Shown here: in pieces, positions 1-64,000 of the stretch
Layout of the letters: each line of letters opens with the position of its first letter
Position numbering within the stretch: position 1 is the first letter of the stretch
Origin: an uncultured Bdellovibrionales bacterium
GTDB lineage: Bacteria; Bdellovibrionota; Bdellovibrionia; Bdellovibrionales; UBA1609
Reading direction: 5' to 3'
Length of the DNA stretch: 64,000 bases
NCBI GenBank assembly: GCA_903833275.1
Contig: CAILEP010000031.1
Coordinates: forward strand, 1 to 64,000
Program-made: the position numbers and the translations under genes
The notes under the pieces: model-generated
Seen by the model: the letters and a program-made list of their open reading frames with translations, nothing else
Databases searched by the model: none
Told to the model about the DNA's origin: nothing

Positions 1-2
1 AG

Positions 3-215
3 CTCATAAGGGCTACATTAAGTGTTTGTTTAAACCTGGTAGAAGGTTCGGCGAGGCCAACACAAAAAGATCGTCGAAGATTTTTCTATACGGCTTTGTC
101 GTCATTGCGAGAGGTGCAAGCCCTAATTGATTTACACGAACTCGATGGTTTGGATTTCGCGGCCGATATGCTAGGGGCCCATGTTTACAAATTGATTATG
201 GCGGTAAAGACGTGA
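3..215 (+). CDS. Four-helix-bundle protein (23S rRNA IVS-type), C-terminal part, truncated by window start
   Basis: Frame 3 reads LIRATLSVCLNLVEGSARPTQKDRRRFFYTALSSLREVQALIDLHELDGLDFAADMLGAHVYKLIMAVKT*; the 'LNL.EGSAR.T.KDRRRFF..A..SLREVQA' pattern is typical of the family. Not in the ORF track. Confidence 0.7.
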   Translation, partial: LIRATLSVCLNLVEGSARPTQKDRRRFFYTALSSLREVQALIDLHELDGLDFAADMLGAHVYKLIMAVKT

Positions 216-408
216 TGCCGCCGGGTCTCGGCCCCTGTGGCTGGTTTCAGCAACTGCCCCGCTTCTGTGGGCTGCCGTCTGTGGACTGAAACTGCTATTA
301 TCCCCAAATACCCCACTAAAAGAAGAAAGAACTCGGCCAGCGTCCCATTGGTACGGTCGAGCCCTAACCTGGGCTTTATCTTTTCTCAAAAAGGTCGTAA
401 AAAGTATT

Positions 409-2662
409 ATGAAAACAAATCAATTCAAAAAACTTTGGTTCAGACTAACTATCTTGATTTCAGCCGCCGTGACGTTAACTCACTGCCAGACCACTTCCGT
501 CGCAAAGGTTTCAGGGGAGTCAGAAGGCAGGCGTTGTTACGCGAGTGACTCATCCGATTTGGGCCAAGATTCAAACACACAAAAAGACAACAAGGAATGC
601 GTGAAAACTCTTAGCGAAGCCGGCAGCGGCGCAGGTAGCGATACTGATAATTTTTATCTCGAAGAAGTTCGCGGCGAAAAGGCATTGCAGTGGGTTGACC
701 TTCATAACAAGGGCAGTTTACCCAAATTCGAAAATGACCCGAGCTACAGCGAACTCAAGAGCAAGATTCTCAAAATATTAGATGACCCCAATAAACTTAT
801 TAATGTTGGTTTCTCAGGTGACTATGCCTATAATTTTTGGCAAGACGCTAAAAATATCCGCGGCGTTTGGCGCCGCACCCCGATTGCAGACTATCTTCGG
901 GGCGAACGCAATTGGCAGGTTCTACTTGATATTGACGAATTGGCCAAAAAAGAAAATAAAAATTGGGTTTACGCGCAAGCCTCGATCTTTAAAGAGCACG
1001 CGCTTATAAGTCTCTCTGATGGTGGCAAAGACGCCCATGTTGTTCGTGAGTTTGACCTCATTTCAAAGTCGTTTTTGGTAGATGGGTTTATTTTGCCAGA
1101 GGGCAAACATCGCACCACTTGGATTAACGAAAACGAATTGTTTCTAGGTCTGGCGCTCGGTGAAAACGAACTCACCGACTCGGGCTACCCGAGGCAATTG
1201 CGAATTTGGCGGCGCGGTGAGAGGCCTGCTGCCGCCAAGGTGGTCTTTTCAGGTGACAAGAAAGATGTTTCAATCGAGGGTTCGGTTACGCGTGACGAAG
1301 AGTATGGCCCCGCTCGTTACCGGCTCGCCTCACGAGCGCTCGATTTTTTTTCATAGCGAAAATTTTCTATTACGAGAGGACGGCTCAACCGCAAAATTGA
1401 ATTTGCCGACCGACGCCGGGGTCGAAATTGACAAAGATCAGATCTTTGTGACGCTTAAGTCAGACTGGCAAGTGGGCGCGACTAGCTACAAAGTGGGCAC
1501 GTTACTCAGGCTGGGTGTAGAGGATGTGGTGAAGGGGGCGTCAGCCGCCGAAGTTGTTTTTGCGCCAACTAAGACACAGTTTTTACAAGAGCAGCATTAC
1601 CATAAGGGCCGCGTATTTTTGGCACTTTCAGACGACGTAACAAGTAAAGTTGTCGAGGTCGTACGCAGGCAGGGTCAATCTGGCGCCGAATGGCAGCAGA
1701 CTAAAATTCAACTGCCAGAAAACAGTTCCATTCACATGATGGGCTATTCTCGGCGAAATGAAATTTTAATTTTTTCGAGCGAGAATTTTTTAAATTCAAA
1801 AACAATTTTCAATTTCGACTTGAAGGCCAAAACGGTTAAGCAAATTGACCAGGCCCCAAGCTACTTCGATGCGAGCCCCTTTTCGGTCAAACAAAATTTC
1901 ACCGAAAGCAAAGACGGCACGCGCGTCCCGTACTATGTTATTTATAAAAAAGGCATAAAATTTGACGGCAGAAACCCGACGGTTATCACGGCCTATGGGG
2001 GTTTTGAAATCAGTGAGACGCCTTATTACTCTGGGGTTATTGGCAATGCGTGGCTGAATAACGGCGGGGTTTGGATCGTCGCAAATATTCGCGGCGGCGG
2101 CGAATACGGCCCGGCTTGGCACACGGCCGCTTTGAAAGAGCATCGTCAGCGCGCCTTTGATGATTTTTTCGCGGTGGCCGAAGATGTTAATCGTAAAAAA
2201 ATATCATCCCCAGCCCATATGGGTGCAGTGGGTGGTTCGAATGGCGGCCTCTTGATGGGCGTCGCGCTCACTCAGCGGCCAGATCTTTACAATGCGATCG
2301 CAATTCAGGTGCCGCTGCTCGATATGCTTCGTTTTAATAAACTCTTGGCCGGTGCTAGCTGGATGGGTGAGTACGGTAACCCTGATGACCCCAACGACCG
2401 CAAGTATATTGAGGCCTATTCGCTTTATCAAAACGTAAAGGCTGGCATGAAGTACCCCGAGGTCTTTTTTATGACTTCTACTGCCGACGATCGCGTTCAC
2501 CCAGGGCACGCAAGGCGCACCGCCGCTAAAATGGAATCCCTCGGCTACCCCTTCTATTATTACGAGAACACCGAAGGCGGCCACGGCGGTTCGGCGAACA
2601 ATGCTCAAAGGGCGAAATGGTCGGCCCTCGAATTTGTTTATTTTTGGCAGAAATTGAAGTGA
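409..2662 (+). CDS. Prolyl oligopeptidase family serine peptidase (S9A), lipoprotein-like N-terminus, split into two frames at a T8 run
   Basis: ORF 409-1356 carries the signal/lipobox-like N-terminus and propeller start; ORF 1160-2662 carries the rest, including the GGSNGG nucleophile elbow and DDRVHPGHA...GGHGG. Removing one T from the run at 1344-1351 joins ...RALDFF|HSENFLLREDG. Confidence 0.85.
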
Positions 2663-2866
2663 GAATTGCCCCGGTTAATTGATTGGCAACCTTGGGGCTG
2701 TTAATTTCAAATTTCTGTCTCAATCTGAGACAGAATCTCAATTAGATCCGCAGAATTCTTTGTTAATTTTTAAATTTCAAATAAAATGATAAACTTTTAT
2801 TAGGCCGTTATCTCTTGTTTAGTTCATCAAACGATGAATCTCGTTATTAATGCGGGAGGGGTAACT

Positions 2867-3832
2867 GTGCGTCTAAATAAATCTAAATTCATAATGGGTT
2901 TCACACTTATCGAAATGATGGTGGTTGTCGGCATCACTTCGATTTTGGGTACCGTGTTCTCAACATTGATTTCGCAAATGTTTTCGCAACAGGCCAACTT
3001 AACTGAAAGTATGGAGGCGCTCGATATTAAAAGCGGCCTCATGCGAATGTTAAACAACTCGCAAACCTGTACTGACAATCTGAAGCCTGGGGTGAGCATA
3101 AACCCTTTGGCACCCCCGCCAGCGAGTATTAGCCTTCAATCGCTCGACTATTACGATAGTAATGGTGTGAAACAGAATAATTTTGTCGCTGTTGGGCAAG
3201 CTGTTGCCGGCGCCAGCCGACTGAAAGTCGGCGCGATATCGCTGGTAAACATCAATCGCATTCAGCCACAATCTTATTCGGCCGACCTACATATTGTTTT
3301 TGATGTCCCACCCGGCTTGGTGAGGCCGAAGGATGCCACCATCACGAACCTTCAATTGACGACTCAAATATTGGCCGGGTCAGAAAAAATTCAGGACTGC
3401 AGTAGCAGCTCGACCTCGGGCGGTAGCTACAATTACACCTTCGCGGGGATTCAAGACACGGGCAATGTACTAATCTCGTTCGCGGCTGTTAGTAATTTTA
3501 TGATTAACAATCAGTTTCATGGCGACACAGGCTGGTGGTGTGCAAACTCTCAGGGCTTCTATTCGTCACCGACGATGACCCCACCGCCCCCGACTTCAAT
3601 TTGCCCATTTCGATTTTGCGGGCCGGCCAGTCGCGGCCCGGCGAGCTCGACACCTTGGGCCCCGCCTCAGACTTTGCAGTTTCCGAAAGGCACTCCAGGC
3701 TTTATTGCTGCAGACCCGCTGCGAATTGTGCAGCACATTTACCCAGGTGGCGGCAACGGCACATGGACTTGCTCGCAACATAACGACACGGCCCGATACA
3801 TTCTACTCGTTTACAATCGGGACCCGGGATGA
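2867..3832 (+). CDS. Type IV pilin-like / pseudopilin with prepilin cleavage motif
   Basis: KFIMG^FTLIEMMVVVGITSILGTVFSTL motif; GTG start at 2867 follows gggaggggt (SD-like); the ORF track start 2834 is less likely. Confidence 0.75.
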   Translation: MRLNKSKFIMGFTLIEMMVVVGITSILGTVFSTLISQMFSQQANLTESMEALDIKSGLMRMLNNSQTCTDNLKPGVSINPLAPPPASISLQSLDYYDSNGVKQNNFVAVGQAVAGASRLKVGAISLVNINRIQPQSYSADLHIVFDVPPGLVRPKDATITNLQLTTQILAGSEKIQDCSSSSTSGGSYNYTFAGIQDTGNVLISFAAVSNFMINNQFHGDTGWWCANSQGFYSSPTMTPPPPTSICPFRFCGPASRGPASSTPWAPPQTLQFPKGTPGFIAADPLRIVQHIYPGGGNGTWTCSQHNDTARYILLVYNRDPG

Positions 3833-4464
3833 AAATAGAATACTGGATAATTGCAGGCAGCGTAGTGCTCGTGAGTGCGTTTGGTTATCATAGGTTGACC
3901 TCTAAATCGAGGCGTAGTAGAGTGGCTGTGGTTGCGCCTCACCTTCAAGAACCGGCTCAGGTTGAAGTCGCAGTGGCACCGTTGCCTATTACAAAGTCAA
4001 TTGAGCCGGCGCGACTAAACAAATTTGGTTCAGATGAATTTCGGGCTATTGCCTCAGCCGAACCTGCGAAATTGAGTGCTAGCGATCAGGCTGTGCTCAA
4101 TAGGGCTAATTTCGAATTCGAAAGTCAGAAGAGAAACGCAGAGCGCGGTGGCAAAATCGACTTTGAGCCGGGCACTGCCGAAGACGCCCACTATAAATCC
4201 ATACTAGGTCAATTCGGTAACGATCGGCCGGCAGAAGTCTCGGCTGCTCTTCTTGTGGCCTTTACCTCAGATGCTCCAAGTGATGACATCATTAGCCTAG
4301 GCCAAGAGTTTTCAAAAATCAGTCGCGAGCAGCCCGAGCGCGCCCGGCAACTCATTGAAAAACTAAAGGCTGTTAATAGCCCTGATTTCTCAAAAGAAAA
4401 AATCACCGAACTAATAAGCAAGATAAAAGGTACGCCGTCACTTTTTGCACTTTCGTCCGGCTAG
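3829..4464 (+). CDS. Hypothetical membrane-anchored protein, overlaps the pseudopilin gene (ATGA)
   Basis: ORF overlapping the upstream stop; N-terminal hydrophobic segment IIAGSVVLVSAFGY. Confidence 0.6.
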   Translation: MKIEYWIIAGSVVLVSAFGYHRLTSKSRRSRVAVVAPHLQEPAQVEVAVAPLPITKSIEPARLNKFGSDEFRAIASAEPAKLSASDQAVLNRANFEFESQKRNAERGGKIDFEPGTAEDAHYKSILGQFGNDRPAEVSAALLVAFTSDAPSDDIISLGQEFSKISREQPERARQLIEKLKAVNSPDFSKEKITELISKIKGTPSLFALSSG

Positions 4465-4564
4465 TGTTCCTCTCCCTGCGCAATCAATAAGATTGATTCT
4501 CGAAAAATTGTATGCCTACAATTCGAGTGACTAAATATTTCATTTAGAAATTTTTTGGAGTTCG

Positions 4565-5110
4565 GTGATAAAACAAGGTTTCAGCGTCGGGCTGATTTTT
4601 TTTCTCGCAAGTATTGCGCGCGCGGATGCGGGTAGCGTGCCGATGTTGATTCGAGCTGCAATGGCGGGTGATGCTGCCCAAGTTAAAGCTCTAGTTGAAC
4701 AGGGTGTTGACCCCAATTCTCCGAATGAAAAAGGTCTGACGCCGCTGATGATCGCCTCGGTCACCGGCAAGGTTGAGATCGTCAAATATCTTATCGAGAA
4801 AAAGGTAGACCTAAATGCCAAAGACGAAAAGGGCCTGACGGCGCTTATCGCCGCGGCCACTCGTGGCAATACGGCGGTGGTTGTCGCACTTTTGAGCGCT
4901 GGCGCTGACGTAAACGCAAAATCAACCCAAGGGGTTACAGCGCTCGGGGCAGCCGCCGTCGGTGGGCATCTCGAAGTCGCAAAGGCGCTTGTTAAAGGTG
5001 GGGCTGATTTAAAAATTAAAGCAATCAATGGCATGACCCCGCTCGGGCTTGCCTCGATTGGTAACAAAGCCGATGTCGTCGATTTTCTTAAAGCATCAGG
5101 CGGCGAATAA
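4565..5110 (+). CDS. Secreted ankyrin-repeat protein
   Basis: Signal peptide followed by repeats such as GLTPLMIASVTGKVEIVKYLIEKKVDLNAKDEKGLTALIAAATRGN; GTG start. Confidence 0.9.
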   Translation: MIKQGFSVGLIFFLASIARADAGSVPMLIRAAMAGDAAQVKALVEQGVDPNSPNEKGLTPLMIASVTGKVEIVKYLIEKKVDLNAKDEKGLTALIAAATRGNTAVVVALLSAGADVNAKSTQGVTALGAAAVGGHLEVAKALVKGGADLKIKAINGMTPLGLASIGNKADVVDFLKASGGE

Positions 5111-5214
5111 ACCGAAGCCCCAATGGTCTTGACATTTTGCCTACAGAGATTTCTGATTGACCAGAACGCACTCAATTCAAATTTTTTGATTACTATGCAT
5201 CGTGGGAGACAACA

Positions 5215-7230
5215 ATGAGATCTATTCTTTCGGCCCTTCTATTGGCCGGCGCTTTTTTATTTTCGGTGACTTCACATGCGGCTGGGGTGGCGGATAGCGC
5301 AGATTCGGCAGAAGATTATAAAAAAATCTCACTCGATGACATTCTCAATATAGAAATGACGGTGGCCTCGGGCTCAACGGCAAAGTCGCTGACTCAGCGC
5401 GAATCGCCAGCGGCGGTGTCGGTTATTACTGATGACGACATTCGCAAAAGCGGCGCGCGCGATCTTGTTGAGGTTCTGAAGCTTATACCTGGTTTTGATG
5501 TTCAGTACGGCGCCGATAACTCGGGCACAGTGACCCCAAGTCTTCGCGGGTTAAAAGCCGGCGAAGGCAAAATGCTTCTTCAGGTAAATGGTTTTAATTT
5601 TGTCGATCTTAGCTATACCAATGTTCAGGTATTCAATCGCTTTCCGATCGATCAGGTTAAAAAAATCGAAATCATTCGTGGCCCCGGTTCGGCGCTTTAC
5701 GGCGGCAACGCTGAGCTGGCAGTGGTAAATATTATTTTGAAAGACGGCTCTGATTTTAATGGCTATCAAGTTGACGGTATATATAGCCAATTGCAACACA
5801 CCACCGGCCGCGAAGATATCGGCCTCGGTTACGGCTATCGTATCGCCGGCAATGATTTGGCTGTTAACACTTATTTCGGCGACGCGAAATTAAGTGACAA
5901 GAATTTCACTGACGAAGCGGGGCAGACTTACCGATACGATCAAAACACTGGTTACTCGACAAAATTTATCAACGTCAATAACACCAATGGCAATTTGACT
6001 ACGCGATTTCTTTATTCGCAGTACACATCGAAAAGCACAGACAATTACTATGGCCCGATACCGGGCCCCTATGACATTCGGTTCACTAACTTGGCCGCAA
6101 GCACAAGTTATGATTGGAAGGTTAATAGTAAACTTACGATCACTCCGCAATTTGATTACAACCGCAACGGCGCTTGGAATGTACCCGAAGAGTGGGTTCG
6201 CTCTTTTGGTTTTTGGAACGAAGACACCTTTCAGCGATCGCGCGGATTGGTTACGGGTTTCTACAAGATCAATGATTGGGCTGATTTGTTAGTGGGTCTT
6301 GAGAGCAGTCATTACGACACTCAGTTTCATGATCAGACCACTAACGCCACGACGATTACCCCCGCGACTGACATTAATAATCAACACCTTTATTTTTCGA
6401 CGCTCGGTTTGTTCTTTCAGTCGACGATGAAGTTTGGCCAGGTCAATTTGACTTTGGGCGCAAGACGAGAGACTTCGACGGCCAACAACGAGGCGGCCGT
6501 GGTGCCAAGAATCGGATTAACTTCGGTTCATGATAAATTTCACGTTAAAGCGCTCTGGGGTCAGGCGTTTCGTAACCCTTCTGGCACTCAGTACATCACG
6601 TCTCAAATCCCGAATCTTAAGCCTGAGCTTGCTGATACAAAAGAGCTAGAGTTCGGCTATAAAATTACCCCCGAAATGTACTTAACTTTGAATTTGTTCG
6701 ATATTCTTATTCATCGACCAATTCGCTACGACAACTTGGGTTACAACAATATGCAGCCGTTCGGCTCTCGCGGGGCTGAGTTAGAATGGAAGTATGTGCG
6801 CCCTTGGGGCAATGCGGCTTTCACGTCGTCTTTCTACTCGGCCACGGCGCGCGGTTATGCCCCGCAGGCTTCGACTTTGGATGAAAATGCCTTCATGGGT
6901 ATACCAAGATACAAAGAGACGCTGACGGGCACTTACAACATCAACCGCGATCTCTTCTTGTCACCTTCGTTGATTTACTTGGGTAAGGTTTATTCGCAAG
7001 TGAACAATGCGACAACGGTTGAGCCAGAGAAAGAGCTGAGCTGGACTCTTTTCAATCTTTACCTTCTACACGCCAATTCGTTTGGGGTTAAAAATATGGA
7101 CGTGGGCGTTGGTCTCTACAACGTTTTCGACCAAGATAATTATTACGCGAACACCAATAGCTCGGGTCAGCCGCCACCCTTGCCGGGCCCTGGCCGAGAA
7201 TACGGCGCAAAAGTGTCGTATAAGTTTTGA
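5215..7230 (+). CDS. TonB-dependent receptor (plug + beta-barrel)
   Basis: Signal peptide, plug motifs (SVITDDDIRKSGARDLVEVLKLIPGFDVQYG; IEIIRGPGSALYGGNAELAVVNIILK), C-terminal aromatic residue. Confidence 0.92.
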   Translation: MRSILSALLLAGAFLFSVTSHAAGVADSADSAEDYKKISLDDILNIEMTVASGSTAKSLTQRESPAAVSVITDDDIRKSGARDLVEVLKLIPGFDVQYGADNSGTVTPSLRGLKAGEGKMLLQVNGFNFVDLSYTNVQVFNRFPIDQVKKIEIIRGPGSALYGGNAELAVVNIILKDGSDFNGYQVDGIYSQLQHTTGREDIGLGYGYRIAGNDLAVNTYFGDAKLSDKNFTDEAGQTYRYDQNTGYSTKFINVNNTNGNLTTRFLYSQYTSKSTDNYYGPIPGPYDIRFTNLAASTSYDWKVNSKLTITPQFDYNRNGAWNVPEEWVRSFGFWNEDTFQRSRGLVTGFYKINDWADLLVGLESSHYDTQFHDQTTNATTITPATDINNQHLYFSTLGLFFQSTMKFGQVNLTLGARRETSTANNEAAVVPRIGLTSVHDKFHVKALWGQAFRNPSGTQYITSQIPNLKPELADTKELEFGYKITPEMYLTLNLFDILIHRPIRYDNLGYNNMQPFGSRGAELEWKYVRPWGNAAFTSSFYSATARGYAPQASTLDENAFMGIPRYKETLTGTYNINRDLFLSPSLIYLGKVYSQVNNATTVEPEKELSWTLFNLYLLHANSFGVKNMDVGVGLYNVFDQDNYYANTNSSGQPPPLPGPGREYGAKVSYKF

Positions 7231-7259
7231 GTAAATCAAAGAACTCGAGGCGCGGGCAT

Positions 7260-8699
7260 TTAGAATTCCGCGCCAATTTTTTCGTCAAATAATTTGTAGA
7301 ACTGAACAAGGCTCTTTTTGACACGAGGGTTTTTCATCAGCGAGCGCGTGCTGGCGCTCATCCCGTCTTGCGCCTGAAGTTGCAGAATTGAAAGCGCGAT
7401 CATCCCTTGATTTAAAGAAAGTTGGGCAGGAACTACTTCACCGGCCGAGGGGCCTTCGACGTGAAGACCATCCATAAAACCATGACCGGGGGCATACAAT
7501 CGGTTGGGGCCTGATTCAATCGCTTCGGTCTTTTGTAAAACGCTTTTTAATTTCTCGGGCGTTGAGGTCATTGTCATAAAAATTGCATAGATGTGAACGG
7601 TGCCTGACCAGTTTCGACTTAAATTCGCATCGCTCAAGTCATTATTTTGAATGCTGACCAGGCCCGTAAGACCTGATTTATCTCGATACTCTTCTTTCGA
7701 AACACGACCCGCGGAGTGGCCAGCCGGTAGGGGTAAATCGCGGCGCTCACCCTCGGCGATAATGTAATTTGCATAGTTTTGATACATCGAGCGAAATTGT
7801 TTCGAATAGTTTTCTTCGCCCGCAAATATTTTCGGAAACAACAATTGAAATGCCGACCCATCCCAGAGTCTTAATAGATCACCTTGTTGGGTGCGAACGA
7901 GTTCGATCTTAAGTGCCGACACGGCCCTTTCAAAAAAATACTTATTGTTTTGTTCTTTATGAAATAAACCAAGGGCCGCGCCCACGCTGTAAAGCAGACG
8001 GGCCTCAGAGCCAAAGTTGTCGAAATTGTATTTCTCTTTTCGCCATACGCCACCATCGACATTTTCGAAATGCAAATTGCCGCCGATAAGGCCCGATGGG
8101 CGATCGTAAAAAATCTGAAAGTCCATGCGTTCAAAAAGACGCTTGGCTTGCGCGCCAAATTGAGTGGCTGGGTAATTTTCTTTGATTGTCCAGAGCGCGA
8201 TGGCCAGGTGTAAATTGTCGATCGACGAAACATCGCGGTCTCTTACTGAAGATGTAATATCGGTCGAGTATCGACTGAAAAATAATCCGGAGGGTTGGTG
8301 AAATGGCAGTCGATTGAGGGTGGCCAGAATGCTTTCGATCTCGCCTACGTTACCGATTTCGGCTTGCACGAGAAGGTCGACGGCTATGTTTGTCGGTGAG
8401 GTGTCGGGGTTTAGAACTGAAACTTTAAGTGGCCCGCCGTCTTCTGGCTCTAACCAAATGGTATCGGCCAAAAGTGCGTTGTCACCGCGCATGTTCTCAA
8501 GGCTTTTAAGGGTGTCACTGAGGTAAGGGGTCAGGTAAGCATTTCGTACCAGGGCGCCTTTTAAGGCTTTTTGTGACAATAAAGAGCCGCATCCTGTGGC
8601 GCTATTCTTAGCGAATGCAAAATCAGCGAGAAATAGAACCGAATAGCTGAGACATATCAATGTCGAGAGGCCGAGGCGGGTGATGAGGCGAGTGTTCAT
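7260..8699 (-). CDS. Secreted hypothetical protein, possibly glycoamylase-like (alpha/alpha toroid) fold
   Basis: Signal peptide; pattern of NLHLAIALWTIKENYP, FYDRPSGLIGGN, NFGSEARLLYSVGAALG resembles glycoamylase/DUF3131-like proteins; weak assignment. Confidence 0.5.
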   Translation of the reverse strand: MNTRLITRLGLSTLICLSYSVLFLADFAFAKNSATGCGSLLSQKALKGALVRNAYLTPYLSDTLKSLENMRGDNALLADTIWLEPEDGGPLKVSVLNPDTSPTNIAVDLLVQAEIGNVGEIESILATLNRLPFHQPSGLFFSRYSTDITSSVRDRDVSSIDNLHLAIALWTIKENYPATQFGAQAKRLFERMDFQIFYDRPSGLIGGNLHFENVDGGVWRKEKYNFDNFGSEARLLYSVGAALGLFHKEQNNKYFFERAVSALKIELVRTQQGDLLRLWDGSAFQLLFPKIFAGEENYSKQFRSMYQNYANYIIAEGERRDLPLPAGHSAGRVSKEEYRDKSGLTGLVSIQNNDLSDANLSRNWSGTVHIYAIFMTMTSTPEKLKSVLQKTEAIESGPNRLYAPGHGFMDGLHVEGPSAGEVVPAQLSLNQGMIALSILQLQAQDGMSASTRSLMKNPRVKKSLVQFYKLFDEKIGAEF

Positions 8700-8783
8700 A
8701 CCCTATGTAGAGCAAGATCTGTGCTCAAAAAGCTTTCTTTATTTTTTCTTTACGTACATAGTATATTATGTTTAATAAAGTAT

Positions 8784-9302
8784 GTGACTAATTTTGAGCT
8801 GGCAATCATTTTGAAAGAGCGCCGCCAAGCGAGGGGCCTTACGCAATCCGAATTGGCTGCGCAGAGCGGGGTTAGCTTGCCCCTTATTCAAATTATAGAG
8901 GCTCAAAGGGGCAACCCTACCCTCGAGGTGCTAGGCAAGATTCTAAAGGCCTTGGGCCTGACGCTGTCGATTTTTTCTCCGCCGGCTAATTGGGGTTATT
9001 TAATTCAATTCGGGCTGCCGCTGACAAATGAGGGCGCTGAAACCAAAAAACGCCAAAGATGGGATGTTGATAAATTCTCTGAAAATTTTAAGGCCGCTAT
9101 TTCGGAGGCTTATGAAGATGGGCCGGGTAACGCTCGTAAACGAGATGCATTAGTTGGTATGCTGCTGGCAATCTCAGAGTATTATCCCAAAAAAACCGAA
9201 GCCATGGGCCTTGGCCCCCTCGCGCGAAAGTACAAATCAGCCGAAGGTCGGCACATTAAATTAAAACGTATCGCGCTCGCGGAGCTTCAGAAATATTTGT
9301 GA
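8784..9302 (+). CDS. XRE-family HTH regulator, first gene of an HTH-nucleotidyltransferase pair
   Basis: ILKERRQARGLTQSELAAQSGVSLPLIQIIEAQRGNPTLEVLGKILKALGLTLSIF is a classic XRE HTH; GTG at 8784 preferred over 8721. Confidence 0.75.
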   Translation: MTNFELAIILKERRQARGLTQSELAAQSGVSLPLIQIIEAQRGNPTLEVLGKILKALGLTLSIFSPPANWGYLIQFGLPLTNEGAETKKRQRWDVDKFSENFKAAISEAYEDGPGNARKRDALVGMLLAISEYYPKKTEAMGLGPLARKYKSAEGRHIKLKRIALAELQKYL

Positions 9303-9820
9303 TCTTAAATAAAGCGCTACTCAAGAAATTTGTAAAACTCGCCGGAGAGCGCCTAACCGGAGATTGGATTTTGATTGGCGGCACCGTATTGCCCTATCTT
9401 GGCGCCGAACATCGCACTACGACCGATATCGATTTTGTCGGCCTCGGCTCGAAAGAGAAAGCCCAACAATTCGAAGTTATGCAAATTGTCGAAGACCTCG
9501 GGTTACCAGTTGAGACGATCAATTCAGCTGCGGATTTTTTCGCGCACAAGCAGGTAAAGTCAAAGAGCCAACTTGTGCTTTTGCATCAAGGTGGCTCCGC
9601 AGTCATTTACAGACCGAATACCGAATTGTACTTTCGTCTAAAGTTACCGCGCTTGAGCGAAATCGATGCCGAAGATTGTGTTGTATGGCTAAGGCACCTA
9701 AGGCCCAGCAAGGTCGAACTAACTGCAGTTGCAAAGTTGGTTCAACGTGAGCTAAAAACCACGCGCGAACCCCAGCGTATTGAGCGTTTGAATCAAATTC
9801 GCAATCTACTGGCAGAGTAA
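9299..9820 (+). CDS. Nucleotidyltransferase-fold protein (MNT/AbiEii/DUF6036-like)
   Basis: GTGA overlap with the upstream HTH gene; WILIGGTVLPYLGAEHRTTTDIDFVGLG matches the GG...T.DID NTase motif. Confidence 0.65.
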   Translation: MILNKALLKKFVKLAGERLTGDWILIGGTVLPYLGAEHRTTTDIDFVGLGSKEKAQQFEVMQIVEDLGLPVETINSAADFFAHKQVKSKSQLVLLHQGGSAVIYRPNTELYFRLKLPRLSEIDAEDCVVWLRHLRPSKVELTAVAKLVQRELKTTREPQRIERLNQIRNLLAE

Positions 9821-9890
9821 GGGCGACGAGTCATTTCCAGAGTGACCTCCGGAGTGACTTCCTGGAGTTCAGGTTAGGCCCACGATATTT

Positions 9891-11564
9891 CTAAAATAGC
9901 CCGCGAATAGTACCGTGAGAATCAACTGAAATCGCCTCGGCGGCGGGGGTGCGAGGTAGGCCAGGCATAGTCATAATGTCGCCGCAAATAGCGACCACAA
10001 AGCCGGCGCCAGCCGAGAGGCGTACATCGCGAACTTTGACCACGTGGCCGCTGGCAGCGCCAAGCACTTTGGGGTCAGTCGAAAAACTATATTGAGTTTT
10101 TGCAATACAAACCGGCAACTTGGCAAAGCCGAGATTTTCGAACTCTTCTATTTTCTTTAGAATGCCGGGGTCGGCTTCAATATCTTTAGCATGATAGATC
10201 TTTTGAGCAATGGTTCGAATTTTATCAAGTAGGGGCATTTGATCGGGGTAAAGATAATGCGGTTTCGTTTTCGGTGACGGGGTGGCGCTCGCTGTTGATT
10301 CAGTGGCCGCTGCATCACATAGCTCCATTACCATATGGCCCAATTCGAGAGACCCCTCTGAGCCTTGGGCCCAAGAGTTATTGACCGCACACTTAACGCC
10401 GAGGTGCTCTTGGCAATAATCCTGAACAAATTTTATTTCGGAATCTGTGTCTTTAGTAAAGCGATTGATGGCGACAACCACGGGCAGCGAAAACTTTTTC
10501 AAATTTTCAACGTGGCGGCGAATGTTGACCATGCCCTCGGGCAACGACCCACCCAAGGAGTGCCCGTGGTGTTGAATGCCACGCACTGTGGCGACGAGAA
10601 CCGCGCAGGTTGGCCAAATCTTAGCGCTGCGACATTTGATGTTGAGAAATTTCTCGGCCCCGAGATCGGCGCCAAAACCAGCTTCGGTCACTACGTAATC
10701 GGCCAATTTCAAGGCCGTGCGAGTGGCAATCACAGAATTGCAGCCGTGGGCGATGTTGGCAAAGGGGCCACCATGCACGAGGGCCGGGTTGCCTTCTAAG
10801 GTTTGCACAAGATTCGGGGCGATCGCCGTTTTTAAAATCGCCGCCATGGCACCGTGAGCTTTAAGATCTTTGGCGGTGATGGGTTTTTTCTCGAGAGAAA
10901 ACCCAATCACGATGTGGCCGAGGCGTTCTTGTAGATCTTGTAAGTTGTCGGCCAAACAAAAAATCGCCATCACTTCAGAGGCGACTTTGATATCAAACCC
11001 ATCTTCACGCGGAAAGCCGTTGCCCGGGCCGCCGAGCGAAAGAACCATCGAGCGCAAGGCGCGATCGTTGAGGTCGATGACGCGCTTCCAAGACACGCGT
11101 CGAGCGTCGATGCGAAGTTCGTTGCCCCAATGGATGTGGTTGTCGATCATGGCCGAAAGCAAGTTGTGGGCGGCGCCGATGGCGTGAAAATCGCCAGTGA
11201 AATTAAGATTGATTTGATCCATGGGGGCGAGCATGGCTTTGCCGCCGCCGGTGGCACCGCCTTTGACCCCAAAACAGGGGCCCATTGCCGGTTGGCGCAG
11301 GCAGATCAAAGATTTTTTATGATTTTTTTTACTTAATTTGGCAAGGGCGTCGCCCAAACCAATTGTCGTTGTCGTTTTGCCTTCACCCTGCGGGGTCGGG
11401 CTCATGGCCGTTACCAATATCAAATGGCCTGATTTGGTAATGGGCTTTTGTCTTTCGTCCACGCCCATTTTTTCGGTGTCGATTTTTGCGAGGTGATGCC
11501 CGTACGGGATAAAATAGTCAGGCGAAACGCCAAGCTTATCGAAAACTTCAGTTATTTTTATCAT
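9891..11564 (-). CDS. fhs: Formate--tetrahydrofolate ligase
   Basis: [28 protein letters not shown]..., [48 protein letters not shown]. Start placed at 11564. Confidence 0.95.
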
Positions 11565-11670
11565 ATGGGCGAGATCATATTCTAGTCGCCCTGTTTTGCA
11601 AAAGAAAATTTGAGGGGAGGGCCGCCCCAGCTGAGAGAGCGGCACCCATTTTACTCGAGATTAAATCGAT

Positions 11671-12411
11671 TTACAGATCGATCAGTTTCATGATCGATTC
11701 GCCGTTGAGGCTTCGAACATGCAACATGTATCGACCAGCCGGTACGCTCGGGATATCAACCATCGTGACGAAGGGTGTTTCAACGTCTTTGCAATTGGGG
11801 CCCTCGGTTTTTTCAGCGATGGGCAAAATGGTGATTACGTTTTTGCCATCAATAAAAACCCGTTTTTCTTTTAGCTTCCAGCAATCGCCGGGTAGAACGC
11901 CGTTAACTACAAAAGTGCGAGCGCCACCATCGATGTTGCCGACAAAAGCGTCTTTAACGTTGGCGTAGAAATAATCGTCTGGGCCAATTTTTTCTTTAGC
12001 TGCGGCAACCGGCAGTGCGCCCAAAACGCGACCTGAGAAACTGTCTTTCACCGTATAAGCACTGGCTTTTAAAATCCCGACATTCACTGGTTGTGAGTAA
12101 GAAACCATCATCCAAAGGCAGGGGCCGTTATATTTAAATGCGGTTTGAGTAACGCCGATTGAGGTGTCGGTGGCATCAACTTGTGCTTCGCGAATTCGAT
12201 AGCACGTGCTCGGAAAGAAACCCTCAACCATCATGCGCACGCGATTTTTGCTATCGAAGCCATCCGGAATATAAGCGTTCGCGAGTGGTACGCTTACGAC
12301 ATCAGGTTGTGCTGGATCTCTTGGTGGCGCATCTGCCATTGCCAAGCTTGCCGTTATTACGCCGGCGGCTAGAACCAGTGCCTGCGAAAATTTCAAAAAT
12401 TGCGCGTTCAT
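11671..12411 (-). CDS. Secreted hypothetical protein
   Basis: Signal peptide MNAQFLKFSQALVLAAGVITASLAMA. Confidence 0.6.
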   Translation of the reverse strand: MNAQFLKFSQALVLAAGVITASLAMADAPPRDPAQPDVVSVPLANAYIPDGFDSKNRVRMMVEGFFPSTCYRIREAQVDATDTSIGVTQTAFKYNGPCLWMMVSYSQPVNVGILKASAYTVKDSFSGRVLGALPVAAAKEKIGPDDYFYANVKDAFVGNIDGGARTFVVNGVLPGDCWKLKEKRVFIDGKNVITILPIAEKTEGPNCKDVETPFVTMVDIPSVPAGRYMLHVRSLNGESIMKLIDL

Positions 12412-12634
12412 GTTTCCCCCTTTTTTTGGGCTTTATGCCTTTGCGGTGTAAAGCCTCTGATCTATTTGCCTGAACTTTATTCTCGAGGGGTGAAAGATCA
12501 AGAAAATGTCGGCGAATGAAGTGTTTTCTTTGCTGCCCCACAGAAAACTGCAAATAAAGAGTAAGAATTATGTCCTAGCACATAATTTGGGGTGCCAAGG
12601 GGTCTTAAAATCAATTTAAGGTATGCCCTTGCGC

Positions 12635-15600
12635 CTATTTCAATTGGTAGAAGTAGATTGAATCAGAGTGCCCCTCTGACCCGCAGGCAATCGCGAGGCT
12701 ATGGCCACCTGCTGCACTTGTGCGCACCGGGTTGAGCGGCCGGCAATCTGATTCGAGTTGAAAATTGAGGGCGGCTGGGGCCAATATTTTCTGACCGTCA
12801 AATCGCCACACATACAAATTGCCTTTAAAAAGATCAGTGGCGTTAACTAACACCGCCGGTAGATTTGTATCGGTGACCATCGGGTAGAGGATCTCGCTAA
12901 ACGATGCCCCGGGCAGAAACGAAGAGCGCATAATATTCGCTTCGACCTGCGTGGCTCGCTGCGATCGAACTTCGTTAGAAGAAACCACCAGCCGATCTTC
13001 AGTTACATACAGCGAATAGTTCATTGTGCGGCCGGCGTAGGTGGCTAAGTACCCTCGCCCCAAAAATGATTCGCGGCTATCGATTGGTGAGGCTCGAAAC
13101 TTTTGAAATAGACCAAAGCCGCTGTCGTGTGATTTCAGCATAAAGGTCTGACTCAATTTCGAGTTGATTAAGGTCGAGAATACAAACGCCCCGCCGTCGT
13201 CGAGCCCGCCTAAATCAATGACGCTTCTCAGTGAAAAAAGCTCAAGGCCGGGCGACCCAAAGTCTGAAGTGTGAAGCTCCAGCTCGCGCGACACAATCGT
13301 TTCTGGAGTGATAATGAGTTCAAGAGTCGATTGGTGGCCTAATTTTGTGACGGTAAACAGAGCGCGCGCCTGATTTATTTTCAGGTCACTTGTCGACTGC
13401 GGGGCAAGATCAAGTAGGTAAACAATATCTCGAAAGCCGAGATGAAGTGCCTTTTTAATTCGATTGAAGACATCATCGTTGTCGAAGGTGCGCACGGTGA
13501 TATTTTGGCTCAGGCCCAGTTCGAAAAAATAAATGTGCTTACCGGCATTTTGGTTCTTCTTAAAAAAGCTCGCATTTTGATCTTTGGGCGAAATATAACC
13601 AGTGCTTGTAAAAATCGGGGTTGGCAAAGCGCCATATTTTGTATTTGACCATACAAAGTTGGCGAGTTCTAAGTCAGCGAAGGTAATAAAGGCCGGAGAG
13701 TCTTTATCAATGGCAAAGGCTGGGGTCAGTGGGGCCAGGTGCTCATCGAAGTATTGATACAGGGCCTGATTGCTATTGCAGCCTAACTTTAAGAAGCCAA
13801 GAAGGTAAACATCCCCTGCGCCGGCGGGTGACTGCACTTTCTCGAAAAAAAAGATCGACGTGGCTTCTGTTAAAATCACTGTTCCAATTTGATTTAGGCT
13901 CGAGCCGGCCCGACGAAAAACCCGTAACTTGATGCCGGCAGCAGTGACCTCTTGCGCCGCGTATTCAAGACTCGAATTTACCTGATGGCTCAAAAGTTGA
14001 ACGGGCACACTTTGAAGTGAGTCAAAACCAACGGCGTCATCAGCCTGAATGCGAACGCGGTCTTCGGTTTGCAAAACGGATTGCTTGCGGGCCAAAGTAA
14101 ACCGGTAGTCAAAATGCGCAGGGGCCATTCCGGCCACTGCGATCTCAACCTGAATCGTGATATTTCTATCCATCTCGTTATTGAGAAGGCGCACCGGGGC
14201 TTCAACTATCTTGGTTTCGCCACTCAAAATTTCGGGCCATGAGAATTCATGTTGAGTGAGTTTTAGCCCATCGTTGCTCGAAACTAAATTTAATTTCACT
14301 TTCGAAGCATTGGCCCAAAAGTTATGAATAGGGATTCGCAAAACAAGCTGATCCGAAAAGTTTTCGAATAGAATCGGGGCGACATTCTTGAATATCGGGC
14401 GTACGACCGGTTTCGGCTGGGTTGAAAAAGCGCGATACAAATCCAACTGGCCTGCGCTAAAGGTTTTTGTCGAGTCAACGATCGGTAGCGTGCGCGCCGA
14501 AACCGCTAAGCGAGCCAAAACTTCATCGCTCTTAATTTCAGGCCACTGGGCGCGCAAGGCAGCGGCGGCGGCTGCGACATAGGGTGCCGCTTGGCTGGTG
14601 CCGCTTCGAATTTCATAACCTTTAATTGAGTTTGACGAGGTCAGTAGCGTTGGGATTGTGCTTAAAATATTGTCGCCCGGTGCGAGAAGGTCAACGTGCC
14701 CGCCGTAGTTTGAATAGGGGGCGACGCTACCGTCGATTCGTGAAGCCCCAACGCAAATAACGTCTTTCATGGCACAAGGGTAAATGGGCGCATCGTTATT
14801 GTTATTGCCTGCGGCGGCTACAATAATAACACCCTTTGCCTGGGCCTCAAGAATAGCGTTTTTAATAAAATCAGAGTGGGCCCGTTCTGGCCAACCCAGG
14901 CTTAGATTAATGACTGACACCTTTTTTTCAGTTGCGTACAAAATCGCTTTCGCAATATTTGAGGTCAGCGCAACGAGTGGGTCTTCGCCTTTGGTGGCGA
15001 GACACGTCTTTGGGTCAACGGGCGTGTGTTTTTGATCTTGAGTATAGACTTGCAACGGCAAGATCTCGATGTGGTTAGAAACCCCCGAGATGCCGAGGTG
15101 ATTGTTGATTTCGGCGGCGACAATACCGGCTAAATGCGTCCCGTGGCCAAACTGATCATATAAAACGGGGCCGCCATTGGGTTTGGTGTAATCGACAAAA
15201 TTCCAACCGGCGCAGTCGCCGACATAGCCATTATTGTCGTTGTCACTGTGGGCACCAGGGTCTGGCTCGCCGTCACTACTGCATTCAATTTTATTATAAA
15301 AAATATGGTTCTTTAAATCGGGGTGTCTGATATCGACCCCGCTATCAATAATTGCGACGACGACTCGATTTCGAATAGTGGGTTCGATTTTTCTTTGAAA
15401 CTCGAGCCAATTTATATCAAACCCCTCGGCCCCGGCCAAAACCTCAGGTTTTACGTCATCAGCTCGATTGAAAACTGTTTGGCCGTCATTGCTCAACGCC
15501 CATTGATAGTTTCCGAGCATATCAAAATTCACAGTCTGTGAATTCTTCGAGGGGGCAATGCTCAAGATGGTCGCCCCGCCGACTTCTTCGACTTTCTTGA

Positions 15601-15892
15601 TGTCACTTCGTCGCGCAAGAAATTGCGCAATATTTTGCGCGATAGCTCGGGGGCCTTGAGAGCTCGATTCAACGGTAACTTCGTAGACTCGCGAAAAATA
15701 GTCTGACTTGTATGGGCTGAGTGGTTGAATCGCCTGAACACCGGCTATGTGGGCAACGCCGTTAAGGGTATTGGCGTTTGGCCGGTGCTTAAATTCGACG
15801 ACTAATTTGTTTGAGGCAAAACCAGCAGGGCCCAGCAGAAAAATGCCAAGAAAACACGCTGCTAATATTTTTTGTACTTCCTGATTAATCAT
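12635..15892 (-). CDS. Large secreted subtilisin-like (S8) serine protease
   Basis: Asp motif VVAIIDSGVDIRHPDL, His motif FGHGTHLAGIVAA, Ser motif SGTSQAAPYVAAAAA. Confidence 0.93.
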   Translation of the reverse strand: MINQEVQKILAACFLGIFLLGPAGFASNKLVVEFKHRPNANTLNGVAHIAGVQAIQPLSPYKSDYFSRVYEVTVESSSQGPRAIAQNIAQFLARRSDIKKVEEVGGATILSIAPSKNSQTVNFDMLGNYQWALSNDGQTVFNRADDVKPEVLAGAEGFDINWLEFQRKIEPTIRNRVVVAIIDSGVDIRHPDLKNHIFYNKIECSSDGEPDPGAHSDNDNNGYVGDCAGWNFVDYTKPNGGPVLYDQFGHGTHLAGIVAAEINNHLGISGVSNHIEILPLQVYTQDQKHTPVDPKTCLATKGEDPLVALTSNIAKAILYATEKKVSVINLSLGWPERAHSDFIKNAILEAQAKGVIIVAAAGNNNNDAPIYPCAMKDVICVGASRIDGSVAPYSNYGGHVDLLAPGDNILSTIPTLLTSSNSIKGYEIRSGTSQAAPYVAAAAAALRAQWPEIKSDEVLARLAVSARTLPIVDSTKTFSAGQLDLYRAFSTQPKPVVRPIFKNVAPILFENFSDQLVLRIPIHNFWANASKVKLNLVSSNDGLKLTQHEFSWPEILSGETKIVEAPVRLLNNEMDRNITIQVEIAVAGMAPAHFDYRFTLARKQSVLQTEDRVRIQADDAVGFDSLQSVPVQLLSHQVNSSLEYAAQEVTAAGIKLRVFRRAGSSLNQIGTVILTEATSIFFFEKVQSPAGAGDVYLLGFLKLGCNSNQALYQYFDEHLAPLTPAFAIDKDSPAFITFADLELANFVWSNTKYGALPTPIFTSTGYISPKDQNASFFKKNQNAGKHIYFFELGLSQNITVRTFDNDDVFNRIKKALHLGFRDIVYLLDLAPQSTSDLKINQARALFTVTKLGHQSTLELIITPETIVSRELELHTSDFGSPGLELFSLRSVIDLGGLDDGGAFVFSTLINSKLSQTFMLKSHDSGFGLFQKFRASPIDSRESFLGRGYLATYAGRTMNYSLYVTEDRLVVSSNEVRSQRATQVEANIMRSSFLPGASFSEILYPMVTDTNLPAVLVNATDLFKGNLYVWRFDGQKILAPAALNFQLESDCRPLNPVRTSAAGGHSLAIACGSEGHSDSIYFYQLK

Positions 15893-18800
15893 AATTTATT
15901 TATCAACCAAAAAAGGTTGAACTCGCTGGCGTTCATATTGGTGACACCCATATAGAATCGCGATGGCCCAAAGGGTTCGCTGGCACCAATTTGGCCAAAC
16001 GAATCTGAAACAATGGGAGTATTGCCATTCGGGTCGCCCTCTTTAAAGCCGTTAATGGTCACTTGCATCATTAAATTATCAAAGCCACCGACGAGCGAAA
16101 ATAAACCCTGGGCGCCCAAAATCGATTCGGCAGTATTAAACATATCAAGGGCGACCTTGCCGGCTTTGTGTGGGTCGGTATTGATGAGTTTCAGGTAGGT
16201 GTGTTGATTGTAGATAAAATTATCAACAATGCGGGCGTTGAATTCATCATTGCGCTCTTGATCAAGTCGCGCCGCCTGTGAGCCATTGGTCGTGCTTGCT
16301 AGCGTGACCCTTGGCCAGAACTGACCTGAGCGATTGAAGATCGCACGAGTTTGGTCTTCTGGCAGTGTGGCCATATGGTAAAGACCTGACTCGTAAAGAT
16401 TGAGATCAAACGACACGTTATAGAGCAGAATTTTTTGAATATTGGCAATTTGCTCGGGGCGAAAAAAATCAATGCCCCATTGGGTTTTCATTAGGCCAAG
16501 AATTTTCAAAAGGTTTTTACGAGCCAGAGACCAGCCGCGCCATTGATAATTTAAATTTAAGAACGGCGCTACCGACATATTATTGTCGCGCTCGGTTTCG
16601 AAAGAGGCCTTTTTGGTGAAGGCATGACCGTAGACGGTGTCCGCGGGGTTGCCATTAGCCTGACTGCTCAACTGTACATTTGGGTCGCCATACTGTTGAA
16701 TGAGCGCATTGGCGGCGTTTAAGCTGAATTTCTCGTAATTCATGCCCGTACGGTAACCCTTGGTTTCGACCACGACTCGAGCGGCTGGGCCAGTTGGCGG
16801 AGTGATCTTCAAATCATCCGAAATTTTTTGCTTTTCATAATCAAAAGCTAAGAGATCCAAACCAAAATTCTTTTCGCACAGCTGGTGGTAAACCTGAATG
16901 GGTAGATAAGACAGCGACGGCTTGGCTTCTGTGGCGGGGCTGACTAAGTGCTCGGTCGTGCCCTGTTGAAGCGCGACGAGAAGTGATTGTAGGTTTTCGA
17001 GAATATAGGGGTTTTTATTTAAGCTTGAGTCGATATTAATAGAAAAGAAATTTGAGTTAACCGAGGCGCAGTTGCGATTGAGCTGAACCGTGCAAATGGG
17101 CAAATACATATTCAGACTCAAATCTAAGCCAAGGCTGTTCATGTGCCCCGGGGTTCGGTAGATTTGCATGGTCGTTTTATCTTTTCGATAGAAGTGTATG
17201 CGCTCGATGATTTTAAAATCATCAAAAATACGGGCTTGAGCGCTTAATATAGACGACAGCCCTTTGGTGTAATCTATTTCGACTGAATGGCCCCAGTATT
17301 TGGTGATGACAAGAGAGTCACCTGCGGCCAGAGAATTCGAAAATTCGGCCATCCCGGCGTCAATTTTTGTTTGAAGCTCATTGTTGAGCGGCATGATTTG
17401 TTCGTGACGCTCATAGCGTTTTTGAAGATCCGAAATTTGTTTCAGTTCGGCTTCTGAAAATGTTTTAGCGCTTAATTTCTTTAAGACATTTTCGCTATCA
17501 GCGCGCACAAGCGGCACAATTATATCGGTCATCGGTTCTTTGATCGCGGCCTTGACCGAAAGCGCCGGGCGGAGGTGCGTGTAAGTCCAGGTGGTGTAGA
17601 GTTTATTTTTAGCCGCAAGCGATTCGCCGGAGGGCATGCTATCTGTACGAACGTACATGCCGCCGCCAACTTGAAAGCCTATGGTGTCAGCGAGTTGTAT
17701 CGTATTGTCGGCGCCCAAGAAACTTCCGATGACGAGATCGCGAGACACGATCACATTATCGTCGAAATACGGAAACGGGTAATAGCCGTAGGGGATTCTA
17801 TGTGGCTTACCAGTAACTAAAAAGTCGGCAAATTGCTTGGCCGTTAGATCGAGCTGGTGATTAAATATTTTAAAGCCAACGTCGGTTTTCGGCAGCACTT
17901 TTGTATTAAATTGGCTGACCGCATTTGAAACGATGTTGCTGAAAGATTTAGAGCGAATGAAAGCAAAAATCTCACTCCATGAAAGCGGATTTTTTGGATT
18001 ATCCGTGTCTTGATCGTAAAAAACTGAGGCCAGGCCCATGCCCACATTTTTCTTAAGAAGGCCGTGTATAACTGTGTTGCCAATGTTGATATCTGTGGTG
18101 AAGGGTAGGTCATGGCCTTCGTTTGGCAGCAGGGTTCGGCGTAGAAAATTTCGTCGGGCGATGAGTTTTTCAACTAAAATTTGCGAGACCTCGTCGGGGT
18201 AATGCATCGCCGCGATGATTTCTTTAAAATCATTTCGGTTGAGTTGTAAAATTCGGCGTGTGATCCACTGTGCATCTTCGCGGCTCGTTGAAAACTCTTC
18301 GCCAAATTCATACGGTAGAATCAAATTATGATTATAAACTCGACCCGGCACCCAACTGACAAAATTGACGAGAGAAACAAAATCGGTCAGCACAAATGGG
18401 ATGATCGCGGCGTTCAGAACGCGACGATCGCGGATATTGGTGTGATTGATTATGCCGCGAGCTAAATTGTAGAAGTCGTCGTCGGCACCCTTTAGAATTA
18501 CGACATCTTGCACTTCGATGACGTCAGCCGAGTTTGCAACTTTATAAAAGCAACCTGTCGAGGGGCAGGTTTGTTCGACATTGGTTAACCAATTGCGTGG
18601 GTCTAACCCCGTCGAAATATTCAATTGATGAATCAATTCGGATTGTTTAATGACCCTTAGGTTGCTGTCAAATTTGAGTCGTAGTTTGGGTAGGTACTGC
18701 ACGGGCGGAACAAAGTACCCAAGCTTTCGTAACAGCGCTTTTCTAGCCAAGAAGTTGTGTGCTGCGGAGCCTAAGACGATCGAGTAATTTTGCGGTTGGC

Positions 18801-19269
18801 CGGTGGCGGGGTCGATTTGGTCCACAGAAATAGAGAGCCGGTGTAAGACGGTTTTTCGTAGGTCGATATAGTTAAATTCGGGCTCCGGCCCAAAGTCAGC
18901 GACTTCGTTTTGAGAATCAGTGGCTACTGGGTAATTGAGAATGTCGCGCCAGAGCGCTTTATACGGAAAGTCGTCGTACATCGAAGCCCATACGATGGTG
19001 TCGTGTGCAGGGTTAATGAACGAGGCATCGGGCACGATTTTTTTCGAGATCAGGTCAGCAACGTCGTCAAAAGTCAGGTTCTTATCTTTAAGCGGCCCAC
19101 AGGCAGGTAGATCGCAAACTAAATCTCGAGCGAAGAGGTTTCGATCGGGGCTGTTATCAAGCGAGATGATACTCATCGGGCCATCTGCCGCGCGAGTTGG
19201 CGAAGTCCAAATAACGGCGGACAGTAGAAAAAGAAATAAAGAAAACTCAAATTTTGATTTGTTTTTCAC
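15889..19269 (-). CDS. Large secreted hypothetical protein (1126 aa), overlapping the subtilase gene
   Basis: Signal peptide; ATGA overlap with the downstream protease; no family recognised. Confidence 0.75.
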   Translation of the reverse strand: MKNKSKFEFSLFLFLLSAVIWTSPTRAADGPMSIISLDNSPDRNLFARDLVCDLPACGPLKDKNLTFDDVADLISKKIVPDASFINPAHDTIVWASMYDDFPYKALWRDILNYPVATDSQNEVADFGPEPEFNYIDLRKTVLHRLSISVDQIDPATGQPQNYSIVLGSAAHNFLARKALLRKLGYFVPPVQYLPKLRLKFDSNLRVIKQSELIHQLNISTGLDPRNWLTNVEQTCPSTGCFYKVANSADVIEVQDVVILKGADDDFYNLARGIINHTNIRDRRVLNAAIIPFVLTDFVSLVNFVSWVPGRVYNHNLILPYEFGEEFSTSREDAQWITRRILQLNRNDFKEIIAAMHYPDEVSQILVEKLIARRNFLRRTLLPNEGHDLPFTTDINIGNTVIHGLLKKNVGMGLASVFYDQDTDNPKNPLSWSEIFAFIRSKSFSNIVSNAVSQFNTKVLPKTDVGFKIFNHQLDLTAKQFADFLVTGKPHRIPYGYYPFPYFDDNVIVSRDLVIGSFLGADNTIQLADTIGFQVGGGMYVRTDSMPSGESLAAKNKLYTTWTYTHLRPALSVKAAIKEPMTDIIVPLVRADSENVLKKLSAKTFSEAELKQISDLQKRYERHEQIMPLNNELQTKIDAGMAEFSNSLAAGDSLVITKYWGHSVEIDYTKGLSSILSAQARIFDDFKIIERIHFYRKDKTTMQIYRTPGHMNSLGLDLSLNMYLPICTVQLNRNCASVNSNFFSINIDSSLNKNPYILENLQSLLVALQQGTTEHLVSPATEAKPSLSYLPIQVYHQLCEKNFGLDLLAFDYEKQKISDDLKITPPTGPAARVVVETKGYRTGMNYEKFSLNAANALIQQYGDPNVQLSSQANGNPADTVYGHAFTKKASFETERDNNMSVAPFLNLNYQWRGWSLARKNLLKILGLMKTQWGIDFFRPEQIANIQKILLYNVSFDLNLYESGLYHMATLPEDQTRAIFNRSGQFWPRVTLASTTNGSQAARLDQERNDEFNARIVDNFIYNQHTYLKLINTDPHKAGKVALDMFNTAESILGAQGLFSLVGGFDNLMMQVTINGFKEGDPNGNTPIVSDSFGQIGASEPFGPSRFYMGVTNMNASEFNLFWLINKL

Positions 19270-19378
19270 TAACGCTTCACCAATATCTTCGCGACCGAGC
19301 CTTTTGAATTTAACTCTTATAACACAGGGCGTTATATAGACAAATCAGCAAGTAAATTGACTGTAATTATTACAAGAA

Positions 19379-19406
19379 TAAAAAAAGGGGCCCTGGTCAG
19401 GCCCCC
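19379..19406 (-). terminator. Intrinsic terminator downstream of 19462-20199
   Basis: Minus strand GGGGCCTGACCAGGGCCCC followed by TTTTTTT. Confidence 0.7.
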
Positions 19407-19461
19407 TATATCGAGTTTGGCGTTCTATTGCGAAATTCGGTCGCAACCTCTAGAAATATGA

Positions 19462-20199
19462 CTACTTCGACAAATCATTCAAAAGGCGCTGTGTGTTCTC
19501 AATGCCCATTCCGGTCACTGAGGCAGCTTGTTTCATTTTCTCGTCGAGCGCCGCTTTGTTGCCTGACTTCATCGCCTCTTGGATCTCGCTTACTGATGAG
19601 CCAAATAGGCTCGTCGAAAGAGAGTCAACGTCAGCGTTTGTGATTGAGCCCTTTGGCGCTGTACGCAATTGGTAGGCAACGTTAGCCACATCTACGCTCT
19701 TCTCTGCGCTCATGCCATAGGTGTCGCGAAGAGATTTTGCGACGTGCGCAAGAACAGCATCCTGAGAAGCGGCCTGAACCGTTTCGAGGTTGGCTGTCGA
19801 CTCTTGTGCGATCGAGAACTGGGTGAACGTAACAGGGTCAGTATAAATGTTGGTCGAAGGGTCCCAAATTAAATTGTAGTAAAATTGATAAGAGTTAGCC
19901 GCTAGATAGTTGCTAAGATCCATGCCCACGCTATAGGCACCAATGTAGTAGGCATCATCCGTACCATAGACATTGTCGTGAACAACAACCCAATTGTATT
20001 GCAGCGTATCTGACTTAACGAGCGTCAGGCTATAACCCGCAACATCCGTATTCACTCGTCTTACAAATTCAGCCGCCAGTTGGTCGTGCGTGAAGTAAGT
20101 GCCGCCTGTGCTGACACTGCCCGAGCCGTTACCACCACCGCCACAAGCAGTGAGAACCAAAGACACAGATACCATCGTCGCCGTTAATAACCTTTTCAC
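19462..20199 (-). CDS. Lipoprotein, hypothetical
   Basis: MKRLLTATMVSVSLVLTACGGGG lipobox. Confidence 0.65.
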   Translation of the reverse strand: MKRLLTATMVSVSLVLTACGGGGNGSGSVSTGGTYFTHDQLAAEFVRRVNTDVAGYSLTLVKSDTLQYNWVVVHDNVYGTDDAYYIGAYSVGMDLSNYLAANSYQFYYNLIWDPSTNIYTDPVTFTQFSIAQESTANLETVQAASQDAVLAHVAKSLRDTYGMSAEKSVDVANVAYQLRTAPKGSITNADVDSLSTSLFGSSVSEIQEAMKSGNKAALDEKMKQAASVTGMGIENTQRLLNDLSK

Positions 20200-20392
20200 T
20201 TTATCCCCCTATATTTGTTAAGTGAACTAACATCACGGCAAACCCTTAGTGCACGAATGGTGCCAACCTCAAATGAAAACTAACATATGCAGCACTATTG
20301 AAATAGTGCCAAAAAGGTTAAAACAATTCGTGAGAATGAGTTTTTTTAAAAAGAGAGCTCGAAATCAGAGTCAAAATGTAACCATCTCGACT

Positions 20393-22540
20393 TTACTTTG
20401 CGCAGCGAAAGCCAATTGAGCCCGAGCGGTCAAGGCTTGGGGCCATGAGTAAATATTTGCCGTGTTGATCAAGGCGGTAGGCGAGCGGAAAATACCAATC
20501 AGAGCCTTCGGCGCGATAGCGCGCCCCGCCGCGCAGAACGGCCGCGCGAGTGTGCTCGTCAATAAATTCATCTGTCCACTGCCAAACATTGCCGACCATG
20601 TCGAGTAAACCAAATGGCGAAGCCCCTTCAGGGTGAAGGCCCACTGCTTCAGGCGCCACGGCCTCGCGACCTTTTGTGGGGGTCGCTACAAATTTTGAGT
20701 TCCAGTCATTGCCCCACGGAAAGGCGCGTCCATCGCCGCCCTGGGCGGCATATTGCCACTCCCACTCGTGCGGGAGGCGCTTGCCGGCCCACTTGGCGTA
20801 GGCGCGAACATCTTCGAGAGAAACCCAGGTGACCGGGTGATTCTCTGCGCCGCTCGGGATCTTGCCATCAACCCAATGTCTCAAGAAATTGTGCGCATCT
20901 TTTGGCCAGTAGTGTGATGACTCAAGAAAAGTTTTATACTCGAGATTGGTGACTAAATTGCGATCTATATAGAAGCCCGGGATGAACATAACGTGGCGGT
21001 GCTCGAGTTTTGCAGAAGGCTCCCACGGGTATTGAAAGTCACCGCCCTCATATTTTTCGATGGCGACAGATGAAACATTAAATTCGAAATTACGAACGGT
21101 CGGCACGTAAATCATATTTTCGGTCGGTGCGGGTTCGTTTTTTGAACGGAGTGCCTCGGCCTCGTACATTTTTTGCGACAGAGGCCGCCAGGTGCTTGAG
21201 TATTGAGAGAGCGGTTTTTTAGCCCAGCGATGCATTTGCTTAATCACAGCAGCGAGACTCGGTTTTTGCGTTTTCGAAAGGGCAACAACGGCGCCATAAC
21301 CATTGCGGTCGATGTCGAATTTCAGCTCGGCCTGTTCGCCTTTGATTGTCGGGGTCAGTTCAACCCCGTGCCAAAGATCAAAAAAGATTTCACCGTGATA
21401 AGGCACCGAAATTTGTGAGCCGACTTTCGAATCAGGCGTGCGGTTTACAAAAGTCCACAACGTCAAATCTTGCCCCGGGAAGATCGAAGAAAAAACCCCC
21501 GGCTGAAGTGTCGATACGTGCGGCACCCAATTCGGGCTCGACCAAATTTTTGAAAAATTTCGATAAAGAAAAGAAATACGGCGAAGTGTTTCGCTGTCAC
21601 GAGGGGTCATGCCATTCCAGGTGCCCCAAAGGTTTTCCCAACTTTCGTAGCCGGCGCCGTTAAACCAGGCATATTGAAGTTCATCGAGTCGATCGTGAGA
21701 CTCGCGTCGGCAAACATGAGTCATGTGACGCGGCTCAATCCACTTGTAGCGACTAACCCCCGGAGTAAATTGGTAGTCCATCCAGTAGCCCCAGCTCATG
21801 AGATTCCAAGCGAGTGAATATAAATTATCAGAGAGGCCGACTTCGGGTTCGATCACGAAATCTTGACCGAGGCGCTGACCCTCGTCGAAAAATTCTTTGC
21901 CAACGGCGCTCATGGTGTCGCCGTTAAAACCATCGGCGCCGACTTCTGATAGAATTTTTGCGATGGCCTGGGCGTGAGAAAGACCTTCGTCACGCGTGCC
22001 GTTGTCCCACGGGTTTAACGGAAACAACACTTTAACCCCGCGACGGTGAAAGTCAGAGACCATCTGGCGAAGGCCATCTAAGCCGCCGGGCATATCGCGA
22101 GTGAGGTCATATTGATTGCGCTCGTCGATACCAATGTTGGGGTAGGTTGGCCAAATCAGCACGCTATCAACGCCGCCGTAGCGGCGATTAACGTCGTTGA
22201 GAAATCGGTCGACGGTGTACACGTTTTTTTCAGAATCATAGAGGTAGCGATCGTGCGCCATCACCTGCGGCTGGACGAAATTGGTTTGGGTCCAGAGCAG
22301 TTTCGGGTTTTTATAATTGCGATCCCAGTTGGGGTCTTGGGCAAAAAAATCGTTGTGCGTTTGCTGGCGCCACGAATCGAGATCAGCGTGCCATTTTTTT
22401 GTATCTTCTGGGTGAGCGGGGCCGGTCAGCATTTCGTGCGACCAATTTTTCGGTTCAACGGCTTGAGCCCAAATTTTCGAGCTGAAGCTGTACGTCGAGA
22501 TCGCCGCTGCCAGTAGAATACTATGCGCCCCAAATTTCAT
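20393..22540 (-). CDS. Secreted fusion: glycoside-hydrolase-like N-terminal region + C-terminal FGE-sulfatase (SUMF1) domain
   Basis: C-terminus: MFIPGFYIDRNLVTNLEYKTFL...PVTWVSLEDVRAYAKWAGKRLPHEWEWQYAAQGGDGRAFPWGN...VGNVWQWTDE...RGGAR...GFRC. N-terminus: HRRGVKVLFPLNPWDNGTRDEG and VGADGFNGDTMS resemble TIM-barrel GH motifs. Confidence 0.75.
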   Translation of the reverse strand: MKFGAHSILLAAAISTYSFSSKIWAQAVEPKNWSHEMLTGPAHPEDTKKWHADLDSWRQQTHNDFFAQDPNWDRNYKNPKLLWTQTNFVQPQVMAHDRYLYDSEKNVYTVDRFLNDVNRRYGGVDSVLIWPTYPNIGIDERNQYDLTRDMPGGLDGLRQMVSDFHRRGVKVLFPLNPWDNGTRDEGLSHAQAIAKILSEVGADGFNGDTMSAVGKEFFDEGQRLGQDFVIEPEVGLSDNLYSLAWNLMSWGYWMDYQFTPGVSRYKWIEPRHMTHVCRRESHDRLDELQYAWFNGAGYESWENLWGTWNGMTPRDSETLRRISFLYRNFSKIWSSPNWVPHVSTLQPGVFSSIFPGQDLTLWTFVNRTPDSKVGSQISVPYHGEIFFDLWHGVELTPTIKGEQAELKFDIDRNGYGAVVALSKTQKPSLAAVIKQMHRWAKKPLSQYSSTWRPLSQKMYEAEALRSKNEPAPTENMIYVPTVRNFEFNVSSVAIEKYEGGDFQYPWEPSAKLEHRHVMFIPGFYIDRNLVTNLEYKTFLESSHYWPKDAHNFLRHWVDGKIPSGAENHPVTWVSLEDVRAYAKWAGKRLPHEWEWQYAAQGGDGRAFPWGNDWNSKFVATPTKGREAVAPEAVGLHPEGASPFGLLDMVGNVWQWTDEFIDEHTRAAVLRGGARYRAEGSDWYFPLAYRLDQHGKYLLMAPSLDRSGSIGFRCAK

Positions 22541-22585
22541 AAAATGCCCCCAGTCATTGGGTCTACTTCGGGGCCCTAGGTTTGT

Positions 22586-22654
22586 AAAGGTACGGCATTA
22601 CTTTTCGTGTTTTTGCCCTGCCTGCGGACAAAAATACGAAAAGTAACGCCGTTT
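22586..22654. repeat. Long inverted repeat built from two copies of the GGTACGGCATTACTTTTCG palindrome family; terminator-like
   Basis: aaaggtacggcattacttttcgtgttttt / aaaaatacgaaaagtaacgccgttt are near reverse complements. Confidence 0.75.
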
Positions 22655-22656
22655 AT

Positions 22657-23253
22657 TTATTTCGAGTAGCCGCTGCTCGAACTGTGTGATCTTGGGTTGT
22701 GGATAATGCCCATCATAACGGGCAGGTCGCCCTTGAGAATGGCTTCTTTTAAGAATTCATTTTTTGTTTTCGATTTGCCCTGGTCGTCATAAATAGTAGA
22801 GAAATTTGGCAGGTATTGATCTTTTCTATTGTCATAAGAAAGTATCGGGCCGCCCGCGCTCGCCTGCGAGTGAAATTCAAGCGTTGTGGCCGATAATGAG
22901 CAATGAAAAGAATCGGGGTGGGGGCGGCCGTTGGGCCGGCCGAGGTCGCGGTAGACATCAATTCGATAAGTGACCCAAAAACTGGCGCGAAAGCTTTCTT
23001 TTTTAAATTGGGTGAGTTTATCCATCAGTGGCGGCGTCAAAGTCGGGATATTTTCATCAATGACGTTAGCGAATTCTTTGGCGCATTTTTCATTTTTTAT
23101 TTTCGGAAAGCTGGCAAGCGCGCCATTCGCCGACTTACCCGTGATCTCAACTTTTTTGCTGTCCACGACCAAGAAGTAGCGAATCGGTGCATCGCTTGCA
23201 GCATGGGCAGGGGCGGTGTTCAGAAGAAAAGAAAAAATGGCGAATACGATCAT
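22657..23253 (-). CDS. Secreted hypothetical protein
   Basis: Signal peptide MIVFAIFSFLLNTAPAHA. Confidence 0.55.
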   Translation of the reverse strand: MIVFAIFSFLLNTAPAHAASDAPIRYFLVVDSKKVEITGKSANGALASFPKIKNEKCAKEFANVIDENIPTLTPPLMDKLTQFKKESFRASFWVTYRIDVYRDLGRPNGRPHPDSFHCSLSATTLEFHSQASAGGPILSYDNRKDQYLPNFSTIYDDQGKSKTKNEFLKEAILKGDLPVMMGIIHNPRSHSSSSGYSK

Positions 23254-23466
23254 GGTGACTCCGCTTTGGTTGACGACTGATTGATTTGGCCTGCCATCAG
23301 GCCCCGTCGATATATTCTCTCAACCGGCCCCTCACAAAGCAACTTTCGTGGCTTAAGTGGCTCGAGCGACAAGCCTTTCGGCTTGAGTCTGCGGCAGCAG
23401 TCGCCATTGGCATTTTGACGTGCTGCTGCTACCATAAAGTGCTTGGCGCTTTATATCCCTCAACTC

Positions 23467-24297
23467 ATGTTAATCGGCTCAGCACTTTTGCACGCGGCCT
23501 GGAACACAGCCACGAAAGTCGCGCGCGACAAAGAAATGTTTGTGCTCGCCACAATTTTCACCTCATGTCTTTGGGTGATCGCCGCACTTGTTGCTCAAGA
23601 GAAATCGTTCGAACTGGGCGGGCGAACGGGGCTCAACTTTGCGATTGTCGCGGGCTTCTTTGAAGGTGGATATTTGGTCGCGCTCAGCAAAGGCTTTGCC
23701 AAAACTTCGCTCGCCAAAGGCTATTCGATTATGAGGGGCGGCGCCATGGTGGTCGTTTGGGTCGTGTCGCTTTGGTTGCGAGCCGAGCATTTTAATTTTT
23801 TGAGCCTGACCGGGGCGTTTATGGTTTTAATCGGCATCGCCTTAACCGGGATTGATCGCTCTAAATCAGCCGCCACCCATCGAAGCGAATTATTTTGGCC
23901 CGTTTTGGCGGCGGTCTTTATTGCTGGTTATCATCTTTGCTATGGCGAGAGTTTAAAGGTGGGGGCTGAGCCGAAGGCGCTTTATCTCACCTCGCTCTTT
24001 GTTTCGTTGCCCTTTTTGTTTTTCACCAGTCGAAAGATGTTTTGGGGCCGCCTGCGCGCGGTGCTTAACGAAGACAAACTAAAAATTGTGTTTTCATCAT
24101 TTGCCACTGCTGCCGGCTTTATTATTTTTCTTTATGGATTAAAGCAAAGCGGCCCCGGTTACGCCATTTCGCTTCGAAACTCGTCAATATTTTTCTCAAT
24201 TTGGTTTTCGTTTTTGATCAACGACAAAATCACGAAATTTCAAGTTTTAGGCTCCGTGATTGTTGGAGTCGGCGCATTAATTCTAAGTCTTGGCTAA
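23467..24297 (+). CDS. EamA/DMT-family transporter
   Basis: About 10 TM segments; repeated DMT pattern LIGSALLHAAWNTATK... and FATAAGFIIFLYGLKQSGPGYAISLRNSSIFFSIWFSF. Confidence 0.8.
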   Translation: MLIGSALLHAAWNTATKVARDKEMFVLATIFTSCLWVIAALVAQEKSFELGGRTGLNFAIVAGFFEGGYLVALSKGFAKTSLAKGYSIMRGGAMVVVWVVSLWLRAEHFNFLSLTGAFMVLIGIALTGIDRSKSAATHRSELFWPVLAAVFIAGYHLCYGESLKVGAEPKALYLTSLFVSLPFLFFTSRKMFWGRLRAVLNEDKLKIVFSSFATAAGFIIFLYGLKQSGPGYAISLRNSSIFFSIWFSFLINDKITKFQVLGSVIVGVGALILSLG

Positions 24298-24420
24298 AAG
24301 GTACGCCGTAACTTTTTTCCGCGTTCGGCCGGGCGAGCCGAGTAAAAGTATGTGGCTTTGCCTTTCTTTGCTGCGCTCTTGCTTGCCTCCGAAGTGGTTT
24401 ATTGGGGATGATCACTCCTT

Positions 24421-24981
24421 ATGATTTTATCCACGGCGCTCGTTAATTGGTTTTCAAATGCATGGGCGGTGTTGCTGCTTTTTCTGATTCCGATTGGCGG
24501 GGGCATCCCGGCCGGGGTTGTGCTGGCGCAAAAGCGCGGCCTCGAGTGGCCTGTGATGATGGTTCTTTATCTAATTTCCGACATCATTCTGGCCTGTCTG
24601 TTCGAGCCCGTGATGCTGCTTTTCGTTCAGTTGGGTCGGCGCTCTCAGTTGGTAAGTCGGGTGCTCGCAAGTTTTAAGAAATCTATGGATAAGACCATCT
24701 TGAAATACGGCGTCAACCCGAGCCCATTTACTCTTATAATGGTGGCTTTCGGAGTCGACCCCATGACTGGTCGCACCGTCGCTCTTGCCGCAGGGCATAG
24801 CTTTGTCTCGGGTTGGACGCTCGCCATTATAGGCGACATGCTCTTTTTCGTGGTTCTAATGATGTCGACCCTCTGGCTGAACAACATCTTGGGTGACGGA
24901 ACGTGGGCCGCAGTTATTGTTACCTTCTCAATGATGGGGGCTCATGCTCTGGCTAAAAAGGTACGGCATTACTTTTCGTAA
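24421..24981 (+). CDS. Hypothetical integral membrane protein; C-terminus encoded by a palindromic repeat
   Basis: Hydrophobic ORF; last codons KKVRHYFS* coincide with aaaaaggtacggcattacttttcgtaa. Confidence 0.6.
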   Translation: MILSTALVNWFSNAWAVLLLFLIPIGGGIPAGVVLAQKRGLEWPVMMVLYLISDIILACLFEPVMLLFVQLGRRSQLVSRVLASFKKSMDKTILKYGVNPSPFTLIMVAFGVDPMTGRTVALAAGHSFVSGWTLAIIGDMLFFVVLMMSTLWLNNILGDGTWAAVIVTFSMMGAHALAKKVRHYFS

Positions 24982-25024
24982 AACTGGCCGTGCGCGGGCG
25001 TTTCTGCCAAAACTAATGCGGTAC

Positions 25025-25234
25025 CTATTCGACCGTTACTACGGTCACGGGAGCATTCGGCGCTAAATCACAGACCACGTTGACGCTAAGGCCATCGGTT
25101 GGGCCGTTGCAGTTTTTTACCGAGGCATTTAGGGCCACGGCCGTGTTGGTTTGAATGCTGATTTTGTTGTTGGGCAAACTAACGATATTTACGATCGCTG
25201 GCACGATAAAGGTGAGAATGAGTGAGGTGGTCAC
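25025..25234 (-). CDS. Small hypothetical membrane/secreted protein (69 aa)
   Basis: GTG start with upstream AAAGGAG; MTTSLILTFIVPAIVNIV hydrophobic N-terminus. Confidence 0.45.
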   Translation of the reverse strand: MTTSLILTFIVPAIVNIVSLPNNKISIQTNTAVALNASVKNCNGPTDGLSVNVVCDLAPNAPVTVVTVE

Positions 25235-25472
25235 GTTTGGGCTCCTTTTGTGGGTGAAGAGCAAGAATACCCGCGCGCTATAGGCGGCGTTTGCGCCGTC
25301 AAAGAAGTAGTCGAAATGAGGCCTAAAAGCCGAAAATTGTCCATTTTCGGCAAAGCAATGGTTTCTAGGTTCATAGGTCTATTGGATTACAAGATCTGTG
25401 CCCGAGTGTGGCTCGGGCTTGCTTAGCGGTATTGACGCGCAGTCGCTACCAAAAAGTGCTTGGCGCCTTTTT

Positions 25473-27344
25473 TTAAAGGACGACGTTTTCGAGAAGGATC
25501 AAAATGATGCCGATAATAGAGCCACCGGCGATGACTCCAGCGGAGACCGTCTCTTGGTTTTGCACAAATGTGCGGTAACCAAATTTCGATTTATCTTTCA
25601 GCGTTCGGCCCAAGAACCAGAAAATGAGGGCGCCGAGTGCCATCGAGAGTGAGTCGGTGAATTTCAAAACAAAGGCGAGGCCGAGGCCCACCCCTGAAAT
25701 CGGAAAGCGCCCTTTGCTGCGTTTATTCAGGTGCTCACAGACGATGCCGATAACGGCCCCGATAAGCACTCCAATGCGTGCTGTCGGGTGCAGGGTGCTG
25801 AGCCCTTTCGCCAGAACTTTCGCTACGGCGGCCCAAATCATGGCTCCGGGCAGCGGCAGTTTGTCTGAGGTGAAGAGCGCGATGTCGTTGTGAAAAATAG
25901 CATAGAAGGCGGGCACGGCGACGAGCGCACCAGCAAAAATTCCGAGCACGTGACCGACGGCTTGGTGGCGCGGTTTACCCCCGAGCATGTAGGCTGGCTT
26001 AATATCCATCAAAAGATTGCTCGCGTTGAGCGAAACTTCAGAGGTGATACCAGCCGTCATCAAATTGGTCGGGATATTGCCAGGCGCCAAAATCGAGTAA
26101 GTGATCTGGGTGAGTTTACCGAGCGCCCCACCCGGAGTCACCGCTGTCAGGCCCGTCGACGTCACCGCAATCAACGTGAAAACAAAAACCAACGGTACGG
26201 CCAAAACGCCGAGCAAATAATCAATGTGAAACCATTCGTGGCCAAGGTAAACGGTGATGGCCCCCATGACGGGTATGCCAATTAACGAGACGATCATCGG
26301 CAATTCAATATTTTTCAGCGGGTCGACCTTCTTCTGATTTTTGCCCACCATCGCCTGAAAAGCCTCAACGAAAACCTGAGGCTTTGCAAAAAACGAATAA
26401 AGCGAAGACGTCGTCATGATCGAGGCGCCCGTCCAGAGTGACCACATGGTGATATTTTTAAAGCCGACGCCTGCGATAATGCCGTTTTGAATCATGATCG
26501 GCGCTAAGACAAAGTAGTTTAGGAAAGCGCCAATCAGCAGCGACATGCCGGTCTTAACATTCATTAGGCCGCCGGTGCCGAGCATGACGATTGAAGAGTC
26601 CCACTGAATTGTCAGGTCTTTAAGCGGAGTTCCTAATATTCTCGGGGTCGCAAATTTGTAGATAAAATCATCCCAATATTCGGGCAGTGTCAGAAATTTC
26701 ATCTTGATCGCAGCCATTACTTTTTCGCTGCGCATGGTTTCGATGAGGGCCGAAAGAAAAGCGCCGCCCATTAATAATTTAGCTTTAAAAACGCCTTCTT
26801 TGCCGGTCTCGCTATGTAAGCCGTCGAGCACGATGCCAGCCGCACGGCCTTCCGGAAAGGGCAACTGTTCGTCGTTGATGTAACGTTTTTTGAGCGGAAA
26901 CGCGAATAGCACGCCGAGAATGGCGAGCACAATAATCCACCAAAAAGTCTGCCACATCGGTATGACCTGCCCGGTGATCATCATGTAGGCCGGCAGCGAT
27001 GCCATCATTGGTGCCGTCATATAGCCGGCGCTTGTGGCGATCGATTGCATGGCATTGTTTTCGAGAATGGTCATCTCTTTGCCGATTCTCACTTTGGCCA
27101 GGGCTTTATAGAATGCGAACGAAAGAATCACTGACGAAATGCCGACGCCCAAAGTCCAGCCGGTGCGAATGCCGATGTAGAGGTTGGTGAGGCTGAGCAC
27201 TCCGCCCAAGATCATGCCGGTGAGGGCCGATCGCAAATTCAGCTGGGGCATGTCGCCTTTGAAAATATTTTTCAGCCACCACTCGTCTTTTTCTTTAAGA
27301 GTCATGGTGTGGACTTGTTCGGTGCTTAATTCTTGAATTGCCAT
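25473..27344 (-). CDS. OPT-family oligopeptide transporter
   Basis: Multi-TM protein with LRSALTGMILGGVLSLTNLYIGIRTGWTLG and PFPEGRAAGIVLDGLH motifs. Confidence 0.88.
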   Translation of the reverse strand: MAIQELSTEQVHTMTLKEKDEWWLKNIFKGDMPQLNLRSALTGMILGGVLSLTNLYIGIRTGWTLGVGISSVILSFAFYKALAKVRIGKEMTILENNAMQSIATSAGYMTAPMMASLPAYMMITGQVIPMWQTFWWIIVLAILGVLFAFPLKKRYINDEQLPFPEGRAAGIVLDGLHSETGKEGVFKAKLLMGGAFLSALIETMRSEKVMAAIKMKFLTLPEYWDDFIYKFATPRILGTPLKDLTIQWDSSIVMLGTGGLMNVKTGMSLLIGAFLNYFVLAPIMIQNGIIAGVGFKNITMWSLWTGASIMTTSSLYSFFAKPQVFVEAFQAMVGKNQKKVDPLKNIELPMIVSLIGIPVMGAITVYLGHEWFHIDYLLGVLAVPLVFVFTLIAVTSTGLTAVTPGGALGKLTQITYSILAPGNIPTNLMTAGITSEVSLNASNLLMDIKPAYMLGGKPRHQAVGHVLGIFAGALVAVPAFYAIFHNDIALFTSDKLPLPGAMIWAAVAKVLAKGLSTLHPTARIGVLIGAVIGIVCEHLNKRSKGRFPISGVGLGLAFVLKFTDSLSMALGALIFWFLGRTLKDKSKFGYRTFVQNQETVSAGVIAGGSIIGIILILLENVVL

Positions 27345-27437
27345 TTCGCCCCCCCTGGGTGAAGCTCACTTTTTAGGCCTGGGCGCCGGTTAAAGTCAAA
27401 GAGGTACGGCATTACTTTTTGTGGTATTACCTACTCT

Positions 27438-27965
27438 ATGAGCGACCTGAAAAATCAGACTAGTATCTTTAAAACCATGGGTGGGGTTATTCGCGAGCTT
27501 AACCCGCAATCGCCAGCTGAAATTGAGTTGGTTGCGACTCGAATGCGGCAGACTCTGATCGAAGTTGTGGGCGAAGAAAAAGGTGGCGGAATGTACACGA
27601 TGGAATGGCTCAGAGATCGCGTCCTTTGGCACCTCGATTCAACAAAGACAACTTCGAAAGTGCTGTTGGCCGAAGATCCACACGGTCATATCGCGGGGCA
27701 TGCCCTGGCCAGAATCGAAGTCGCCGATGATAAGACTGATTATGGATATTTCGCGACGGTGTTTGTCGAGCCGACCTACAGACGTAAGGGCATCGCCACC
27801 GACTTTATGGCTCAAATCGAAAAGTGGTTTGTGAGTAAGAATATGCCAAAAATTATTTATAATACGGCCGAGACAAACGGCCGCCTCATTCGGCTTTTTA
27901 AGCGCCATGGCTTTGTGATCACCCTTTTTCATTCTGAGATGGTGCAACTAACTAAGATGTTATAA
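27438..27965 (+). CDS. GNAT-family N-acetyltransferase
   Basis: VFVEPTYRRKGIATDFMAQIEKWF...LFKRHGFVIT. Confidence 0.85.
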   Translation: MSDLKNQTSIFKTMGGVIRELNPQSPAEIELVATRMRQTLIEVVGEEKGGGMYTMEWLRDRVLWHLDSTKTTSKVLLAEDPHGHIAGHALARIEVADDKTDYGYFATVFVEPTYRRKGIATDFMAQIEKWFVSKNMPKIIYNTAETNGRLIRLFKRHGFVITLFHSEMVQLTKML

Positions 27966-27994
27966 AAGTAATGCCGTACCAATCGGGAGCAAAA

Positions 27995-28372
27995 ATGTTA
28001 GAGCCGAAGCAACATTATATTGGCCTTATGACCAAACTTAAAAAAGTCCATCGTCGACTTCTTGAACTTGAGCGCTTAGAGGCCGAAAGCCATTTTGGGC
28101 GCAAAATGAACCCCTTCGAGTTTTTTCAGATACTGACGCAAGATAAAAACTTTGAGTGGCTGAGGCCTTTTACAAAAATGATTGCCGATCTCGATGGCTT
28201 TCTCGACGAGGTTGAAAGCTCAGATATTAAAAAGCAATACGTCGAGGGCGAAATTTCGAAAGTGCTCTCTATGCCTAGAGTGAAAGAAAGATTTGAACGT
28301 CACAAAGACAGTGATACCGAATTTGCCGCGCTCGATTTAGAATTTACGAAAGCGATGGCCCAGCAGGGCTGA
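27995..28372 (+). CDS. Hypothetical protein
   Basis: MLEPKQHYIGLMTKLKKVHRRLLELE..., start after AGC-rich leader; track start 27971 lies inside a repeat. Confidence 0.55.
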   Translation: MLEPKQHYIGLMTKLKKVHRRLLELERLEAESHFGRKMNPFEFFQILTQDKNFEWLRPFTKMIADLDGFLDEVESSDIKKQYVEGEISKVLSMPRVKERFERHKDSDTEFAALDLEFTKAMAQQG

Positions 28373-28385
28373 TGGTAAGAGCCGG

Positions 28386-28425
28386 CCGCAATTGTCCGAT
28401 ACTTTCTGAAGTATCGGATTTGCGG
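28386..28425. other. Strong hairpin CCGCAA-ttg-TCCGATACTT-TCTG-AAGTATCGGA-t-TTGCGG
   Basis: 10-bp perfect inner stem with 4-nt loop plus outer 6-bp stem, intergenic. Confidence 0.75.
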
Positions 28426-28559
28426 ATACTTGCGAACCTTCAGATTATCTGATTCATTCTGGCGCCGGCACGGTTCTTGGAACCTTCCAATTCAATGGTT
28501 GAGCCAATTCAGAGAAACGTTTCGCCAATTCTTAGATCGCTCCACAGCTTTTTGCGTAT

Positions 28560-28583
28560 AAACTTGCAAAAAACAGCAAGTTT
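28560..28583. promoter_or_regulatory. Palindromic operator-like site AAACTTGC-N8-GCAAGTTT upstream of the XRE gene
   Basis: Perfect 8-bp inverted repeat 16 nt before a 17-codon toxin-like stub and 97 nt before the antitoxin ATG. Confidence 0.6.
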
Positions 28584-28679
28584 TGATAGGATGGGTACAT
28601 GGTAAAGCCTATCGGTTGGTTTGGCTTATCCCGCCAGATCGAACGTACATAGGTGTAAGAAACGCGTTTCGGAGAAAAC

Positions 28680-29000
28680 ATGGCAAATAAAAAGAATCAC
28701 TGGCCGGATGAAACTGAACTGAGTTCGCTAGAAAGGCGCCTTGCAAAAGCGAAACCATCTCGCGGGCTGCCAGTTAAAGCCACCGCCCTTGAAAGAATCA
28801 AGTACAACCTCTGCGCCGAATTCGTAAAATATTGCATCGAGAACAAAATCTCGCAGCGCGAACTTGCCTCTGAACTTGAAATCAGCGAAGCGCGGGTGAG
28901 CGAAATCGTGCGTTACCATATTGATAAACTCACCATTGATCGCCTTGTAAAATATATGGGTGAGCTCAATCCCAACTTTAAATTGAATATTGCCTCTTGA
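28680..29000 (+). CDS. XRE/HTH antitoxin-like protein (HTH_37 type)
   Basis: CIENKISQRELASELEISEARVSEIVRYHIDKLTIDRLVKYMGELNPNFKLNI. Confidence 0.75.
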   Translation: MANKKNHWPDETELSSLERRLAKAKPSRGLPVKATALERIKYNLCAEFVKYCIENKISQRELASELEISEARVSEIVRYHIDKLTIDRLVKYMGELNPNFKLNIAS

Positions 29001-29073
29001 GGCGAAGTGGGCTTGGTCGTTGGCAACGATCGTGTTACAACCGCACAAATCAAACTTAAAAGGGAACACTCAA

Positions 29074-30009
29074 ATGCATCGCGGTTTAGCGCCTCTTATT
29101 TCGCCAGTGTCCCCACAAGAATTTATGTCGGCGCAATGGCCGAAGCAGCCTTTTGTCACCCACGAATTAAAAATCAAAACTTTGACCGAGCTGCCGTTTT
29201 TACAATCGCTTGATGCACTTCTTAAATCTTGGCCCCATCAGGTTCAGGTTCATTTGCCAGATCTTGCCGATGAGGCCAGCTCGGTCGATGCCTCGCCGGC
29301 GGACGCTCGAAAATTATTCGCCAATAAAATGCCTTTGCTTTTTAACAATGTTCAAAATATTTCGCCGGAGCTTAAAAATTGGTTGGCGGCCCTACAGGCC
29401 GATTTGGGTTTGCCGGCGATGACAGTGGGCCGGTGTATGATCTATGCAACTCCGCATGGCAAGGGCACGGCCCCGCACTTTGATCAAAACGTGAATTTTG
29501 TTTTGCAAATTCATGGCACCAAACACTGGTGGCTCGCCCCAAATAGCAACGTCGAAAACCCAACGCAGCGATTTACCATGGGGTGCGCGGTTGACCCAGA
29601 GCTTGCGGCTTACGTTGATTCTGCGATGCCTGAAAAAATGCCGGACAATGAAGTTGAATTTGTTCTGAAGCCCGGGTCGATGTTATTTGTGCCACGCGGG
29701 TATTGGCACAGAACTAAAGCGGATACGAATGCCGACGCGGCCTTGGCGCTCAATTTTACCTTCAGCCAGCCGACCTGGGTGGATCTATTGACCACGGCCC
29801 TTCGCAGCCGCCTCGAGCAATCGGCCGAATGGCGCGAACTCGCCGACGGAGTTTCATCGCAAAACCCAAAGCTTAAAGCCGTCGCTGAGAACAAATTCAA
29901 TTTGCTGCTGGCAGATTTAGTCTCTGACCTGCCCAATTGGCAGGCCCAGGATATTCTCGGGGCGACAGAAGGTGCCAAGCACTTTTTGGTAGCGGCAGTG
30001 CAGCAATAA
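29074..30009 (+). CDS. JmjC/cupin-type oxygenase-like protein
   Basis: GTAPHFDQNVNFVLQIHGTKHWWLAP...GSMLFVPRGYWHRT (HxD...H). Confidence 0.85.
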   Translation: MHRGLAPLISPVSPQEFMSAQWPKQPFVTHELKIKTLTELPFLQSLDALLKSWPHQVQVHLPDLADEASSVDASPADARKLFANKMPLLFNNVQNISPELKNWLAALQADLGLPAMTVGRCMIYATPHGKGTAPHFDQNVNFVLQIHGTKHWWLAPNSNVENPTQRFTMGCAVDPELAAYVDSAMPEKMPDNEVEFVLKPGSMLFVPRGYWHRTKADTNADAALALNFTFSQPTWVDLLTTALRSRLEQSAEWRELADGVSSQNPKLKAVAENKFNLLLADLVSDLPNWQAQDILGATEGAKHFLVAAVQQ

Positions 30010-30020
30010 TTTGAATCTCT

Positions 30021-30047
30021 GCCAAAAAGTGCTTGGCACCTTTTGTT
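30021..30047. repeat. Palindrome-family repeat (GCCAAAAAGTGCTTGGCACCTTTTG)
   Basis: Same core as at 23431, 25450 and 32806. Confidence 0.75.
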
Positions 30048-30099
30048 AAATTTTCAAGGCCATTCAAAAATTCGAAGCAACCGTTTATACTCCGGCAAG

Positions 30100-31251
30100 A
30101 TGATTTCATTTAAAAAAGTCTACTTTGCGCGCCTAATTTTTTTCAGTTTAATTTCACTCAGTTCAGGTTTTCTCGTCGCGGCCAAGGCTTTTGCTTTTGA
30201 ACTCAATGATATTTCGGTTTTGTTACCACTTCCAAAGTCGATTGAAGACGCGGCTTTACTAAGCCCCCAGTCGGTCGGGGCGGCGGGTGTGCTAATGCCC
30301 GATTTCGTAAAGCAGGCGTTGGCGAGCGAGATTGCTGGCGTTGAACAATTTCGAGTGGTGGCCCTGCGCATTGACCCGTGCTTTCCAAATTTGGATTTCA
30401 AACACCCCGAGAACTGCCGCGCCCAGATTCGCCTTGTATGGCAGGTTCTGCGCTTTGAAAATCACCAAGTGACGAGTCGCGACACCGCGATTCATACGTT
30501 TTATGAAATAACGCAGCCAGAATTGCAGCAATTGTTGAGCGAGATTTCGCAACTCAAAAAAAATTCGTCAGCCGTGCCTGCTGGCCAGCCGCTGAGTGTT
30601 CACCCCATTATCTCTCAGCAGGGTTTGCACGGAGACTACTGGCAGAACCTGCGTGCCTTGGTGCTTTCGCTGACGGGTGCAAATCGGCTTTCGCGATTTA
30701 CTCTTATGGTTGGTGCCAACCCGTTCTGGACTTTTCAGGGTTTTGATGTCGCGAACAATTCGGCCCGTAAAATTTCAATTCCGGTTCTCGATAAGCCCAT
30801 TGAGGTCTTTTCAAACTTCTCGCGAAATAGTCTCAATTATTTGGGCGGAGTCGGCCTTAACCCTCAATCACCTGATGCTTTTAATGAGCTTGTTTCAAAC
30901 TCGCAACAATTTGCCCATGGCCAGCAGACCCTTAAGCAAAAAACCGTCGACGCGATATTTAGAGTTGAAAGCCCGAAATTTAACAACCCTGAAACGATCA
31001 ATTGCTCGAGCTGCCATGTGGCCCAAGGGGCGCGCTCTTGGTTTCTTCGAAATTCTTTTGAGGTTGATCTTGAGAACAACCCCTTTCGGTTTCAAGCCGG
31101 CGCTAATTCGAGGCCCGATAATACTTATTCAACTTCGACCATTAATTTGAGAAATTTCGGATATTTCAATAAGGCCCCAGCGATCAGTCAGCGCGTGGTG
31201 AATGAAACCGCACTGATTGTTAAGCAACTCAATTCTGCGGCGGCAAAATAG
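30100..31251 (+). CDS. Secreted hypothetical protein with one CxxCH motif
   Basis: Signal peptide; NCSSCHVAQGARSW. Confidence 0.6.
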   Translation: MISFKKVYFARLIFFSLISLSSGFLVAAKAFAFELNDISVLLPLPKSIEDAALLSPQSVGAAGVLMPDFVKQALASEIAGVEQFRVVALRIDPCFPNLDFKHPENCRAQIRLVWQVLRFENHQVTSRDTAIHTFYEITQPELQQLLSEISQLKKNSSAVPAGQPLSVHPIISQQGLHGDYWQNLRALVLSLTGANRLSRFTLMVGANPFWTFQGFDVANNSARKISIPVLDKPIEVFSNFSRNSLNYLGGVGLNPQSPDAFNELVSNSQQFAHGQQTLKQKTVDAIFRVESPKFNNPETINCSSCHVAQGARSWFLRNSFEVDLENNPFRFQAGANSRPDNTYSTSTINLRNFGYFNKAPAISQRVVNETALIVKQLNSAAAK

Positions 31252-31311
31252 TCAAAATGCCCTGGTACACTTTTTGCTATTCTTCAAATTCGTATAGAAA
31301 ATGGGGGCAAA

Positions 31312-31713
31312 ATGACCAAAATAACGTTTTTAGTTTTAATGTGGCTAGTGTCTTTATCAATCGGTGCCTACGCACACGATCAGGACGGCGATTCTAATCG
31401 CGATTGGCAGTATTACTGCACAAACGGGACGGTCTACGGGCCCGACGGTTTTCAATATTGGACTGGTACGACCAGCGTCTGTGATGACTCAAGTCGAATC
31501 GTGTTTTATGCGCGCTACGCCTGCGTAGATGGGCATTTATTTGGGCCCGAGGGCTTTCAGGTGTGGTCGGGCAACACATCGGCGTGTGCTGATCAGAATT
31601 TGATCAATGTTGGTTATTACTATGCATGCGTCAATGGCACGCTCTACGGCCCGAATGGTTTTCAGCAGTGGACTGGCGACTCTTACTACTGCGGTAAAGT
31701 GCAATTGAATTAG
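31312..31713 (+). CDS. Small secreted protein with three tandem ~37-aa repeats
   Basis: YYCTNGTVYGPDGFQYWTGTTSVCDD / YACVDGHLFGPEGFQVWSGNTSACADQ / YACVNGTLYGPNGFQQWTGDSYYCGK. Confidence 0.75.
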   Translation: MTKITFLVLMWLVSLSIGAYAHDQDGDSNRDWQYYCTNGTVYGPDGFQYWTGTTSVCDDSSRIVFYARYACVDGHLFGPEGFQVWSGNTSACADQNLINVGYYYACVNGTLYGPNGFQQWTGDSYYCGKVQLN

Positions 31714-31882
31714 GCATCGAAGGGGGCGAACCCCGGCAGGGCCCCCTGATCTTGAAAAATATCGCGACCACCGCATCGCTATATTTACACTCTCGCCAGA
31801 TCTTTCTCTCGAGAATGACAAAGTGACCCAGCCAGAATAGTCAGTGAAGGTTAGCTTAACCATTTTTTGTGGAGGTTTAGTT

Positions 31883-32299
31883 GTGAATAAATTAGTGATG
31901 GCAGTGATTGCGGGTTCTTTTTTAGTGGCAACATCGATGATGGCTTGGGCCGACCCAGTGAAGCCGGGCGCGCCGACAACGCTTTTGCTCACATGTGTGC
32001 CGATGGAAGCCGCACCCAGCACCGGCCTTGAATATTCGCTCGAAATTGTCGAGCATGCGGTGTCGCCAGAATATTCGGTTATGGGCGGGGCTCTTTTGAG
32101 TTCATCTGTCGGCCCAACGGGTCAGCGCACAGTGGTTGGTCATCAAGAATTAAAAATTGAAGAGCAAACAGCTACGGCTGTGCAAATGACGACAGTTGAT
32201 GGGCTTTATGCGCTTGTTTACCTAGATAAAAGTAAAATGACAGCGAACGTGCGTCTGGATTGCGGCGGCGGCATGCTCACTTGCAAAGAATCAAAATAA
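31883..32299 (+). CDS. Secreted hypothetical protein
   Basis: GTG start after tggagg; MNKLVMAVIAGSFLVATSMMAWA signal peptide. Confidence 0.6.
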   Translation: MNKLVMAVIAGSFLVATSMMAWADPVKPGAPTTLLLTCVPMEAAPSTGLEYSLEIVEHAVSPEYSVMGGALLSSSVGPTGQRTVVGHQELKIEEQTATAVQMTTVDGLYALVYLDKSKMTANVRLDCGGGMLTCKESK

Positions 32300-32323
32300 C
32301 AATAATCAAGATTGGAAGAAATC

Positions 32324-32785
32324 ATGAAATCAATTTTAGTTTTAAGTGTTAGTTTCATTTCGGGTTTAATTTTAATATCTCAAGGCTCTGTGGCGCGAGC
32401 CGCTGACCCCGGGGTGCTTGTTCCGGTAGCCGATGTGAGCGTTGTGGCCGTGCCACCCGGTTGTGGAGCGCCTCCGCGCCCAGGCGGCCATCGTATTAAT
32501 TGCCCGGCTCAGACGGATGTTTCATTTCGCGTTGAAGCGGGCGGAACTTGCCATAACTATTCTGCCGCAATCGTTAGCTCGCCCCACGGGCCACTTTTGA
32601 AGATTTTTGATGCGGCGATGCCGAATTGCACGCGCCCCGAAGAGCACGACTTCTCGACGTCGGTGGCCGTGACCTCAATCCCGTCGTCTGCGAGCGAGTC
32701 GTCGTCTGAGTCTGCTTCTGCAAATGCGTCAGGGCCCTTGCGACTGGCAAACCCGCTGTACGTAAAATTCATGCCGCGACCCTAG
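32324..32785 (+). CDS. Secreted hypothetical protein
   Basis: Signal peptide MKSILVLSVSFISGLILISQGSVARA; Ser-rich C-terminal patch. Confidence 0.6.
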   Translation: MKSILVLSVSFISGLILISQGSVARAADPGVLVPVADVSVVAVPPGCGAPPRPGGHRINCPAQTDVSFRVEAGGTCHNYSAAIVSSPHGPLLKIFDAAMPNCTRPEEHDFSTSVAVTSIPSSASESSSESASANASGPLRLANPLYVKFMPRP

Positions 32786-33528
32786 GTCATTGACGCGCGG
32801 CTGCTACCAAAAGGTGCCAAGCACTTTTTGTGATCCACGCGTCGCAGCCAGCGCTTTGACTCCTTATAGTCAGGCAAAATCGAGGCCACTAGCCGCCAAA
32901 ATGCGCGGGAGTGGTTCGGCACCCGCAGGTGGCAAAGCTCATGCACCACCACGTAGTCAATTACGCTGAGCGGGGCCATGATCAAACACCAATTGAATAC
33001 AATCTCGCCGTTGGGTTTGCAGACCCCCCAGCGGCTTTTATAATAGCGGACGCCGACGCGAGATGGCGCGGCCTGAAGTGTTTGTTTGAAGTGTTGTGCG
33101 AAATATTCAACGCGGTCATTCAGCGTCGTAAGAGCCTGATTTGCATACCAGGCGGCGAGTTCTTTTCTGACCGCGCGCGCTTGATCGGCTGCAGCCAGAC
33201 CAGCGGGCACTGAAACAACAATCTGCTGCTCGGTCGAAAACGCGCCAACAAAACCGTCGTAGGTAATTTTCAAGCGCCGGTCTTCGCCTAGAAACAAAAA
33301 ACCTTCATCGTTGATAAACTGAACTTCGGGGCTCGGCGGTGGGAGGCTCGCGAGTTGTTTGACCTTCTTGTTGATCCATGGTCGCTTGCGGGCGATGAGC
33401 TCACGAATATTATGATTTGTGAAGTGAGTCGGTACAGAGACGACAATTCTACCGGCGCGAAAAACCGTGATCGTCGCTGTGTTTTTTCTTCGATTTCTTC
33501 GAATTTCAAGCTGCAGATCGTCGATCAT
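32782..33528 (-). CDS. YgjP/SprT-like (DUF45) metallopeptidase
   Basis: VVHELCHLRVPNHSRAFWRLVASILPDYKESKRWL. Confidence 0.85.
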   Translation of the reverse strand: MIDDLQLEIRRNRRKNTATITVFRAGRIVVSVPTHFTNHNIRELIARKRPWINKKVKQLASLPPPSPEVQFINDEGFLFLGEDRRLKITYDGFVGAFSTEQQIVVSVPAGLAAADQARAVRKELAAWYANQALTTLNDRVEYFAQHFKQTLQAAPSRVGVRYYKSRWGVCKPNGEIVFNWCLIMAPLSVIDYVVVHELCHLRVPNHSRAFWRLVASILPDYKESKRWLRRVDHKKCLAPFGSSRASMT

Positions 33529-33542
33529 TTGTTAAATCTCGC

Positions 33543-33618
33543 AAAAGGGACGGCACTACTTTTCGTAAATTTGTCTGATACCAAATAATATCACGAAAAG
33601 TAATGCCGCACCTTTTTT
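33543..33618. repeat. Inverted pair of palindrome-family repeats, terminator-like
   Basis: aaaagggacggcactacttttcgtaa ... cacgaaaagtaatgccgcacctttttt. Confidence 0.75.
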
Positions 33619-34954
33619 ATCGCAGTTGCGCTAGTTGATGACGTTGATAGGCTCCAAAATCTTGATTGAAAAGACAACGAATCAATGGGTCTTCGATAAC
33701 ATCAGCAGAGCGGATTTCATTTTCAGTCGATGCGGCGAATGCCATATCGTTAACCCGCAAATAAAGAGAAGTCAGAGACTCTCCGGTTGTCAGCGCAGAA
33801 TGCAGTTTAAAGGCTGCGATTTCGGTAAGCCACGCTGTGGGGGCCAGTTCAGGCGAAGCTAGCTCCATAAAGCCTTTACTGATTCGATAATAAAAGTCAG
33901 TTCGGTGCCCTTGATGATCATAAATAGACAGTTGCCATATCTTTGCTTCGTGAAAATAACTCTCGTCATGAAACTCTAACTCATTATATTTTCTGGGTAG
34001 CTCATCTCGACAGAAATAAAAAACCATGTCTGTCTGGTCTTTCGTGAGCGGCGAAAAGCGTTTTGATATCTCAGCCGTCGATGGCGGCTTAAGTTCAGAA
34101 ATATATTTATAATCTACGTTTTGTTCTTCGAGCGGTTGAACCCAACTTAGAGGTAAACCGTTTTCAATCGAGCTTTGAGCCAATTTGATCGAGGCCGAAG
34201 GGTCGAGCCGCCAAACTTGCGTCTCAGGCAGAATCTCTGCGACATTGTCTTGAAACCGCTTATAAGAAATCGGAAATAAAGCACTATTGTACCAAGACCA
34301 GTCTTCGTGGATAAATTGGCAAGAGCTTGGCACGAGAAAGCGGGGGTTTAAGATCTTCAATTGCTCGCACCACTCGGGCAGAAGGTCGCCTGTCGAAGGT
34401 TCAGAATAGCGCGGCGATAAAACTTCGAGCTCTCTCATGGTTTGAAACGGCCAAAGAACCAAATCCCAAGGCGAAGATTGCGCCAAAATATTCATGACCG
34501 TTGGGCTGACCCACGAATCAACAACATTTAAGATATTGAGGCCGCACACTTTAATGTGAAAAATAGAATCAACGTCGACGTCCAAAGCGGGCAGTGGCAG
34601 AACTTCAAATGGGCCCACAAAGACCGGTGTTGACAGCGTTAGTTGCTGGACATGGGTAAAACCTAATTTACAAATCATCTCTGCAAGCTGCGGAAACACA
34701 CAGAACAAATAGATCGGAGTCTCTTTGTCGAGAAAATCTAAACTCTTCAAAGAGCAGTGATCGTCGTGAAAATGCGAAATAAAAACTGCATCGAGCCGGA
34801 GGCCTCGAATTTGCTCATGATCAAATTGAACATTGGGGAAGGCATAACAATTTCGACTAAAGGGGTTTTCGAAAATTGGATCAAAAGCAATTTTTTGATC
34901 GCCATATTCAAAAAGGTAACCAGCATGAAGAATTCGAGAGATCTGAAGATTCAT
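33617..34954 (-). CDS. MBL-fold metallohydrolase
   Basis: DAVFISHFHDDHCSLKSLDFL plus upstream HAGYLFEYGDQKIAFDP. Confidence 0.8.
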   Translation of the reverse strand: MNLQISRILHAGYLFEYGDQKIAFDPIFENPFSRNCYAFPNVQFDHEQIRGLRLDAVFISHFHDDHCSLKSLDFLDKETPIYLFCVFPQLAEMICKLGFTHVQQLTLSTPVFVGPFEVLPLPALDVDVDSIFHIKVCGLNILNVVDSWVSPTVMNILAQSSPWDLVLWPFQTMRELEVLSPRYSEPSTGDLLPEWCEQLKILNPRFLVPSSCQFIHEDWSWYNSALFPISYKRFQDNVAEILPETQVWRLDPSASIKLAQSSIENGLPLSWVQPLEEQNVDYKYISELKPPSTAEISKRFSPLTKDQTDMVFYFCRDELPRKYNELEFHDESYFHEAKIWQLSIYDHQGHRTDFYYRISKGFMELASPELAPTAWLTEIAAFKLHSALTTGESLTSLYLRVNDMAFAASTENEIRSADVIEDPLIRCLFNQDFGAYQRHQLAQLR

Positions 34955-35090
34955 CGGCTAAAAATAAGCCCAATGCATTCAATTGTATATACCATTCGAA
35001 TGCACGCGCTCGAATGCGAGGCTTGTTGAATCTTCCGATAAAGGGCTGCTTGGGCCACCCGAAACAGAAGACTCGACAAACCCCTACGTC

Positions 35091-38000
35091 TTAACGCTGA
35101 AACCAGAATTTACTAGCGCGGGCCTTGATAACGTCGAGCGCACTTAAGCTCGCTTTGATGGCAAGAGGCCCAGGGTCAAGGCAAACAAATTTGTCAAATT
35201 TGCGACTGCTATCAAATGAAGCCTTCGAGAAGGTATCGGATAACGGCCGAATATCAATCGTCTCAACTGGGCGCTTCAATAGTTCGAGTAGCGACGACGG
35301 CTCGATTGATTTTTCGCTCACTCCGTCAACAGAAGAATTCAGGTGAAGAGCTGCTGAGCAAGGCGCGTTGTATCGACCCGAAACCTGGTTTTGAAGGTCG
35401 GCGAAAGCCGAGTAAGTGTAATAAACCAGCAAGTAGCGGTCGAGCGCATTGTAGTATGCTGTTGCTTTGGCCCGAGCTAAAGCGCTATTCAGAGAGTTGT
35501 CGGCAGTTGGGCCCTTAAATCTTAAATACACTCCATGGTCGAGCTGAGGCATGCCCGCTGCAATTAAATTTGCGAACGAACTGTAAGCGTAGTTTGTGAC
35601 TTTTGCCAAGTTCAGCTTGCCGGCGTCACTACCAGCTAGAAGGTTTTGCGAAATTGATTTTGTGCCGAAATATTTCTGATACAAATGGCTCATCCATCTT
35701 ACCTGGCCTCCCATGCCTCGATTGCCGAAGAAAAGTCGACCGTCCCATGCCGGCGTGGCCAACATTTCTTGATACTCGGGGCCGCCCCTCGATATAGATT
35801 GAAGTGTCGGCAAACCTCTAAACTCTAAATTTAGTCGGTAGATATTAAGACCTGACTGATTGCTGAGGATTCTATCTGTGGCCTCATCTTGGTAGCCGAT
35901 ATCCAAGCTGAAACCGCCGTTAAATGCGCGCGTAGTGCAAGCAAAGAAGCCCGATTTGCCATTGCGGTCTTGGCGCATTAAGCTCAACAATTGAAAAGGC
36001 TTTAATCCATCAAACTCTTTTGTTGCTGCGCCAACGCGTTTCTGCAAATCAGAGTTAATTTGAAACATACCTATTTCGCCATCGCAGGCGGGGTAGAATG
36101 GTGCAATTTCTTTTGCGTTCGCGTCCCGTTTTTCGAAGTTAATAATGTCGCTCGGGTCAACATTGCTTGCGCCATCATCGCCGGGCGAACTCGGGCCATA
36201 ATGATTTGTGTAGCTATTGAGTGCGTAGCTCCAGAGATCATTTCGAGCATTTACGACGTCTCTTAAAGAGCGCAACAAGCTATATCGAAGTGCCGCCTGA
36301 AAATAGGACGACCCCGTCGTGCGATCATAGAAGCCTTGTATTGATTGACCCATTTCTTTTGCGCGATCAAGAAGTTCAATGCTAACGCCATTTGGCTTCT
36401 CCTTGGTGTAGCGAACAATCCACTCAACATACTTATGCCAAACATCAAGATTCGGCAGCACATCTGTTCGTAAGAGCGGCTGAAGAGATTGGAGACTCGT
36501 TGCAAGCACATTTTTCGCATTTGCATTGTTTTTGTCAGACATCGGATTGTTGAGATAAAAACTGAAAATTTGACCGGCCATATTTGAAAGAAACAGTGGT
36601 TGATTGAACAGCCGTTGCTCAGAAGTAATAAGATTCGAATCAGGCATTAAAAGAGCTATGACTTGGGCCACCTTGTCAGATTCAGCACCCGATTGCGATC
36701 GCGCTCGACCATTGGATTCAAATTCTATATTGGCGAAAATGTGAGCAGCATCGCCGATATTCACCTGCGCCCGACCTATCGAAATTGCTAAGTTATTGGC
36801 CGTGGACGTAATTTGATTTTGGTTAACGTTACGACCACTTTGATAGAGCCCGCCGACCAACTGCTCGATCAATGCGCGGCGAGTGTCATCAGCATGCGCA
36901 ACCGACTTTAAAAGGGGCGAGTTTTGCACACCTATTTTTGTCGTCACCCAAAGGTTTTGGTCGACGCGATACTCAAGAGTATTTAACATTTTCTTGATGT
37001 CAGCGAAATTTTCAACGGTGATGTGAATCAAAGCGGTCACCTTTTGATCGAGAATTTCAAGCTGTCTGCCAATGGCTTCGAGGGCCGAGGCTTCGCCCGC
37101 TGAAGACTGCCAGGCGCTGTAGGTGTTATAAACCAATAGTGCACACGAAAAGTAAAAGTTAAATGAGATCGACGATTCGGCGGCATTGAGATATTTCGCG
37201 CCTTCAGCAACTGACATCTCACCCGAGACTTTTTGCGCGGCCGCCACCATCCCTTTCTGCGCGAGATCAAGTGAATGAAGCCCGAGCACCATGTGCGCGA
37301 CCGAAGCGAATCGCCGTTGGTCTTGCATATCACTACCGACGAAGTGACCCGCTAATTCGAAATAATTTTGCATTTCTGTGTGTAGAATCTCATCGTCTAA
37401 CCGCTCTCTTTCATAGGCCACTTGGGTTTTGTTAGCCTGGGCCTGCGCCTCTTGAGCGTGCGAGCGAGAGGCCGATTCGCGCCGAGCGCGTTCATTGAGG
37501 GCCTTTAAGTATTTTAGACCTTCAATTTGATTTGTAAGCGAAACGGCCATATTACGATTCATCTTTCTCAACTCGAGTGCGCTTTCGACCTCGGGCAATG
37601 AATCACCTTTTGAAACAGGAACCCCGACGCGGCCGTCGATAGCCCCGAAGAGCGTTCGCTTACAACCGTGAAATTCGGCTTCACAAAGGTCAACTTCATG
37701 TCGAAGCTGAGCCGAAGCATCGACAATGCTCATTGATTTGCGCCGTTCAAATTGGCCAATGTCGTACATTTGAGAGCCAATTTCGATTCCGTCTTTCAAC
37801 ACCTTGAGGGATGTGGCCCCGGCAGCCAATGCCAATGGTATAAGACCTAAACCACCGGTACCGGCAACAGCTGCTGTGCCGGCTATACCAGCCCCAAGCG
37901 CAGTTAAATCTGACGTCATTCCAAGTGTGGCAGAGGCGATTTTGAATTTGTCTAACCCGACCCCCATGACAGGCGTGATATCGTCGACATGAAGCTCAAG

Positions 38001-38246
38001 GCCTTGGCGATATCCTCTTACGGCTTCAACAATAAGTGCTGGGTTGTCATTGCGAACGAGGCCGGTCATTACATAGCGCTCGTATATTTGCTTTTCGGCC
38101 TCAGTGGGCTCGATGGTCACATAAATCTCATTACCAGAGACCCGAATATCATATTTAGGATTATCGTCGGCCCGGCTGACAGAAAACGTCAGACCGTTTG
38201 TAGAAATCGCCAGCGCCAAGGCTAGGTTTATCATTTTATTTTTCAT
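35091..38246 (-). CDS. Large secreted hypothetical protein (1051 aa); C-terminus paralogous to 38533-39924
   Basis: Signal peptide; GFYDRTTGSSYFQAALRYSLLRSLRDVVNARNDL and ALDRYLLVYYTYSAFADLQ segments. Confidence 0.75.
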   Translation of the reverse strand: MKNKMINLALALAISTNGLTFSVSRADDNPKYDIRVSGNEIYVTIEPTEAEKQIYERYVMTGLVRNDNPALIVEAVRGYRQGLELHVDDITPVMGVGLDKFKIASATLGMTSDLTALGAGIAGTAAVAGTGGLGLIPLALAAGATSLKVLKDGIEIGSQMYDIGQFERRKSMSIVDASAQLRHEVDLCEAEFHGCKRTLFGAIDGRVGVPVSKGDSLPEVESALELRKMNRNMAVSLTNQIEGLKYLKALNERARRESASRSHAQEAQAQANKTQVAYERERLDDEILHTEMQNYFELAGHFVGSDMQDQRRFASVAHMVLGLHSLDLAQKGMVAAAQKVSGEMSVAEGAKYLNAAESSISFNFYFSCALLVYNTYSAWQSSAGEASALEAIGRQLEILDQKVTALIHITVENFADIKKMLNTLEYRVDQNLWVTTKIGVQNSPLLKSVAHADDTRRALIEQLVGGLYQSGRNVNQNQITSTANNLAISIGRAQVNIGDAAHIFANIEFESNGRARSQSGAESDKVAQVIALLMPDSNLITSEQRLFNQPLFLSNMAGQIFSFYLNNPMSDKNNANAKNVLATSLQSLQPLLRTDVLPNLDVWHKYVEWIVRYTKEKPNGVSIELLDRAKEMGQSIQGFYDRTTGSSYFQAALRYSLLRSLRDVVNARNDLWSYALNSYTNHYGPSSPGDDGASNVDPSDIINFEKRDANAKEIAPFYPACDGEIGMFQINSDLQKRVGAATKEFDGLKPFQLLSLMRQDRNGKSGFFACTTRAFNGGFSLDIGYQDEATDRILSNQSGLNIYRLNLEFRGLPTLQSISRGGPEYQEMLATPAWDGRLFFGNRGMGGQVRWMSHLYQKYFGTKSISQNLLAGSDAGKLNLAKVTNYAYSSFANLIAAGMPQLDHGVYLRFKGPTADNSLNSALARAKATAYYNALDRYLLVYYTYSAFADLQNQVSGRYNAPCSAALHLNSSVDGVSEKSIEPSSLLELLKRPVETIDIRPLSDTFSKASFDSSRKFDKFVCLDPGPLAIKASLSALDVIKARASKFWFQR

Positions 38247-38532
38247 CGAATCTCCTTTTTGCTAAAAGTTACCGACGGACACTAGGGCAAACAAAATGCC
38301 AAGCCGGATCTCGGCTCAAATAGAATAGGTAGCGGGATCAAATTGTAATTTCGTTATGGCGTCCGAGTTGTCTCAAATCCTACACAAAATAGTCCAAGAT
38401 TGGAGACAGCCGCTCGATCGGCGAGCGCAATGGCCGTTTTGCGGCACCTCCGCTATGGCCCTTGTATTGCACATGTTGGCCTTTGCGAACTTTATGAGTG
38501 AGCTTAATGCTTTAAGACTAAGAAAGTGAGAG

Positions 38533-39924
38533 ATGCGTATGAAGAAGTTACCATCAGTTATAGTTGTGGCCGGTATCGTCACGGGTATGATCGCCTGCAC
38601 GAATTCGAGCAACTCGATTACGAGCGACTCGGGCGTAACGACCGCTCAAAAAAAGAAAGAAGAAGCGGTCCAGGCAGAAGAGGCCGCAGCAAAGCAAAAA
38701 GAACTCAATGTCTTTAATATGCTTATTGCCAATACGAAGCTTGAAAATAGCGATACGCTTAAAAAGCTCGTGCGTTCTGACAACTCGCGAGGGTTTAGTG
38801 ATTTCAAAGTTAATATTAATCAATTGAAGCAGAATTGTCTTAGCTTAAGCCCCTCAGTTTGGCCAAATTCGACATACCAACAATGCCGCAGCGAAATTGA
38901 AAAGTGGGCGCGCCTTGACGAGCGCAGCCAATCTGTCGATGAATCTTGGCTCCATCAATTATTTAACTATGGCCAAAATAAAATTAGCTTTTCTACAGCC
39001 ATTCTCGGCGGATCAGGCCTCCAATCTGACGCTTTTAGCCTACCCGTCGTCGATGCTCTTTTCGCTCGATCTATTTTTCAACGTAATTTAGACGATCTTG
39101 GCAGTGATGAGATGGCAAAGCCGGCCGCGCAGGATTTAAAAAATGCTATCGCTGGGCTCGATCGCGTTTTCAGTTTGCAGGCGATGATGAATCTTGGAGT
39201 TTGGGCTTCTAGTGCCGAGCTTATAATTCAATTTGCACAAAAAGAGGCCAAGCCGGCTCTCTCTTACGATCTAATTAACTTATCGTATGTGCAAGGTACG
39301 ATTATTGAGTTCTTTTATGACCAAACCATCGCCTCAGTGAGTTTTCAGCAATCTCTTAAGTATAGCCTCGAAAAGGCCTTGGGCGATTTGCTCGATTCAA
39401 GAAATGCTTTTTTTAAAGATTCGATCGCCAAATCAAAGCAAGTAAGTCTTGAAGCTCAACTAAATGAGGCTGTGGCGTCGGCAAAAGATGTGACCCCTCG
39501 ATATATTGATCGGCGAGGTCTCTGGCTAAAGGCGAAGAAAGACCCCGCAAATGAAGCTGGCGCCCGCTACAACGAGGCTTTTGCGCGTTACGTAGTGGCT
39601 TACTATACTTTGGCTGCCTTTGCTGAGTTGCCTAAAAAGCTGGCTGCCACCGACCCTAAATTTGCAAATGGTTTAAATATGGTCCAGAACTGCCGTGCAA
39701 CTCTTCAAATTGATGACGGGTATTCTTTCGTTCGCTCGACCCAAGCAGCGCCCATTCGCCCTGATCTTCTCGGCAATAAGCTCAATTTTCAGCTTGAAAC
39801 CATTAGCAGCGAGCCTTTTTCAAAGTTCTTAGAATATAGCAACCTGGATTGTCAGTCGGGGCCACCTTCTCTTATCAAGAAACACCTCGGCGCCCTCAAA
39901 GAAATTCTTGAACGTGCAAAGTAA
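38533..39924 (+). CDS. Lipoprotein (463 aa), paralogous to the C-terminal part of 35091-38246
   Basis: VVAGIVTGMIACTNSS lipobox; EFFYDQTIASVSFQQSLKYSLEKALGDLLDSRNAF and AFARYVVAYYTLAAFAELPK. Confidence 0.75.
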   Translation: MRMKKLPSVIVVAGIVTGMIACTNSSNSITSDSGVTTAQKKKEEAVQAEEAAAKQKELNVFNMLIANTKLENSDTLKKLVRSDNSRGFSDFKVNINQLKQNCLSLSPSVWPNSTYQQCRSEIEKWARLDERSQSVDESWLHQLFNYGQNKISFSTAILGGSGLQSDAFSLPVVDALFARSIFQRNLDDLGSDEMAKPAAQDLKNAIAGLDRVFSLQAMMNLGVWASSAELIIQFAQKEAKPALSYDLINLSYVQGTIIEFFYDQTIASVSFQQSLKYSLEKALGDLLDSRNAFFKDSIAKSKQVSLEAQLNEAVASAKDVTPRYIDRRGLWLKAKKDPANEAGARYNEAFARYVVAYYTLAAFAELPKKLAATDPKFANGLNMVQNCRATLQIDDGYSFVRSTQAAPIRPDLLGNKLNFQLETISSEPFSKFLEYSNLDCQSGPPSLIKKHLGALKEILERAK

Positions 39925-40087
39925 TAGATTTTTGAATTAGACTTTTTTGCGATCATACCGTTGGCAGAAACGAAGGCCGTCGACTCAGCTGATATTCGTG
40001 TCAGCGGACTAGAGGCCAAGGTTTGCCGTCGATTCGATATTTGGCTAAAAATCGGGCATCTTCAGCCAATTTATAAAGTGTCATTGG

Positions 40088-40420
40088 TCATGGAGAATCG
40101 CACTCTATCACAACTTTTGGACCAGCTTGATAGTCGGGGCCAAGTGATTGAGCCAATCGAAGAAAATTTTCTTGAGGGCTAGCGTATGTATTTATTCTTT
40201 CGCCTCGGAAAAATATCGAAACAATCACACCAGCCTCACTTTTTAAGATGCCTGCAACGACATCCGAATTATTAATATCAAAGTGCCCTCTGGCTAAATC
40301 GTGCTTCATCACATATTTGTTGTTATTAGCAGTTGCCTTACAAGTCGCTCGATCAAAATCAAAAGCGAATGTATTAATCGAATAAATGAGTAAAAAAATT
40401 GTGATGTAAGTTTTTTTCAT
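40088..40420 (-). CDS. Small secreted hypothetical protein
   Basis: MKKTYITIFLLIYSINTFA signal peptide; start 40420. Confidence 0.5.
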   Translation of the reverse strand: MKKTYITIFLLIYSINTFAFDFDRATCKATANNNKYVMKHDLARGHFDINNSDVVAGILKSEAGVIVSIFFRGERINTYASPQENFLRLAQSLGPDYQAGPKVVIECDSP

Positions 40421-40589
40421 CAGGCCCCCCCAAGTCTTTACCGGCCACAAATATCGCAAGCACAATTTAATGTCCATGAAAACAATGGTTTTAGGCCATG
40501 CCGTGGTCGGCGATAAAATAGTTAAAAAACATTTAAGCGCGAGATCTCGTGCGCGAGGTCACAACTTCTTTACAGGCAACCCAAGGCCA

Positions 40590-40748
40590 CTAGTCGCTGG
40601 CCGTAATAATCTCGCAGACTCTGATTTGATAAGGCTTCTCATCGTGATCACAACTCATGACGCCGACTAATTTATTTCCGGTTTCATTAAATTCGAGGGC
40701 GATGATATCGCAATGGTCGGCGGGGCACCCATAGTGACTATTTTTCAT
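40590..40748 (-). CDS. Small Cys/His-rich protein (52 aa), overlaps the LysR stop codon
   Basis: MKNSHYGCPADHCDIIALEFNETGNKLVGVMSCDHDEKPYQIRVCEIITASD*; below the ORF-track length cutoff. Confidence 0.45.
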   Translation of the reverse strand: MKNSHYGCPADHCDIIALEFNETGNKLVGVMSCDHDEKPYQIRVCEIITASD

Positions 40749-41598
40749 GGCGGAGCATTTCAGAAAAATGACTTTTTAAATCGGCGACCACTTGCACGTG
40801 CGTTTTTCGATAGTAGGGCTGTCGATAGAATTGTAGATAAACGGAGACCCATAAAATTTGCTTGGGGCTGACGACTTCAAGGTCTTTTTCGGCCTCTAAT
40901 AAATGTTTCGGCAAAATAGCCATACCGTAGCCATTTTTTACTCCATCTATAATGCCATAAACATCATCGAGATATCGCATCTTTTTAGGGTGGTGATCTG
41001 ATTTCAAATGAGCAAAATAGCCCTTAGTAATCGGATCATTCTCGTCGTGATCAATATAAATTTGAGTGTCGGGGTGCTTTTTGGATCTCGTGAGCACATT
41101 CTCTTCAAACCCTAAAAAAATACTTTCAACATCGGCAGAGGCGGCCTTTCGATTTGTTATTATATAGTCGGCTTCAGAGCGCTTTAGCAGGTCTTCTAAA
41201 TCTCGTATTTCTTTTGTAAACAACTGAATTGATAACTCAGGATTTTTGACCATCATTTTTTTTAAGGCCGGGATAACAAGCGAGCGATTGACTGATGAAA
41301 AACCACCGATTCTGACCACGCCACCAAACCCTTCTTTTGACCCCTTTAGTTTCTGTAAAAGATCAGATTCTGAATACTCGTTGACTTGGCAAAACCTCAA
41401 AACTTCTTGGCCGGCTTCAGTTAGGCGCACAGACGTGCGATCACGAATAAAAAGGGTCGTTTCAACTTCTTCTTCAAGCTTTGCAATTCTTTGAGAAAGT
41501 GCCGACTGAGTGACGTTTAGTATTTCTGCGGCTTTTGTAAAGTGCAATGTTTTAGCAATCGCGTAAAAGGCTTCGAGCTGTGATGAGTTCAATTTCAT
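40738..41598 (-). CDS. LysR-family transcriptional regulator
   Basis: LEAFYAIAKTLHFTKAAEILNVTQSALSQRIAKLEEEVETTLFIRDRTSVRLTEAG. Confidence 0.92.
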   Translation of the reverse strand: MKLNSSQLEAFYAIAKTLHFTKAAEILNVTQSALSQRIAKLEEEVETTLFIRDRTSVRLTEAGQEVLRFCQVNEYSESDLLQKLKGSKEGFGGVVRIGGFSSVNRSLVIPALKKMMVKNPELSIQLFTKEIRDLEDLLKRSEADYIITNRKAASADVESIFLGFEENVLTRSKKHPDTQIYIDHDENDPITKGYFAHLKSDHHPKKMRYLDDVYGIIDGVKNGYGMAILPKHLLEAEKDLEVVSPKQILWVSVYLQFYRQPYYRKTHVQVVADLKSHFSEMLRHEK

Positions 41599-41689
41599 TT
41601 GATTAGAATATCTTATTAGATGATTAAATCAATTAATTTTACATGGACAGATCGCTAACGGTACACATAGGCATAGTTACTTAACAAAT

Positions 41690-42238
41690 TTGGGGGTTCA
41701 TATGAATAGAGTATTTTTGGCATTGGTCGGTTTAAGCATTTTTACAACAGGTTACAGCAGCCTTAGCTTTGCTGAGAAATTGAATTGTTACGTTTCAAGC
41801 TCTAGGCGATTCTTCGCGACTATAGAAGAAGGGGCGCCAGGCGATAGCAAAGCCACTATTACCTTGGCAAGCGGTGCAAAAAAAGAGGCGAGTTTTTCTC
41901 AGAGTGAGCAGTCGGATATAGGTGGATGTATCACTTTTACCAAAACCACAAAGGAGTTTTCATATTTCTATGACTCCACCATTTTGCTTTCTGCCGACAT
42001 AGTTAGGGGGCACCCCAACACAAGATGTGCCGGTATGGGTAGCGATGAAATTTCGTACGCCGGCTCTTACTCTCATCCGAGCCGACTAGAAAATCCGGAG
42101 CCAACGCAACTTACATGCTTTGTGGTGCCAGGCAATGTTGAAGGCGAGCCATCGTATCTTAAAATTGGCAAATGTGAGCCCCTCACCGGATGTGAGTATG
42201 CTCGTTGTATGTCTGATATTGCACACCAGTGCAAATAG
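41690..42238 (+). CDS. Secreted hypothetical protein
   Basis: Signal peptide; Cys-containing mature region. Confidence 0.5.
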   Translation: MGVHMNRVFLALVGLSIFTTGYSSLSFAEKLNCYVSSSRRFFATIEEGAPGDSKATITLASGAKKEASFSQSEQSDIGGCITFTKTTKEFSYFYDSTILLSADIVRGHPNTRCAGMGSDEISYAGSYSHPSRLENPEPTQLTCFVVPGNVEGEPSYLKIGKCEPLTGCEYARCMSDIAHQCK

Positions 42239-42328
42239 AACCCGTCGATACCGGGCGCTGGGCCATTTAGTAGAATGTTTTTGATGCTGAAGAGAGGGTG
42301 GCCAAGCACTGGCGATACCACTAGTAAC

Positions 42329-42700
42329 TTAGGTTGGCCAAAATAAGAGCCAGCCACCGCACACGACGACGGCTATCGCGCCGACAAGGTGAATATAGGA
42401 CGTCTTTTTATCACCATGTTTTCTGACGACTAAAAAGTCAGAAATTGCGACTACAGCAACGCAAATATTTATGGCGCCAAGAGTGTGCCATTCAGACAGA
42501 TAAAACAGGATCAGAACCGTAAGCCCAATAAATACGTCTCGAATCCCGGTACTTACAACATAAGGTAGCGTTGCGTCGTTCGCCGCAATTCCAAACTTAG
42601 TAGACATTGGTTTCGGACGAATAACAGCACTTATCCCAATGATGAGCGTAACAAGTCCGACAATGAGAGCTACATAGTGAATGATATTTTCTAGATTCAT
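42329..42700 (-). CDS. Small membrane protein (DUF4267-like)
   Basis: Four TM segments, LIIGISAVIRPKPMSTKFGI...YVVSTGIRDVFIGL. Confidence 0.6.
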   Translation of the reverse strand: MNLENIIHYVALIVGLVTLIIGISAVIRPKPMSTKFGIAANDATLPYVVSTGIRDVFIGLTVLILFYLSEWHTLGAINICVAVVAISDFLVVRKHGDKKTSYIHLVGAIAVVVCGGWLLFWPT

Positions 42701-42885
42701 GTGTCCTTAATGCTCACTAGCGTGTCGCCAATTCGTTCATCGTAAAAGACTTCTACAGATTCAGGAGTCGCGAGACGCATTTTGCCCGCTTGATCGCCGT
42801 TTAGCAGCTTTCCATTAATCGCGACAAATCCATTTTGAATTTCAATGTGATCCCCTGGTAACCCGATCAGATGTTTCGCGAGCAC
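42697..42885 (-). pseudogene. Fragment of signal peptidase I (S26)
   Basis: LAKHLIGLPGDHIEIQNGFVAINGKLLNGD...VEVFYDERIGDTLVSI resembles the LepB region after the catalytic Lys; catalytic Ser/Lys region and C-terminus missing. Confidence 0.6.
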
Positions 42886-43288
42886 ACATCGTATGACCCG
42901 ACGGATAGCCGTTGGCTTCTGAATCAGCCACCCAATCACCAATGTCATTGATGAAGTTCTTTGTCGCGCCATTAACGACCTCACCATTGTGGTATTCATT
43001 ATGCCACATGAGATGAAAATTTGAATTTTCACAGAATGATTTAATCGATAGCTTGTCGCCATCAGCCGAGTTTATTTGATACCAATTGCCGTCGGCAATG
43101 TATGTTTCAGTCCTAAAGCCTTCGTCGAATTTGTAAATTGCATTCCCACTCGATGGGGTTGATTGTGAAACCTCGACGCTCCAACTATTTTGACCTCTAC
43201 CGCAGTTCCATCTGCCAGATAAATTTGGACAAGCAACCGTGGGATAGCCAGCAACAGAAATCAAAAATAATATAAAAGTCTTAGTCAT
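42842..43288 (-). CDS. Secreted hypothetical protein, possibly truncated/chimeric at its 3' end
   Basis: Signal peptide MTKTFILFLISVAGYPTVAC; last ~15 codons overlap the lepB fragment in another frame. Confidence 0.45.
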   Translation of the reverse strand: MTKTFILFLISVAGYPTVACPNLSGRWNCGRGQNSWSVEVSQSTPSSGNAIYKFDEGFRTETYIADGNWYQINSADGDKLSIKSFCENSNFHLMWHNEYHNGEVVNGATKNFINDIGDWVADSEANGYPSGHTMCARETSDRVTRGSH

Positions 43289-43355
43289 AATAATCTCCTA
43301 ATTTTCCGTTTAGGCTAAAACGGATTAGTGGAGATGTAAACAAAACCCAATGTAA

Positions 43356-43787
43356 TTATTCACTTCGTCTCATATCGACTTCAGGCAATTGAACGACCGC
43401 TGACGTTTCGGCAATTATGTTGCCGAGGCCAATTGTGCCGATAAAGATAAGTTTAGCTTCATTGAGGTCTGCTAGGCCGAGTTGATACAAATCATTTAAG
43501 GTTACGGATATACTGCTGCTACTGCCAGTAGACTCATTTTTATTGGTGCCAGTCACTGAAACTAAAATAACACATGTCGGTTTTCTCGCCCCATTGCTTG
43601 CTTTGGTTTTAAAGCAGGCGATTGGTCGTAGCCCGAGCTTACCCTCTACTGAACCGCCATAATGCGCAGAAACTATAATCCGTCTGCCTGCGGGGTCTAA
43701 TTTTGCAGACAAGCCATTTACTTCGCCATCGGCGAAGCCTGTTGAAGAAATGGCTAAAAGACAAATTATGGCATAAAGGGCTCGCAT
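43356..43787 (-). CDS. Secreted hypothetical protein
   Basis: MRALYAIICLLAISSTGFA signal peptide. Confidence 0.5.
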   Translation of the reverse strand: MRALYAIICLLAISSTGFADGEVNGLSAKLDPAGRRIIVSAHYGGSVEGKLGLRPIACFKTKASNGARKPTCVILVSVTGTNKNESTGSSSSISVTLNDLYQLGLADLNEAKLIFIGTIGLGNIIAETSAVVQLPEVDMRRSE

Positions 43788-43977
43788 ATATTGCTCCTGG
43801 TTAGTAATGACCAAATCTAAGGGGTAATAGAGCAATTAAAGGGCCAATTTTTTGATACTTAAAATGTAATGAGTTGAGGCCACGCATGCGCTTGTTGGGT
43901 ACCACTGTTGCTTTCGCGAAACATCTCAGGTGTAGTCAATCGTTTGTTTCTGACATGCTAAATACAAAATAACTTGA

Positions 43978-44000
43978 TTGTACGTATTTTGTATGTACAA
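43978..44000. promoter_or_regulatory. Palindromic operator-like site upstream of brnT
   Basis: TTGTACgTATTTTGTAtGTACAA: 9-bp arms with one mismatch, 8 nt before the GTG start. Confidence 0.65.
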
Positions 44001-44008
44001 TAGAGGTT

Positions 44009-44290
44009 GTGCATTTCGAATGGGATGAAAAAAAGAATCAGGTTAATATTCGCAAACATGGCATCTCATTCGAAGAGGCGCAGACCGTATTTTTTGATCC
44101 GCTCACGAAGGTAGCGCCGGACCCAGATCACTCAAAAGGTGAAGTGCGTTTTGTGGCGGTGGGTCACAGCGCCCGTCATCGCCTTTTACTAGTTGTTCAC
44201 TGCTTTCGTGATGATGACGAAATTATTAGAATCGTCAGTGCAAGAAAACTAACGGCCTCTGAACGAAAACAATATGAGGATGGATTATGA
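44009..44290 (+). CDS. brnT: BrnT-family toxin
   Basis: FEWDEKKNQVNIRKHGISFEEAQTVFFDP...RIVSARKLTASERKQYEDGL. Confidence 0.92.
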   Translation: MHFEWDEKKNQVNIRKHGISFEEAQTVFFDPLTKVAPDPDHSKGEVRFVAVGHSARHRLLLVVHCFRDDDEIIRIVSARKLTASERKQYEDGL

Positions 44291-44514
44291 AGAAAAATTA
44301 CGATTTAAAAAAGATGAAATGGGAGCCGAACCCCTACCTCAAATTACTCAAGAAACCAGTCACAATTCGCTTCGACGAAGACGTCATTGCGTACTTCAAA
44401 TCTCTTAGCGAACAAGAAGGTGTGCCATACCAGACTCTCATGAATCTGTTTCTGCGATTCTGCAAAGAAGAGGGGCTGAAACCTCATACAAATTGGAAGA
44501 AACGATCGGCTTAA
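44287..44514 (+). CDS. brnA: BrnA-type antitoxin
   Basis: Overlaps brnT by 4 nt; KKPVTIRFDEDVIAYFKSLSEQEGVPYQTLMNLFLRFC. Confidence 0.88.
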   Translation: MKKNYDLKKMKWEPNPYLKLLKKPVTIRFDEDVIAYFKSLSEQEGVPYQTLMNLFLRFCKEEGLKPHTNWKKRSA

Positions 44515-44705
44515 AAGCGTTCAAAAATTAAGAAAATCTCATTTTTCTACGCTAAGTAACCCCTTAATCCCGACCGGTTGATCTCGCGCCAAGAATTCCG
44601 CGCACAATTGATCAACTAGAAAGCACTCCGCCAGAAAAGCGGCGCTCGCATTGCTTCATTTAAATCTGTTTTGGGGTCTACCGTGGGTTCGACTACTATC
44701 AAAGT

Positions 44706-44850
44706 TGGCGGAGAGGGTGAGATGGTCTCGGCCATCCTGGCCTCGAGCCTTCGGCCTCGCTCGCGAATACGCGAGTCTCGCTCCGAAAGCGCATCGTGCG
44801 CTTTCGGTCGAACTCACGGTCTACGGCTCCGAAGTTCAACGCTCAATCCA
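44706..44850 (-). repeat. tRNA-Ser-derived repeat, copy 1 (tRNA 3' end with T-loop split by 84-nt hairpin array)
   Basis: 145 bp, one mismatch to 45395-45539; ends in TGGCGGAGAGGGTGAGAT identical to the tRNA-Ser 3' end (minus strand ATCTCACCCTCTCCGCCA). Confidence 0.85.
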
Positions 44851-44991
44851 ATGACTTTATATCTGAGTGTCTCGCTTTCGCCGCTTAAATCGTGTTTACG
44901 CACCTTAGAGCCGAGGGACAGAGAGCTACTTTCGAACTCCGCTAAGCCTTAGCGCTTTGACCATCATAAGGAACTAAGTCACAATTTATGG

Positions 44992-45354
44992 ATGGAAACT
45001 GATTTTTATGAACAAGGCTCCTTTTTATGCATTGATGGCCCAGCTAAAAAGGCTGGCAAAGAGCACGCTAACGTAAAAGTTTGCTTTGTATCCAATGATC
45101 CCGAACTTCTGCGATCCCTTCTCCAAAAACTTGCAGAAAGTGATGATTGTTATTGGGTCAAAATGACAAAAAAAGATCGTGATGGAATGTATTTAGGCCG
45201 GTGCTTTTTTACTACGGCTGATCGTGCCGGAGAAGTTTGGGCAAAGTACAAAGGTCATCCAAAGCTGATGGTGAACATTCAGGACGATGACTTCGCATCA
45301 AAGTTTAGAGAAATGCAATTTTCTTGGAAAGACAAGCCGGCGACGGAATTCTAA
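44992..45354 (+). CDS. Hypothetical protein (120 aa) carried between the two tRNA-derived repeats
   Basis: METDFYEQGSFLCIDGPAKKAGKEHANVKVCFVSNDPELLRSLLQKLAESDDCYWVKMTKKDRDGMYLGRCFF... Confidence 0.6.
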   Translation: METDFYEQGSFLCIDGPAKKAGKEHANVKVCFVSNDPELLRSLLQKLAESDDCYWVKMTKKDRDGMYLGRCFFTTADRAGEVWAKYKGHPKLMVNIQDDDFASKFREMQFSWKDKPATEF

Positions 45355-45394
45355 GTTCACCACTGATATCAGATATCGGATATCCGAATGATTC

Positions 45395-45539
45395 TGGCGG
45401 AGAGGGTGAGATGGTCTCGGCCATCCTGGCCTCGAGCCTTCGGCCTCGCTCGCGAATACGCGAGTCTCGCTCCGAAAGCGCATCGTGCGCTTTCGGTCGA
45501 ACTCACGGTCTGCGGCTCCGAAGTTCAACGCTCAATCCA
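45395..45539 (-). repeat. tRNA-Ser-derived repeat, copy 2
   Basis: Near-identical to 44706-44850. Confidence 0.85.
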
Positions 45540-45540
45540 G

Positions 45541-45662
45541 CCAAACTCCGAACTTGCCCCCAGACGCGACACGAGCCGCGAATGAAGTGAGACGTACCAA
45601 GCGGTACGTCGCAACGAAATGAGTGGCGAGCAACAAAGTATGGGGGCAAGTTGGGAGTTTGG
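45541..45662. repeat. 122-bp inverted-repeat element abutting the tRNA-Ser 3' end
   Basis: Terminal 22-bp inverted repeats CCAAACTCCgAACTTGCCCCCA / TGGGGGCAAGTTgGGAGTTTGG (one mismatch) with internal GACGTACC-aagc-GGTACGTC. Confidence 0.8.
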
Positions 45663-45749
45663 CGGAGAGGGTGAGATTCGAACTCACGAGACCTGTTAGG
45701 GTCTACTCGATTTCGAATCGAGCGCCTTCGGCCACTCGGCCACCTCTCC
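45660..45749 (-). tRNA. tRNA-Ser(CGA), CCA encoded
   Basis: GGAGAGGTGGCCGAGTGGCCGAAGGCGCTCGATTCGAAATCGAGTAGACCCTAACAGGTCTCGTGAGTTCGAATCTCACCCTCTCCGCCA; long variable arm, G73. Confidence 0.95.
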
Positions 45750-45868
45750 GCATTTTGATGCATTTCAAGAAGGGCAGGTATACCAAACTGTCTAATAATT
45801 TGACAAACCTTTCGTTTTTTCAAGAGGCCTTTGATTTCGATGGGGCTTTGGTATGATGCCGGTTATCT

Positions 45869-47467
45869 ATGAAAAACTACAAATTAAGCCAAATATCTGT
45901 GTTGCTTGCATTAACGATCGTTACGCAGGCGGGTTTTGGCCGCCAGATGAGGCCCCAGGGGCCCGCTGCGCATCAGCAGACGCCGGGCTACCCAGTGCCA
46001 GACTTCACTAAGAATGATTTTGTTGGAGAGGCCACTAAGGTTGAAGACTTTATTAAAGCTGGTGGAGTTTCGAATGCGAATTGTCAGCCATTTTTGACCG
46101 CGGTTACCAAATCGGTCGTTGATTTTGATTTGGCCAAGGCCAATAAAAATCAACTCGTTCGCCAGGGGCATGAGATTTTGAGCACGCTATGGGGCATTCG
46201 ACTGGCGCTGCACGATCAGATTTCGGCGCAAAATCTCAATGCGGCTTGTGTTGATCAAGTGAAGACGACCTACCGAACAATGCGCGCGGTTGAAGATTAT
46301 GTTGGCGAATTTGTTTACCCTGAATTTAAACAGGTAAAATCTGAGACTTTAGATTTTCAAAAGCAGCCGACCCCACTCGAAGATCAGGCCGCGTACCCAC
46401 CTTATCATTTGAACCCGCAATTTCAGGCCTCAGGTTTTCATTTTCAAACCGGCGATATAATGATCACAAAAGGTGTGAGTTTTTTGAGTTCGACAATTTC
46501 GGCGATACCCGATGTGAGCAGTCAGTACAGTCACATTGTTTTTGTTAATGTTAACGAAAAAACCGGTGAAGTCAGAACGCTCGAGTCGTATGTCGGCCCG
46601 GGCTTTGACACTTATGCGATTGACTACGCTCTGAAGAATGAGAATGCGCGAATTTTGGTTTTGCGCCCGAAAAATCAAGCGATGGGCAAAGACGCTTCTG
46701 ATCGCATGATGAACCGATTGCTTGAGGCCAAGAGCGCAGGCAAGAAGATCCCGTACGATTATAATCTTGATTTCAAAGATCACTCGGCGCTGAGTTGTGC
46801 TGAGGTGGCCGAAGAGGGTTTTGAAGAGGCGAGTGGCGGGTCGGTGATTTTGCCCATGTTCTCTTCAGAGATTTCTTTAAAGAACCCCAAGTTTTTGCAC
46901 GCCATCGGTTTGAAGCAAGGTCACATTTTTACCCCGATCGATGTTGAGACCGACCCGCGCTTTGATGTGGTTCTCGAATGGCGTGATCAGCGCTTGATGC
47001 GCGATTCGCGTTATAAAGATGCCGTCATGCATGCCTCTATGACCTGGATGAACGAGCGTGCTTATCAATTGCATTCACCTCTTAAAAATTGGGCCGGTGC
47101 CGAATTAATTGGTTTTGCCAGAGGCAACGATGCGCTTTGGGCGATGACTAAAAAGCTTTTAGGGGTCACTGATGATATTCGCGACGTGCCGGTGCGAACT
47201 CTTATCGCCATTGGTACGATCAAGGCCGCCGGCGAAGTATTGCTGAATCATGTCTACGCTGCCGATGCAAAACACATCACGGCCACAGGCTGGCCCATGA
47301 CCAACGTTGAAATCGAAAAAGAACTCGATGTTTTTAGGGCGGCCGATTTAAAAAGATATGTTGCTGGCAAGAAATCGCAATTTCATCAGTTCTTTCGCCC
47401 GCCAAATGAACGCGACAACGCCTCTAGCGCCACTCGAGCTGAAAGCGCCGCTACCGAAATACAGTAA
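45869..47467 (+). CDS. Secreted YiiX/NlpC-P60-like cysteine hydrolase
   Basis: FQTGDIMITKGVSFLSSTISAIPDVSSQYSHIVFVN...DHSALSCAEVAEEGFE. Confidence 0.75.
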   Translation: MKNYKLSQISVLLALTIVTQAGFGRQMRPQGPAAHQQTPGYPVPDFTKNDFVGEATKVEDFIKAGGVSNANCQPFLTAVTKSVVDFDLAKANKNQLVRQGHEILSTLWGIRLALHDQISAQNLNAACVDQVKTTYRTMRAVEDYVGEFVYPEFKQVKSETLDFQKQPTPLEDQAAYPPYHLNPQFQASGFHFQTGDIMITKGVSFLSSTISAIPDVSSQYSHIVFVNVNEKTGEVRTLESYVGPGFDTYAIDYALKNENARILVLRPKNQAMGKDASDRMMNRLLEAKSAGKKIPYDYNLDFKDHSALSCAEVAEEGFEEASGGSVILPMFSSEISLKNPKFLHAIGLKQGHIFTPIDVETDPRFDVVLEWRDQRLMRDSRYKDAVMHASMTWMNERAYQLHSPLKNWAGAELIGFARGNDALWAMTKKLLGVTDDIRDVPVRTLIAIGTIKAAGEVLLNHVYAADAKHITATGWPMTNVEIEKELDVFRAADLKRYVAGKKSQFHQFFRPPNERDNASSATRAESAATEIQ

Positions 47468-47540
47468 TGAGGGGCCCGACCTTGGTCTGGGTCAGGCGTC
47501 GTCGTTGCGGGCTCTCTCATTCAATGAGTAAAATGAAGCC

Positions 47541-48665
47541 ATGCGCGTGCAAATCGATCGTGGTTTATTTGTTGTCATTATTTTTCTTTTGGGGCTTGGC
47601 CTAGTTCAGGTCTACTCGTCGAGCTTTATTTTTGCCATCGAGTCGTTCGATGACGGTCTATTCTTTGTAAAAAAACAGGCCGTGTTTGCCGTGGCGTCAA
47701 TTGCCCTCTTGCTCGCCTTGTCTTATTCGCCAGCGAAGTACCTCGAAAAAATCTGTCTCGCCGTTTGGGCGGCGGCTTGTGTCGGCGTTGTCTTAACTTT
47801 GATACCGGGCATAGGTCTTCGAGTTGGTGGCGCCGCGCGCTGGCTGCAGATTTCTTCAGCGTTTCGTATTCAGCCTAGTGAATTTTTAAAATACACCATG
47901 CCAGTTGCGCTTGCTTATATGTTAACAAACGAAAAATATTTTGAACCTCGCCTGCGCAATTTACTGAGATGGACATTATTTCTAATGCCCGTGGGTTTAC
48001 TTCTCAAGCAACCTGACTTTGGCTCGTTTGCGATCATCACAGTTGTTGGCTTTTCAATTCTCTTTGTTAACGGCCTTAAGTGGCGCTACGTGATTGCCGG
48101 CCTAAGCACCTTGTCAGTGGCGTTTTATTTTTTAATCGCGCGCGTAGGCTATCGCATGACACGAATCACGGCCTTTCTTGACCCGTGGTCTGACCCCGAG
48201 AAGAAGGGCTTTCAGGTGATTCAAAGTATGCTCGGCTTTCATTCTGGCGGGGTCACCGGTGTCGGCCTTGGCCAGGGCCAAGGCAAACTCTTCTTTCTGC
48301 CTGAAGCCCACACCGATTTCACGATGTCTGTGTTGGGTGAAGAGCTCGGCTTTGTCGGTGTCGTCGCGGTTTTGATGATCTTTGGTTTCGTCGTGTTGCG
48401 GGGTTTGCAAATCACCGCTAATGCCGATAGCGAACGGCAAAAAATTATTTCACTCGGCGTTACGCTGACCTTCGCCATTACCACTCTGGTTAATGCCGGT
48501 GTGGCCATGGGCTTATTGCCGACGAAGGGTTTGGGCATGCCCTTCTTGAGTTACGGTGGCAGTCATTTACTCGCGGCCTGCGTTGGTTTGGGGCTCTTGT
48601 TAAATATTGATCGCCAGGCGCGCAAAAATACGGCCCGTGCGTTTATAAAAATTAAGTCGCATTGA
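47541..48665 (+). CDS. ftsW: Cell division lipid II flippase/peptidoglycan glycosyltransferase FtsW
   Basis: SEDS family motifs: GGAARWLQI...QPSEFLKY, LPEAHTDFTMSVLGEELGFVG, PFLSYGGSHLLA. Confidence 0.92.
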   Translation: MRVQIDRGLFVVIIFLLGLGLVQVYSSSFIFAIESFDDGLFFVKKQAVFAVASIALLLALSYSPAKYLEKICLAVWAAACVGVVLTLIPGIGLRVGGAARWLQISSAFRIQPSEFLKYTMPVALAYMLTNEKYFEPRLRNLLRWTLFLMPVGLLLKQPDFGSFAIITVVGFSILFVNGLKWRYVIAGLSTLSVAFYFLIARVGYRMTRITAFLDPWSDPEKKGFQVIQSMLGFHSGGVTGVGLGQGQGKLFFLPEAHTDFTMSVLGEELGFVGVVAVLMIFGFVVLRGLQITANADSERQKIISLGVTLTFAITTLVNAGVAMGLLPTKGLGMPFLSYGGSHLLAACVGLGLLLNIDRQARKNTARAFIKIKSH

Positions 48666-48693
48666 AAAAAACTATGAAAACTTCGAGAGTAAA

Positions 48694-49782
48694 ATGTCGA
48701 TCTTAATCGCGGGCGGTGGCACCGGTGGGCATATATACCCGGCGATTTCGATTGCGCGGGCGATTCAGCAGATGGATCCAGATGAGAAAATTGATTTCGT
48801 CGGGACACCGACCGGGCTTGAGTCACAGCTTGTGCCGCGCGCTGGGTTTCAGATTCATTATATTTCGATTGGTAAATTAAATAGCAACGTGCCATTGTTT
48901 GAAAGAATAAAAACTCTCATTCAATTGCCCTTTGCGATCATCAAGGCTTTTATTCTTCTATTGAAAATCAGGCCGCGAGCGGTGATCGGCGTCGGTGGCT
49001 ATGCCTCGGGCCCAATTGTGTTTGCCGCAGCGCTAATGGGCTTTCGTACTTTTATTTGGGAGCCCAATGCTTACCCCGGCCTCGCCAATCGAATTCTCGC
49101 GCGCTTTGTCGACAAGTGTTTGGTGGTGTTTGAAGAGGCCGCGCGTTTTTTGCACAACAAGAATGTGATTCGCGTGCATATGCCTGTTCGAAAAGAGATA
49201 GAAGCGCTGGGGCAGTTTCCGCAAACGGCGAGCGGCAACGAGTTTCGTCTGCTTGTTTTTGGCGGCAGCCAAGGCGCCCGGGCTCTCAATAATGCGCTGA
49301 TCGAGGCCTTAAAAAAAGGCGGCGCTTGGAGTAAAAAAATTCGAATCGTTCACCAAACCGGCGCCACCGATTATGAGCGCGTGCGCAGCGAATACGACAA
49401 GCTCGGCGAAATCAGCAGCCAAGTTGAGGTTCGTGACTATTTGCACGACATGCCCGAGCGTCTGAAGTGGGCGCATTTGATTTTGGCCCGTTCGGGCACC
49501 GGTACAATTTCAGAACTTGCGGCAAGTGGTCGCGGTGCCATTTTGGTGCCATTGCCTACAGCTGCCGATGACCATCAAACAAAAAATGCAGAGGCTCTCG
49601 TAAAAATTGGTGGGGCCATCCTATTGCCGCAAAAAGAATTGACCGCCGAGCGTTTGATTCGTGAAATTGAAACCTTCGAGGGCGCGCCGCAAAAATTAAC
49701 CGCTCTTGCCAATAAAATTCGCGATTTTCACAAACCTCAAGCGGCCAACGAAATCGCAAAAATAATCTTGGCCCTAAACTGA
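48694..49782 (+). CDS. murG: UDP-GlcNAc--undecaprenyl-PP-MurNAc-pentapeptide transferase
   Basis: IAGGGTGGHIYPAISIA; GVGGYASGP; LARSGTGTISELAA. Confidence 0.96.
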   Translation: MSILIAGGGTGGHIYPAISIARAIQQMDPDEKIDFVGTPTGLESQLVPRAGFQIHYISIGKLNSNVPLFERIKTLIQLPFAIIKAFILLLKIRPRAVIGVGGYASGPIVFAAALMGFRTFIWEPNAYPGLANRILARFVDKCLVVFEEAARFLHNKNVIRVHMPVRKEIEALGQFPQTASGNEFRLLVFGGSQGARALNNALIEALKKGGAWSKKIRIVHQTGATDYERVRSEYDKLGEISSQVEVRDYLHDMPERLKWAHLILARSGTGTISELAASGRGAILVPLPTAADDHQTKNAEALVKIGGAILLPQKELTAERLIREIETFEGAPQKLTALANKIRDFHKPQAANEIAKIILALN

Positions 49783-49822
49783 AAGAAAGTGTAAGTGTTG
49801 TTTATTAAATGAAAGAGTTGAA

Positions 49823-51184
49823 ATGAAAGAATTAGTTAGACTCGCGAAAGCAAGAGTTCACTTTATCGGTATCGGCGGTATCGGGATGTGCGGCCTCGCC
49901 GAACTTTTGCACAACATGGGCGTTCAAGTTAAGGGCAGTGACCTTTCAGAAAACCAGCAAACGCTGCACCTGCGCGAAATTGGCGTCAAGGTGATCATCG
50001 GGCATCGCGAAGAAAATATCGAAGATGTTGATGTCGCGGTTTACTCTTCGGCAGTAAAACCCTCAAATGTCGAATATCAAGCAGCCAAAAAACGGGGCGT
50101 GCCTTTAATACCCCGGGCCGAAGCCCTTGCTGAAATCATGCGCCTGCGCCGCGGGGTCGCTATCGCCGGCTCGCATGGTAAAACGACAACGACGAGTATG
50201 GTGGCGACAATTTTTCTAAGCGCCCGCATGGACCCCACCATTGTCGTCGGTGGCCGTCTCGATCTAATTAAATCAACAGCCAAGCTCGGCAGCGGCGAAT
50301 GGTTGATCGCCGAAGCTGACGAGAGCGACGGTAGTTTCAATCGATTGACCCCCGAAATTGCGGTTATTACCAATATCGACAACGATCATCTTGATCATTT
50401 CGGCACCATGAAGGCGCTTGAAAACGCGTTTGTTGAATTTGCGTCGCGCGTGCCGTTTTATGGCGTGGCGATTGTTTGCGGCGACGACCCGCGCATTCAT
50501 GAAATATTTAAAGACTTTCCGAAGCGAATTTTATTTTACGGTTTTGGTGCCGATAACGAATATCGCATCGAGGGCCAAGCTTCGCGATATAAGCTCTACC
50601 ACCGCAACGTAGAAATCGGCGAATTCAATTTGCAGGTGCCGGGTCGGCACAATGCTTTGAATGCGGTCGCGGCCATACTGTCAGGCCATGTGACCGGGCT
50701 TTCGTTTGATCGTTGCCTGCGCTCCATCGAAGAGTACACCGGCGTCGATCGTCGCTTTCAAAAGAAGGCCACGGTTAACGGCGTCGACTATTACGACGAC
50801 TACGGCCACCACCCGACTGAAGTGCGAGCCGTTTTGTCGGCTTTCAAAGAGCAGTTTCCGGATCGACGGCTGGTTGTTTTATTTCAACCCCATCGCTTCT
50901 CGCGCACCCAAAGCTGCTGGAATGACTTTCTGTCTTGCTTCAGCGACGCCGATCAACTTTGTCTACTCGATATTTACGCCGCAGGTGAAGCCCCGATTGC
51001 TGGCGTAACATCAAAAAAATTGCTTGAACAAATTCGTCATCCAAATCGCTTCTATTTCGAATCAAAAGAAAAAGCGCGCGATGATATTTCAAAAACTCTT
51101 AAGAGCGACGATATTTTTCTCACCCTCGGTGCTGGCGATGTCTGGCGTTTGGGCGAAGAGATCTATTTGCGCGCCAAAGCTTAG
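49823..51184 (+). CDS. murC: UDP-N-acetylmuramate--L-alanine ligase
   Basis: HFIGIGGIGMCGLAELLHNMG; GSHGKTTTTSMVA; DDYGHHPTE. Confidence 0.96.
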   Translation: MKELVRLAKARVHFIGIGGIGMCGLAELLHNMGVQVKGSDLSENQQTLHLREIGVKVIIGHREENIEDVDVAVYSSAVKPSNVEYQAAKKRGVPLIPRAEALAEIMRLRRGVAIAGSHGKTTTTSMVATIFLSARMDPTIVVGGRLDLIKSTAKLGSGEWLIAEADESDGSFNRLTPEIAVITNIDNDHLDHFGTMKALENAFVEFASRVPFYGVAIVCGDDPRIHEIFKDFPKRILFYGFGADNEYRIEGQASRYKLYHRNVEIGEFNLQVPGRHNALNAVAAILSGHVTGLSFDRCLRSIEEYTGVDRRFQKKATVNGVDYYDDYGHHPTEVRAVLSAFKEQFPDRRLVVLFQPHRFSRTQSCWNDFLSCFSDADQLCLLDIYAAGEAPIAGVTSKKLLEQIRHPNRFYFESKEKARDDISKTLKSDDIFLTLGAGDVWRLGEEIYLRAKA

Positions 51185-51192
51185 AGGTCTCA

Positions 51193-52218
51193 TTGAGTCT
51201 TCTGGCCGAAAACCTCATCACAAAATCGCGCTCTCTAAAAGAGCTTAATTGGTGGAAGGTCGGCGGCACGGCTCAACATTATGCTGAACCCCGCTCGATT
51301 GACGAGCTAAAGTGCGTTTGGCGTTGGGCTCTCGAAAATACAATGCCGGTTTGGGTGATTAGTGCTGGCTCAAACGTTCTGATTCAAGACGGCGAAATTA
51401 AAGGCCTGGTGATATCGGTTCACGCCTTGAATAAAGTTGAAGAAGTCATTAAGCCCAGCGAAAAATATTTTAGCGCGAGCCCAGCGGCGGGGCCGACTGC
51501 GGGTTCGTCAGTGGTTTCGTCAGCAACATCTGAAAAAATAATTATTCGCGCCTTGGCGGGCACCCCAAAATCTGAAGCTGCGAAAGTGTTTCTGCAAAAT
51601 AAATTAGCGCCCGCGATTTTTCTAACCGGCATACCCGGCGATCTCGGCGCCGGGGTTGTGATGAACGCCGGCATCGGCGAGTCGCGTGTACCCCGCGAAT
51701 TTTGCGAGATCGTCAGCGAGGTTGAGGTTTTGCGCCCCAAATCAGCGGGCGTTCAACCGCACGATAAATTTTTACGCAGTGATGATTTTTTTAACGAAAT
51801 TCGAATTCTCGGCCGCGATATTCATTGGGAGTATCGCCACAGCCAAGGTTGGCAGCCCGGTATTATTACCCGTGTGGTTTTAACCTGGCCGTATACTCCT
51901 GAAAAAAATGTGATGGACGAAGTTCGGCTGCAGACCAAAAAACGCGTGACCACCCAGCCGCTTGATATGCCAAATTGCGGTTCGGTTTTTCGTAACCCGC
52001 TCGGCCACAAATCGGCACAACTGATTGAAGGCTGTGGGCTTAAGGGTTTTGCGGTCGGCGGTGCTTCAGTTTCAACGAAGCATGCTAATTTTATTGTCAA
52101 TAAGGGCGGCGCCACCGCGCGCGACGTTCTTGCTGTGATTAATCACGTGCGCCAGACCGTGCTCGTAGAAAAAGGCGTCGAACTCAAAACTGAAGTTGTG
52201 CAAATCGGCGAGTTTTAG
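51193..52218 (+). CDS. murB: UDP-N-acetylenolpyruvoylglucosamine reductase
   Basis: NWWKVGGTAQHYAEPRS, VISAGSNVLIQDG, PNCGSVFRNP, SAQLIEGCGLKGF, HANFIVNKGGATA. Confidence 0.93.
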   Translation: MSLLAENLITKSRSLKELNWWKVGGTAQHYAEPRSIDELKCVWRWALENTMPVWVISAGSNVLIQDGEIKGLVISVHALNKVEEVIKPSEKYFSASPAAGPTAGSSVVSSATSEKIIIRALAGTPKSEAAKVFLQNKLAPAIFLTGIPGDLGAGVVMNAGIGESRVPREFCEIVSEVEVLRPKSAGVQPHDKFLRSDDFFNEIRILGRDIHWEYRHSQGWQPGIITRVVLTWPYTPEKNVMDEVRLQTKKRVTTQPLDMPNCGSVFRNPLGHKSAQLIEGCGLKGFAVGGASVSTKHANFIVNKGGATARDVLAVINHVRQTVLVEKGVELKTEVVQIGEF

Positions 52219-52317
52219 TCACCACATTTCTTATCCATCGAAAATAGATCGGCCTTAGTCAATAAACTGGCACGATTGCTGCTTCAGAAACTCGTTATTT
52301 TAACGAGGAGCAATTGC

Positions 52318-52650
52318 GTGCAGCCCCACCAAATTATTTCCGGATTTTCGGAGATTAAGTCCGAGTTTCGGCGAAGAGCCCGGACGAATAAGAATATGCA
52401 CGAGTTGGAGCTTTGGTTCTCTTTTTCCGACAATGTGCTTTGGGTTCATGACTATAGTGCTCACGAGGTAAAGATAATTTTGGGCGTTCTCAATTCGAGT
52501 GGTAATAAATGGACTATTTTTTTGGAGTTTGAAAGTTTGGGTGAGCGACTTGCGCGATATCTGATTGCGACGGAGAAGGGCAATAGTATTGGCGAGATTT
52601 TCAATCGCAATAACGGGTTATACGGATTTCGGCCTTTTCGCCGCCGCTAA
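52318..52650 (+). CDS. Hypothetical protein inserted in the dcw cluster
   Basis: GTG start after gaggag; ...FRRRARTNKNMHELELWFSFSDNVLWVHDYSAHEV. Confidence 0.5.
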   Translation: MQPHQIISGFSEIKSEFRRRARTNKNMHELELWFSFSDNVLWVHDYSAHEVKIILGVLNSSGNKWTIFLEFESLGERLARYLIATEKGNSIGEIFNRNNGLYGFRPFRRR

Positions 52651-53064
52651 TTTATCTGAAATTTCTTCAAATACGAGATCCATAAGTTCACGTGGCATCA
52701 TTTTACAATTCTCGGGATTACTTTTTTCGACCCACGGCCGGCCGATTGTTTTATGGGTGCGATTGATTTCGATTTTATTGTTCCACCAAAAGCCTTGGCA
52801 GAGAGCAACGTATTCTCCATCTTCGAATTTGACCATAAGGCAGCTGCGAAAATATTCTGTTTCGAAGATGAAATGGTCGAAAGCCTGTGGGTCGTCGAAT
52901 GTTTTTAGCCAACTGAATTTCGATAGGTTGGGCCCGCATTTTTCAAGCTTTAAAAAGACAAATTGGTTTTGATGTTTCAAAAAATTATTTTGAAGCTCGA
53001 CGGCCACCATTTCAAGAAGCTCGGGTTCAGTCTTTGTAATGTTGAGTAGGCTGGCGATTGACAT
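52618..53064 (-). CDS. Hypothetical protein, convergent and 3'-overlapping with 52318-52650
   Basis: ORF with normal composition; 33-nt tail-to-tail overlap. Confidence 0.55.
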   Translation of the reverse strand: MSIASLLNITKTEPELLEMVAVELQNNFLKHQNQFVFLKLEKCGPNLSKFSWLKTFDDPQAFDHFIFETEYFRSCLMVKFEDGEYVALCQGFWWNNKIEINRTHKTIGRPWVEKSNPENCKMMPRELMDLVFEEISDKLAAAKRPKSV

Positions 53065-53231
53065 AAGATTGTATCGGCTATTGTGTTTTTACAATTAGCT
53101 TCGACTTGCCTGAAGGGGCTAGACGAAGGTCGACCACACGACATTGGTCTAGGCCTAAGGCCGTGCTCAAAGTGAGGAGGGTCATTCGATTGCTATAGAC
53201 GCTACCAAAGGCCTGCGCTTAAAATAGCCAC

Positions 53232-54182
53232 ATGATCAATTCGAAGAAGAAAAAAGTCGTTCTGTTGCAAGGTGGTCTCGGGGCTGAGCGCGAGGTGAGC
53301 CTTTCAACCGGCAAAGGGTTTGCGCAGGCGCTGACTGAATTGGGTTACCCCTTTGAAGTGGTCGATTGCAAAGAAGATTTTCTCGAACAAATTTCGATGG
53401 CTAAAAAAAATGGCGCCGAGGCCGCACTGCTGGCTTTGCACGGCAAATATGCTGAAGACGGTATCGTGCAGGGCATTTGCGAATACATCAAACTGCCCTA
53501 CAGCGGCAGCGGTGTTTTCGCTTCAGCCCTTTGCATGGATAAAATCGCCACCAAAGAAGTTTTGATTAATCACCAAATACCGACGGCCAAATACGAAGTC
53601 GTGCACAAAGATTCAATCGTCAAGTATCGACCCAAAATCGAGGTGCCGCTGGTGGTGAAGCCTTCGCGCGAGGGTTCAAGTTTCGGCGTTACAATTGTCA
53701 AAGATGAAAAAGAATTGGCCTCGGCCCTTCGCCATGCGGCTCAGTACGATTCGAATATTCTTATTGAAGATTTTATCGATGGCATGGAGCTCACGGTGCC
53801 AATACTGGACGGCAAAGTGCTGACCCCCATTGAGATCGTACCGAAGGTTGATTTTTACGATTACAAAAACAAGTACACCGCTGGTCGCACCGAATACATT
53901 ATGCCGCCCCGAATTGACGCGAAGACCATGAAGCATGTGCAAGAGACCGCGCTTAAGGCCTTTCAGGTTTGTCGTTTGAGAACCTATGGACGCATTGATT
54001 TTCGAATGACCAAGGTTGCAGATAACGAAAATCGCGCTTACGTACTTGAGATCAATACGCTGCCCGGGTGTACCCCGACTTCGCTTTTGCCAAAGGCCGC
54101 GCGGCACGAAAACATTGATTTCAATCGATTGGTCGAAATTCTTGTTGAGCGTGCAGCGCTTGATTATCAAGGTGTTAAATAA
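53232..54182 (+). CDS. ddl: D-alanine--D-alanine ligase
   Basis: LLQGGLGAEREVSLSTG; LVVKPSREGSSFGV; EINTLPGCTPTSLLPKAA. Confidence 0.95.
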   Translation: MINSKKKKVVLLQGGLGAEREVSLSTGKGFAQALTELGYPFEVVDCKEDFLEQISMAKKNGAEAALLALHGKYAEDGIVQGICEYIKLPYSGSGVFASALCMDKIATKEVLINHQIPTAKYEVVHKDSIVKYRPKIEVPLVVKPSREGSSFGVTIVKDEKELASALRHAAQYDSNILIEDFIDGMELTVPILDGKVLTPIEIVPKVDFYDYKNKYTAGRTEYIMPPRIDAKTMKHVQETALKAFQVCRLRTYGRIDFRMTKVADNENRAYVLEINTLPGCTPTSLLPKAARHENIDFNRLVEILVERAALDYQGVK

Positions 54183-54197
54183 TGTTGAGGCAGGTTA

Positions 54198-54944
54198 ATG
54201 AACTATAAAATCTGGGGCAAAATTGCAGTCGCCACTGGTTTTATTTCGGCGCTGGTCTATTTGGTTTTTTCGGCCGTTACCAGCCCCTTTTTTCGCGTCA
54301 GCGACCTCGATGTTCAACTTTCTGAAGACGCCAGTCAGGGTGTCATCTTTAATAAAATCAAAGACACCTTCGAAACACGATTTAAATATTTGCGCGGCCG
54401 CTATGTTTGGCAGTTGGATATCGCCGATCTTTTGACCAAAGTGCAAAATGATCTGCGAGTGAAAGAAGCGAAGGTCACGCGCATCTTGCCGAATAAGGTT
54501 TTGATTTCGGTGACGCCGTATACTCCCATTGCTAGTATTATGACCAAAAGCTCAGACAAGCTTTACCCCGTTGCCAGAGATGGTGAGGTGCTACCGGCGT
54601 TAGAGACGGCCGAGACCCCTGATGGGCCGATACTACGTGGTGAAATTTTTCTGCAAGATCAAAGCGCGCGCTTAAATGTTTTGAAACTGATGTTGGCTTT
54701 ACCCGAGCGCGGCTCGTTAAGTCTTTCGCAAATTTCAGAAATACAATTTGATCGAAAGCGTGGCTATATTTTGACCGCCTCGCCTGGTGGTATAGATATA
54801 TGGATGGGCGCTGAGGATTTCACGCGACATGCATCGCAAGCGCAAAGAGTGCTCGATTATTTGCGAACCCAACAGTTGACCGGTCGCATTATCGACGCTC
54901 GGCTGAGCAAAAAAGTTGTTGTCAAGCTGCGTAACGCCCCCTAG
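54198..54944 (+). CDS. ftsQ: Cell division protein FtsQ (POTRA)
   Basis: Single TM, POTRA-like region (GRYVWQLDIADLLTKVQNDLRVKEAKVTRILPNKVLISVTPYTP), position between ddl and ftsA. Confidence 0.85.
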   Translation: MNYKIWGKIAVATGFISALVYLVFSAVTSPFFRVSDLDVQLSEDASQGVIFNKIKDTFETRFKYLRGRYVWQLDIADLLTKVQNDLRVKEAKVTRILPNKVLISVTPYTPIASIMTKSSDKLYPVARDGEVLPALETAETPDGPILRGEIFLQDQSARLNVLKLMLALPERGSLSLSQISEIQFDRKRGYILTASPGGIDIWMGAEDFTRHASQAQRVLDYLRTQQLTGRIIDARLSKKVVVKLRNAP

Positions 54945-55022
54945 GCTTAAATAGAGGGTTTTCATTGGATGAAAGCCCGGCGGACTTAAGCCGACTATCG
55001 GCAGAAACGCTAGAGTGAGGAC

Positions 55023-56264
55023 ATGATGTCTACCCATAATCTGATCTGTGCACTCGATATTGGCACCACAAAAATCGCTTTTGCGATCGCAAACTCATCT
55101 TCTAAAGGTATTGAAGTTCTAGGTCTTGGTCGCGCCTCTCATTTCGGGGTTCGCCACGGAGTAGTTGTTAATATTGAGGCCGTTGCAGAGGCTATTCAGA
55201 AAGCTCGCGAAGAAGCTGAGCTTATGTCAGGCCTACGCGCTGAAAAAATCTGGGTTTCGGTTGGCGGCAATCACATTCAATCGTTTGATTCTCATGGAAT
55301 GGTCGCCGTTAAAGGTCGTGAAGTGAATGGCGATGACATCGCCCGTGTAATCGAAGCTGCGAAAGCGGTTGTAATCCCTTCAGATCGCCAAGTTTTGCAT
55401 GTGTTGCCGAAAGATTTCAAACTCGATGGCCAAGAGGGTATCGCTGACCCCACCGGGATGACCGGCGTAAGACTTGAAGCCGCCGTGCATATCATCACGG
55501 GCAATCAGGCGATTATCCAAAACGTGATCAAAAGCGTTGAGCGTTCAAATTTGCAAATCGCCGGTCTTGTACTTACACAATTGGCTTCAGCCACAGCGGT
55601 GTTGAGTGCTGACGAAAAAAATCTCGGGGTTAGCGTTGTCGATATCGGCGGCGGCACTTGCGATATGATCACGTTCTTGCGCAACAGCGTTTACCACACA
55701 AATTGCATCGCGGTGGGCGGCCTTAATTTTTCAAATGACGTCGCTCTCGGATTGCGAACGACACAAACGAACGCCGAAGAAATTAAGAAAAAATTTGGCG
55801 CCGCACTTGCTGATATCGGCGGCCTCAACGACGAAAGCATTGAAGTTGAATCGGTCGGCGGGCGAACTCCACGCTCAGTGGCGCGTTCAAGCCTTTGCCG
55901 TGTTCTTGAAGCTCGTTCAGACGAAACGCTTCGTCTTATTAAAAAAGAAATCGAAGATCGTGGTTTTGTGGGCAAACTTGGTTCGGGTGTCGTTCTAACG
56001 GGCGGCGGAGCCGAACTTCGTGGGCTCGTTGAAATGGGCGACTTTGTTTTTGATATGCCGGTGAGAAAAGGGTTGCCCACGCGAGTGGGTGGGTTAGCTG
56101 ATGTTGTCAGCGCCGCTGATTTTTCAACGGTCGTCGGTCTTTTGCTGTTCGGGTTCGAACAAGAGAAGCCGAGAATCATCGCGCGCGAACAAGACCCAGG
56201 TCTTTCGGTTCGCATGGGTGAATTTGGTAGAAAATTAAAAGATTTTATAGCGCGTACGATTTAA
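55023..56264 (+). CDS. ftsA: Cell division protein FtsA
   Basis: [59 protein letters not shown]. Confidence 0.96.
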
Positions 56265-56277
56265 TACAGGGGGAAGC

Positions 56278-57843
56278 ATGTTCGAACTTGAAGAAACCTC
56301 AAGTGCAGGGGCAAATATAAAAGTAATCGGTGTTGGTGGTGGTGGCGGCAACGCAGTTCAAACCATGATCCAGGGTGGTCTCACGGGTGTTGAATTCGTG
56401 GTGGCAAACACCGATCGCCAAGCGCTCGAATTTAATAAATCAACTCGTAAAATTCAATTGGGCAGCGAGCTTACAAAAGGTCTCGGCGCCGGCGCCAACC
56501 CAGAAATTGGCAAACGCGCGGCCATCGAATCTTACAATGCTATTGTTGAGCAGCTTGAAGGCGCCGACATGGTTTTTGTCACAGCCGGTATGGGCGGTGG
56601 CACAGGCACGGGCGGCGCGCCGATCGTGGCAAAAATTGCCCGCGAACTTGGCGCCCTGACAATTGGGGTCGTGACTCGACCCTTCATGTTTGAAGGTAAG
56701 AAGCGCAAAAAGCACGCCGATCAAGGTATTGCTGAACTTCGCGAAAATGTTGATACGCTGATTGTGATCCCGAATCAAAAATTGTTGTCAGTGGCCGGCG
56801 AGAAGACGCCGCTACTTGAAACTTTTAAACGCGCCGACGAAGTTTTGTTACAAGCGGTCAAAGGGATTTCAGACCTGATTAACATTCGTGGTCTTATCAA
56901 TCTTGATTTCGCTGATATTCGCACGGTTATGGCTAGCAAAGGCATGGCGATTATGGGCACAGGCATGGCGTCTGGCGAAAATCGCGCAGTTGAAGCGGCA
57001 TCTCAAGCCATCTCGTCTCCACTTCTCGAAAATATTTCGATCGAAGGGGCTACGGGCATTATTATCAATGTCACTGGCGGCCCAGACCTCACGCTTTGGG
57101 AAGTTAATGAAGCCTCGACACTTATTACCGAAGCGGCGCACGAAGATGCCGAAGTTATATTTGGTGCGGTGATCAACCCCGATATGACCGACGAAATTCG
57201 CGTTACAGTTATCGCGACGGGTTTTCAGCAGCAGCCTGATGCGGTTGCGACTGATCAAATTCAACGTATGCAGGCGATGGCCCAGGCTCAGCTCGACAGC
57301 TTTAACCAAGCTGAGGTTTATCGCACATTTATTCAGCAGCAAGCGGCGCAGATGCAAAAGTCTGAAGATTTGCTGGCCCGCGCGCGTCCGGTGCCCACGC
57401 AAGCGTCAATCCATTCACCGATGCATTCACCGACCCATTCACCGACGCACTCAATGACGCATTCAACACCTCTTCATCAGGTGATGCCGACGACGAACTC
57501 TATGTCGACACCGCCGTCAGCGCCAATGACTCAATCTTCGTTGCCGTTAGAAACAGCGACGCCGATTGCGCCGGTTCAGCACTCAAACCCGATGAACCTG
57601 CAGTCAACGAACGGTCTTTTGCCGCGCGAACTTTTGATCGCGAAAGCAAGAGCGTTTCGCGAGGCACAACAGACGGCCCCGCGAAATGAGTCAGAGCAGC
57701 TGACGATGTCACTGCAAGACGAGAGCGATCTCGCTCGTCACAATCGTGCCAATAGTGGTGAAGTGAAATCTCCGTTCAGCAATGACGGCCTTGATGTGCC
57801 ATCGTTCTTGCGACGGCAAATCGATGGTGATCGTTCGCCCTAA
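56278..57843 (+). CDS. ftsZ: Cell division protein FtsZ with long His/Ser/Pro-rich linker
   Basis: [30 protein letters not shown]-terminal peptide [11 protein letters not shown]. Confidence 0.97.
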
Positions 57844-57846
57844 ACT

Positions 57847-58620
57847 ATGACGCTAAAAGCGTACTTTTTTTCAGATCTACATCTTTCATCTATTGAGGAG
57901 CCCAAGACCCGAAGGCTCCTCAGTTTTTTTTCAGGCATTTCAGAGCGCCAGCAAATGACTCATCTCTTTTTGGTAGGCGACATTTTTGACCTTTGGGTGG
58001 CCGGGCATTTCTATTTTATAGAAAAATTTAAACCGCTGATCGAAGAACTTCGTCGGCTGCATGCCTTGGGCGTTGAGATTCACTATTTTGAGGGCAATCA
58101 CGATCTTTACCTCGAACATTTTTTTGCTCGCGTTTGTGGTTTTCGTGTTCACCGTCAGTTTGCTTACTTTAACCTGGGCGAAATGCGGGTTCGGGTCGAG
58201 CACGGTGACGAAATGGACCCTGCCGATCGCGGCTATCGTTTTCTGCGTTGGCTTTTGCGCACCCCGCTTCTCGAATGGCTTGCGCCTCGTTTGCCCGACA
58301 AATTTGTGGTGTGGCTCGGCCAGCGAATGAGCGAAGCCTCGCGGCAATACACCTCGGCGCTTAAAACGATCTCTTTAGAGCGGGCCCGCGATGTGATTCG
58401 CGCCCATGCCCTCGGCGTCTGGAATCAATTCAAACCCTTCGACCTTCTCGTCGCTGGCCACGTGCATGTGGTTGAAGACTCTGAGTTCATACCCGTAGGG
58501 CAGTCGCGCGCGGTTCGGGTTATCAATTTAGGGTCGTGGTTTGATGGCGCCCGTGCCCTCAAAATCGAGGGGCACGTTGGCAAAGCCGGTACTCAAATAT
58601 CATGGCTTGACCTCGGTTAG
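57847..58620 (+). CDS. UDP-2,3-diacylglucosamine diphosphatase-like metallophosphoesterase (LpxH-like)
   Basis: YFFSDLHLSS, FLVGDIFDLW, FEGNHDLYLE, VEHGDEMDPADRGYRFLRWLLR, VAGHVHV. Confidence 0.85.
   Translation: MTLKAYFFSDLHLSSIEEPKTRRLLSFFSGISERQQMTHLFLVGDIFDLWVAGHFYFIEKFKPLIEELRRLHALGVEIHYFEGNHDLYLEHFFARVCGFRVHRQFAYFNLGEMRVRVEHGDEMDPADRGYRFLRWLLRTPLLEWLAPRLPDKFVVWLGQRMSEASRQYTSALKTISLERARDVIRAHALGVWNQFKPFDLLVAGHVHVVEDSEFIPVGQSRAVRVINLGSWFDGARALKIEGHVGKAGTQISWLDLG
57894..57931 (+). terminator. Intrinsic-terminator-like hairpin + T8 inside the LpxH-like CDS
   Basis: TGAGGAGCC-caagacccgaa-GGCTCCTCA-g-TTTTTTTT: perfect 9-bp stem followed by eight T. Confidence 0.75.
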
Positions 58621-60323
58621 GTCTGTAGCAACTCGCGAGCGTGCTCAAGCGAAGAGCGAGTGATCTTCTCACCCGAAAGCATGCGCGCGATTTCACGCAC
58701 TTGATCGTCAGAGGCAAGTTCGTTAACTCGCATGCGAACCGCCCCGGCGGTTTCTGTTTTTAGAATCACAAAATGAGCGTGGGCAAAGGCCGCGACTTGC
58801 GGCAAATGGGTGACGCAAATAACTTGCTGGCCTTTGGCGATTGATTTGAGTTTTCGGCCGACCTTTTCGGCGGTCACGCCGCTAACCCCCGCATCGACCT
58901 CATCGAATAAATAAGTTCGCGGGTACTCAGAGGCGCCGATCACTCGTTTCAAAGAAAGAAGAATTCGGCTCAATTCTCCGCCGGAGGCAAACTTGGTGAG
59001 TGCGCGGGGTTGATCTTTAGTTGAGTTCTGAATCATAAATTCAACTTCAGAGAGGCCGGTGCTTGTGATGGCCTCCAGTTTTTGAATTTGGACGCTGAAA
59101 AGCACACCTTTCATGTTGAGGTCATCAAGCTCGCCGTTGACGCCTTCTGCGAGTTTGCGGGCGCCGCCAAGGCGCAGTTTGTGAAGTTCGGTGGCAGCAG
59201 CCGTTAGCGCTTTCTCGACCGTTGCTATTCGAGTGCGCAGGCCATTTAAAATTTCTTCTGAGTTTTCAATTTGCGAAAGCTCGCTTTCAATTTTAGCAAG
59301 GGCTGCAAGCATTTCGGCCACAGACTCGCCGTATTTCTTTTGCAGTCGTCGATACTGGCTCAATTTTTCTTCAAGGCGCTCGAGGCGTTCGGGTTCTTGG
59401 CTGAAGGTTTGGCCGTACTCGCGCAACTGATAAACCACATCTTCAATTAGAGTTTTGGCCTGCTGAAGGGTCTCAAGGCGACGCGCCAACTCAGGGTCGA
59501 GAGCTGAAAACTCGAGCCCGCGCTGTAATACACGATGTAGGCGAACCAAAGCTGAATCGTCGTCGCCGAAAAGCGCTGATTCAGACTGGTCAACAAACTC
59601 GATCAAACGTTTTGCGTCTCTTTGAAGTTTCATTTCATTCTCGAGCCCGTCTTCTTCGCCCGGCTTTAAATCAAGGGCTTTAATTTCATCACGCTGATAG
59701 GTCAAAAAATCCAAACGCTGGCTCTTATTGCGTGACGACTCTTCGTTTGCGGCAAGCTCTTCAAGCAATCGCGCCCGCTCGCTAAAAAGTTCAGCAACCT
59801 TGTGTCGTAGGGCCCCGGCGCTGACAAATTGATCGAGAGCTTCGAGGTGATAGAGCTTTGACTGCAGGTTTCGATTCTCGTGTTGGCCGGTCATTTCGAT
59901 CAAGGGGGCTGGGTGCCCGGTCACTTCGATCAGCGGCGCCACAATATCGCGCAATTGCTGAAGAGTTGAAAGGCTGCCGTTTATGTACACACGATTCTTT
60001 CCGTCGAGTGAAATAACGCGTTTTACAACCAGCAGATCGTCAACGTCGGCAATCTTGCTCGAGTCTGAAATGCCGGTGGCGATCAATTGAGTCTTAATAT
60101 CTTTGCGCTTTGAGAGATCAAACGAACCTTCGACAGTGGCTTGTTCGCAACCGGTTTTGATGGTGTCACTGACAGATTTCTCGCCCATGAGCAGCGCCAA
60201 ACTTTTGAGCAAGATCGATTTGCCCGAACCCGTTTCGCCACTCAAAACATTGAAGCCTGACTTGAACGAAACATTAATTTTGTCGATGATTGCAAAGTTT
60301 GCGACTTTAAGTTCGCTAAGCAT
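58617..60323 (-). CDS. recN: DNA repair protein RecN
   Basis: MLSELKVANFAIIDKINVSFKSGFNVLSGETGSGKSILLKSL; ASGGELSRILLSLKRV; LFDEVDAGVSG. Confidence 0.95.
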   Translation of the reverse strand: MLSELKVANFAIIDKINVSFKSGFNVLSGETGSGKSILLKSLALLMGEKSVSDTIKTGCEQATVEGSFDLSKRKDIKTQLIATGISDSSKIADVDDLLVVKRVISLDGKNRVYINGSLSTLQQLRDIVAPLIEVTGHPAPLIEMTGQHENRNLQSKLYHLEALDQFVSAGALRHKVAELFSERARLLEELAANEESSRNKSQRLDFLTYQRDEIKALDLKPGEEDGLENEMKLQRDAKRLIEFVDQSESALFGDDDSALVRLHRVLQRGLEFSALDPELARRLETLQQAKTLIEDVVYQLREYGQTFSQEPERLERLEEKLSQYRRLQKKYGESVAEMLAALAKIESELSQIENSEEILNGLRTRIATVEKALTAAATELHKLRLGGARKLAEGVNGELDDLNMKGVLFSVQIQKLEAITSTGLSEVEFMIQNSTKDQPRALTKFASGGELSRILLSLKRVIGASEYPRTYLFDEVDAGVSGVTAEKVGRKLKSIAKGQQVICVTHLPQVAAFAHAHFVILKTETAGAVRMRVNELASDDQVREIARMLSGEKITRSSLEHARELLQT

Positions 60324-60473
60324 GATTTACCACCTTCTGGCCGTTATCGGCGAGTTAGCAATGACGTGTTATTTTGGACACTTTCATTAGCGCCACGCTA
60401 ACACAAAACGATCGCGTTTTCCAAATTTTGCTAAATGTTTGCGAAATTAACTATCCGGTATACGGATCAGCCT

Positions 60474-61373
60474 TTATCGCTCGCCGAAACGCAGTTTTTC
60501 GCGAAGTAAATCGAAATAATTCTGGCTCGATTTGCGCAAGATGTAATGATCGCAAGGCGCTCGCGTGATAACGACTTCGTCCCCGGCCTTAAGATCGCCG
60601 CCATTTTGCCCATCGATGTGCAAGTAGGCGCGTTGATTTTTGTTTAATAGCCGAAAGGTAAGTGCCTGGTCATCCGGAAAGATAATCGGGCGATGAGTTA
60701 ACGAATGCGGGCAAATCGGAGTCACAACAATCGAACGCACATTGGGGTGTAGAATCGGCCCGCCAGCCGCCAAATTATAAGCCGTTGAGCCAGTGGGGCT
60801 CGCTACGACAACCCCGTCGGCTTTTATTTCGCCAACGAGATGGTGCTCGCAATACATCGCAATTGTGATCAGCTGGCTGAAGGGCCCCCGTTCAAGAACC
60901 ACATCGTTCAGAGCGCGATCTTGGCTGACAAGTTTGCCGTTGCGTTGAACTTTTACTTCGAGCATGGCGCGAGGGCGCATTTCCATGCGGCCTTCAAGAG
61001 TCAGTGTGACGGCGGAGTAAAGATCTTCTTTGCGGGTCTCTGTCAAAAAACCAAGCGAACCCATATTGATGCCCAAGATGGGCACCATTTCGCCACCGAC
61101 CATGCGCACGGCATTTAAATAAGTGCCGTCGCCACCAAGTACGATCACTAAATTGACCTTACTCATTTGGCTGGCTTTTATTTTTTTAACTCCGCTGCCA
61201 AATTTCTGCTCGGGATGACTGAAAACGTGAATCTTTTTTTTATTGAGCCAGGCCGCGAGTTCAGAGGCATTTTTCACAGCGTTCGGCGAGTCGGGGCGAT
61301 AGACAATCACCACATTACGAACTTTTTCAGTAAATTGATCAGGGCTAAGAACGAGGTTTCTTTTTGTTTTCAA
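60474..61373 (-). CDS. nadK: NAD kinase
   Basis: VIVLGGDGTYLNAVR; GINMGSLGFLTE; DGVVVASPTGSTAYNLAAGGPILHP. Confidence 0.95.
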   Translation of the reverse strand: MKTKRNLVLSPDQFTEKVRNVVIVYRPDSPNAVKNASELAAWLNKKKIHVFSHPEQKFGSGVKKIKASQMSKVNLVIVLGGDGTYLNAVRMVGGEMVPILGINMGSLGFLTETRKEDLYSAVTLTLEGRMEMRPRAMLEVKVQRNGKLVSQDRALNDVVLERGPFSQLITIAMYCEHHLVGEIKADGVVVASPTGSTAYNLAAGGPILHPNVRSIVVTPICPHSLTHRPIIFPDDQALTFRLLNKNQRAYLHIDGQNGGDLKAGDEVVITRAPCDHYILRKSSQNYFDLLREKLRFGER

Positions 61374-61391
61374 TTGAAATGCCTTCTGTTG

Positions 61392-63428
61392 TTAAATTAA
61401 ACCGTCGCGTCTCAAGAGTGCGTTGGGGTCGGGTTCGCGGCCACGAAATTTTTTGTAGAGCTCCATCGGGTGCTCGGTGCCACCTCGAGACAGAACGAAG
61501 TCTTTAAAACGCGTAGCCACTTCGCGATTAAATAGGCCGCTCTCAAGAAAATATTCAAAAGCATCGGCGTCGAGCACCTCGGCCCATTTATAGCTGTAAT
61601 AACCGGCCGAGTAGCCACCGGCAAAGATATGACTGAATGAGCACGAGGAGTTGGTGCCTTGCACTTTCGGCAAAACTCGCAATGGCCCTAGAATTTTATC
61701 TTCAAACTCTTCAACGCTGGTGATTTTATCAGCATCGGCCGTGTGCCAGGCCATATCGAGCATGGCAAAAGTCACTTGGCGTAAAGACATATAGCCGGCC
61801 ATATATTTCGCGCTGGCTTTAATTTTCGCAATCAGCTCAGGCGGCATTTTTTCGCCGGTCTTATTGTGCACGGCAAATAGATCGAGGCTTTCTTTTTCGA
61901 GAATCCAGTTCTCCATAATTTGCGATGGCAATTCGACAAAATCCCAATAGACATTGGTGCCCGAAAGCGAGCGATACTGGCACTGCGAAAGCAGCCCATG
62001 CAGCGAATGCCCGAATTCATGAAAGAGCGTATTGACTTCGTCAAACGTCAAAAGCGATGGCTGATCAGCCGTTGGCTTTGTGAAATTGCAAACAATTGAG
62101 ATGTGTGGGCGATGAATTTCACCTCTGAAAAGGCCCTGATCAAAATAGCTCGTCATCCAGGCGCCGCCATTTTTTGATTCACGCGGAAAGAAATCGGTAT
62201 AAAACAAGCCAATAAATTTGCCGCTGCCCTCTTCGTGAACTTCGTAGACTTTCACATCGGGATGATAAGGCGGGTAATGGCGCGCTTCGCGAAACTCGAG
62301 GCCATAAAGCCGTCGAGCATGTTCGAAGGCACCGGCAACGACATTTTCAAGTTTGAAATAGGGGCGTAGCTCTTCTTGATTTAGTTTGTAACGATTTTCT
62401 TTGAGGCGTTCTGACCAAAAACTAAAATCCCAAGCCTCAAGGGGAGTCGGTGCCCCAGCTTCTGCGGCGAACGCTTCGACTTCTTTGACATCGCGGCGAG
62501 CCGCGATCAACGAAGGCGTTTTGATGCGCTCTAAAAATGCCATGACCTGTTCTGACGTTTCGGCCATACGTTTTTGAAGTACAAAATGGGGGTGATCTTT
62601 AAAGCCCAGCAAGCGCGCTCGTTTCTGTTTCAAGCGCAGAAGTTTCAAGATCAACTCTCTATTGTCTTGGCCGCCGCCGTAGGCTCGCGCCCCAAAAGCC
62701 CGGTACATTTTCTCGCGCAAGCCGCGGTTTTCAGAATATTGCATAAACGGGATGTAGCTCGGCATTTGTAGGCTGAAGACCCAGCCGTCAAGTTTGCGCT
62801 CGGTGGCCGCTTCGTGGGCACCCGCCAAGAGCGACGGAGGCAAGCCCTTGAGGTCCGCTTCTTTAGTCACATGCATGGTAAAAGCATTGGTGGCTTTGAG
62901 AACGTTCTCCGAATACTGCGGGCTGAGCTGTGAAAGCTCGGCGTCGATTTTACGAAGATCCGTCTTTTGGGTGTCGTTGAGCATGGCGCCATTTCGAACA
63001 AAATCAGAATGATATTTATCAAGCAGGCGGTCTTCTTCGGTTGAGAGACCTAGGCTGTGGCGCTTTTCAAAGAGCATTTGGATGCGCTTAAAAAGCTTTT
63101 GATCGAGTAAAACGTCGCTGGCATGGTTCGACAGCAGCGGCCCAATTTCTTTCGCTAAGGCTTGTAGGCGATCATTGGTGTTGGCCCCGAGCATATTGTA
63201 GAAAACGGTTGAGACCAGTTCAGCGTCTTCTCCGGCAGTTTCAAGCGCCACAATTGTGTTGATGAAGGTTGGCTCTGCGGGGTTGTCGCGAATCGCATTG
63301 ATGCGCTCTTTAGCATCACCGAGCGTTGATTTTAACCGCGGTAGGTAGAGATCATCATTGAGATGGTCGAAAGGGATTGCGTGATTCTTGAGCTGCGAAA
63401 ATTCGAGGGGATTTGTTGTAGACGCCAT
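61392..63428 (-). CDS. M3-family oligopeptidase (oligopeptidase A-like)
   Basis: LFHEFGHSLHGLLSQCQYRSLSGTNVYWDFVELPSQIMENW (HEFGH). Confidence 0.93.
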   Translation of the reverse strand: MASTTNPLEFSQLKNHAIPFDHLNDDLYLPRLKSTLGDAKERINAIRDNPAEPTFINTIVALETAGEDAELVSTVFYNMLGANTNDRLQALAKEIGPLLSNHASDVLLDQKLFKRIQMLFEKRHSLGLSTEEDRLLDKYHSDFVRNGAMLNDTQKTDLRKIDAELSQLSPQYSENVLKATNAFTMHVTKEADLKGLPPSLLAGAHEAATERKLDGWVFSLQMPSYIPFMQYSENRGLREKMYRAFGARAYGGGQDNRELILKLLRLKQKRARLLGFKDHPHFVLQKRMAETSEQVMAFLERIKTPSLIAARRDVKEVEAFAAEAGAPTPLEAWDFSFWSERLKENRYKLNQEELRPYFKLENVVAGAFEHARRLYGLEFREARHYPPYHPDVKVYEVHEEGSGKFIGLFYTDFFPRESKNGGAWMTSYFDQGLFRGEIHRPHISIVCNFTKPTADQPSLLTFDEVNTLFHEFGHSLHGLLSQCQYRSLSGTNVYWDFVELPSQIMENWILEKESLDLFAVHNKTGEKMPPELIAKIKASAKYMAGYMSLRQVTFAMLDMAWHTADADKITSVEEFEDKILGPLRVLPKVQGTNSSCSFSHIFAGGYSAGYYSYKWAEVLDADAFEYFLESGLFNREVATRFKDFVLSRGGTEHPMELYKKFRGREPDPNALLRRDGLI

Positions 63429-63464
63429 ATAATTTTATATGGCGTCTCGCTCATTGCGACAAGA

Positions 63465-63998
63465 TTAAAGATTAAGGTAGAACCACATCGACCCGCCGTA
63501 ATAGTTCGGCTGGGCGTATGGAGAGATCTGGCCGTAGTTTGACCAGGGCATGCAATTGGTGACTCCAGTGCGGGGGTCAAAAATCTGCATCGAGCCCATC
63601 GGGCAAACGCCAGAATAAGGGTAGTTGCCTGCTGGGTTCATGTAGGGCTGATAACCGCCGTAGGGGTTGCAATAGGGGCTGTAGATATTTTGGTTAAGGC
63701 CGCCGTAGCCTGAGTTTACGCCGCCGTAGCCAGGGTTATAGCCCGGGTTGTAGCCTGCGTTTAAGCCGCCGCCGTTCGGGCAAAGTTGTGGTTGAACAAC
63801 GACATTGCGAGTCGTGTCCATACATTGTGAGCCAATCATTTGATAGGGCCCGTAAGCTGACGGATAACCGCTATTGGCGCCGCAAGTGTTGTAATTGCTG
63901 TTTGTTGCATAACAAACGCCGTTAACACAAGTTTGGCCAGTTGGGTTGCTGTTGCCGCTGTCTTTTGAGCAAGCCGATAAAGCAGCAACAACTGTCAC
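63465..63998 (-). CDS. Gly/Tyr/Asn-rich lipoprotein, 5' end may lie beyond the window
   Basis: VAALSACSKDSGNSNP lipobox; NAGYNPGYNPGYGGVNSGYGGLN repeats. Confidence 0.65.
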   Translation of the reverse strand: MTVVAALSACSKDSGNSNPTGQTCVNGVCYATNSNYNTCGANSGYPSAYGPYQMIGSQCMDTTRNVVVQPQLCPNGGGLNAGYNPGYNPGYGGVNSGYGGLNQNIYSPYCNPYGGYQPYMNPAGNYPYSGVCPMGSMQIFDPRTGVTNCMPWSNYGQISPYAQPNYYGGSMWFYLNL

Positions 63999-64000
63999 GG

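Follow-up and report, generated by a model that had tools for sequence, protein, structure and literature searches.

Hairpin units carrying a displaced tRNA 3' end downstream of tRNA and tmRNA genes in Bdellovibrionota

The ends of tRNA genes are the main docking sites of bacterial mobile DNA, and the switching of elements between tRNA genes is an open question. The units described here share one structured core, which is found at many tRNA and tmRNA genes throughout a phylum of predatory and related bacteria and is joined to the 3' end of the neighbouring gene; such units form a natural series for working out insertion at the universal T-arm. The tyrT repeats of Escherichia coli (rtT RNA) also lie downstream of a tRNA gene and, like the units, include a copy of its 3' end. 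To our knowledge, they are confined to a single locus, and no multi-hairpin core of the unit type is known from them.

A displaced tRNA 3' end next to the regenerated target is the signature of tRNA islands (PMC4383910), and the T-loop is a known crossover site, for example that of phage Ms6 (PMC1762012). The units resemble tRNA and tmRNA islands (Islander; PMC4383910) in that a regenerated target and a displaced 3' fragment mark an end. However, they are tiny and without an integrase, a conserved folded core heads every displaced fragment, and one family is found at many tRNAs. Integron cassettes and their attC sites (PMC2727003) share with them a short site of two half boxes around variable terminal hairpins, a structure better kept than the sequence, and arrays with small genes, whereas the box of a unit is a tRNA T-arm, the acceptor is a tRNA gene, and an integron integrase was not found. 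Like REP/BIME and other stem-loop repeat families (PMC2267715), the units are dispersed intergenic hairpin repeats; unlike them, they lie at tRNA 3' ends in a fixed orientation, with target-specific ends and without a link to RAYT. The text of that survey of stem-loop repeats (PMC2267715) does not mention Bdellovibrio. The CsrA sponges CsrB and RsmZ (PMC5027483) likewise present CAGGANG in hairpin loops, but the units have about two loops each and are placed at many dispersed loci behind terminators. If transcribed, the units would be tRNA-linked RNAs of a new class, with a possible input into CsrA regulation.

Two units behind tRNA-Ser(CGA)

The window is a stretch of 64,000 nucleotides from an uncultured Bdellovibrionales bacterium, whose genome is called the source genome below. 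As the earlier note had stated, it contains two near-identical copies of a 145-nt sequence, at 44706-44850 (copy 1, distal) and 45395-45539 (copy 2, tRNA-proximal). They are direct repeats with 99% identity and one mismatch, their starts are 689 bp apart, and both are on the minus strand, that of the tRNA-Ser(CGA) gene. Copy 2 scored 87.5 bits with the covariance model R1 described below; copy 1 was found by the repeat search and by R1. The intact tRNA-Ser(CGA), the anchor gene of the locus, is at 45660-45749 (minus strand; ARAGORN; 58 bits with the Rfam tRNA model). On the minus strand it is followed by core A, a long inverted repeat with inner hairpins (45663-45540; repeat search, RNA fold z-score -9.0), whose arms at 45540-45565 and 45638-45663 overlap the CCA end of the tRNA by 4 nt. 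Next come copy 2, a stretch of 544 bp, copy 1, and a BrnT/BrnA toxin-antitoxin pair on the plus strand (44009-44514; Pfam), which is perhaps an older insert. The 544 bp contain a single sizeable ORF, on the plus strand (44992-45354), which encodes 120 amino acids; it is a possible cargo gene and belongs to no family in Pfam or NCBIfam.

Each copy, read on the minus strand, consists of a linker of 33 nt, the T-arm 5' half GTGAGTTCGA, an insert of 84 nt, and the displaced tRNA-Ser 3' end ATCTCACCCTCTCCGCCA. In copy 2, these parts occupy 45507-45539, 45497-45506, 45413-45496, and 45395-45412, respectively. The insert is the hairpin core, with P1 at 45472-45496, P2 at 45449-45464, and P3 at 45419-45431, as assigned from folds and covariation. 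In copy 1, the T-arm 5' half is at 44808-44817, the core at 44724-44807 (P1 44783-44807, P3 44730-44742; sequence and covariance model), and the displaced 3' end at 44706-44723. The T-arm halves were assigned from the sequence, in copy 2 with the match to the neighbouring tRNA, and the displaced ends from the sequence and a search with tRNA ends. In both copies, the GTGAGTTCGA and ATCTCACCCTCTCCGCCA pieces are exact matches to tRNA-Ser(CGA), the 18-nt 3' end having no mismatches; in other words, the proposal that T-arm halves identical to the tRNA are split by an 84-nt insert was confirmed. The CCA is kept and the acceptor 5' strand, the D arm, and the anticodon arm are absent, also as previously described, so that neither copy qualifies as a tRNA gene or pseudogene. 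The hairpins named in the earlier note account for the fold of the insert: its z-score was -7.1 as DNA and -4.2 as RNA, and none of 200 shuffled sequences folded as well in either case. In addition, the 5' part of the unit forms a hairpin (P0) in the DNA fold, in which TTGAAC of the copy 2 linker (45523-45528) can pair with GTTCGA (45497-45502).

Core A is a second array of conserved hairpins, enclosed in a long inverted repeat that is specific to its locus (window 45540-45663; also loci L003, L061, and L063). It occupies the place held by the terminator at other tRNAs, and homologous arrays follow tRNA-Val, tRNA-Met, and tRNA-Pro of the source genome. Just past copy 1, GGTCTACCGTGGGTTCGA on the plus strand (44675-44692) is a T-arm 5' half in the opposite orientation, perhaps the remnant of another insertion.

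Structure of the family and its position at tRNA and tmRNA genes

A nucleotide search of the source genome gave no third full-length copy of the 145-nt unit. Since only two exact copies are present, a search by sequence alone would have missed the family. Weak partial matches led to diverged relatives downstream of tRNA-Val in the source genome and in other genomes, and R1 was built from five of them. The search for further copies and the covariance model, both suggested in the earlier note, thus revealed that diverged relatives are common: at E <= 0.1, R1 had matches in 35 of the 97 genomes of the order, and up to 17 in one complete genome. Within 74 aligned matches, 92.9% of the cells pair, a value that leans towards structure because the alignment was made with the model. 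The stronger point is that changes on both sides of a pair numbered 157, compared with 33 in shuffles, and the signal was lost when the partner strand was slid. The pairs of P1 vary almost only among Watson-Crick types, with about 1% G-U.

At tRNA genes (class 1), the parts come in the following order. An intact tRNA or tmRNA gene ending in CCA is followed by a terminator (core A in the genus of the source genome), a linker of about 25-45 nt that often contains a TTGRACT-like motif, a T-arm box ending in GTTCRA about 65-220 nt after the tRNA, the hairpins P1, P2, and P3, and, starting at the T-loop and running to CCA, the 3' end of the tRNA. P1 is typically CAAAAATNNCAGGANGNNATTTTTG, and P3 carries a loop of the AGGA type. 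The P0 pairing between linker and T-arm box is moderate and not universal: over 50 units, with G-U counted, its value was 13.06, compared with 11.95 (sd 0.26) for exchanged linkers. The T-stem halves are complementary in the window copy, often by only 3 bp in other units, and P0 pairing competes with them.

R1 contained T-arm letters; therefore, the link to tRNA genes was tested without circularity by a pattern of P1 only, which ignores the T-arm, in the named genomes with duplicates removed. Of the 44 sites found in Bdellovibrionota, 30 are preceded by GTT[CT]R, and 20 are found downstream of a tRNA or tmRNA gene on the same strand, at a distance of up to 350 nt (Ser, Met, Gln, Pro, Val, Arg, Glu/Lys, and tmRNA). 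None is upstream or on the opposite strand; all tRNA-linked sites are in the sense orientation, and the chance expectation is estimated at roughly 0.1 of 44. No tRNA gene was near any of the 15 matches outside Bdellovibrionota. These matches, from Treponema, Gammaproteobacteria, and Desulfovibrio, had a T-arm-like box in one case of 15, and they were not counted as members because the loop and the A/T stem are all they have in common with the units. In Treponema and Spirochaetaceae metagenome-assembled genomes, a similar hairpin with an A/T stem and a CAGGANG loop has neither a T-arm nor a tRNA, and in many cases another hairpin precedes it (L284, L285, L291, L292, L305, L308, L309, and L318).

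A unit accompanies about 11 of the 37 tRNA genes of the source genome, if decayed units at tRNA-Gly, Glu, Arg(TCT), Pro(TGG), and Asn are included, and the 3' end of each unit copies that of the tRNA beside it (Ser, Val, Gly, Met, Pro, Arg, Leu, Glu, and Asn). When the 3' ends of almost all tRNAs of this genome were searched for over about 15 kb downstream, with up to 3 mismatches, displaced ends were found solely in units (Val, Pro, Arg, Met, Leu, and Ser twice), and the control strand gave one match in total. The split T-arm is thus not the chance match that the earlier note had named as its refuting case. In 24 of 25 units, no other tRNA fits the 3' part better than the adjacent one does, ties with tRNAs of the same end being counted as half (KS p 2e-20). 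The 5' boxes are likewise neighbour-specific (p 3e-16); averaged over 32 units, identity on this side extends over T-stem positions 53-49 and is at background level beyond them. A target duplication with a fixed length of 31 nt (tRNA positions 46-76) was considered and rejected: several units of the source genome fit over 13 nt of the 5' side, but the 32-unit average is at background past position 49. It was also considered that the linker is an inverted copy of the tRNA acceptor. This was significant at tRNA-Leu of the source genome alone (p 0.006), and there is no general complementarity.

Rfam assigned only the tRNA at gathering score and nothing to the units up to an E-value of 5. No description of such units was found in the literature, and the literature on Bdellovibrio repeats contained nothing relevant. 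Plasmids and phages had no match, and viral contigs had one, without a T-arm. The family is real, more than chance, phylum-wide in Bdellovibrionota, and undescribed as far as the searched libraries show. It is best classed with the tRNA-end insertions, and a stronger claim would be possible if a recombinase or a function were found.

Turnover, cargo and the origin of the units

In genomes of the same genus, tRNA-Ser(CGA) and tRNA-Pro(GGG) have no unit, and unrelated DNA is found instead. A unit lies downstream of ssrA in 3 of 15 Bdellovibrio genomes, two of the three with the T-stem letters of their own species. At a protein-gene locus, the core is in a nested hairpin in two Bdellovibrio species, and most others that have the hairpin show the empty form GGACAGT/CCTCGCG, where the stroke marks the site. 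Behind tRNA-Leu(GAG) of the source genome (L239 256-735; G000, contig C22), two tandem units have their first 110 nt identical and their ends near-identical. Their central stems have largely different sequences that still pair, and the loops are nearly the same, which suggests that stems are replaced as blocks.

Besides the 544 bp between the two units of the window, cargo is seen at several loci. In genome G065, tRNA-Ser(CGA) is followed by a GNAT-like gene, a toxin-antitoxin-like pair (both by sequence reading), and then a unit. In genome G009 (contig C10; L141 1-5000), two near-identical units of the tmRNA type flank 4.4 kb, and four tmRNA 3' ends are found in 5 kb. The 4.4 kb contain membrane and peptidase-like genes, and the whole is an island array at ssrA. 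The displaced tRNA 3' end CCCCTACCA, adjacent to a unit of the tRNA-Met type, terminates an island with excisionase-like and tyrosine integrase genes in contig C20 of the source genome (G000; L111 8300-10800).

The tRNA is left intact, and downstream there is a second copy of its 3' end, which reaches from the T-loop to CCA and is headed by a GTTCRA box and a conserved three-hairpin core; an intact tRNA with a displaced 3' fragment of the same tRNA is what is looked for in a tRNA island. The units stack, as the two in the window do, and can be separated by cargo DNA. A small non-autonomous element that entered a tRNA or tmRNA gene at its T-loop and 3' end might have left the 145-bp unit as its footprint, a reading to which a probability of about 0.5 is given, and the units are probably the boundary marks of small inserted pieces of DNA. 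This mini-islet reading is ranked first because a displaced 3' end by a regenerated target is the tRNA-island signature and because units occur in stacks and on both sides of cargo. The mechanism behind the footprint is an inference: flanked by the T-arm box and by the tRNA 3' end, the folded core would be an attachment site that joins mini-islets and gene cassettes to tRNA genes, comparable to the regenerated targets and displaced fragments by which tRNA islands are marked, and an enzyme supplied in trans would recognise the universal T-arm. In the window, one islet adjoining tRNA-Ser would consist of core A and copy 2; a second, stacked behind the first, would comprise copy 1 and the 544 bp that contain the 120-aa ORF.

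Of the two origins proposed in the earlier note, tandem att-like sites at the T-arm are better supported, by the neighbour-specific ends, the stacking, the cargo, and the orthologous sites without units; no integrase or transposase belonging to the units was identified. There is no integrase ORF between tRNA-Ser and copy 1, the integrases of the source genome being elsewhere; its five tyrosine recombinases are XerC/XerD-like or of the island type, and one alone is near a unit. The other proposal, a SINE-like repeat derived from one tRNA, did not hold, since the tRNA-derived parts differ among units and the hairpin core alone is common. Against a mini-islet, the match of the 5' T-arm box to the neighbouring tRNA is unexplained by a simple crossover, the cargo in three arrays seems to be an insertion of its own rather than part of the unit, and the Bdellovibrio cores away from tRNAs (class 2, below) also count. 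Most units lie at a short and rather constant distance of 75-99 nt from the tRNA, with the terminator and linker alone between, as would be expected of a functional unit no less than of an empty islet.

A role as CsrA-binding RNA is a serious rival, although on balance somewhat unlikely. The unit would then be a structured small RNA, or a 3' trailer that arises when transcription from strong tRNA promoters runs on past the gene, with CAGGANG loops that may bind CsrA and act as scattered CsrA sinks or tie tRNA transcription to CsrA. The sites in CsrB are CAGGA(U/A/C)G in hairpin loops (PMC5027483); AGGA is present in P1 at 39 of the 44 unbiased sites (89%) and in 20 of 24 scored P3 loops, and every one of the 72 good genomes in the set, including those without units, encodes CsrA. 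The sense orientation of every tRNA-linked unit, the P0 pairing above that of permuted linkers, and the strong stem covariation are also consistent with an RNA. However, tRNA and unit are usually separated by an intrinsic terminator, candidate GGA sites number about two per unit, and the P1 loop of the window copies is CGA, leaving a GGA loop in P3 only. The distribution of units is patchy, and the almost wholly Watson-Crick variation of P1 suits structure at the DNA level.

In an integron-like system, the unit would be comparable to attC and would work as folded single-stranded DNA, the T-arm would be the equivalent of attI, and the genes between units would be cassettes. A regenerated tRNA, cargo, a half box with terminal hairpins, and a displaced end are all expected from recombination of a single-stranded attC with a double-stranded attI; the stacked units with cargo (G065, G009) and the rewritten stems between identical flanks at tRNA-Leu, where structure is kept more than sequence, agree with it. 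The geometry fits, but two defining features fail: there is no integron integrase, the five recombinases of the source genome scoring at most 110 bits against the TIGR02249 cut-off of 265, and the boxes are GTTCRA instead of GTTRRRY (R boxes RYYYAAC/GTTRRRY). Most units also have no gene, and the orientation of the ORFs is mixed. This reading is quite improbable. The wider proposal of a Bdellovibrionota-wide system, in which a folded attC-like T-arm site would insert cassettes into any tRNA or tmRNA gene as a platform through some recombinase, is improbable. In another reading, parts of tRNA genes were duplicated in tandem and are decaying without a function, and template switching during replication rewrote the hairpins. 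This could account for the terminators duplicated with the tRNA end at tRNA-Ser of genome G047 and at tRNA-Leu of the source genome, and for the unique yet perfectly paired outer stems of class 2. It is hardly credible: the same three-hairpin core and loops recur at unrelated tRNAs across the phylum, and decay would keep neither the core nor the pairing of its stems.

It should be added that toxin-antitoxin or similar genes repeatedly adjoin these tRNA ends (window 44009-44514; L060 after 860; L100 2700-4300; L184 after 1600). They include BrnTA (Pfam) and, by sequence reading, nucleotidyltransferase/HEPN-like, HigBA-like, and DUF4160-like genes; the tRNA-Gly unit of the source genome is directly followed by a putative nucleotidyltransferase/HEPN pair read in the same way.

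Cores away from tRNA genes

Many Bdellovibrio cores (class 2) are not at tRNAs and occupy the loops of long inverted repeats, which are often 20-40 bp, near-perfect, and unique in sequence to the locus. Because of this position, the core seems to tolerate or seek hairpin loops, the T-arm perhaps being a special case. The class 2 copies, one of which was gained in a loop, and the Y1 genes present in 64 of the 97 genomes are in line with a REP/MITE-like core moved into hairpin loops by RAYT or another Y1 transposase; T-arms, being hairpins, would then explain the link to tRNAs. This is very improbable. Genomes G065, G074, and G084, with 17 core hits, have no Y1 match at 1e-5, the positions of Y1 genes and cores do not coincide (8 Y1 loci are without a core), and the copy of the tRNA 3' end is left unexplained. 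A cognate Y1 gene flanked by the repeat was sought in unit-bearing genomes and not found, and mobilisation by RAYT was not supported.

Template switching is known to make stems that are unique yet perfectly paired (PMC8794818), and it could both make and mend the stems of class 2. In Bdellovibrio, cores within near-perfect unique inverted repeats of 30-40 bp were noted at L040, L049, L078, L079, and L099. At one class 2 locus, the orthologous arms differ among species yet remain paired.
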